Of a stretch of DNA of 34,339 nucleotides, positions 1 through 34,339 are shown piece after piece. The notes under the pieces were generated by a model. The model had not been told where the DNA came from, did no database searches, and saw nothing but the letters and a program-made list of their open reading frames with translations. The stretch's first letter is position 1. Each line of letters starts with the position of its first letter. The stretch comes from Nitrospirota bacterium (lineage in GTDB: Bacteria; Nitrospirota; Thermodesulfovibrionia; Thermodesulfovibrionales; UBA9159), in NCBI GenBank assembly GCA_023382175.1, contig JAMCQB010000168.1:1-34339 (forward strand), given 5' to 3'. Made by a program: the position numbers and the translations under genes.

Positions 1-20
1 GCCCCAAGGGTTTCTTTCAT
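1..20 (-). CDS. Start of a gene running off the left edge
   Basis: Only six full codons lie in the window (MKETLG). The ATG at 20-18 is preceded by a strong Shine-Dalgarno GGAGG about 8 nt upstream and, further up, by a near-consensus promoter at 59-87. These two signals, not the coding sequence, are the reason for calling a gene. Its product cannot be judged. Confidence 0.5.
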
Positions 21-58
21 TGTCTTATCCTCCTTTCTGGCTGCTTAGCATTAACCAG

Positions 59-87
59 ATTATAAGACAAATAAAAACGTAAGTCAA
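59..87 (-). promoter_or_regulatory. Near-consensus sigma-70 promoter for the left-edge gene
   Basis: Read on the minus strand there is TTGACT (87-82), a 17-bp spacer, then TATAAT (64-59). Transcription would start near position 52, leaving a leader of about 30 nt with GGAGG before the ATG at 20. It is one of the best promoter matches in the window, so the off-window gene may be well expressed. Confidence 0.75.
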
Positions 88-174
88 CTACATCAATATT
101 TTTGTCGCAGACCCTACGAATCTTTTGAGCGACCACTTAATAGATCAAACGATCGTTGAAACAGGCAGGTGTCT

Positions 175-609
175 TCACTGCGGCTCTTTCTTTTCGATAT
201 ACCCTACAATTTCTTTTGCGAACCTGTCAAAATCACCAAGATTCTTTTGAATTTTTTCATGAACTCTGTCAAGTCTTATCTCAAGATACTCATGAACCAG
301 CAGGTTCCTGAAACGGGCCATTCCTTTCAATGTCTCAGCAAAATCAGAGGCTATGACGCGGTGTTCAGCCAGGACCCCGAAAACATTTTCAAATCTCTCC
401 GGTCTCCTGAAATCCTCCTGGCTTATGATGTGGTTTGCAATGTCCATGGCGCACTCAATCGCTATCTCCAAACACCTCTCCGCTGTCTTAAAGTGCTCAA
501 AATTCCCCTTGAATTCTTCAAGCGGCATATCCTTATACGTCATTAGGTATTTCACCTCTTCCCTCATCGTTTCAAGGCGTTTGTAAATCACATCAGAGTT
601 AAATACCAT
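175..609 (-). CDS. hepT: HepT-like toxin (HEPN ribonuclease family, formerly DUF86)
   Basis: The 144-residue all-alpha protein carries the HEPN motif R-x4-H-x-Y as RNLLVHEY near residue 107. In characterised HepT toxins the Arg and His are the RNase active site and the Tyr is the residue AMPylated by the partner antitoxin. The gene overlaps the end of the nucleotidyltransferase gene upstream by 11 nt, which implies translational coupling and is typical of MntA-HepT pairs. Length is normal and all motif residues are present, so the toxin looks intact. The assignment rests on the motif and the partner. Activity in this host is inferred. Confidence 0.88.
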   Translation of the reverse strand: MVFNSDVIYKRLETMREEVKYLMTYKDMPLEEFKGNFEHFKTAERCLEIAIECAMDIANHIISQEDFRRPERFENVFGVLAEHRVIASDFAETLKGMARFRNLLVHEYLEIRLDRVHEKIQKNLGDFDRFAKEIVGYIEKKEPQ

Positions 610-1069
610 AAGCCGCTGCCTTTATCTTTTCCTTCAGATAGGAATTACTGATATCCCTGTAATACTGGGTATCGTAATATTCCTCCGTCATCCTGACTTC
701 CGCTGCTGATCTCAGGGAATCATTTCTGCAGAAGATCAATTTTCCGTTCTTTATAATCTCGAACCTCAAAAGTGTTGAGGCCTCATTCAAAATGACGATA
801 TCAAGCGCTTCGGTGCCAAAGACAGGAGCAAACAGGTCGATGATCTCCACCCTGGAGTCAAAATAATCGGCAGGACTCATCCTTTCACTGTCAACAAGCA
901 GGCCAATATCAATGTCGCTCTCCTCAAAACGGGCCCCTTTTACAAAAGAGCCAAAAAGATAGACGGCAATGATCTCTTCGTGAAGACCTGTAAGCCTCGC
1001 ACGCAGTTCTGTCCCCAGAGCATTTATTTCATCTGACACTTTCTTCTTATTCGTTTTTGCCGTATACAT
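599..1069 (-). CDS. mntA: MntA-like minimal nucleotidyltransferase antitoxin
   Basis: The protein has the minimal-nucleotidyltransferase signature GS-x10-D-x-D (GSFVKGARFEESDID). The two aspartates are the expected metal ligands and a third acidic residue lies further on in the LDIVI strand. In MntA/HepT systems this enzyme AMPylates the toxin tyrosine and neutralises it, and the partner follows directly here. I start it at the ATG at 1069, giving 156 residues; a TTG at 1090 is in frame and would add seven residues. Neither has a strong ribosome site. The gene begins only about 40 nt after the end of the glycosyltransferase-like gene, so it may be read through from that operon. A stand-alone housekeeping nucleotidyltransferase is unlikely given the HEPN partner. 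Confidence 0.87.
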   Translation of the reverse strand: MYTAKTNKKKVSDEINALGTELRARLTGLHEEIIAVYLFGSFVKGARFEESDIDIGLLVDSERMSPADYFDSRVEIIDLFAPVFGTEALDIVILNEASTLLRFEIIKNGKLIFCRNDSLRSAAEVRMTEEYYDTQYYRDISNSYLKEKIKAAAYGI

Positions 1070-1109
1070 GTGCCTACTATTATACTTCAAAAATCAATCC
1101 GACAAAAAA

Positions 1110-3086
1110 CTAAAAAACCGACGCAGGATTCTTCAGGGCTTCACATCCCTCTTTTTTCCCCAGGTCACAGGCTTTTCTGAAATCGGATGACGCGCGGTCA
1201 ATGCGTGCACTTCGCGCCAGGACAACGCCCCGGTTGTAGTACGCATCGGCATAGTTCGGATCGAGGTCGATCGCTGTGTCCAGGTCTTCCAGCGCCTCCC
1301 TGTACAGGCCTTTTCCGGCATAGAGAACGCCCCTGTTGTTGTGAGGACCTGCGCTTTTGGGATCTATTGACATTGCCCTTGTATAGTCAGAAAGAGCGTC
1401 GTCATATCTCCCCATGGCTGCATAAACGATGCCCCGGCTGTTGTAGACCTCGCCAAAATTCTGATTCGCCCCGATGGCTTTTGTATAATTTCGAAGGGCC
1501 TCCTCATAGTGACCTTTCTTGAAATAATAAATACCGAGATTGTAGTATCCTTTGTCGTACCGGCTGAAGAAAAAATGGACAAAGCCGAGATTGTAGTATG
1601 AGTCGATAAAGGGGGGAATGAGCGTAGTTGCTTTTTCATACATCTCCATGGCCTTGCCCATTTCATTTCTTTTCTGATAGCCGATGCCGAGATTATTGTA
1701 GGCCCGTGCATTGTTGGGGCTTTTTGCCGTCACATCGCTCCATAAGGTGACATCGTCCTGCCATACCCTGTTCCTTGCATAGGCAGCCCCTGCAAGGAAG
1801 ACAATGATGAGGGACAGCGCCACAGGAATCGCCTTCCACGCTGCTTGCCCCCTGGTCTTAAGCTTCTCCCCGGCAAGGAAGACCGCTGTCGTGATCGCAA
1901 GAAAGGCGCCCACTGACGGCAGATACAGCCGGTGCTCAAAGATCACATCCTGTATCGGTATGATGCTCGACTCCACAGAAAGGGTGATGAAGAACCAGAA
2001 GATGCCAAAGGCCGTGAGACGTAAGGCGTGATGCGTAATGCGTGAACGGTAAAGACAATACACACCAAGGCCGAAAATGGACAGAAGAAAGAGAAAAGAG
2101 AAAGACACACTGGGATCAAAAAATGAATGATAGACCGGATAGTCATAATCAAGGTTCTGGCCTACGGGAACAAAGATCAGCCTGATGTAGGTGACAATCA
2201 CCCTGAATTGAGTGAACAAATAATCCCACCGTGACATCTCCGTCTGAACCCTGGTGGCCTCGCTTACGTCCCCTATCACCTCCCCCAGAGGCCTGTGGAG
2301 GCCTACAAGGCTTAAAGGGATGATCAGCATGGTAAGGAGCGGGGGCAGGAGAAAGAGGATCCTCTTCAGCGCCTTCCCTTCAAAGAACATGAGCTCATAA
2401 AGGCTGATCACCAGAGGCAGGGTAAAGGCCATCTCCTTTGTCTTCATGGCACAAACGGCGGAGACAAGGGAGAGAAAATAAAAGGTCAAGGCTGAGGCTG
2501 AGAAAAACCCGGCTCCACCATTTGTTGTCTGCCTGAGTCGAGCTTTTACATACAGGACAAGTGACAGCAGATAAAAGAGCGTTGCCAGAGACGCAAACCG
2601 CTGGACAATATAGGTCACCGCCTGGGTCTGGACCGGATGACAGACAAAGAAAAGAGCGGTGAACAATGCCACTGAAGGCCCGAAGGCATCCCCCTGCCCC
2701 TGAAGCCGGGGCGTCCTGAAGGTGAGAAGGACAAGGAAGTAAACAAGGAGGCCATTTATGATGTGGATGCCGATATTGGTCAGGTGATATCCCATAACAT
2801 CCAGACCATGCAGCCTGTGGTTCACTGCCAAGGTGAGATAACCGACAAATCTGCTCTTGTAGGTACCGCATGCCACAGCGGCTTCTGTCCCCGGGGGTAC
2901 CTGCGAGCAGTAGCGAAGGGGGTCCGCAAAGAGGCTTGGATTCTGGATGAGGAGGTTCCCGGTGATGTTCGGGATATCGTCAAAAACAAAGGGGACGTGA
3001 AGGGTATTGGAATACACCAGAAGACCGAGAAAAATGATGAAGAGAAGAGAGAGAGCCGATCTAAACGGGGAAGGGCTTCCGGTCAT
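1110..3086 (-). CDS. Polytopic GT-C-like membrane protein with C-terminal TPR repeats (TMTC-like)
   Basis: The N-terminal half has roughly ten hydrophobic segments. The first is followed by an extracytoplasmic loop with the paired acidic motif VPFVFDD, as in lipid-linked-sugar-dependent GT-C transferases of the TMTC/DUF1736 type. The C-terminal 200 residues are four to five tetratricopeptide repeats (for example AYNNLGIGYQKRNEMGKAM). A role in transferring sugar to protein or glycan at the membrane is inferred from fold class and from the neighbouring GT2 and DUF2304 genes. I start at the ATG at 3086 (658 residues), just before the first membrane helix. A TTG at 3170 would add 28 residues and overlap DUF2304 by 32 nt. 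Odd point: about residues 345-358 (SRITHHALRLT), between two membrane segments, are encoded by a dispersed palindromic repeat. Confidence 0.8.
   Translation of the reverse strand: MTGSPSPFRSALSLLFIIFLGLLVYSNTLHVPFVFDDIPNITGNLLIQNPSLFADPLRYCSQVPPGTEAAVACGTYKSRFVGYLTLAVNHRLHGLDVMGYHLTNIGIHIINGLLVYFLVLLTFRTPRLQGQGDAFGPSVALFTALFFVCHPVQTQAVTYIVQRFASLATLFYLLSLVLYVKARLRQTTNGGAGFFSASALTFYFLSLVSAVCAMKTKEMAFTLPLVISLYELMFFEGKALKRILFLLPPLLTMLIIPLSLVGLHRPLGEVIGDVSEATRVQTEMSRWDYLFTQFRVIVTYIRLIFVPVGQNLDYDYPVYHSFFDPSVSFSFLFLLSIFGLGVYCLYRSRITHHALRLTAFGIFWFFITLSVESSIIPIQDVIFEHRLYLPSVGAFLAITTAVFLAGEKLKTRGQAAWKAIPVALSLIIVFLAGAAYARNRVWQDDVTLWSDVTAKSPNNARAYNNLGIGYQKRNEMGKAMEMYEKATTLIPPFIDSYYNLGFVHFFFSRYDKGYYNLGIYYFKKGHYEEALRNYTKAIGANQNFGEVYNSRGIVYAAMGRYDDALSDYTRAMSIDPKSAGPHNNRGVLYAGKGLYREALEDLDTAIDLDPNYADAYYNRGVVLARSARIDRASSDFRKACDLGKKEGCEALKNPASVF
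2013..2050. repeat. TTACGCG-family repeat inside the TMTC-like gene
   Basis: The sequence is built of iterated GCGTGATGCGTAATGCGTGA-type units, the same family as copies at 13376, 14260, 21461 and 28387. Here it is in frame and supplies a loop peptide between two membrane helices, with no stop or frameshift. Membership is judged by eye from the shared TACGC/GCGTA units. Confidence 0.65.
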
Positions 3087-3138
3087 TCTTGCACAGACGT
3101 CAAGACCGATGCGGGCAAAATGGTGAAATGCTCGCCTA

Positions 3139-3498
3139 TCAACCCTCGGTTCCTTTTCCCTGGACGTCAACCTTTGCTTTGAGAATCGTCACTTCCTGTG
3201 CCAGATCCTTCACCTGATTCGTTAAGGCGCTGATCCTCATCGAAAACTGCACGCAGACCAGTATCAGGAAGATGAGGGCAAAGAAGAAGAGCGTTGAAGT
3301 GGGAGCCACTGCGCCGATGAGATCGGTTATCCTGACCAGGAGATCATACCAGATCGTCAACGTGACGAGGAGGGCTCCTGTCAAAAGCCAGAGCCATGAA
3401 TACTCCTCACGCAGCTTCCTCCTTCTCACCAGCTCCAGTATCACAAAGAAGATTGAGATCGCGATCAGGAAAGCGACCACCTTTTGCCTGATAGGCAT
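3139..3498 (-). CDS. DUF2304 small membrane protein
   Basis: The 119-residue protein has three hydrophobic segments (about residues 5-22, 37-55 and 67-87). The motif EEYSWLWLLTGA lies between the first two, and a coiled-coil-like tail ends it. This matches DUF2304 proteins, which commonly sit next to dolichol-phosphate-mannose-synthase-like GT2 enzymes. Its ATG at 3498 comes 2 nt after the stop of such a GT2 gene, so the two are co-transcribed. A role as membrane partner of that enzyme is inferred from recurring neighbourhood only. Confidence 0.8.
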   Translation of the reverse strand: MPIRQKVVAFLIAISIFFVILELVRRRKLREEYSWLWLLTGALLVTLTIWYDLLVRITDLIGAVAPTSTLFFFALIFLILVCVQFSMRISALTNQVKDLAQEVTILKAKVDVQGKGTEG

Positions 3499-3500
3499 TT

Positions 3501-4247
3501 TTATCCCTCCACTTTCTTTGAACTATCGTCCCTATTCGGAAGAGAATATTTCCTCAGTTTTGTCAAAATCATGGATAACACCATTTTGAAGGTGTAATAG
3601 AATGCCCTTACCGGACTGCGGTGCATCGACTTTCCCGAAGGGCTTGAATACATCCTGACCGGCGCTTCTTTTATCGTAAACTTCAGCTTGGAAAGGAGCA
3701 TGATAACATCGGCATCAGGATAATCACAGGGGAAAAAATCCCGGACAAAAACGTTCATCACCTTCCGGTCCATGGCCTGAAAACCCGTGGTGACATCGCT
3801 TATTTTCTCGCCGGAAAGCAGTCTGAGCAGCAATCTGAAGACCTTGATGCCGGTGAGCCGGTATATTGACGGTTGATATTCGCCCGGACCAAGAAACCGG
3901 GATCCCAATGCAATATGAGCTGTGCCGTTTTTCACCAGTGCTAAAAGCGTTCCGATCCCTCCGGGATCATGTTGCCCGTCGGCATCAATCTGGACCAGAA
4001 AGGAATAATGGTTCCGGACAGCATATTTATATCCTGTCTGCAATGAGACCCCATACCCCATATTAAAAGGATGGGAGAGCACCATTGCCCCAGCCTCCCG
4101 GGCCAGACGGGCGGTGTTATCGGATGAGCCGTCATTGATCACTGCAACGTCCATATCCGGATACTGTTCTTTTATAGAGGTGATGACCTTCAAAATGGTC
4201 TTTTCTTCGTTGTATGCGGGGATGATGATGAGCGTATCTGAATGCAT
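3501..4247 (-). CDS. GT2 family glycosyltransferase, polyprenyl-phosphate-sugar synthase type
   Basis: The 248-residue protein is a single GT-A domain. It opens IIIPAYNEEKTI, has VINDGSSDNT for nucleotide-sugar binding, DADGQHD as the metal-binding D-x-D, and GSRFLGPGEY followed by SDVTTGFQAM, typical of DPM1-like enzymes. Such enzymes move a sugar from a nucleotide donor to polyprenyl phosphate on the cytoplasmic membrane face. There are no C-terminal membrane helices, which fits a need for the DUF2304 partner encoded directly downstream. The product could feed the GT-C/TPR protein two genes on. The exact sugar cannot be told from sequence. Ribosome site is weak. Confidence 0.88.
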   Translation of the reverse strand: MHSDTLIIIPAYNEEKTILKVITSIKEQYPDMDVAVINDGSSDNTARLAREAGAMVLSHPFNMGYGVSLQTGYKYAVRNHYSFLVQIDADGQHDPGGIGTLLALVKNGTAHIALGSRFLGPGEYQPSIYRLTGIKVFRLLLRLLSGEKISDVTTGFQAMDRKVMNVFVRDFFPCDYPDADVIMLLSKLKFTIKEAPVRMYSSPSGKSMHRSPVRAFYYTFKMVLSMILTKLRKYSLPNRDDSSKKVEG

Positions 4248-4297
4248 TGGTCTAATTTAAAATAAATATGAGCAATTGTAAATAGGAGGTAAAACCC

Positions 4298-5116
4298 TCA
4301 GGACGACCTTTTCCCCTTCTCTCTGAGATACGATCCATAACTCAGGAAAGAATATATTCCGGAGAGAATCCTTGCGAAAGGGGCCGGCCAGAACCGTCTG
4401 AAAAGCGCCTCATCTTCCCCCCGCCTGCTTTCGCTCAGCGTTCCCTTCACGAGCGCTGACCCTCCATGGATCCTGTGGATCATCAGCCTTTTCTTCACAT
4501 AGATGAAATCGCCCTGCCTCTGCGACAGCCGCAGCCACGCCTCCCAGTCCAGATTGTAAGAGAAATCCGGCGAGAACTGGAAATGCCCTATCTTTTCTCT
4601 GTGAAACATCACACTGGGACAGCATATGGGATTTCCAAAGGCCAGCATCCGCTTCTTCTTCGGGACAGCGCCGATGTTCTGTCTGTTGAGATACGAAAGA
4701 AAAAGGATAGCCCTCTTGACCGTCAAATTCAGTGAGACGCTTCTCATTGTGCTGTCCATGAGCTCGGAATAATCGGTGAAGAGCAGGAGCCCGTCACCGT
4801 ACTGATCGGCAGCCAGGAGGCATTGTTCCGTATATTCAGGCAGGTAGATATCATCCTGGTGTGCAAGGGTCACATAGGGAGTTGAGGCGTGGTTATAGGC
4901 AAAGGACCAGTCTGACGCAATCCCGTTGCCGCTCCTGTTTATCATCACAGGGATGCCATATTTCTCTGCAAGGTTGTCCAGGAATGATGAAGGGGTGGAA
5001 GTGGCCATAAAGATATCGCTTGCCACCGTCTGTTTTTTCAGAGATATGATACATTCTTCCAGATACGGCGATTCCTTATAGGCCAGAATTGCAAAACTAT
5101 GCCTCGGCTCACCCAT
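4298..5116 (-). CDS. GT2 family glycosyltransferase
   Basis: The 272-residue protein starts FAILAYKESPYLEECI and has LAHQDDIYLPEY, where HQDD takes the place of the usual D-x-D metal site, and NLDWEAWLRLSQR with an acidic residue in the catalytic-base region. This is the pattern of cytoplasmic GT2 enzymes of surface-polysaccharide loci. The ATG at 5116 has GGGGAG eight nucleotides upstream, so the start is secure. It is 50 nt upstream of the DPM-like gene and reads in the same direction, which suggests one glycan operon running to about 1110. Donor and acceptor are unknown. Confidence 0.85.
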   Translation of the reverse strand: MGEPRHSFAILAYKESPYLEECIISLKKQTVASDIFMATSTPSSFLDNLAEKYGIPVMINRSGNGIASDWSFAYNHASTPYVTLAHQDDIYLPEYTEQCLLAADQYGDGLLLFTDYSELMDSTMRSVSLNLTVKRAILFLSYLNRQNIGAVPKKKRMLAFGNPICCPSVMFHREKIGHFQFSPDFSYNLDWEAWLRLSQRQGDFIYVKKRLMIHRIHGGSALVKGTLSESRRGEDEALFRRFWPAPFARILSGIYSFLSYGSYLREKGKRSS

Positions 5117-5230
5117 CTCTTTATCTCCCCGGTTCCTATTATATCTTACTGCAGCGCATTCTTTTCGTCCGTCCCTGCCACCAACAACGGTCTTAGGCAG
5201 CCATTACCCAATCCGGTGACGTCCAAAGGC

Positions 5231-5434
5231 ATGATGGACAAGGCCATCGTCCAGTTCAGGGCCGCCATAAGGCTCCGTCCACTCGGCGAAAAGGCCCATT
5301 TCAATCTCGGGTTGAGCTATCTCGCAAAGGGTGAATATGGGCAGGCACGGAAAGAATTTGAAACAGTACAAGTGATAAATCCCGGCAATTACGAGGCCGG
5401 GCGGTTTCTGGAGTATCTCTCCTCCCTGAAGTGA
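5231..5434 (+). pseudogene. TPR protein remnant
   Basis: From the ATG at 5231 the frame encodes 67 residues containing one good tetratricopeptide repeat (HFNLGLSYLAKGEYGQARKE) and parts of flanking ones. The open frame extends upstream to 5099 but that part has no TPR character and overlaps the start of the divergent GT2 gene. There is no ribosome site. It looks like the 3' end of a decayed TPR gene, possibly from the same glycan locus. A functional 67-residue protein is less likely. Confidence 0.5.
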
Positions 5435-5444
5435 TCTTGTATTA

Positions 5445-5473
5445 TTGGAATATTTATTGTATTTCCGTATAAT
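5445..5473 (+). promoter_or_regulatory. Sigma-70-like promoter of the lipoprotein gene
   Basis: TTGGAA at 5445-5450, a 17-bp spacer and a perfect TATAAT at 5468-5473. A start site near 5480 rules out the upstream in-frame TTG at 5445 as the translation start and favours the ATG at 5490 with a very short leader. Confidence 0.65.
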
Positions 5474-5489
5474 AGGCTATCACAAGACC

Positions 5490-6425
5490 ATGCAACGGCT
5501 GCTACTCTTTATACCGGTGATTCTCTTGTTCTGTTCCTGTGCCGCTTTCCCCACGGCGCAGATCGGGCTCTACTATGGACAACAAGCAGAGGATCTTGGA
5601 GCCCTTCTGGCAGAGATCGAGAAGAGAAACAGCACCATCGAGAGACATCCGGCGTGGATATCCCAGGCTACGCGGGATTTTATGATCAGGAACCTGGAAG
5701 ATATCTCTGAAACGGAGTATTCAAAATATCAGCAGTATCTTGACGACGGGGCCATGTATATCATAGTGCACCCCGCCTATTATGTCTTTTTCCACGATCG
5801 GGAGCCCATCTTTGCTGACGAAAACGCTGTCGATACCTTCCTGAATGAGCGTGTATACACAACTCACATGAGATTTCTCCAGGAGCAGGAACGGTCCATG
5901 AGGGATTTCCTCGAAATAACTTCAACGAGAAAACGGCTTGTAGTGCTCGTCCTGCCGGGCAATTACAGGGACTACAGCGGCTTTATCTACAGGGAGCTCC
6001 CGGATGAATTCGCGCGGTATGTGAACAGCGTTACGAATGCCTCTGAGTCCGTTCTCTATGTCTTTTCGGAAAAACCGAACAAGGGGAGTCTTCCCGACAA
6101 AGCAAATAGAATCCTCCACAGATTTCTCGAAGAAGTGAAGCCGAACACGATCCTTGTGGGCGGGGGGTATCTCGGGAGGTGTGTCGATGATTTCTATAAG
6201 CATCTTGCCGGTAGTGTAGCAGGCAGAGAGGTGATGATCGCGGGAGAGATCAGCGCCTTCAGCCCTGAGGATGTGAAGAGCCTTGACCTCGCCGATTACG
6301 TAAAAGATGGTAAACTGGATTTGGCGGTGATACAGGAAACGGTTGCTGCAAAGAAAAACCGGGGAGAGAACTCGCTCAAGGGGATTCTCAGGAATTACAG
6401 AAATTACAGGAACGGCAAGTCCTGA
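5490..6425 (+). CDS. Putative lipoprotein of unknown function
   Basis: From the ATG at 5490 the product has 311 residues. It begins with a charged residue and a hydrophobic stretch ending FCSC, a slightly unusual lipobox, so membrane anchoring at that cysteine is likely. The body is soluble and mixed alpha/beta. It has hydrophobic strands such as RLVVLVLPGN and NTILVGGGYLG, and a tyrosine-rich YIIVHPAYYVFF segment. I do not recognise the family; the strand-glycine pattern could be a Rossmann-like fold but no catalytic motif is visible. The ribosome site is weak and the promoter at 5445-5473 gives a leader of roughly ten nucleotides. It stands alone on the plus strand. Confidence 0.72.
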   Translation: MQRLLLFIPVILLFCSCAAFPTAQIGLYYGQQAEDLGALLAEIEKRNSTIERHPAWISQATRDFMIRNLEDISETEYSKYQQYLDDGAMYIIVHPAYYVFFHDREPIFADENAVDTFLNERVYTTHMRFLQEQERSMRDFLEITSTRKRLVVLVLPGNYRDYSGFIYRELPDEFARYVNSVTNASESVLYVFSEKPNKGSLPDKANRILHRFLEEVKPNTILVGGGYLGRCVDDFYKHLAGSVAGREVMIAGEISAFSPEDVKSLDLADYVKDGKLDLAVIQETVAAKKNRGENSLKGILRNYRNYRNGKS

Positions 6426-6501
6426 TAAAGCAACCAATCGCGCTCTTCTCTTGTGCCTTCGGCTGGATACCTAATACAACCGCATAAAGTACTGTTACGC
6501 T

Positions 6502-6582
6502 GTCATTGCGAGCGACCAAAGGGAGCGTGGCAATCTCCCAGTAAATACAAGATTGCTTTGTCGTTCCACTCCTCGCAATGAC
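6502..6582. repeat. GTCATTGCGAG inverted-repeat element
   Basis: Left arm starts GTCATTGCGAGCGACC and right arm ends CCACTCCTCGCAATGAC. The arms are imperfect reverse complements of about 32 nt around a centre of roughly 15 nt. Elements of this type recur across many bacterial genomes. It lies between two convergent genes, where its hairpin could end transcription from both sides. Confidence 0.75.
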
Positions 6583-6603
6583 ACACTATTTATTGCGTTT
6601 GCA

Positions 6604-8187
6604 TTAGATCAGAATATCCCAGTCAGTGTTCTCCAGGATATTTTTCCTCAGCTTCTCCTTGAGTGAGAGATCATAGAAATCCACAGGGTTGTAGTCATCG
6701 GAGAGCACAACAGAGGGAGCAGCCGAAGGAAAGACCACATTCTTGCCGAGATATTTTCGCACGCGGTCCTGCGCGAACGGATGCGTCGGAAGATTGATGA
6801 CGCTCTCAAGCTTCAAGGGAGGGAAAGGATGATCGTAGGCAATAACCTCCAGGTTTCCGATGCCGTCGCCCTCTTCAGGAGAGAACATCGGATAGACTAT
6901 GACAGTCCTGAACACTCTTTCGAGGGTCCTTATTGTTGATACAGTCATGAACGTTTCGCCCTTGAGACTTCCGATCAGATTGACGGTGAGGATACCCTGC
7001 TCCGTCATCCTCTCCTTTAACAGCCGGAGGGCCTCGATGCTGAGGATATGGCTTGGCGTCGTGTCTCCATTGAAGACATCGAGGATGACATAGTCGTATC
7101 TTCCCTTTGCGGTGGCGAGAAAAGCGCGGGCATCGCTGATAACTACTTCTCCCGATATTCCGAATCCGAAATATTCTCTGGCGACCTCCACGACATGGGG
7201 ATTGATGTCGACCACGTCAGTCTTGATCCCCATTTTCTCAAACCACATCGGGACGACACCGGCTCCAAGCCCGATGACAAGACACTTTTCTCCCCCGGGG
7301 TTTATGCCGTAGGGCAGGCGTTCCATGAAATACAGAAATTCGTAAACGGGCAGGCGGTTCTTCATGTCGATTCCGCCCTGGACAAGGCCGTCAATGACCA
7401 GTTCCCTTGTATGGAGGTTGCCGGCGGAGTAATCTACGACTTTCAGAGTTCCATAAAAAGTATCCCTGCTGAAAACCTCTGTCACTCTTGTCCCGTTCTG
7501 CATAATCTTTGTTCTTTGGGGCTCCTGATGAATCAGGAAGAGGGGGATGAAGACGATTATGAGGAGATACCATCTTTTTCTGAACAACGAAAAGTAGATC
7601 GCTGACACGGCAATAAGGAGGATGCCGATTACCGTAAATATGGTGTTCACTCTAAAGTATGCGATCAGTACAAAGCCGGTGAGCACGGTGCCGAGAAAAC
7701 TCCCCACAGTGGAGAGGGCATAAAAGATGCCGACGGTTCTCCCAAGATGAATGGTTTCTTTCACTGCGATCCTTACGATATAGGGTGATACGCACCCGAG
7801 GAAAAAAAGGGGGGGGCCGAATAAGAGGGCGGAACCGAGAAAGGCGCCGGAGCGCAAGCCGAGAGACAAGCACGCCTTGAGAACAGGTCCCTTTATGAGG
7901 GGGATCAGAAGCACAAGGATCCCGGAAATGAGAATAATGGCGTAGAGATAGTCGGGACTCTTGTGTTTATCAGAGATAAGCCCTCCCACTGCGTATCCCA
8001 GGGCGAGGGCAATAAGAGTGACCGTGATCAAAGATGTCCAGATAAAGAGGCTCACGCCAAAAAAGGGGCCGATTACCCTGGAACCGAGGACCTCGAGGAC
8101 CATAATGAGGGCGCCGCAGATCGTTGTGGTAAGCACGAGATAGGAGAGAAAAACTCTTGAGCGCAGGGCATCTTCTCCAGTGTTCAT
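6604..8187 (-). CDS. Membrane-fused spermidine-synthase-like aminopropyltransferase/methyltransferase
   Basis: The N-terminal half has about seven hydrophobic helices, including SYLVLTTTICGALIMVLEVL. The C-terminal half is a spermidine-synthase-like Rossmann domain with VIGLGAGVVPMWFE and DINPHVVEVAREYF for adenosyl binding, then ISDARAFL and VILDVFNGDTTPSHI. Proteins of this architecture are usually annotated fused spermidine synthases, but the true substrate is often unknown. The aspartate set that selects putrescine is not obvious. I start at the ATG at 8187, just before the first helix. In-frame starts at 8205 and 8301 exist, but the latter would overlap the divergent kinase gene. No near neighbour points to polyamine metabolism. 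Confidence 0.82.
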   Translation of the reverse strand: MNTGEDALRSRVFLSYLVLTTTICGALIMVLEVLGSRVIGPFFGVSLFIWTSLITVTLIALALGYAVGGLISDKHKSPDYLYAIILISGILVLLIPLIKGPVLKACLSLGLRSGAFLGSALLFGPPLFFLGCVSPYIVRIAVKETIHLGRTVGIFYALSTVGSFLGTVLTGFVLIAYFRVNTIFTVIGILLIAVSAIYFSLFRKRWYLLIIVFIPLFLIHQEPQRTKIMQNGTRVTEVFSRDTFYGTLKVVDYSAGNLHTRELVIDGLVQGGIDMKNRLPVYEFLYFMERLPYGINPGGEKCLVIGLGAGVVPMWFEKMGIKTDVVDINPHVVEVAREYFGFGISGEVVISDARAFLATAKGRYDYVILDVFNGDTTPSHILSIEALRLLKERMTEQGILTVNLIGSLKGETFMTVSTIRTLERVFRTVIVYPMFSPEEGDGIGNLEVIAYDHPFPPLKLESVINLPTHPFAQDRVRKYLGKNVVFPSAAPSVVLSDDYNPVDFYDLSLKEKLRKNILENTDWDILI

Positions 8188-8288
8188 CACCAAATATTCT
8201 ATCATTTCTTGCGAAAAACTTTCTGCCCCGGCGGTTGATGAGGTCTTCTTGGCCTTGAAATGGGTTCGGGGGAATATGCAGAACAGGC

Positions 8289-9095
8289 GTGATTTTTGCA
8301 AGCTCTATGAGCATGCCGGAAAAATTCCCCATGCCTGAACCAGCCTTCAACAGGTTGATGTCAGAGCTAAAAGAAAATGTGGAAAAAATGAGGAGCGCGG
8401 AGCAGATGCAGTTTGTCCGGGAGCTTGCTGCCGGGCTGGCGCACGAGATCATCAATCCCCTTACCGGCATCAAGGGCGCCCTGGAAATCTTTTACAGGGA
8501 GCTGAACCTTTCGGCTGAGGACAGGGCGGTATTTGAGGAGATGCTGCATCAGATAAGGAAACTGGACGTTCTCACCAAGAGCTTTCTCGAATATGCCCGG
8601 CCCCCTTCTCCTCAATTCATTCCGACGAGCATTCATGATGTTATTCACAATGCGCTCGTTCTAGTAGCGCGATATGACCTGCACAAGAACATCCGGAACG
8701 TGTCTGTGGTGAGAGAATTTGACGAAGCGATCCCCCAGATAAACGCTGATCCCCTGCAGCTTCAGCAGGTTTTCCTGAATCTGACCCTGAATGCTCTGGA
8801 CGCCATGGGCGGGGGCGGAACGCTGAGATTCAAGACTGCTCACCTCAGCGACTTTGTGGAAATCAAGGTGTCGGACACGGGACAGGGTCTGGGAAAGGAG
8901 ATAACGAACAAGATATTTCAACCATTCTTTACCACCGAGACAAGGGGATTCGGTGTCGGCCTCTCCGTCAGCAAGAGGTTGATTGAACAACACGGCGGAG
9001 AAATAACTGCTGAAAGCAATGAGGCGGGTACGGTTTTCAGGATAACCCTTCCCTTTGCAAGAGAGACCAGCCTCGCTGGGTTAAATAGCGCATGA
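8289..9095 (+). CDS. Sensor-less histidine kinase (HisKA plus HATPase_c)
   Basis: The roughly 268-residue protein has all kinase boxes in order: H box GLAHEIINPLTGIKG with the phosphorylated His, N box QVFLNLTLNALDAM, G1 SDTGQGL, F box FQPFFTT and G2 GFGVGLSVSK. Only about 40 residues precede the H box. No membrane segment, PAS or GAF domain is present, so input must come through a partner or a short N-terminal helix. The start is uncertain (GTG at 8289, ATG at 8307) and no good ribosome site is seen. It may be an N-terminally truncated NtrB-like kinase. No response regulator lies nearby, so it is an orphan here. Confidence 0.85.
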   Translation: MIFASSMSMPEKFPMPEPAFNRLMSELKENVEKMRSAEQMQFVRELAAGLAHEIINPLTGIKGALEIFYRELNLSAEDRAVFEEMLHQIRKLDVLTKSFLEYARPPSPQFIPTSIHDVIHNALVLVARYDLHKNIRNVSVVREFDEAIPQINADPLQLQQVFLNLTLNALDAMGGGGTLRFKTAHLSDFVEIKVSDTGQGLGKEITNKIFQPFFTTETRGFGVGLSVSKRLIEQHGGEITAESNEAGTVFRITLPFARETSLAGLNSA

Positions 9096-9172
9096 TCAGT
9101 GATTTTACGCACCCGGGAGGACCCCTGAAAGCAAATACTGATTCCTGTATAATAAATGTCCGCCCCTATTCT

Positions 9173-9231
9173 GTCACTCCCGCTTGTCGGGAGTCTTTCC
9201 GAAGAATGATTCCTGACAAGCCGGAATGACA
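9173..9231. repeat. CTTGTCGG palindromic element between convergent genes
   Basis: It begins GTCACTCCCGCTTGTCGGGA, with an internal CCCG/CGGG hairpin, and ends ACAAGCCGGAATGACA, reverse-complementary to the beginning. It belongs to the same loose group as the palindromes at 27033 and 28457 (shared GATTCCTG and GAATGACAAAA ends). It lies between the kinase and nrdR 3' ends and could act as a two-way terminator. Confidence 0.65.
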
Positions 9232-9285
9232 AAATAAAGATTACCATAGGACATTATCAATGCAGGATTCAATAGTCCGATTCCT

Positions 9286-9780
9286 TTAAGGAGATTTGAT
9301 GTCTGTTTTCCTGCCGCTGCGGACCTGCTGATGTTCAAAGAGGGTTTTTACCTCGTCCATGAGGTCGTTAAGGTCCTTGAACTGCCTGTACACTGAGGCG
9401 AATCTTACATAGGCGACCTTGTCAGTTTCCTTGAGGTTGGACATGACCTCCTCGCCTATCCATGTGCTCGGAATTTCTTTTACCCCCATGCCGGCGAGTT
9501 TCTTTTCGATGGAATCCACAATGCCGTCAAGGACATCAACGCTGATCGGTCTTTTTTCGCACGCCTTTTTCAGCCCGTGGAGTATTTTTGTCCTGTCAAA
9601 GGATTCGCGTCTGCCATCCTTCTTAATGACCATGGGAATTACGTCGTCAACCCGTTCGTAGGAGGTGAAGCGTTTGCCGCACTTCAGGCACTCCCGTCTC
9701 CTGCGGATCGCCTCCCCTTCTTTGCTCGTGCGGGAATCGATAACCCTGTCCTCGAGATTTCCGCAGAACGGGCACTTCAT
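9286..9780 (-). CDS. nrdR: NrdR transcriptional repressor of ribonucleotide reductase genes
   Basis: The 164-residue protein has the full NrdR layout. An N-terminal zinc ribbon has CPFC at residues 3-6 and CLKC around 31-34, with RRRRECLKCGKRFTSYER between and after. It is followed by an ATP-cone (VIKKDGRRESFDRTKIL). NrdR senses ATP/dATP and represses nrd operons at NrdR boxes. Its ATG overlaps the last base of the glyA stop, so it is the third gene of rpiB-glyA-nrdR. No ribonucleotide reductase gene is in the window. Length and motifs are normal. Confidence 0.96.
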   Translation of the reverse strand: MKCPFCGNLEDRVIDSRTSKEGEAIRRRRECLKCGKRFTSYERVDDVIPMVIKKDGRRESFDRTKILHGLKKACEKRPISVDVLDGIVDSIEKKLAGMGVKEIPSTWIGEEVMSNLKETDKVAYVRFASVYRQFKDLNDLMDEVKTLFEHQQVRSGRKTDIKSP

Positions 9781-11018
9781 CAGTAGATGGGGAAATGCTC
9801 GCAGAGGGTTTTCACGCGATGGGTGAGCTGGTTCATCTCATTGGCATTCTTGCAGTTCTTCAGCACCTTCTCGATGATGTCTGCTATTTCGGCCATCTCT
9901 TCCTCTCCCATCCCCCTTGTGGTGACGCACGGGGTCCCGAGCCTGATGCCGCTGGTGATCGCGGGCGGTCGCGAATCATAGGGGATGGCGTTTTTATTAA
10001 CGGTTATCCCGGCGCTGTCGAGGGCCTCTTCAGCCTCTTTCCCTGTGATATGGGAATCCGATAGATCAACGAGCATCAAGTGGTTGTCGGTTCCGCCGGA
10101 GATGATCTTGAATCCTTTTTTTATCAGTTCTTGTGCAAGCCTCTTTGCGTTTTTTAGTACCTGTTCCTGGTAGGTCGTGAAATCCCTGCCTAAGGCCTCT
10201 TTCAGGGCAACCGCCTTGGCGGCAATGACATGGACCAGAGGCCCTCCCTGTATCCCGGGAAAGATCATCTTGTCGATGGCTTTCCCATGCTCGGTCTTGC
10301 ACATGATCATGCCGCCCCTGGGACCTCTGAGGGTCTTATGGGTTGTGGTGGTAATGAAGTCGGCAAAGGGAATGGGTGAAGGATGCAGCCCTGCTGCGAT
10401 AAGGCCGGCAATGTGAGCAATATCAGCCATGAAAAAGGCCCCGACCTCCTTTGCGATATCGGAGAATGCCTTAAAATCCAGGATTCTCGAATAAGCGCTG
10501 GCCCCTGCCACGATCATCTGCGGGTTATGTTCCAGGGCGATTCTCCTCACCCCATCATAGTCGATGTATCCGGTATCCCTGTCCACCCCATAGGAGATGC
10601 TCTTGAAGAGGAGACCGGAGAAGTTCACTGAAGAGCCGTGGGAGAGGTGTCCCCCCTGGTTGAGACTCATTCCGAGGATGGTATCTCCCGGCTTCAAGAA
10701 GGAGAAATAGACCGCCATGTTCGCCTGGGATCCGGAATGGGGCTGCACATTGACGTGCTCAGCGCCGAAAAGTTCCTGGGCCCGCTTTACCGCAAGGGTT
10801 TCGACCTGGTCCGCATATTCGCACCCGCCGTAATAACGTCTGCCGGGATAGCCTTCCGCATATTTGTTCGTGAAGATGGAGCCTTGGGCCTCAAGGACAG
10901 CCTTGCTGACATAGTTCTCAGAGGCGATGAGGACGATCTTGCCCCGTTCCCTCTGCTTCTCCTTCTGGAGGGAGCCGTAAACCTCAGGGTCAACGAGTTT
11001 GAGATGTTCCTGTTCCAT
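9780..11018 (-). CDS. glyA: Serine hydroxymethyltransferase
   Basis: This is a full-length, 412-residue cytoplasmic PLP enzyme interconverting serine plus tetrahydrofolate with glycine plus methylene-tetrahydrofolate. The PLP lysine is K228 in [29 protein letters not shown] near residue 51 and [10 protein letters not shown] near 91 are family signatures. The start overlaps the 3' end of rpiB by 29 nt, and the stop touches the nrdR ATG, so the three genes are translationally coupled. The order is common in Nitrospirota and deltaproteobacteria as I recall it. Nothing unusual is seen. Confidence 0.97.
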
Positions 11019-11472
11019 GTCCTGAGCCCTTTATTTTCTCCTCGATATGGAGTATCTTGTTCAGTCTGTTCAGATGCCTTCCCGCTTCAAAGGACGTGGT
11101 AAACCACACCCGCACGATCTCTTTGGCAAGGTCCTTGCCCACGATCCTGCCCCCGATCACCAGGATGTTCGCATCGTTGTGCAGCCTGCTCATCTTTGCG
11201 GTGAACAGGTCATTGCAGAGGGAAGCTCTTATGCGGGGGAACTTGTTCGCCACAATGGACATCCCGATGCCGGTGCCGCAGATCAGTATCCCCCTGGCGA
11301 TCCCTCCTGAACTGACAGCACTCGAGACCTTTTCTCCGAAATCAGGATAATCCACTGACTTGGGGGCGTCAGTGCCGTAGTCGATGCAGTCCATTCCCAT
11401 CTCTTTCAGGAGGGATATCAGTTCCAGTTTCAGTTCCAGCCCGGCGTGGTCGCAGCCGATTCCGATCTTCAT
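10990..11472 (-). CDS. rpiB: Ribose-5-phosphate isomerase B
   Basis: The 160-residue protein begins [15 protein letters not shown], with the RpiB CDHAG signature. It has YPDFGEKV and [15 protein letters not shown], where C73-region Cys and the GTG loop form the active site, then [15 protein letters not shown]. It interconverts ribose-5-phosphate and ribulose-5-phosphate in the pentose phosphate pathway. It is about ten residues longer than typical because of a charged C-terminal tail that overlaps glyA. The ATG has GAGG five nucleotides upstream. It is first in the operon, so the promoter should lie in 11473-11626, shared with the divergent radical SAM gene. Confidence 0.95.
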
Positions 11473-11641
11473 TTGCGCCTCAGCTACCTATCTTAGCCGA
11501 GAGATTCTCCCTAAGTCAAGGAACGAATCCATGACCCTGAAACAACCTGAACCAACCCATTTCCCATGGGGGCTTCCGGCCTGAAAGGGCCTGGGATCAA
11601 GGTTTTGTGCAGCCTTCCCGCCGCTTATGGTATCCTTAGAC

Positions 11642-14185
11642 ATGAATCTCTGCCGTTTTGAAAAGCCGAGCAGATATATCAACCGCGAGCTGAATTCCCT
11701 TCACAAAAATGCGGAAGTCAAAGTTGCCCTTGCATTTCCCGATATCTATGATGTAGGCATGTCCCACCTCGGCCTCAGGATCCTTTACACCATCATAAAC
11801 GACCTGCCCTATGCCTCTGCCGAGAGGGTCTTTTCCCCGTGGCTCGATATGGAAGAGGAGATGAAGGCAAGGGGAATCCCCCTTGTTTCCCTCGAATCAA
11901 AGAGGCCGGTGAAGGATTTCGATATCGTGGGATTCAGCCTCCAGTATGAACTTTCATACACCACCGTGCTCAACATGCTTTCCCTTGCGGGGATACCGGT
12001 AAGGGCCGAGGCAAGGGATAAGGGATTTCCCCTGGTCATTGCCGGGGGACCGTGCACGGTGAACCCCATGCCTATGTCCGCCTTTATGGATGCCTTTCTC
12101 ATCGGCGACGGAGAAGATGCCATTCAGGATATCGCGGGAACCTTTTATTCATGGAAGACGGAGGGTGACGGCAGAAAAGTGTCTCTCCTCAGGGGTCTTT
12201 CGGAATTGGAAGGTGTGTATGTTCCGGCTATCCATGGTAAGCAGGGTGGAATGAGAGTGAAAAGACGCTACAGGGAGTCCCTTGACGATGCACCGTATCC
12301 GGTGGCGCCTGTCGTGCCTTACACGTCTATTGTTCATGACAGGATCACCATTGAGCTCTCCAGAGGCTGCGCCATGGGGTGCAGGTTCTGTCAGGCCGGC
12401 ATGATCTACCGGCCATTGCGGGAGAGGAGCCCTGAAAGGGTGTTACAGATTGCGGAGGATTCCCTGAAAAACACGGGGCATGAAGAGATATCCCTCACTT
12501 CCCTCAGCGCCGGGGACTATAGTTGCCTTTTGCCCCTGGTGAAAGAGATGAACAGGAAGTTCTCCCGAAGGGTTGTGTCCCTTTCCCTCCCCTCCCTGCG
12601 GGTTGCTGCGGTGGACAGGGATGTATTGCGTGAGATAAAGACGGTGAGAAAAACGGGTTTCACCATGGCCCCTGAGGCAGCCACCCCAAGGCTCAGGGCA
12701 GTGATCAACAAGGACTTTAACGATGAGGACTACGAAAGGGCGCTGCATGCACTTTTTTCAGAGGGCTGGGAGAGCCTCAAACTCTATTTTATGGTCGGAC
12801 TGCCCACGGAAAGGGATGAGGATGTGGAGGCTATCCCTGAAATGGCGCTCAGGGCTATAAAGACCGCAAAAAAATATTCCCGCAGATATGTGAATGTGAA
12901 CGTCGGCATATCTCCCTTTGTGCCGAAACCTCATACGCCTATGCAGTGGTGCGGACAGGAAGATATGGAGACGATCAGGGCGAGGATGAGTTATCTGAGG
13001 CAGAGGCTTTCGAAAAAGGGGATGAACTTCAAAGGCCATAATACTGACATGAGCTTCCTTGAGGCGGTTCTGTCAAGGGGAGGCGGTTCGCTGGCTGGCC
13101 TGATAGAGAAGGCGTGGGAGCGGGGATGCAGACTTGATGCGTGGACAGAGTCCTTTGACTTTGGGAAATGGCGTACTGCTGCAGAGGATGCGGGCATCGA
13201 CATGTATAAATACGCCGGGAGGCGTTTTGAAAAGGACGATGCCCTTCCCTGGGGCGGGATTCAAATGGGCGTGAAAAAGGAGTTCTTGTGGAAAGAACTT
13301 CAGCAGGCCATGCAGGGAGAGATAACAACCGATTGCAGAAAGAAATGTTCCGGCTGCGGCCTGGAATGTAAAGGCAGTGACGCGTTACGCGTTACGCGTT
13401 ACGAGTCGAGAGACAAACATGGAGACCCCTCACGGGTTAGGCATAACCCATCTCCTGTTATCCGTCCCATAAGAGTGCGGGTGCAATTTTCAAAAACCGG
13501 GGATTTGCGCTACCTTTCTCACAGGGAATTGTTGACTGCCGTTATCCGTGCAGTGAGGAGGGCTGATATCCCTGTGCTCTATTCCCAGGGCTTTCATCCC
13601 TCGCCAAAGCTCTCCTTCGGGCCGCCCCTCAACGTGGGAGTGAGCGGCCTGAAAGAGTACTTTGATATGGAACTCCCTGCGGGTCACAGGAGTACGAATG
13701 TCATGGAGGATCTCAACAGGGTGTTGCCGGAGGGACTGGAGATCAAACATGCGCAGTTCATACCTGCTAACGAACCATCCCTCCAGAGCTTTATATCGAG
13801 GTACGAATATGAGATAATATGTCCTGACGCCGGGGCAACAGAAGGATTTCTCTCGGCAGGGACCTTTGTGGTGAACAGGGAAAATGCAGAGAGGGTCAAG
13901 ACCGTTGTGGATATAAGGGAGATGGTGGAAGACGCGGTCATGGTTGACCATAAAACCGTGAGAATCAGTGTGGTGGAAAGAGGAGAGAAGAAGGCGAGGC
14001 TCGGCGAGATTCTCCCTGCCCTCTTCCTCTTGCCTGCGGAAGAACTGGGGGTAACAAGGACCTGCATGTTTGGATGGCGGCAGGGATGGGTTGAACCGCT
14101 CTCCCCTGCAGAGGATGAGGAAGAAGAGGAGAACCGGGAGATCAACACGGGACAGCAGTCCTGGTCCGCCTGGGGCGGATTATAA
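11642..14185 (+). CDS. Fused TIGR03960 B12-type radical SAM protein and DUF2344 (TIGR03936) domain
   Basis: The first ~580 residues are a TIGR03960 protein. It opens with FEKPSRYI and has a cobalamin-binding-like region (DIVGFSLQYELSYTTV). The radical SAM cluster motif C-x3-C-x2-C appears as CAMGCRFC. The C-terminal ~210 residues are DUF2344 (VRVQFSKTGDLRYLSHREL, then QGFHPSPKLSFGPPL). Elsewhere the two are adjacent genes or a fusion next to an RNase E/G, as here; a link to RNA or ribosome metabolism is suggested by that neighbourhood only. Starts at 11627 and 11642 both lack a ribosome site; I choose 11642 because relatives begin close to the KPSRYI motif. The linker near nt 13376-13449 is encoded by a dispersed repeat. 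Confidence 0.88.
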   Translation: MNLCRFEKPSRYINRELNSLHKNAEVKVALAFPDIYDVGMSHLGLRILYTIINDLPYASAERVFSPWLDMEEEMKARGIPLVSLESKRPVKDFDIVGFSLQYELSYTTVLNMLSLAGIPVRAEARDKGFPLVIAGGPCTVNPMPMSAFMDAFLIGDGEDAIQDIAGTFYSWKTEGDGRKVSLLRGLSELEGVYVPAIHGKQGGMRVKRRYRESLDDAPYPVAPVVPYTSIVHDRITIELSRGCAMGCRFCQAGMIYRPLRERSPERVLQIAEDSLKNTGHEEISLTSLSAGDYSCLLPLVKEMNRKFSRRVVSLSLPSLRVAAVDRDVLREIKTVRKTGFTMAPEAATPRLRAVINKDFNDEDYERALHALFSEGWESLKLYFMVGLPTERDEDVEAIPEMALRAIKTAKKYSRRYVNVNVGISPFVPKPHTPMQWCGQEDMETIRARMSYLRQRLSKKGMNFKGHNTDMSFLEAVLSRGGGSLAGLIEKAWERGCRLDAWTESFDFGKWRTAAEDAGIDMYKYAGRRFEKDDALPWGGIQMGVKKEFLWKELQQAMQGEITTDCRKKCSGCGLECKGSDALRVTRYESRDKHGDPSRVRHNPSPVIRPIRVRVQFSKTGDLRYLSHRELLTAVIRAVRRADIPVLYSQGFHPSPKLSFGPPLNVGVSGLKEYFDMELPAGHRSTNVMEDLNRVLPEGLEIKHAQFIPANEPSLQSFISRYEYEIICPDAGATEGFLSAGTFVVNRENAERVKTVVDIREMVEDAVMVDHKTVRISVVERGEKKARLGEILPALFLLPAEELGVTRTCMFGWRQGWVEPLSPAEDEEEEENREINTGQQSWSAWGGL
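13376..13415 (+). repeat. TTACGCG repeat, left copy of a perfect 40-bp inverted pair
   Basis: It has three tandem GCGTTAC heptamers flanked by AGTGAC and GAGTCGAGAGACA. The exact reverse complement is at 14260-14299. Here it is read through in frame as part of the interdomain linker (DALRVTRYESR). Confidence 0.9.
13434..13449 (+). repeat. Short hairpin in the same linker
   Basis: GGGTTA, loop GGCA, TAACCC: a perfect 6-bp stem 18 nt after the TTACGCG repeat, encoding part of RVRHNPSP. It may be part of the inserted unit or a separate small insertion. Confidence 0.5.
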
Positions 14186-14259
14186 CCGACGGGATATCGG
14201 CGTGAAACACCTCTTGTTCAGGAAGAGGCCAAGGGGGTAATGAGAGGGGAAAAAGAATA

Positions 14260-14299
14260 TGTCTCTCGACTCGTAACGCGTAACGCGTAACGCGTCACT
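14260..14299 (-). repeat. TTACGCG repeat, right copy of the perfect 40-bp inverted pair
   Basis: This is the exact reverse complement of 13376-13415, lying immediately before the start of the RNase E/G gene. It carries a TAA in the frame of that gene (14274-14276), so translation cannot begin upstream of the repeat. Confidence 0.9.
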
Positions 14300-14309
14300 A
14301 AGAGTCGGC

Positions 14310-15764
14310 TTGCTGGAAGGCGGTCAGGTGGTGGAATTTTATGTGGAGAGGAAAAGGGATGCAAGCCTTGTGGGGAATATTTACAAGGGGAAGGTGGTAA
14401 AGATACTCCCGGGAATGCAGTCGGCTTTTGTGGATGTAGGCCTTGAAAAGGCCGCGTTCCTTTATGTTGCCGATATCATCACCGAGATGGAAGACTACGC
14501 CCCCTTCCTGGAGGAAGAGGACAAGAGCAATTCCATAGAGCTTGTTCCCAGAAGGGGCAGACAGGATCTCCCCATAGAGGAGCTTATACAGGACGGGCAG
14601 GAACTGCTGGTCCAGGTCTCCAAGGATCCCATGGGCAGCAAAGGCGCCAGGGTTACTTCCTATGTCACCATGCCGGGGCGCTATCTGGTGCTTATGCCGA
14701 GCCTGGAGCATATCGGCATATCAAGGAGAATATCCGATGAAACCGAGCGCGCCAGACTGCGCAGCATCGTGGAGACCATCAAGCCCAAGGGGTACGGCCT
14801 CATTATAAGGACCGCCAGTGAAGGCTGCACCGAGGAGGAACTTAAGAAAGACCTGGAGTTTTTGCTGCTGTTGTGGGAGAACATCCAGAAGAAACGGGAC
14901 AGGATGGCGGCCCCCTGTCTCTTGTACAGCGACCTCGACCTCGCCTTCAGAAGTGTTCGCGACCTTATGAGTCAGGACGTGGAAAGGCTTGTGATCGATG
15001 CAGAGGACGAGTACGAAAGGATCAGGGATTTTGTGAACACCTATTTCCCGAAGCTTCTCTCAAAAATAGAACTCTACGGGGAGGGGGAGCCTATTTTCGA
15101 AGCCTTTGGAGTGGAAGTTGATATCTCACGGGCGCTGGGGAGAAAGGTCTGGCTGAAATCGGGCGGCTACATCGTCATCGACCAGACAGAGGCGATGACG
15201 GTGATTGACGTCAATACGGGAAAGTTCGTGGGGAAAGAAGACCTGGAAGATACCATCCTCAAGACAAATCTGGAGGCGGTGAAGGAGATTGCATACCAGA
15301 TACGACTCAGGAATCTGGGAGGCATCATCATCATTGACTTCATTGATATGGAGAGGTTGGAGAACAGGGAAAAGGTTTTCAATGCATTCCTGGAGGCGAT
15401 GAAAGTACTGAATCCTGACAATACCATACTCCATATCTCAGAACTCGGTCTCATCCAGATGACGCGGAAGAGGGTGAGGGAGAGCCTCGGGAGAGTGCTC
15501 TGTGAACCATGCTCCTATTGCGAAGGCAAGGGCTTTGTGAAATCCCCCCGCACCCTGTGCTATGAGATATTCAGGAAGATCTCGAAGCTTGCGAGACACG
15601 GAGGAGAAAAGATCATCGTTACTGCCCATCCCCTGGTGGCTGAACTCCTGTCCGATGAGGAGAGGACCAGTCTGGAGGATATAGAGAACAGATACGGAGT
15701 AAAGGTCATCGTCAAAGAAGACAGCAAGCTCCATCAGGAAAATTATGAGGTGGTTGAACTGTGA
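14310..15764 (+). CDS. rng: RNase E/G family endoribonuclease, N-terminally trimmed
   Basis: The 484-residue protein has an S1 region (GNIYKGKVVKILPGMQSAFV), the DNase I-like catalytic part with DVNTGKFVG and IIDFIDME (the two metal-binding aspartates), and a Zn-link C-S-Y-C near residue 405. It processes rRNA and degrades mRNA. Family members normally start with about 15-20 residues of a beta strand (a VTP-x-E-x-RVALLE-like lead). Here that lead is replaced by the TTACGCG repeat and the only usable start is TTG at 14310, right at LLEGGQVVEF, with a modest AAGAG ahead. An upstream ATG at 14240 is in another frame and stops inside the repeat. The catalytic core is complete; stability of the trimmed protein is uncertain. 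Confidence 0.88.
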   Translation: MLEGGQVVEFYVERKRDASLVGNIYKGKVVKILPGMQSAFVDVGLEKAAFLYVADIITEMEDYAPFLEEEDKSNSIELVPRRGRQDLPIEELIQDGQELLVQVSKDPMGSKGARVTSYVTMPGRYLVLMPSLEHIGISRRISDETERARLRSIVETIKPKGYGLIIRTASEGCTEEELKKDLEFLLLLWENIQKKRDRMAAPCLLYSDLDLAFRSVRDLMSQDVERLVIDAEDEYERIRDFVNTYFPKLLSKIELYGEGEPIFEAFGVEVDISRALGRKVWLKSGGYIVIDQTEAMTVIDVNTGKFVGKEDLEDTILKTNLEAVKEIAYQIRLRNLGGIIIIDFIDMERLENREKVFNAFLEAMKVLNPDNTILHISELGLIQMTRKRVRESLGRVLCEPCSYCEGKGFVKSPRTLCYEIFRKISKLARHGGEKIIVTAHPLVAELLSDEERTSLEDIENRYGVKVIVKEDSKLHQENYEVVEL

Positions 15765-15907
15765 ACGCCGGATGTTCCGCAGCGCCGAAGCTTAACGTCC
15801 TCATCGACATCCTTAACCCAGGACCTATAATGGTTGAGAAGGAGCAAGTGGAAAGAGCAAAAATAGGACGCACCTAATTCTTTTTAAAATTTATCAACCG
15901 GTTCTGA

Positions 15908-16882
15908 TTACTGTTGCTCTACTTTTTCCTCGGTCTTTTTCCATGTCTTGTCAGGATTAAATACTTTCATGGCCTCCGCGATACGCCTCGTATCCTTGCC
16001 GAGATTCTTCTCATAAATGGTCCCCTCCTGGTTTACCATGAAGGTCATCACACCGGAATTCCCATACTCTGCCGGATATGCAGCGAGCGCGAAGCCGAGG
16101 ATCATCCTCCCCTTTACAATATAATTGTATGCCCCGCCTTCGGCGTGTTTGCCCTGACCCTTGAGGATTTTGAAATAATACCCGTGGAAAGGTGAAAGGT
16201 TGCTCGCCTTGGCGTATCCTTCCTTTGCAGCCCGTGCAATCAGCGGGCCGAGCGGACTCTCTTCTTCGCCCTCTTTTGCCTCCCAGTAGAGTCCGTCGCG
16301 TTTCCCTTCTGTGCTGATAAATTTCCGGGCAAATTCGACTTTGCCGCCTCCTCCGCAATCCTTGGTTGCGTATTCATGCTGTGCCTCAACATAGGCATGA
16401 AGCACCTCGATGACATGCAGTTCATTTCTGCCAATTCTTCGGTTCAAAATCTCGTTTTTGCCTTTCCGTATGTCGAAAACCCATGCCGTACCCTTCTTCA
16501 CGATCGGGATCGGCATGGACCAGTTGTCCGGGCCTATATGCAGAACCATTGTATTCTCAGATTCCTTCTCAAGGGTGTTCATCTGGTCATAGGCATTGAT
16601 GAATTTTTCACGTCCTGCCTTGTCCGCTACTTCATCGCCGGAATAGATCAACTCCTTGCTCCCGGGACCCAATATGGCTAGCATTTCTTTCTCATCATTT
16701 GCCCTGACTGCAGCGACGAGAGACTTAACTGCCTCCTCGGGCGAGGAAAAGCTCTTCTGCTGTTTGCCTACGGCAAAAGAATCTGAAGAAGCTCCGAGAA
16801 AGAGTATGGCAGCTGCTATGACACAGGATTGTACGGCCAACCAACCCCTTCTATTTTTTTTATGTAATGCAATTATATTCAT
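15908..16882 (-). CDS. DUF2950 exported protein
   Basis: The start is the ATG at 16882, with GGAGG five nucleotides upstream; the open frame reaches further but has no ribosome site there. The product is about 324 residues. It has a signal peptide of about 36 residues ending DSFA, then PEEAVKSLVAAVRANDEKEM and a C-terminal GVMTFMVNQEGTIYEKNLG block characteristic of DUF2950. Its function is unknown; it is periplasmic by prediction. It is 62 nt downstream of DUF3300, its frequent genomic partner, so the two form an operon. Nothing is missing. Confidence 0.88.
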   Translation of the reverse strand: MNIIALHKKNRRGWLAVQSCVIAAAILFLGASSDSFAVGKQQKSFSSPEEAVKSLVAAVRANDEKEMLAILGPGSKELIYSGDEVADKAGREKFINAYDQMNTLEKESENTMVLHIGPDNWSMPIPIVKKGTAWVFDIRKGKNEILNRRIGRNELHVIEVLHAYVEAQHEYATKDCGGGGKVEFARKFISTEGKRDGLYWEAKEGEEESPLGPLIARAAKEGYAKASNLSPFHGYYFKILKGQGKHAEGGAYNYIVKGRMILGFALAAYPAEYGNSGVMTFMVNQEGTIYEKNLGKDTRRIAEAMKVFNPDKTWKKTEEKVEQQ

Positions 16883-16944
16883 TTTTCCTCCATTGTTCAT
16901 ATCATCCATGGTCTGTTTGCAGAATGCTCCAGCCGTCATGTCTC

Positions 16945-18213
16945 CTATCTCCGGCGCCCGCCGCCACGGGCTCCGCCTTTGTCCTGGTCTCCCCCGCTTT
17001 GACGGCCCCCGTCCCTGCTTGGGCGTCTTATTTCGCCGCCTGGACGTCTTATCTCTCCAGATGGGCGTTTTATTTCGCCGCCCTGGCGGCTTATGCCTCC
17101 GCGTTCGCTTGCCTTTCGTTCAAAGCTTCCGCTGCCGACTCCGCTGAAGGGATTATCCCTAGCAGGAGCACGTTGAATTCTTTCCCGTTCGGTTCTTAAC
17201 CGGGGTCTGACTGTGTCTCTCTGACGTTCAATAGGTATCTGAGATGGTCTTCCGTCTTGTCTTTCAATGTATCTGCCCGGATAACCTCGCATCTCTGGGC
17301 TAGCCAATGGCATCCGTGGCGGTCTCGTTCCGAAGCGTTCACTCGTTTTCCTATCTCTGTAGGCAACCCCCCTTCTGTGGACAGGGTCATGTCTCCAGAC
17401 ATGTCTGTCGAAATCCTGTCTGTCTCGGTATCTGTGGAATCGTCTCGTTTTAACGATGTCTATATGTATGCGATGGACATGCCAGTCGAACCAGACCCAT
17501 GAGAATAAGCCTATACCGATAAAAACGGGGGGACCAAAGCTGATAAATCCGCCGGTGATAACAAAACTAGGCGGATAGTACCAGTAATAAGGAGGATACG
17601 CAGGATACCACCAAGGGCCGTATACATAGAATGGATCGTAGACCGGCACATAGACGACCTCCGGGTCAGTCGGTTCGATCTTGATAACATCCCCCTCAAC
17701 GATGACTTGCTGTTCTTTGGTTGTTCTGAGGTTTCCCTGGTTCTGGGCTTTTTGGCGCAATTCCTGTATTGTGGCCATGGCATCATCCTGCTGGCTCAGG
17801 AAGGCGTCTCCCAGTTTTCTCGTCTGGTCAAGTTTGTCGCTCATGGCAAAGAGAACGTCCGGGAAATGGCAGAGCGATTTTACACTCGGGTCCCAGGTCT
17901 TTTCCTGCAGAGCCTTGTCCAGTTCATCGCCTTTCAGATGCTTGTTCTGACGCAACCAGCGTTCTGCCTCGACTATCTCAAGAGGATATGTCGAAGCCAT
18001 CAGTATCTGGGCTATCAGAGAATCGGGATATAAAGCGATCGGCGCAAGCATCTGGGCCAGTTCTTCTTTCCCGAATCTTTCAGTCTGCTCCGTGGTCTGC
18101 TCGGTTGTCTGCTCCGGTTCCCCGGGATCCTGAGCCGGTATTCCGGGAGGCATAACGAGCATGGCGATGATAATCCCTGCCAACCCTCGTATGATAATTG
18201 TTGTTGTTCTCAT
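16945..18213 (-). CDS. DUF3300 exported protein with basic low-complexity tail
   Basis: The ATG at 18213 has GGAG five nucleotides upstream and is followed at once by a signal peptide ending IPAQD, so this start is preferred over the frame's beginning at 18378. Residues ~45-200 form DUF3300 (ELAQMLAPIALYPDSLIAQI, AERWLRQNKHLKGDELDKAL, then DPEVVYVPVYDP). An aromatic stretch rich in Tyr, Trp and Pro follows. The last 150 residues are very rich in Arg, Gly and Ser with repeated GEIRRP units. The function is unknown; the position beside DUF2950 recurs in other genomes. The repeat-rich tail may bind a polyanion or the envelope, which is speculation. Confidence 0.87.
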   Translation of the reverse strand: MRTTTIIIRGLAGIIIAMLVMPPGIPAQDPGEPEQTTEQTTEQTERFGKEELAQMLAPIALYPDSLIAQILMASTYPLEIVEAERWLRQNKHLKGDELDKALQEKTWDPSVKSLCHFPDVLFAMSDKLDQTRKLGDAFLSQQDDAMATIQELRQKAQNQGNLRTTKEQQVIVEGDVIKIEPTDPEVVYVPVYDPFYVYGPWWYPAYPPYYWYYPPSFVITGGFISFGPPVFIGIGLFSWVWFDWHVHRIHIDIVKTRRFHRYRDRQDFDRHVWRHDPVHRRGVAYRDRKTSERFGTRPPRMPLASPEMRGYPGRYIERQDGRPSQIPIERQRDTVRPRLRTERERIQRAPARDNPFSGVGSGSFERKASERGGISRQGGEIKRPSGEIRRPGGEIRRPSRDGGRQSGGDQDKGGARGGGRRR

Positions 18214-18232
18214 AGCGTCTCCTTTTCTACGT

Positions 18233-18294
18233 TTCTGGAAAAATCCAGATTCCTTAGAGATCATTGTCAGGCCTTCTGTGGAGGTTTTCCAGAA
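18233..18294. promoter_or_regulatory. Ten-bp inverted repeat in the DUF3300 leader
   Basis: TTCTGGAAAA at 18233-18242 and its exact complement TTTTCCAGAA at 18285-18294, 42 nt apart, just upstream of the DUF3300 ribosome site. It could be two operator half-sites, a long-loop leader hairpin, or a decayed end of the neighbouring IS remnant. Confidence 0.35.
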
Positions 18295-18343
18295 AAAATC
18301 AAGGTCAGTGCATAAGCTCTTACTTAAGTATATCACCAGATGG

Positions 18344-18499
18344 TCATTTGTCAAATCGATGCGATGTATAAGTTGCAATCTTTTTCGACATAGCCTCCTG
18401 TGAGATAAGATAATCGAGGGGACTTATCAGCCCGAGGGTTTTATGTGGTCGCTGCGTATTGTAGAAGACAAGGTATTCGGCAAGCCTTACTCTGAAAAG
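18344..18499 (-). pseudogene. C-terminal remnant of an IS transposase (rve integrase type)
   Basis: The minus-strand frame reads YLVFYNTQRPHKTLGLISPL and then DYLISQEAMSK up to a stop at 18344-18346. This is the last part of the DDE integrase core and tail of IS481/IS3-like transposases (the YNTQRPHKTLG-x-SP motif). Only about 52 codons remain and no upstream catalytic part is present, so it is a fragment. It lies between the DUF3300 leader and the AsnC-domain gene and marks an old insertion and deletion at this point. Confidence 0.85.
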
Positions 18500-18505
18500 A
18501 GGGCT

Positions 18506-18538
18506 GGAACCCTTGAGTCCTCGAACCCTTGAACCCTA
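18506..18538. repeat. Iterated GAACCCTTGA repeat
   Basis: Three spaced copies of GAACCCTT, separated by short variants, fill the space between the IS remnant and the stop codon of the AsnC-domain gene. This is a short iterated extragenic repeat of unknown role. Confidence 0.55.
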
Positions 18539-18539
18539 T

Positions 18540-18770
18540 TTATTCCACCGCCACGAAGGTCTCGGTCCGGTTTATCCCCTTGATCTTTCTGACCTTCTCA
18601 AAGATCTTGTCAAATATCTCCTTTGTGTCCTTGCCCTCAATTACCGCAGCGATATCGTAATGTCCGGTCACCACATCTGCACTTACTACACCCCTTATTC
18701 CTCTCAGGGTGTCCCTTATGAAAACATCCTTGCCCGGCAAGACATTTACAAGCAGGTACACGCGTGCCAT
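18540..18770 (-). CDS. Stand-alone Lrp/AsnC ligand-binding (RAM) domain protein
   Basis: The 76-residue product is just the Lrp/AsnC effector domain, a beta-alpha-beta-beta-alpha-beta fold (ARVYLLVNVLPGKD, then DVVTGHYDIAAVIEGKD). The ligand-site GHYD loop is intact and there is no helix-turn-helix. Such proteins form multimers and bind amino acids. They may act on DNA through a separate partner, which is not visible here. The start is secure (GGAGG five nucleotides upstream) and there is a dedicated promoter at 18804-18832. Confidence 0.9.
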   Translation of the reverse strand: MARVYLLVNVLPGKDVFIRDTLRGIRGVVSADVVTGHYDIAAVIEGKDTKEIFDKIFEKVRKIKGINRTETFVAVE

Positions 18771-18803
18771 AGAGACCTCCTTATCGCATTAGTATTCAGT
18801 AAA

Positions 18804-18832
18804 ATTATAGAGGGTTTTGCAGAAGAATACAA
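18804..18832 (-). promoter_or_regulatory. Promoter of the AsnC-domain gene
   Basis: On the minus strand: TTGTAT (18832-18827), 17-bp spacer, TATAAT (18809-18804). It gives a leader of about 25 nt with GGAGG. It begins only a few bases after the stop of the preceding gene, so the small regulator can be expressed independently of it. Confidence 0.65.
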
Positions 18833-18836
18833 AGCA

Positions 18837-21455
18837 CTAATAGCTTGAGGCCGTTTTATACCGTTCCCTGACAAAGGCCAGTTCATCTTCTCTGGTCTTC
18901 AGATTTCCCCGCAGTCGTTCCTCCAGGAGCGTATCCAGTATCTCGGAATAGAGGGGGCCCGGCAGGATGCCCATGTTCTTGAGGTCCCAGCCCGTGCATT
19001 GAGGTTTAACCCGTCTCAGTTCGATGAGGTACCGGGAAATCTCCTTTTTCTTGTTATCGTTGACGGCAACGGCCATGGCAAAGAGGATGGTCTCGAGGTC
19101 GAGATGCTGAAGGGCCTTGTAGATTCCGGCAGGGTCGCGGAGCGGCAGCGCCCTGATCAGTTCGCGGGAATGAAGGATGCCCCTGTTGATCTTCTCCTTT
19201 ATTTTGGAGGGCGTGGAAAGCCTTGCAAAGGCCGTTCCCCTCTCATCCTCGCTGAGGGTCGAGAGCAGCGCCATGAGGTATATGTCGCCTTTATCGGGTT
19301 TCTCCTCCAGGAAGAGGAGGTTGAACCATGAAAGGGTGTCATGGATGGATTGAAGCGCTGATTCCAGCCTCCCGTCGAAAAGGAGGTTGGGGTGGATCAC
19401 CTTCAGAAGACCGTATTCGGAGAGTCTCTTTATCGCCTTTACCGGTTCCGTCTCGCTGAACGTAAGGAGCAATTCCTCATATAACCGTGAGCCTGAGAGT
19501 TTGTCAAAAAGGTCCATCCTGAGGGCTGATTTGATGAGGTTCTCGGTGTGCTTGCTCAGTTTGAATCCGAACCGTTCGGAGAACCGCACTGCCCTGAAGG
19601 CCCTTGTGGGATCTTCTATGAAACTCAGGTTATGGAGCACCCGGATGGTCTTTTCCCTCAGATCCCTCTGGCCTCCGAAAAAGTCGATGAGCAGGCCGAA
19701 GTCCCTGGGATTCAGCGCTACGGCAAGGGTATTGATGGTAAAGTCCCGCCGGTAGAGGTCCTTTTTTATGGAAGAGGTCTCCACAGTGGGAAGGGCAGCG
19801 GGGGATTCATAGTATTCGGTTCTTGCCGTTGCAACATCAAGCTTCAGATGTTCCGTAATGATCTGGGCTGTTCCGAATCTCTCGTGCGTCCTGACCTTTG
19901 CATTGAGCCTCTGGCCGAATTCCTTCGCAAAGGCGATGCCGTCTCCCTCGATAACGATGTCGATGTCCAGGTTCTCCTCTCCCCTCAGGAGGTCCCTGAC
20001 CGATCCCCCGACCAGATACGCCTTGAACCCCAGGCCGTCAGCCGTTTCACCGGCAAGCTTGAGCATATCGGAGATTGACGGAGGGAATTTTTCCCTGAGC
20101 CAGGTCGCGAGGTTCCTCCCCATGGACGGCCTCTCCTCTGCGGGCAGGTGCAATCTGCTGCGCTTCAGCATATCCTCATAGAGGAGCCTCAGGATGTCTG
20201 TCCTCGTGATGGCGCCGATGATCCTGTCGCCTTCCAGGACAGGCATGAAACGCTGGTTCTGCTCTATCATCAGCCTCTCGATGTCCCTCACCTGAGCATC
20301 GTGACTCACTGTCTGTGCATCCGTGGTCGTGAAATCTCCTACGGTGCTTTTGCCGAAGCCGTGGAATATGGCCTTTTCCACGATCTCCCTCGAGATGATG
20401 CCGCGGTATTTCCCGTCCCTGACTACAGGGAGGACATTCACACCGTACCGGGTCATCATGGATTCTGCGTTCTTCACCGTGCCGTTCCATGATATGGTGA
20501 TAACGGGCGAGGTCATCACATCCCTGGCGCTCTTGCCATGGCGGATGGATGACTTGAGCAATCCCTTCACCTCGTCTTCCACAACCTCCAAAGGGATCTC
20601 CTTTACGATGGCAGATGCCGCGCTGGAATGACCGCCCCCGCCGAACCTTTTCATCACTTCCGCCACGTCAAGCTCCGGTACCCTGCTCCTGCTTACCATC
20701 ACAATCTTCCCCTGCATGCCGAGAAGGAGGATAAGGGCGTCAGTGTCTTCCATATCCATGATCCGATGGGCGAAGTGCGCTGCATCCCCCACATAATCTT
20801 CCCTGGATGCCTTTACGATCTTTATCCGTATGCCGTCAATCTCCATATCAGCGGATGACTTCAGGAATTCGTTGAGCAGGTCAAGTTCCTCCTTGCTCAA
20901 CTCGGTCCTGAGGAAACTGGACACGATCTTCAGGCTTGCTCCCCTCTTCAGGAGAGATGCAACGGCAAGGATATCACGTTCAGTGGTGGAGGGGAAGAGG
21001 AGGGAACCTGTTTCTTCATAGATCCCGAGACAGAGGATGGTCGCCTCCATGGGGGTTATGGGAATCTTCCTTGATTTCAGTATTTCGGCAAATATGGTTG
21101 CGGTGGCGCCCACATCCTCGATCACCTCAACAGAACCGGGGATATCGCCCTTTGTCCGGGGATGATGGTCATAGATGTGGACCAGCGGACCTCCGGACTT
21201 CGACACAAGCTCAGCGAAGGGACCGATCCTTTCGGGGGATTTGGTGTCAACGATGATGAGCCTTTTTACTTTTAAAAGATCCACGTCTTTAACACGACGT
21301 ATCTCCACAGGCTGAAAAGCGCTTATGAAATCCCGCACCTTTTTCTCCTGTGAACCCGGGAAGACAATCCAGGCATCGGGGTAGAGTTTCCCGGCTGCCA
21401 TCATGGACGCAAAGGCATCAAAATCAGCGTTGGTATGTGAGGTTATTATGTCCAT
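18837..21455 (-). CDS. DHH-CBS-tRNA nucleotidyltransferase fusion (A-adding type likely)
   Basis: This 872-residue protein has three modules. Residues 1-310 are a DHH/DHHA1 phosphoesterase (SHTNADFDAFAS, DHHPRT, and GGGGHSSAASA). Two CBS domains follow (MTSPVITISWNGTVKNAESM and FTTTDAQTVSHDAQVRDIER). A class II nucleotidyltransferase head has LVGGSVRDLLRGEENLDIDI, with the D-x-D metal pair, and RRDFTINTLA. Fusions of this layout are A-adding enzymes where CC- and A-adding are split (Aquifex type), so a separate CC-adding enzyme is expected elsewhere. It matures tRNA 3' ends. The ATG at 21455 starts exactly at the DHH strand MDIITSHTNAD; the open frame extends to 21506 but that part is repeat-derived. 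Confidence 0.9.
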   Translation of the reverse strand: MDIITSHTNADFDAFASMMAAGKLYPDAWIVFPGSQEKKVRDFISAFQPVEIRRVKDVDLLKVKRLIIVDTKSPERIGPFAELVSKSGGPLVHIYDHHPRTKGDIPGSVEVIEDVGATATIFAEILKSRKIPITPMEATILCLGIYEETGSLLFPSTTERDILAVASLLKRGASLKIVSSFLRTELSKEELDLLNEFLKSSADMEIDGIRIKIVKASREDYVGDAAHFAHRIMDMEDTDALILLLGMQGKIVMVSRSRVPELDVAEVMKRFGGGGHSSAASAIVKEIPLEVVEDEVKGLLKSSIRHGKSARDVMTSPVITISWNGTVKNAESMMTRYGVNVLPVVRDGKYRGIISREIVEKAIFHGFGKSTVGDFTTTDAQTVSHDAQVRDIERLMIEQNQRFMPVLEGDRIIGAITRTDILRLLYEDMLKRSRLHLPAEERPSMGRNLATWLREKFPPSISDMLKLAGETADGLGFKAYLVGGSVRDLLRGEENLDIDIVIEGDGIAFAKEFGQRLNAKVRTHERFGTAQIITEHLKLDVATARTEYYESPAALPTVETSSIKKDLYRRDFTINTLAVALNPRDFGLLIDFFGGQRDLREKTIRVLHNLSFIEDPTRAFRAVRFSERFGFKLSKHTENLIKSALRMDLFDKLSGSRLYEELLLTFSETEPVKAIKRLSEYGLLKVIHPNLLFDGRLESALQSIHDTLSWFNLLFLEEKPDKGDIYLMALLSTLSEDERGTAFARLSTPSKIKEKINRGILHSRELIRALPLRDPAGIYKALQHLDLETILFAMAVAVNDNKKKEISRYLIELRRVKPQCTGWDLKNMGILPGPLYSEILDTLLEERLRGNLKTREDELAFVRERYKTASSY

Positions 21456-21460
21456 AATTT

Positions 21461-21539
21461 CGTGATGCGTGACACGTGATCCCTTATGCGTTGAAGAAAA
21501 GGCCATTACGCATTACGCGTTACGCTTAACGGGTCACGG
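21461..21539. repeat. TTACGCG-family repeat between two coding regions
   Basis: Left part CGTGATGCGTGACACGTGAT and right part with ATTACGCATTACGCGTTACG are roughly reverse-complementary. It fills the space between the diguanylate cyclase and the nucleotidyltransferase fusion, and supplies the stop codon of the former (TGA at 21536-21534). Confidence 0.7.
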
Positions 21540-22937
21540 TTTATAGACCATCACCCGGTTTCTTCCCCCGGTCTTTGCCGTGTAGAGGGCATTGTCGGCA
21601 AAGGATATGAGATCCTCCATATTTTTTATGCTTCTGCTTGGATACGTGGCTACCCCGATGCTTACCGTGAGGAGTTTTTTCCCCTTCAGCCCGCGGAATC
21701 GGTACTTCTCCACATATGCTCTCATGGCCTCGGCCTTTGCAACGGCGCCGCTTTCAGCGGCCTGCGGCAGGAGCATGATGAATTCCTCACCTCCGTACCG
21801 CGCAAGCACGTCGCTTTTCCTCGTGTGTTTCTTCAGCAGTTGTGCAAATTCCCTGAGGATAATATCGCCGATCCTGTGGCCGTATCTGTCGTTAATTCCT
21901 TTGAAGAGGTCGATGTCGAGCATCAGGCAGCTCAGGGGAAGAGTGTATCTCTGGGCACGGCTGAATTCTTCCTTAATACGGTGATAGAAATACCTGATGT
22001 TGTAAACCCCCGTGAGATAATCGGTGATGGCGAGCTTTTCAAGGCGTGTTTTTTCGTCTTCTATCTTCTCGAAGAGGAAGGCATTGTAAAGGGCGTTTGC
22101 CGAGGCATTGGCAATGGCATTGCAGAGTTTTATCTCGTATTCGCTGAAGGCATACCCGGCCCTGGACGTTCTGAGGAAAAGGGTCCCGATCACTTCCTCA
22201 TGAAACACGATGGGGATGACGACGATGGAGCGGATGCCCAGGGGGAAGATAATGTCCCGCACCTTTTCCATGATCGGGTCTGTGGCGACATCATGGATGA
22301 CTACAGGTTTTTCCGAGATTAAGGCCTTTTTTATCTCGGGATATTTGTTAAGGTCGAGCCTTATTCTTCCCATGGTCGGACTCTCGAAGGTCGCCGCCAC
22401 GTCTGCATAGTCTCCGTTACGGTCAATACGGATGATGGAGCATCGTGTCACGGGGATTACCTGCGATATCTTTTTGACAATGAGATAGAGTATTTCCTGG
22501 GGGTCGAGGGTCGAGGTCACCAGAGAGGTGAGGTCCACAATGGTCTGGAGCATACCCGTTTTTTTCCTGAGGAGTTCTATGGTCTTTTTTCTCTCCAGGG
22601 CGGTTTTGATCTTGAAGGCAAGGTCTTCCTCCTGAAGGGGGCTGATGAGATAATTCTCCACCCCGTGTCTGACAGCTTTCCTGATGCCGGCCTGTGGAGA
22701 GCGGGGGATGATTGCCAATAAGACCGGGCAGTCCACTGTTGAGGGCTTGAGCTTTGGAAGGGCATCAACGTCAACAATACAGACACGGTTCTTTTCTTTG
22801 CTTTGGGAGACTCTTTCCTTGAGGGAGGCGATATCGTCCACGAATTCAGCCCTCAGGTTCTTTCTCCGTTTGAAGAAGGATCTGAGGAACTGTATTACCT
22901 CCTGATCCGTTTCATATACAAAGATACTCTCTCTCAT
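21534..22937 (-). CDS. Diguanylate cyclase with degenerate receiver, GAF and GGDEF domains
   Basis: The 467-residue protein makes cyclic di-GMP from two GTP. Residues 1-115 resemble a response-regulator receiver (VCIVDVDALPKLKP in place of the phospho-Asp strand). Residues ~140-285 are a GAF domain, and ~305-467 a GGDEF domain with ITDYLTGVYNIRYF and an intact RYGGEEF active site. An I-site R-x2-D (RKSD) lies five residues before GGEEF, so product inhibition is likely. No membrane segment is seen; it is a cytoplasmic sensor. The last codon and stop come from the adjacent repeat, so the original C-terminus may have been slightly different. Confidence 0.93.
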   Translation of the reverse strand: MRESIFVYETDQEVIQFLRSFFKRRKNLRAEFVDDIASLKERVSQSKEKNRVCIVDVDALPKLKPSTVDCPVLLAIIPRSPQAGIRKAVRHGVENYLISPLQEEDLAFKIKTALERKKTIELLRKKTGMLQTIVDLTSLVTSTLDPQEILYLIVKKISQVIPVTRCSIIRIDRNGDYADVAATFESPTMGRIRLDLNKYPEIKKALISEKPVVIHDVATDPIMEKVRDIIFPLGIRSIVVIPIVFHEEVIGTLFLRTSRAGYAFSEYEIKLCNAIANASANALYNAFLFEKIEDEKTRLEKLAITDYLTGVYNIRYFYHRIKEEFSRAQRYTLPLSCLMLDIDLFKGINDRYGHRIGDIILREFAQLLKKHTRKSDVLARYGGEEFIMLLPQAAESGAVAKAEAMRAYVEKYRFRGLKGKKLLTVSIGVATYPSRSIKNMEDLISFADNALYTAKTGGRNRVMVYKP

Positions 22938-22962
22938 TCTCCCTCTCTGGCTCCCCCCTGGG

Positions 22963-24684
22963 CTATGCCTTCGATTTTCTTAACCATTTTAGCAGATTTT
23001 CCGCATTAAGTGTATTTATCACATCGCCTTTTTCCAGCCATCCCCGCCTCCCGATGGACACCCCGTATATCATGAAATCAAACTGATTTATGACATGGGT
23101 ATCGGTGTTTATCATAACAGGGATTTTCATTTCCTTTGCCCTTTTCGCATAGGCATCGTTGATATCCAGCCTCAGGGGATACGCATTTATCTCCATTGCC
23201 TTGCCCGCTTCCTTTGCCGCAGAAAAGACCTTTTCCATATCCACTTCATAGGCATCCCTTTCCCCTATCAGCCTCCCTGTTGGATGGGCGATGACACTTA
23301 CATAGGGGTTTTTTATGGCAGAGATGAGCCTTTTCGTTATCTGTTCCCTGCTCTGTCTGAACCCTGAATGGACAGAGGCCACCACAATGTCGAGCTTGCT
23401 GAGGACCTCATCGGGCAGATCCAGGGTGTAGTCACTCCTGATATCAACCTCTGCGCCCATCAGCACCCTGAAGCCCTTCAAGCGTTTGTTGACGGCCTTT
23501 ATCTCCTTCATCTCCTCAAGGATCTTTTCTTCGTTCAGCCCCCTGGCAACACCGAGCCCTTTTGTGTGGTCTGTAATGGCGATGTATTCGTACCCCCGCT
23601 CCCGAGCGGCCTTAATGAGTTCTTCCAGGCTGTGGCTGCCGTCGCTGTGTTTTGTATGGACATGGAGATCCCCTTTTATATCAGCAAGTTCCAGGAGTTC
23701 CGGCAATCTGTCCCCCAGGGCCGCCTCGATCTCTCCGGTATCCTCCCGCAGTTCGGGAGGGATATAAGGAAGGCCGAGGAGCCGGTAGACGTCCTCCTCC
23801 TTCTCCCCCCCCAGTCTCCTGTCGTCCTTTTCCCTGTATATCCCGTATTCATTGATCTTCATCCCCGCCTTCACCGCCATCTCCCGCAGCCGTATGTTGT
23901 GGGACTTGCTGCCGGTGAAATAGGCGAGGGCAGCGCCAAAGGACTCCTTTTCCACCACCCTCAGGTCTACCTGGATTCCCTCGGTGATCACAACGCTGGA
24001 TTTCGTCGGGCCATGCATTAGGACTTCCCTCACCACAGGGAGATGGACAAAGGCGCTCATTACCTTTTCCGGTTCTTCAGATGTGGCAAGGATATCGATA
24101 TCCTTGACAGTCTCCTTCCATCTCCTGAGACTGCCGGCAAGGGTAAGTTCCCGGACGCGGGCTTTCTTTCGCAATTGAGACAGGATGTCCTGTGCGGTGG
24201 GCAGGACACGGCCGATGGGAAGCCGCTCCTTGCCCCTTCTGAGCATTTCTATACCCTTCAGGATATTTTCTTCTGTCTTGTCTTTGATGCCGGGAAGCCC
24301 TGAGAGCCGGTGCTCCCGGGCCAGGCGTTCAAGGTCGTCAATATCCTTTATCTGCAGCCTGTCGTAGAGGAGCTTTGCTGTTTTCGGTCCGAGGCTTGGG
24401 ACAGAGAGGAGCAGGGTGAGACCTTCCGGCACTTCTTTCCTCAGTTCGTCGTAGGCCTCCATTTTCCCGGAATCGATATAGTGACGTATCTTGCCGGCAA
24501 GGTCCTTCCCAATCCCGGGTATGGCAAGGAGTTCATCTTCAGTCATCTGCGCAACGTCTTTGGGAAGACCGCCGATGTTCTGCGCTGCCCTCCGGTAGGC
24601 CCTGATCCTAAAGACATTCTCACCCTTGATCTCCAGGAGGTCAGCCATTTCATCGAATATTCCGGCTATCTGCTGGTTGATCAT
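22963..24684 (-). CDS. polX: Family X DNA polymerase with PHP domain
   Basis: The 573-residue protein has the bacterial PolX layout. Helix-hairpin-helix motifs are IPGIGKDLAGKI and VPSLGPKTAKLLY. The polymerase palm has GSLRRWKETVKDIDIL (the D-x-D metal pair) and FTGSKSHNIRLR. The C-terminal PHP domain has DLHVHTKHSDGSHS and ITDHT metal ligands with NTDTH near the end. It is a repair gap-filling polymerase with a PHP-dependent 3'-5' exonuclease. All catalytic positions visible to me are conserved. The ATG at 24684 has a poor ribosome site and is directly preceded by a GGTCAA hexamer repeat. The diguanylate cyclase begins 25 nt downstream. Confidence 0.95.
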   Translation of the reverse strand: MINQQIAGIFDEMADLLEIKGENVFRIRAYRRAAQNIGGLPKDVAQMTEDELLAIPGIGKDLAGKIRHYIDSGKMEAYDELRKEVPEGLTLLLSVPSLGPKTAKLLYDRLQIKDIDDLERLAREHRLSGLPGIKDKTEENILKGIEMLRRGKERLPIGRVLPTAQDILSQLRKKARVRELTLAGSLRRWKETVKDIDILATSEEPEKVMSAFVHLPVVREVLMHGPTKSSVVITEGIQVDLRVVEKESFGAALAYFTGSKSHNIRLREMAVKAGMKINEYGIYREKDDRRLGGEKEEDVYRLLGLPYIPPELREDTGEIEAALGDRLPELLELADIKGDLHVHTKHSDGSHSLEELIKAARERGYEYIAITDHTKGLGVARGLNEEKILEEMKEIKAVNKRLKGFRVLMGAEVDIRSDYTLDLPDEVLSKLDIVVASVHSGFRQSREQITKRLISAIKNPYVSVIAHPTGRLIGERDAYEVDMEKVFSAAKEAGKAMEINAYPLRLDINDAYAKRAKEMKIPVMINTDTHVINQFDFMIYGVSIGRRGWLEKGDVINTLNAENLLKWLRKSKA

Positions 24685-24692
24685 TTCACAAA

Positions 24693-24725
24693 AAGGTCAA
24701 GGTCAAGGTCAAGGTTAAGGTTGAG
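24693..24725. repeat. AAGGTC hexamer repeat abutting the polX start
   Basis: On the plus strand AAGGTC is iterated three times and then AAGGTT twice. The repeat ends 9 nt before the polX ATG, so it occupies the normal ribosome-site region of that gene. Confidence 0.7.
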
Positions 24726-24786
24726 ATTTAAGGCCGGGAATCTTCTTAGCCTCAGCCTAAACCTGTATTAATTCTGTGACCGAGGG

Positions 24787-25515
24787 TCACTTTTTCAGCA
24801 TCGCCATCAGTTCCAGGGCATTTCTGGGCGCATATCCAAAGGCATCGTTATTGAAGTAAATGAAGACATCCTTGCACTGCTTCAGGTACTTCTTAATACG
24901 GGCAGCGTCGGCCTTCAGTTCCTCGGTGCTGTAGGAAGTGGCGTAACTGCCGCCCTTGCCGTGCCTCCTGATATAGACAAAATCAGAGGTGATGGGAAGA
25001 TTATCCAAAAACTCGGGCCAGTCAGCCATGCAGAGGCAGGCGTTCTCTTTCTCCAGAAGTGAGATCACTTTTTTTGATATCCACGTGCCCTCCCTGAACT
25101 CAAAGACATTCCTTGCATGGTAAGGTTTCAGGAGTTCGAGAAACTCGGCAAGTCTCCCGGGGTCAGCCTTCAGTCCCGGCGGCAACTGCCACAGAACGGC
25201 CCCCAGTTTCTCCTTCAGCACCAGAGCCCTCGAGAAAAACACTTCCACAGGTTCTGCTGAGGCCTTCAGTTTCTTTACATGGGTGATAAACTTGCTCCCC
25301 TTGAGGGAGAAAATAAAGCCCGGCGGAGTCTCTCTATACCACTTGGTGAAGGTCTCCCTGTCAGGGAGCCCGTAGAAGGTGACGTTGAGTTCAACGGTGC
25401 GGAACCGTGTGCAATAGCATTCAAACCACCTTTTTCTGGGCAGCGCCTCGGGATAGAAGGTCCCTTTCCAGTGGTCATAAAGGAATCCACTACAACCTAT
25501 GTTGAGCAGGGGCAT
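24787..25515 (-). CDS. DUF72 TIM-barrel protein
   Basis: The protein of about 242 residues starts LNIGCSGFLYDHWKGTFYP, the classic DUF72 N-terminus. It has RFRTVELNVTFYGLPD, IFSLKGSKFITH, AVLWQLPPGLK, and the C-terminal YFNNDAFGYAPRNALEL. DUF72 proteins are a TIM-barrel family that is widespread but without an agreed function. I use the ATG at 25515; a GTG at 25533 adds six residues. There is no clear ribosome site for either. It is the last of the minus-strand block before the convergent small ORF and phosphofructokinase genes. Confidence 0.9.
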   Translation of the reverse strand: MPLLNIGCSGFLYDHWKGTFYPEALPRKRWFECYCTRFRTVELNVTFYGLPDRETFTKWYRETPPGFIFSLKGSKFITHVKKLKASAEPVEVFFSRALVLKEKLGAVLWQLPPGLKADPGRLAEFLELLKPYHARNVFEFREGTWISKKVISLLEKENACLCMADWPEFLDNLPITSDFVYIRRHGKGGSYATSYSTEELKADAARIKKYLKQCKDVFIYFNNDAFGYAPRNALELMAMLKK

Positions 25516-25524
25516 ACATTCATA

Positions 25525-25553
25525 TTGTATCACATAGCCTAATTTGCTACTAT
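25525..25553 (+). promoter_or_regulatory. Promoter for the 37-residue ORF
   Basis: TTGTAT at 25525-25530, 17-bp spacer, TACTAT at 25548-25553. Transcription from about 25560 would give a 28-nt leader containing AGGAGGG before the ATG at 25588. It overlaps the start of the divergent DUF72 gene. Confidence 0.55.
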
Positions 25554-25587
25554 TTTATTAATAGGCACGCCGGCAGGAGGGATCGAT

Positions 25588-25701
25588 ATGCAGACCGAAG
25601 CAAGAAAACAGAGGAGGAAGATCGCCCCTGAAACAGGCGTCAAATTCTGCGATAACCCTGCATACTTTCAGGACGTTGTAGGCAGGGCAACGATGGGATG
25701 A
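25588..25701 (+). CDS. Small 37-residue protein, unknown
   Basis: The ATG at 25588 has a strong ribosome site (AGGAGGG seven nucleotides upstream) and a plausible promoter. The product is basic at the N-terminus (TEARKQRRK) and ends with a possible folded part KFCDNPAYFQDVVGR with a single Cys. Its TGA lies 3 bp from the stop of the convergent phosphofructokinase gene. I do not recognise it. Support comes from the start signals; with 38 codons the open frame alone is not evidence. It could instead be the eroded 5' end of a longer gene. Confidence 0.5.
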   Translation: MQTEARKQRRKIAPETGVKFCDNPAYFQDVVGRATMG

Positions 25702-25704
25702 TCT

Positions 25705-26967
25705 TCAGCCCTTGCCGGGGATGTCCAGGAGATAGCCGAATCTGTTCGTGAATTCGGCAGGGGTCATGTTCGCCGCCTTTGCGAGCTTCTTGAGATTCTC
25801 GGGAGAGAAATCCTCTTTTTCGAGGCGTATCATATACTGTCTTCCCACCGTATAGGTCTCGGACGTTATGTCAACAGTCCTCACCTTAACCTTTCCAGTG
25901 GAATGATCGATGGTCTCGACAAAGGGAACAGGGATGAGGCGCCCTTCGTACACCACGATCATTGCCCCTGTGCCCCCCTTGAGAAGATAGCTGACTGCGC
26001 CGTACCCGAGGTTCCTGGTGTATTCCACATCAAAGGGGATGGGGTTGGCAGCCCTCAGCTCATATCCGATATTCTTGTCCACAATGGTGACGGTGATGCC
26101 CAGAGACTCCAGGGTCTTTTTGACAAAATTCTTCAGGACCCTCCCAAGCTGGATCTCGGAAAGCCGTATCCTCCCTGTTTCGTCGCTCTCCAGTTGCTCA
26201 TGCTGGATCAGCTCTTCATGGTCAAACTTTTCTGCGATTCCCTCTGCAAGGATCGCCACCCCATGGTCCCTGTTCATCGAGAGTCTTTTAATGACGGAGC
26301 ACGTAAGGATGTCGGCGACTTTCCGGAAGGACAGCTTTTCCTCGCTGAATTCCTCAGGGATGAGGGTTATGGTCGCTCCTGACGCCGTTCCCATTCCCAG
26401 GGCCAGATGGCCGGTATACCTTCCCATGGTGGTGATGAAATACCACCTTCCTGTGGTGTTTGCATCCTCCATGATATTCTCGATGAGCTCGACCCCCCAG
26501 TGGCGTGCCGTCTGATATCCGAAGGTGGACGCCCCGCCGGGCAGGGGGATGTCGTTGTCGATGGTCTTGGGAACGTGGACAACGCTTATGGACCCCCTTG
26601 CTTCCTGCTCAATCCAGTTTGCCATGAAAAGGGTGCCTTCGCCGCCGATGGTGATGAGGTATTTTATGCCGGCGCTCTTCAGGGTGGACAGGAGGGTTTT
26701 GAACTTCTCCTTGGCCCTCTTGGGATATTCACGGGAGGTCCTGAGAATGGAGCCTCCCTGTGTATGTATTCTCGAAACATCCTCTATGGAAAGGGGGATC
26801 ACACGACTGTGGTCCCCGTCAAAGAGGGTCTTAAACCCGCCGCTGATTCCCACTACCTGCATCCCGTGAGACACGGCTTCAATGACCGCGGCGCTGATGA
26901 CTCCGTTGATCCCGGGAGCCGGACCACCCCCCACGATAATGCCTAATTTGCCGGCTATTCTTGGCAT
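25705..26967 (-). CDS. Phosphofructokinase family protein, donor-site hybrid (GGEGT/PKTIDND)
   Basis: The 420-residue protein has the PFK fold motifs GGGPAPGIN near residue 13, GGEGT at 108-112, PKTIDNDIP at 133-141 with catalytic Asp137 and Asp139, and MGRYTGHLAL. At the donor site, the fourth residue of GGEGT is Gly, as in ATP-dependent enzymes. The third is Glu instead of the usual Asp, and Lys134 is typical of PPi-type enzymes. The donor therefore cannot be predicted with confidence. It phosphorylates fructose-6-phosphate in glycolysis, or runs in reverse if PPi-linked. The ATG has GGGGA about 10 nt upstream. It lies just downstream of a second, distinct phosphofructokinase gene. Confidence 0.9.
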   Translation of the reverse strand: MPRIAGKLGIIVGGGPAPGINGVISAAVIEAVSHGMQVVGISGGFKTLFDGDHSRVIPLSIEDVSRIHTQGGSILRTSREYPKRAKEKFKTLLSTLKSAGIKYLITIGGEGTLFMANWIEQEARGSISVVHVPKTIDNDIPLPGGASTFGYQTARHWGVELIENIMEDANTTGRWYFITTMGRYTGHLALGMGTASGATITLIPEEFSEEKLSFRKVADILTCSVIKRLSMNRDHGVAILAEGIAEKFDHEELIQHEQLESDETGRIRLSEIQLGRVLKNFVKKTLESLGITVTIVDKNIGYELRAANPIPFDVEYTRNLGYGAVSYLLKGGTGAMIVVYEGRLIPVPFVETIDHSTGKVKVRTVDITSETYTVGRQYMIRLEKEDFSPENLKKLAKAANMTPAEFTNRFGYLLDIPGKG

Positions 26968-26994
26968 GCGACTATCCCCTTTCTGGAGTGTTGT

Positions 26995-27062
26995 TCCGAA
27001 AATACCTTAAATCCACTTTTCATGCCCCTTTGTGCCGACTTGTCGGCATGACGATTCCTGCG
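26995..27062. repeat. Palindromic element upstream of the first phosphofructokinase gene
   Basis: It starts TCCGAAAATACCTTAAAT, shared exactly with 28322-28339. It continues to a perfect hairpin TGCCGAC-TT-GTCGGCA (27033-27048), then GATTCCTGCG. It fills the gap between the two phosphofructokinase genes; the shared 18 bp sits 28 nt before this ATG. Confidence 0.7.
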
Positions 27063-27066
27063 TTTC

Positions 27067-28281
27067 CTACAGATGCCTAGCGATCACTCCCTTAGCCTCG
27101 ACCATCTCATAATCGAATTTCTGAGGCTTTCTGCCGAAACAGATGCCGAGGCTTTCGAAAAGGGCGATCTCTCTGATATCCACTTCTCTCCGTTTTATGG
27201 CCTCGGATGTCGGCATATAGGATATCTTCTTACCCTCAACGCTGACCACGGTATTCCCGGACCTGCCCTCCAGGAGAAGGAGCACTGCCGCTGAGCCCGC
27301 CTTGTATCCGAAGTTGACATCGAAGGCGGAGGTCTGTCCGGAACGCACAAGGTGGCTGGGGATTATTTCCCTCACTTCAGGGATTTCATACACACCGGGA
27401 GCGTACATGCCCACTCTCTTCATGAACTCTTTTACCCCGGGGTCTGCCTTCAGTCTCTTTTCAACCTGCTGCTTCACATACTTTCCTGCTCCTGCAAGCT
27501 TTTTATGCCCGAAGGCGTCCACACCGGCTGATTCATCATAGAGCATTTCACCGCTTGCGGTCTTGATCCCCTCTGCAACAACGATCATATACGTTCCCGC
27601 TTTCACATCGCTTCTTTCTATTCTGGCAAAGTAGGTTGCCTTGATATGGTCATAAACGACGTCAAAGTCCACAGGGATTTCCGGTATCATGATGCAATCA
27701 GCCTCGGCGCCGATGCCCCCGCGCAGAGCGGTATGTCCCACATACCTGCCGAAGACCTCGACCACCATGATCCGGTTATGGCTCATGCCGGTGGTTTTCA
27801 GGTCCCTCACCATCACCGCTATCCTGTTGATGGCGGAATCCCCTCCCACGCTGTAAGGCTGGAGATCGAGGTCCATGGTCTTAGGGGCGTGGACGCACGG
27901 AATTCCCCGGGAGCCGAGGTCAACCACAACGCTTCCGGTATCGTCGCCGCCGCTTATCACCAGGCCATCTATGCCGAACTTCCTGAGTCCGTCCTTTATC
28001 CTCTGATAGGTGTTGGGATCGGATATCTTGCTGATCTTTACCCGAGAATGCCCGGCCTCGGATCCTGCAAGGGACGCCTCGATGCGGCTTACCCGCTCGG
28101 CATTGAGCACCACAACGTCGCTCAGGTCAACAAGATTGTAAAGACCCGCATAGCCGTTGGGAATAACAACGGATTCTATCCCGTGGGCATAGGCCTCCCT
28201 CGCAATACCCTTGATCACCGCGTTGAGCCCTCCCGCGTCTCCACCGCTGGTGATAATACCGATTCTCTTGATGTCAGGCAT
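27067..28281 (-). CDS. Pyrophosphate-type 6-phosphofructokinase
   Basis: The 404-residue protein begins IGIITSGGDAGGLNAVIKG. It has GGDDT at 111-115 and PKTMDLDL at 133-140. Asp at the fourth position of GGDDT plus the Lys before TMD is the established signature for pyrophosphate as phosphoryl donor, and the catalytic Asp137 and Asp139 are kept. VEVFGRYVGHTAL and the C-terminal FGYKAGSAAVLLL strand fit the family. The ATG has GGAGGG about seven nucleotides upstream. A PPi enzyme makes the step reversible, so with the aldolase upstream it could serve both glycolysis and gluconeogenesis. Confidence 0.92.
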   Translation of the reverse strand: MPDIKRIGIITSGGDAGGLNAVIKGIAREAYAHGIESVVIPNGYAGLYNLVDLSDVVVLNAERVSRIEASLAGSEAGHSRVKISKISDPNTYQRIKDGLRKFGIDGLVISGGDDTGSVVVDLGSRGIPCVHAPKTMDLDLQPYSVGGDSAINRIAVMVRDLKTTGMSHNRIMVVEVFGRYVGHTALRGGIGAEADCIMIPEIPVDFDVVYDHIKATYFARIERSDVKAGTYMIVVAEGIKTASGEMLYDESAGVDAFGHKKLAGAGKYVKQQVEKRLKADPGVKEFMKRVGMYAPGVYEIPEVREIIPSHLVRSGQTSAFDVNFGYKAGSAAVLLLLEGRSGNTVVSVEGKKISYMPTSEAIKRREVDIREIALFESLGICFGRKPQKFDYEMVEAKGVIARHL

Positions 28282-28321
28282 GAGTATCCCTCCTTGATGT
28301 ATTGTATCCGGCTGTCATTGC

Positions 28322-28503
28322 TCCGAAAATACCTTAAATACATTTTTAGCCACAGAGGTCGCAGAGGACACCGAGAAAAATAATTTCGTTACGCGTGACA
28401 CGTTACGGGTTACGGCATCCTCTGTGTTCTCTGTGGCTAAATGTTCATCCCCCTTTGTGAGCCAAAGCTCACGATGATTCCTGCTTCTGCAGGAATGACA
28501 AAA
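28322..28503. repeat. Composite, nested repeat between phosphofructokinase and aldolase genes
   Basis: The outer element starts with the same TCCGAAAATACCTTAAAT as at 26995 and ends with a GAGC/GCTC hairpin and GATTCCTGC...GAATGACAAAA. Inside it an element with perfect 12-bp ends TTAGCCACAGAG/CTCTGTGGCTAA (28346-28357 and 28429-28440) has been inserted. Inside that lies a TTACGCG-family copy (28387-28415). No gene is visible in the stretch. Confidence 0.75.
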
Positions 28504-28523
28504 CAGTGAAATTATCGAGCGCA

Positions 28524-29885
28524 CTAGTCCAGGAGTCTTGCATCGATTTCCTTTGCTACAATCACCGGCTTTACGGTCTTTTTCACGATGTCCGCTGTAT
28601 TGACCACCTTCAGTTTTTCGAAAAGCAGGCCGAAACGGTCTTCCAGTTCCTTCATGATGGGCTCTTTCACATCTCTGGGGAGTTCCCACCATTTCTTCTT
28701 TAGGGGCCCGAACCCCTTTTTCCTCGTGCTGTAGATGAACTGCTCCTCTGTCTGGCCTTCCTTCCATTCCTTGGCATATTCCTGCTTTATGAAGGCATAG
28801 ACCTCATCCCTGAATGCAGCGGGCAGGTGGGGGTTGTCATAGACGATATTCTGGAAGCCGGTGGCGAGGTGCACCTCTGACGTGCCGGTCTTGGGGAACA
28901 TGTCGAAGGCCTCTTCAGGGAGGGTGGAGGCGCCATGCTGCACCGCGCCGGAGAGCCCGTATTCCTTCCTCACGATCTCCGAAAGTATCCGCAGCGTATC
29001 AAAGTCTATCTTCACCTTTGCCAGGGTGCCGTCGGGAAGCACGACCCCTCCGTGGCTTGTCCCTGTCTGGACGCTGAGCTTCGAAAGTCCCTTTCCCTGC
29101 GTCTTGAATGCCTCCCTGAACCCGTCCAGGTATGCCCTCAGTTCTTCAGGGGTGCTGTTCCTGGAGCCGATCTCGCCGATCTCGCCCCCCACAGAGATGT
29201 CAATGCCCCGGGGCTGGATCTCCCTGATGACCCACGCCAGTTCTGCGGTCCTCTCGAAGTTCGGCCTCTGTTGTTCCCTTGTGGTAGGCTTTTCGAGGTC
29301 AACGAGGGTTGATGTGTCGATATCGATATTGTAAAACTCCGCGTCAACAGCCTCTCTGATCAATCCCTTCACATAGTTCGTTTCCGCAGCCGGGTCCGAG
29401 AGGAAGTTCTTCCTCACCAGCTGAAAGTGGTCGCCCTGGATAAAGACGGGGCCCCTGAACCCTTCCCTCACTGCTGCGGCAAGGACCACTGCAGAATACT
29501 CGATGGGCCTCTGTTTTGTATATCCTATCTCGGAGCGGGCAATCTCGAAGATAAACGCTCCCACATTTTTTTCAATGGCCTTCCGGAAGACCGCCCGCGC
29601 AGCATCATAGGTCAATCCCCTGATGTTCATTGCAGGGACGGTGAAGCCACGGTAATCTCGGCCCAATTCCTCATACAGCCCCTGAATGGAAGCCGGGACC
29701 GCTCCGTATGCCTTTGCAATTTCCTTGATGATCATGAGGAGGTCCCTCTTTATATCATCGTTCTCCGCAAATACCGCATCGAACACAAGCTCATCCATTA
29801 CGCCCCTCAGGGCCTCGGGATTGCTCACCTGGAGCCTTCCCCCGGCAAACGAGACAACGCCTTTCAGTTTCATGAAGTTCATCAT
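28524..29885 (-). CDS. fba: Class II fructose-bisphosphate aldolase
   Basis: The 453-residue protein has the class II zinc-site motifs: QGDHFQL with the metal-binding His, GGEIGEIG, TGTSHGG and VQHGASTLP. It joins or splits fructose-1,6-bisphosphate with glyceraldehyde-3-phosphate and dihydroxyacetone phosphate. It is longer than E. coli-type class II enzymes (about 360) owing to an N-terminal helical part (AVFAENDDIKRDLLMII) and a C-terminal extension. The ATG at 29885 overlaps the stop of the four-cysteine small gene (ATGA) and has GGAGGAGGG upstream. Together with the two phosphofructokinases it forms a central-glycolysis cluster. Confidence 0.93.
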   Translation of the reverse strand: MMNFMKLKGVVSFAGGRLQVSNPEALRGVMDELVFDAVFAENDDIKRDLLMIIKEIAKAYGAVPASIQGLYEELGRDYRGFTVPAMNIRGLTYDAARAVFRKAIEKNVGAFIFEIARSEIGYTKQRPIEYSAVVLAAAVREGFRGPVFIQGDHFQLVRKNFLSDPAAETNYVKGLIREAVDAEFYNIDIDTSTLVDLEKPTTREQQRPNFERTAELAWVIREIQPRGIDISVGGEIGEIGSRNSTPEELRAYLDGFREAFKTQGKGLSKLSVQTGTSHGGVVLPDGTLAKVKIDFDTLRILSEIVRKEYGLSGAVQHGASTLPEEAFDMFPKTGTSEVHLATGFQNIVYDNPHLPAAFRDEVYAFIKQEYAKEWKEGQTEEQFIYSTRKKGFGPLKKKWWELPRDVKEPIMKELEDRFGLLFEKLKVVNTADIVKKTVKPVIVAKEIDARLLD

Positions 29886-30046
29886 CCTTTTCCCTCCTCC
29901 TTTTTCTCTTCTTTTTCGGTTTTGTCTTTCACCGTGACGTCTTTGACAAAATCAGGGCAGCGCATGTCCTTCCCGGAAACCGAAAATTTTTTCTGGCAGG
30001 TAGCCCTCCAGGCACAGACCACGCATATCTCAACTTTTTCAGCCAT
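29882..30046 (-). CDS. Small four-cysteine protein coupled to aldolase
   Basis: The 54-residue product starts MAEKVEICVVCAWRATCQKK. Cysteines at 8, 11, 17 and 30 (C-x2-C-x5-C-x12-C) suggest a bound zinc or an Fe-S cluster. A Lys/Glu-rich tail follows (DKTEKEEKKEEGKG). The ATG has AGGAGG five nucleotides upstream, and the TGA overlaps the aldolase ATG by 4 nt, so the two are coupled. I do not know the family. A role in metal supply to, or control of, the zinc-dependent aldolase is a guess from position. The start signal and overlap make it a real gene despite its size. Confidence 0.8.
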   Translation of the reverse strand: MAEKVEICVVCAWRATCQKKFSVSGKDMRCPDFVKDVTVKDKTEKEEKKEEGKG

Positions 30047-30136
30047 CAAGACCTCCTGAACTGCTGCTTTGTCGAGGATGAAGCCGGTACTCCTGGCATC
30101 AGGCCGGGATCGACCCCCACCCGACTGACCTGCAGT

Positions 30137-31100
30137 TTATTGACCCTTCCTGAAATACCGGCTCAAGACCTTCTCTATATTATTCACTATACTATCTTTT
30201 GCGTTTATTATAAAGATTTTGTCTCCGGTCTGGAAGAGTTCTTTTTCGACGCGCTTTACAGGCGGGGGTTCGCTAGACAGCGGGCTTCCCAGATAAGAGG
30301 AAAGGACCCCCGGGGCCCTTTTCCTCAGTTCGTCCTCAAACATGGGCACGATCTTGTCCTTCATCCTCAGCTCTGTGTCCATGAAAAAGATGGCGATCTC
30401 GGGCCTGAGGTCGAGGATCCTGTCGAAGTAAGCCGAAATCTCATTGGCATATATCTGCTTCGGCGGCGAGGACTTCACTTCCATGTAGAGGAGGGAACTG
30501 TCGATCTTTGCGATGAGGTCATAGTCCCCGCCTACCACAGCACGTTTGAACTTTATCCCCCATATGGCCTCTGCCTCAAACTCCCTTTTGAATATCTGCG
30601 AGAGGAACCACTCAAGGGTCGGGCCGAAGCTCTTTACCGGCCCTTTTTTCAGGCGAAAACACCTTTGAGACCCCCCTGCGTCCCCCCTTGCCAAGGGGGG
30701 AATTAAAGAGGGGTCGCCTTTTTTTTCGCGTGCCTCTTCAATCAGTCTGATCTCCAAAAGATATTGAAGGTAGTCCTCTGTCACCTCCCGGGTGGAGTAA
30801 CGGGTGACATCCTCAATCGCAAACCCCTCCTGGCGCTTTATCACATCCCTGAGGAAAAGCCTGAAGGAATACTTGTTCAGGAAATGGTAATAGTCGTCAA
30901 TGTATCTCCTGCCGGGGAGGAGAAGGTCGTCCTGGGGTTCTTTCTTGAAGATCCTGAAGCCCCTTCTTCGGAGCAGCGCTGGAAGGGGGGGGGGCGAGTT
31001 CTGTGAGGGATTTCCTGAGCCTTTTGACCTCGGCCTTCAGCGAAAGTATATCGTCTCTAAGTTCATCCTCGTTCATCAGCAGGTGTCTATCATGCTCCAT
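30137..31100 (-). pseudogene. Frameshifted PD-(D/E)XK nuclease-like protein
   Basis: Two frames join into one protein. The first (31100 or 31076 to the G10 tract) encodes MNEDELRDDILSLKAEVK, a coiled coil. The second continues LPALLRRRGFRIFKKEP, then RRYIDDYYHFLNKYSFRLF and on to the stop at 30137. The break is at a run of ten G (30985-30994); nine or twelve would restore the frame. The second part has GGDYDLIAKI then LYMEVKSS, an Asp and E-x-K pair as in PD-(D/E)XK nucleases. Residues around nt 30669-30715 (PSLIPPLARGDAGG) are encoded by a palindromic repeat. The GTG at 30844 is an artificial start. Sequencing error, decay and phase variation are all possible; function is unknown. Confidence 0.72.
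30669..30715. repeat. CCCCCCTTG palindrome inside the nuclease-like gene
   Basis: The core CCCCCCTTG-C-CAAGGGGGG (30682-30700) is a perfect palindrome with 9-bp arms. It is flanked by GACCCC and GGGGTC as outer arms. Similar elements are common between genes in this kind of genome; here it is in frame within a coding region. Confidence 0.75.
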
Positions 31101-31108
31101 TCACGTTT

Positions 31109-31137
31109 ATAGTAAGAAGGAAGGGGGATTTTGTCAA
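31109..31137 (-). promoter_or_regulatory. Promoter of the nuclease-like gene
   Basis: On the minus strand: TTGACA (31137-31132), 17-bp spacer, TACTAT (31114-31109). Transcription would begin near 31102. That makes the ATG at 31100 nearly leaderless and leaves about 25 nt before the ATG at 31076. Confidence 0.6.
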
Positions 31138-31175
31138 TTTTTCGCGATTTCCGGCAGTGGGTCAGTTTGAAAGGC

Positions 31176-31271
31176 TTATCTTACGAACGTCATGAGGTCA
31201 AACCACATAAGACGTGTTTCCTCTGACTCATCTTCCTTTGTGAGAAAGGTGAAGCCATTCTTGAGATAGAA
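31176..31271 (-). pseudogene. C-terminal remnant of a GNAT acetyltransferase
   Basis: The minus-strand frame reads FYLKNGFTFLTKEDESEETR and then LMWFDLMTFVR before a stop at 31176. The FY-x-K-x-GF start is the last conserved motif of GNAT enzymes, and the ending resembles GNAT toxins of toxin-antitoxin systems. A stop directly precedes it and nothing upstream belongs to the family. It is a 31-residue relic, probably of a lost toxin-antitoxin locus. Confidence 0.6.
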
Positions 31272-31420
31272 TCATTTATCCGCTCAATTGATTATAACAG
31301 CAAAAAAACAAAAAAAGGATAAGAAAAGAACAGAGTGGTTGTCATTGACGAAAAGTCAGACGCAGTAGCAGTTTTTATTCCGGCTACCCTTGCTTTGCCA
31401 AGAAGTAACCAGAGAATCAT

Positions 31421-32242
31421 TCATATCCGCACATTCTCCGGCTTGACGGCTGTGATATACACTGAGAAGACCATCTTTTCCACACCTTCCCCGAAATTCC
31501 AGCCTCTTATGATCTCGTCGCTGTTACTCTTGTTCTGAATGACGATGCCGGTAAAACCGGCCCTTGTAAGGATCTTCTTCAGTTCCTCCACGGGAACCGA
31601 GCCGGTGATTCAGCCGCTGTAGGCATTCTCATTCTGTCTGATGGCTTCGGAGAATTCTCCCCTCTTGAGCACATCCGAGATGGCAAGCCTGCCGCCCGGT
31701 TTCAGGACCCTGAATGCCTCATTGAACACCGTCTGCTTGTCAGGGGAAAGGTTGATGACGCAATTGGAAATGATCACATCAACAGAGGCATGTTCCACGG
31801 GCAGATGCTCTATCTCTCCCAGCCTGAATTCTACATTTTTCAGTCCGAGTTTTTCTGCATTGGCCTTTGCCTTTGCTATCATCTCAGGAGTCATGTCTAT
31901 GCCGATGACATACCCGATCTTCCCTACCTTCATGGAAGAGAGGAAGGCGTCAAACCCTGCGCCGCTTCCCAGGTCGAGAACGGTCTCCCCTTCTTTAATA
32001 TCCGCAATGGCATGGGGATTGCCGCAGCCGAGGCCGAGGTTGGCCTCCCCAAGGCCGATCTTCAATTCCTCATCGGAATATCCGAGCCGCCGGCCTGTCT
32101 CCATGAGGCTTACGGCGCCGGTTTCCGGAGCGCAGCAGCTTGATGCCGGAAAGCAGGATGGTCTGCCGCTCGCCACAGCAGAATAACTTTTTATCACAAG
32201 CTGTTTGATCTTTGTTTTTTCTTTCTCCACGTATTGTCCCAT
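31421..32242 (-). CDS. arsM: Selenocysteine-containing ArsM/AS3MT-like arsenite methyltransferase
   Basis: The frame encodes 273 residues if the UGA at 31612-31610 is read as Sec211. Before it are [11 protein letters not shown] (SAM motif I, residues 88-98), Cys73 in LGLGCGNP, and [13 protein letters not shown] with Cys161. After it the frame runs 62 codons, [20 protein letters not shown] and then [20 protein letters not shown], a normal ArsM C-terminus. Human AS3MT uses Cys156 and Cys206, 50 apart; here Cys161 and Sec211 are also 50 apart and their contexts match. A SECIS-like stem-loop follows the UGA. The enzyme would methylate As(III) with SAM. It starts 3 nt after the ribBA stop, in the rib operon. 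The alternative is a nonsense mutation truncating it at 210 residues. Confidence 0.82.
31580..31599 (-). promoter_or_regulatory. Candidate bacterial SECIS element
   Basis: In the mRNA just after the UGA, CGGUUCC (31599-31593) pairs with GGAACUG (31586-31580). That is 7 bp including one G-U, closing the six-base loop CGUGGA (31592-31587). The loop starts 17 nt after the UGA and has G in its second position, within the commonly used bacterial SECIS rules (16-37 nt spacing, a G in the first two loop bases). Confidence 0.7.
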
Positions 32243-32245
32243 CCT

Positions 32246-33457
32246 CTAAACGTTATCCAGCATATGCCCGAGTTTCTTTTTTTTCGTCCTGAGGTAGATG
32301 ATATTCTTATCGTGGGGTCTGCTTTCTATGGACACCCTTTCCACGACCTTGAGGCCGTATCCTTCGAGGCCCACGATCTTTTTTGGATTGTTGGTCATGA
32401 GCCGCATCTTCCTGACCCCCAGATCAACCAGTATCTGCGCGCCGATGCCGTAGTCCCTCAAGTCCGGCTTGAACCCCAGCTTTAAGTTGGCCTCTACCGT
32501 GTCGAGACCTTTGTCCTGAAGTTCATATGCCCTCAATTTATTGGCGAGGCCGATACCCCTGCCCTCCTGCCTCATGTAGAGGACGACTCCCTTCTCCTCT
32601 TTATCGATCATCTGCACGGCTTGATGGAGCTGGTCTCCGCAATCGCATCTCCTGGAGCCGAAGACGTCCCCTGTGAGACATTCCGAGTGGACCCTCACGA
32701 GAACGGCATCCTCCGGCTTTATCTCCCCTTTCACCAAAGCGATATGGACATTGCTGTCCATATCGTTGGTGTATGCGATGGCCCTGAACTCGCCGTATTC
32801 AGTAGGGAGTTTCACATCAGAGATCCTCTTTACGAACCGTTCGGTACGCACCCGATAATGGATGAGGTCCTTGACGGTTACGATCTTGAGGTTGTGCCTC
32901 TTTGCAAATTCCATCAACTCAGGGACCCTGGCCATGGCGCCGTCGTCGCTCATTATCTCGCATATGACCCCTGCAGGATAAAGACCGGCGAGCCGTGCAA
33001 GGTCCACCGAGCCCTCTGTCTGGCCTGCCCTCTGGAGTACCCCTCCCGGTTTTGCCCTGAGGGGGAATACGTGCCCCGGCCGTGCAAGGTCATCAGCGCC
33101 GATCTTCAGGTCGATGGCGGTGAGTATGGTGGTTGCCCTGTCAGCAGCAGAGATTCCGGTGGTGACACCCTTTTTCGCCTCTATGGAGACGGTGAAGGCA
33201 GTGCCGAACTGGGAGGTATTTTCATCGGTCATCATTGACAGTTGCAGTTCCTCTACCCTCTGGGGGGTGAGGGACAGACAGATAAGCCCCCTGCCGTGCT
33301 TTGCCATGAAATTGATGGCGGACGGGGTTACCTTCTCTGCGGCCATGCAGAGGTCGCCCTCGTTCTCCCGGTCTTCGTCATCCACGAGGATCACCATTTT
33401 CCCCTTTGCAATGTCCTCTATGGCTTCATCTATGGTATTGAACTTATGTTTTTGCAT
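32246..33457 (-). CDS. ribBA: Bifunctional DHBP synthase / GTP cyclohydrolase II
   Basis: Residues 1-200 are RibB ([10 protein letters not shown] acidic metal loop, [25 protein letters not shown]), which makes 3,4-dihydroxy-2-butanone-4-phosphate. Residues ~205-403 are RibA with the zinc cysteines in [15 protein letters not shown] and the [12 protein letters not shown] loop. Both halves look active. I start at the ATG at 33457 (MQKHKFNT), because GGAGG lies seven nucleotides upstream. The longer frame to 33475 would place that ribosome site inside the coding region. It follows ribE and is followed within 3 nt by the methyltransferase gene. Confidence 0.96.
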
Positions 33458-33478
33458 CACTCTTCCTCCAAACATTGT

Positions 33479-33515
33479 CAGGCAAGCCGGGATTCGACCC
33501 GCACTGCGATGCCTG
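33479..33515 (-). promoter_or_regulatory. Nested hairpin in the ribE-ribBA gap
   Basis: Outer arms CAGGC (33479-33483) and GCCTG (33511-33515) enclose inner arms CGGG/CCCG around ATTCGA. The inner part resembles a tRNA T-arm, but no tRNA can be folded around it. It sits about 20 nt upstream of the ribBA ATG and might affect ribBA expression. It does not look like an FMN riboswitch. Confidence 0.35.
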
Positions 33516-33535
33516 CCCCATCATCAGGGTTTCTT

Positions 33536-34204
33536 TTACTCAGCGTCTTTTATATATCCCGACTCAATCAGCGATTTCATCAAACTCCTATCACTGCCCG
33601 TCTTCCCTGAATCGCCTTTCCGGTTGAGAAAGCGCGCCACATACTTCCCTATTATATCAGCCTCGAGGTTTACCGTGGCTCCGGCGCTCTTGAAGCCGAT
33701 GGTGGTGAGGCGGGCGGTATGGGGGATGATGACCACAGAAAAGGCATCCTCTGAAACGTCCACCACAGTGAGGCTTATGCCGTCCAGGGCGATGGAACCT
33801 TTTTCCACAAGAAGGCCGGTGACCTTCTCCGGCGCTTCGACGGTTATCTCAAAGGTGTTCCCCACCAGGTTCTTTGATCTGATCCTTCCCACCGCATCCA
33901 CATGGCCAGTCACAAAATGGCCGCCCAGTTTCCCGTCAGCCTTGAGGGAGGGCTCAAGATTTACCCTGTCCCCGGGCTTGAGTTGGCCAAGGTTTGTGGA
34001 GCGCAGCGTTTCATCCGACAGATCAAAGGAGAGGATATTGCCATGCCGGCTCACCACGGTGAGACACGCGCCGTTGATGGCGATGCTGTCGCCAAGGGCT
34101 GCGTCCTTGGCCAGGGCGCCGGCTGCTATTGCCAGGGACGCTCCTGACTGTTTCCGGCTCAGGGATGCCGCCTCGCCCAGCTCGACAATGATGCCGGTAA
34201 ACAA
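33536..34204 (-). CDS. ribE: Riboflavin synthase alpha chain
   Basis: The 222-residue protein has two lumazine-binding domains. The first starts FTGIIVELG with [13 protein letters not shown]. The second has [23 protein letters not shown] and HTARLTTIG. It converts two 6,7-dimethyl-8-ribityllumazine molecules to riboflavin. It starts at TTG 34204 with AGGA six nucleotides upstream; no ATG is possible because the family begins exactly at this MFTGII position. The tail after the second domain ([20 protein letters not shown]) is slightly longer than usual. The stop of the upstream gene lies 1 nt before the TTG, so translation is coupled. ribD and ribH are not in the window. Confidence 0.95.
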
Positions 34205-34205
34205 G

Positions 34206-34339
34206 CTATTCCTCTACATCAATCTTAAAGTGCAGGGTTTTCTGATAAAATCCGAAAATGTCCACCATGGTGGACCATGAGGTCTGGACCCTGACGGTGT
34301 TCACTTTTCTCGTTACAATAATATCCCTTACTACCGTTA
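34206..34339 (-). CDS. 3' end of an upstream gene running off the right edge
   Basis: A minus-strand frame is open from the window edge to TAG at 34208-34206. It encodes at least 43 residues ending [20 protein letters not shown] then DVEE. Its end carries the ribE ribosome site and its stop is 1 nt from the ribE start, which is the main reason to call it real. I do not recognise the family from this fragment; it does not read like the end of RibD. The 16-bp palindrome at 34260-34275 falls inside it. Confidence 0.6.

Follow-up and report, generated by a model that had tools for sequence, protein, structure and literature searches.

The arsM gene on the minus strand of the window, as we call the whole analysed stretch of 34,339 nucleotides from a Nitrospirota bacterium (contig JAMCQB010000168.1), almost certainly encodes a selenocysteine (Sec)-containing arsenite methyltransferase, in which the in-frame UGA at codon 211 would be read as Sec. 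This reading is drawn from the UGA itself, the hairpin downstream of it, the Sec machinery genes of the genome, the alternation of Cys and Sec among relatives and the selection acting past the UGA. Together with the recurrence of the UGA in other genomes, these observations uphold the first-pass annotation of this DNA, which had proposed a probable selenoprotein. As a kind, Sec-containing ArsM proteins have been known since 2007; new here are the individual member, an apparently Sec-only Nitrospirota branch and three putative SECIS stems.

Gene, family and fold

Read from ATG 32242 on the minus strand, the frame covers 210 residues up to the TGA at 31612-31610; beyond it 62 further codons follow before the next TGA, at 31423-31421. 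On re-reading this agrees with the first-pass description and gives a joined product of 273 residues. The real start is probably not this ATG but GTG 32230 (codon 5), because the N-termini of relatives begin there in the alignment. The features to which we refer are the following.

31421 to 32242, minus strand: arsM, arsenite S-adenosylmethyltransferase with Sec at residue 211, 273 residues when read through (NF008823)
31421 to 31423, minus strand: second UGA, taken as an ordinary stop; homology ends near here and no qualifying hairpin was found after it (best -3.4 kcal/mol)
31579 to 31600, minus strand: bacterial SECIS-type hairpin with the 8-bp stem UCGGUUCC/GGAACUGA and the loop CGUGGA at 31587-31592
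31610 to 31612, minus strand: in-frame UGA, codon 211, third arsenic-binding position (Cys224 of CmArsM, Cys206 of human AS3MT)
31760 to 31762, minus strand: Cys161 codon, second arsenic-binding cysteine (Cys174 of CmArsM by phmmer), invariant in a 26-row alignment
32024 to 32026, minus strand: Cys73 codon, first arsenic-binding cysteine (Cys72 of CmArsM by phmmer), invariant in the same alignment
32132 to 32137, minus strand: Cys36-Cys37 codons, N-terminal cysteine pair conserved in at least 90% of the 26 alignment rows
32246 to 33475, minus strand: ribBA, DHBP synthase/GTP cyclohydrolase II (NF006803, 641.6 bits, cut-off 569)

The ArsM-type identity assigned at first pass holds, as the joined 273-residue protein scores 333.9 bits with the NCBIfam arsenite methyltransferase model NF008823 (cut-off 263). 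A phmmer comparison with ArsM of C. merolae (CmArsM) places C73 on Cys72, C161 on Cys174 and codon 211 on Cys224, with residue numbers counted from the alignment, and agrees with the earlier placement of the UGA at the position of Cys206 of human AS3MT, whose active sites are Cys61, Cys156 and Cys206 (PMC4211708). In the 26-row alignment the three arsenic-binding positions are invariant as C, C and either C or U, while the Cys36-Cys37 pair is possibly a redox or arsenic-relay pair.

The AlphaFold2 model of the product has a mean pLDDT of 86.8, and the top 12 Foldseek matches of this model by E-value are ArsM/AS3MT structures with moderate TM-scores (0.56-0.62), other methyltransferases following close behind. 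With the Cys-type ArsM/AS3MT proteins (CmArsM 4fr0, CrArsM 5evj, human AS3MT 8xt7) the window protein shares the fold, the three arsenic-binding positions and the spacing of 50 residues between the last two of these, here Cys161 and codon 211, for which the first-pass spacing and flanks (SNCVINL and SG-U-ITG) are correct. It differs from them in the predicted Sec in place of Cys at the third position and in its length, the PDB chains having 321-387 residues as compared with 273.

The gene follows ribE and ribBA, the latter ending 3 nt before ATG 32242, and to judge by this spacing arsM is perhaps cotranscribed with ribBA, whose function would be unrelated. Among the identified neighbours, which are riboflavin and glycolysis-type genes, no ars genes were found. 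Further along on the minus strand, an ORF of 235 residues downstream of arsM (30137-30844) went unmatched in Pfam and NCBIfam at the thresholds applied, and two ORFs have a phosphofructokinase-type look, one at 27067-28281 (NF002872, 210.3 bits, below the cut-off of 253) and one at 25705-26967 (judged by eye); a distantly aldolase-like ORF at 28524-29885 (TIGR00167, 28.6 bits) lies upstream of both.

Relatives of the gene and the hairpin behind the UGA

The relatives considered are the 110 loci (L021-L130) that matched the query best, taken as the top 80 of 180 in the genome collection and at most the top 30 in each genome search, a set that is not a census. Three of them (L045, L062 and L109) end before codon 211, leaving 107 readable best-match loci, in which this codon is TGA in 39, TGC in 35, TGT in 33 and nothing else. 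Homologs with Cys (68 of 107) and with UGA (39 of 107), both of which the first-pass annotation had looked for, thus exist, and relatives with any other residue at this position, which it had named as counter-evidence, do not occur among the readable loci. The 39 UGA rows correspond to 32 distinct 78-nt sequences, window included. In the window's own family a match at 1e-40 or better is found in four of seven genomes, all four of which, the own genome included, have UGA; 120 of 395 genomes of the phylum have a match, with codon 211 read in the fetched loci only. Apart from Nitrospirota, the named records with UGA-type genes belong to Desulfobulbaceae (L061), Desulfobacteraceae (L064) and Tissierella sp. 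P1 (L071), and two further records are titled Deltaproteobacteria (L063, L065).

A quick, unrooted tree of 100 rows (duplicates and short matches removed, the trait residue masked), computed without bootstrap and with long-branch warnings, gathers 31 of 32 Sec rows in a single branch (SH-aLRT 99), with Tissierella L071 separate, and forces at least two changes between Sec and Cys; because it is unrooted, gain and loss of Sec are indistinguishable. The Nitrospirota branch appears to be Sec-only, which is a modest new element. Relative to the window gene, pN/pS in 34 UGA-type loci (seven identical pairs included, loci of less than 60% identity left out) is 0.16-0.47 after the UGA and 0.14-0.38 before it, and the Cys-type locus L128 lies outside that range with 0.64 after codon 211 and 0.40 before. 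As judged from these ratios, which are alike on both sides, protein-level selection persists downstream of the UGA; sequence left unused behind a stop would not give such values.

In the model that a 2026 review gives for the bacterial SECIS element, the loop has 3-9 nt with a G at one of its first two positions, the stem has 4-16 bp, the distance from UGA to loop is 16-37 nt and the MFE is -7.5 or lower (PMC13188914). The window hairpin, with a loop of 6 nt that has G as its second nucleotide and begins 17 nt after the UGA, and with an energy of -10.6 kcal/mol (RNAfold, 33 nt; -9.8 for the bare hairpin), lies within all of these limits. In an ungapped-stem scan the same is true of 22 of the 32 distinct UGA sequences as compared with one of 68 Cys sequences (Fisher p 1.8e-13, relatedness ignored), while the remaining 10 UGA sequences miss the limit of -7.5 kcal/mol, three of them by far (L071 -3.2, L027 -3.7, L057 -5.1). 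Synonymous randomisation produced a hairpin as stable as that of the window in 25 of 5000 cases, the corresponding counts, each of 5000, being 109 for L022, 747 for L057, 13 for L061 and 84 for L065. Of the 1408 TGAs on both strands of the window, counting that of arsM, 44 have a hairpin that passes the limit of -7.5 and 15 have one that reaches -9.8. When 71 nt around the UGA are left to fold freely, the MFE structure is a different one and does not stand out (z -0.42, with equal stability in 61 of 200 shuffles), which is why the hairpin was tested by the published geometric criteria. At gathering scores, Rfam has no match in the window; bacterial SECIS elements of such a kind may be without an Rfam model.

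Numbered from the U of UGA, the hairpins of the UGA sequences come in several builds. In the first (21 sequences, GGUUCC/GGAACU type) positions 15-20 pair with 27-32 around a 6-nt loop, in the second (7 sequences, GGUCUC/GAGACC type) positions 15-20 pair with 25-30 around a 4-nt loop, the third (L063-L065) has a different stem, the loop of which lies 20 nt downstream of the UGA, and Tissierella L071 has a weak fourth type. The encoded peptide tracks the build: VPVEEL occurs in 20 of the 21 sequences of the first, VSVET in all 7 of the second and ISP[GD]E in all 3 of the third. Within the group of 21 sequences, the stem of which hardly varies, no covariation beyond that of shuffles was found (315 of 500 reach at least the observed score). 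Three different SECIS stems in different registers at nearly one site would be a second new element, likewise modest.

Selenocysteine machinery and other readings of the UGA

The search for selA, selB, selC and selD suggested at first pass found all four in the genome, a draft of 171 contigs that is 86.8% complete: selA scores 620.4 bits, selB 362.4, selD 340.7 and selC, with a UCA anticodon, 72.9 bits. The selD gene (L018, G000:C136:1676-2599) has an in-frame TGA of its own in SSCAG-U-AAK, which we take to be the usual SelD Sec site, and looks like a selenoprotein gene too. Eight of 12 matches to the tRNA-Sec model were scanned by ARAGORN, and a UCA anticodon was found in L001 only, which is called tRNA-Sec. 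Another of the matches, L002 1501-1596 (G000:C46:2291-2382), is a selC-like tRNA-Cys with the anticodon GCA and a long variable arm that scores 58.2 bits with the tRNA-Sec model (cut-off 47) and resembles the selC* tRNA-Cys described from Nitrospirae and others (PMC7609411).

Among 24 genomes with a UGA-type arsM, all read at codon level, selA and selB are each present in 23, as compared with 12 and 11, respectively, of 24 comparison genomes of the same phylum (Fisher p 0.0007 and 0.0003, kinship ignored). The comparison genomes were hand-picked from the better non-UGA matches, five being codon-read (L046-L050) and 19 judged by the absence of internal stops only. In one UGA genome, G222 (96% completeness), no match to either selA or selB was found. 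Four others (G288, G358, G286 and G186) have two or three selB-type genes above the cut-off, of which the additional ones are perhaps the selB* partner of selC* tRNAs.

As the UGA differs by a single base from both Cys codons and the assembly is fragmented, an error for TGC or TGT comes to mind, as does a disabling mutation in a decaying gene; with the identical UGA in 31 further distinct sequences, and with protein-level selection and a SECIS-type hairpin downstream and Sec machinery genes in the genome, this has a vanishingly small probability. The recurrence of the UGA in other genomes was taken in place of resequencing, and recurrence and selection together led us to reject sequencing error and pseudogene. 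Insertion of another amino acid, either Cys by a UCA-reading tRNA-Cys or Trp through a changed code, would be conceivable in a genome that has a selC-like tRNA-Cys, since UCA versions of such tRNAs exist in Desulfobacterales (PMC7609411), and may yield a minor product under selenium starvation. The anticodon of the tRNA-Cys is nevertheless GCA, UCA being confined to the tRNA-Sec among the eight loci scanned, the hairpin and SelA, SelB and SelD favour Sec, and relatives have Cys but never Trp in the aligned column, so that this decoding is extremely improbable; a changed genetic code was discarded on account of the aligned Cys and the presence of tRNA-Sec(UCA). If the UGA served as a stop, either true or regulated, the working form would have 210 residues, or the codon would sense selenium and switch between a shorter and a longer product; we regard this as very unlikely. 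Translation must indeed end at UGA 211 when Sec-tRNA is missing, and the generic methyltransferase domains PF08241 (residues 89-188) and PF13649 (88-184) end before it, but the best domain match, PF13847 (82-229), spans the UGA, purifying selection acts on the 62 C-terminal codons as it does on the rest of the gene, and most Cys-type relatives in the alignment reach as far C-terminally as the window protein.

A Sec-containing methyltransferase could also have a natural substrate other than arsenite, such as a different metalloid or an organic thiol, and the location of the window copy behind ribBA, without identified ars genes, is in favour of this. Against it stand the retention of the three arsenic-binding positions, the score with NF008823 and the surroundings of relatives, on which grounds we regard a different substrate as quite unlikely. 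Flanks were viewed for 15 UGA-type loci and one Cys locus (L066), Pfam being run on nine neighbour genes from five loci and the remaining neighbours judged by eye. Ars-type neighbours occur in five of the 15 UGA-type loci: upstream of L054 lie Thioredoxin_3, an ArsR-type regulator, an SBF-family transporter, presumably Acr3-like, and an ArsP_1 permease; an ArsR-type regulator lies upstream of both L056 and L071; L065 is flanked by an ArsP_1 permease and an ArsR-type regulator; and L064 is followed by a Thioredoxin_3 gene. In the other 10 UGA-type loci no ars neighbour was identified by eye. The own genome encodes Acr3 elsewhere (301.4 bits, cut-off 282.8).

Proposed chemistry and known selenoproteins

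With the UGA read as Sec, SelB carrying Sec-tRNA(UCA) would be recruited by the downstream hairpin, Sec would be put in at UGA 211 and the protein would end at the second UGA. In Cys-type enzymes As(III) has three ligands and methylarsenite two, and a disulfide may form between the last two of the ligands (PMC4211708, PMC3877260). By family likeness, the ligands of As(III) would be Cys73, Cys161 and Sec211, S-adenosylmethionine would supply the methyl groups and the product of the first methylation would be held by Cys161 and Sec211 alone, between which, by analogy, a selenylsulfide would take the place of the Cys-type disulfide.

Compared with a thiolate, a selenolate is both more acidic and more nucleophilic. 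It should, on chemical analogy, bind trivalent arsenic and form or open the selenylsulfide with Cys161 more readily than a disulfide, while the faster methyl transfer or changed substrate that Sec might bring is speculation. If Sec alters the chemistry, monomethylarsenite would be held and released differently, and the product range or the reductant would be unlike those of Cys-type ArsM. The role is likely arsenic detoxification in the Nitrospirota bacterium, which, going by its named relatives, is probably an anaerobe. A wider proposal, in which Sec-ArsM of the Nitrospirota clade has long been fixed with an altered chemistry and the RNA hairpin, built in three versions from different codons, has shaped the peptide downstream of the UGA, is tentative and, taken as a whole, doubtful.

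Where UGA is called as a stop, the gene is reduced to a fragment of 210 residues lacking the third arsenic ligand, and therefore the potential for arsenic methylation in such Nitrospirota may be under-counted. Sec and Cys forms of a well-studied enzyme within one phylum, on the other hand, make a clean system for the role of selenium in metalloid chemistry.

Sec in the ArsM family, the novelty of which the first-pass annotation had not settled, is already in print in tables and reference lists back to 2007. The arsenite methyltransferase selenoprotein NF008823 with a UxxG motif (WP_011987699.1) is listed with Fomenko et al. 2007 Science (PMC13188914), a similar entry is found in PMC9312934, and for mouse AS3MT Fomenko et al. 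proposed that the redox-active residues are Cys157 and Cys207 (PMC4211708). Ocean samples had eight such selenoproteins as compared with 245 Cys homologues (PMC2398784), and a 2016 survey counted 41 Sec arsenite methyltransferases in 39 organisms (PMC5029168). The window protein shares with the listed selenoprotein (NF008823/PRK11873) the family model, the UxxG motif (U-I-T-G) and the single Sec. It is set apart from the listed Sec arsenite methyltransferases by its Nitrospirota origin; in the excerpts of open-licence literature searched, no description of a Nitrospirota Sec-ArsM clade or of its hairpins was found.

Similar in their ArsM-like domain and UxxG Sec motif are NF041537 (ArsM/AhpD), NF041536 (ArsM/DUF2284) and NF047649 (methyltransferase/UXPK-star), listed with two or three Sec (PMC13188914), which differ in an extra domain or motif and in the number of Sec. 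The window protein scores far under their cut-offs (166.7 of 510, 164.7 of 575 and 161 of 460 bits, respectively) and ends after the ArsM domain, without the second domain of the multi-Sec fusion proteins.
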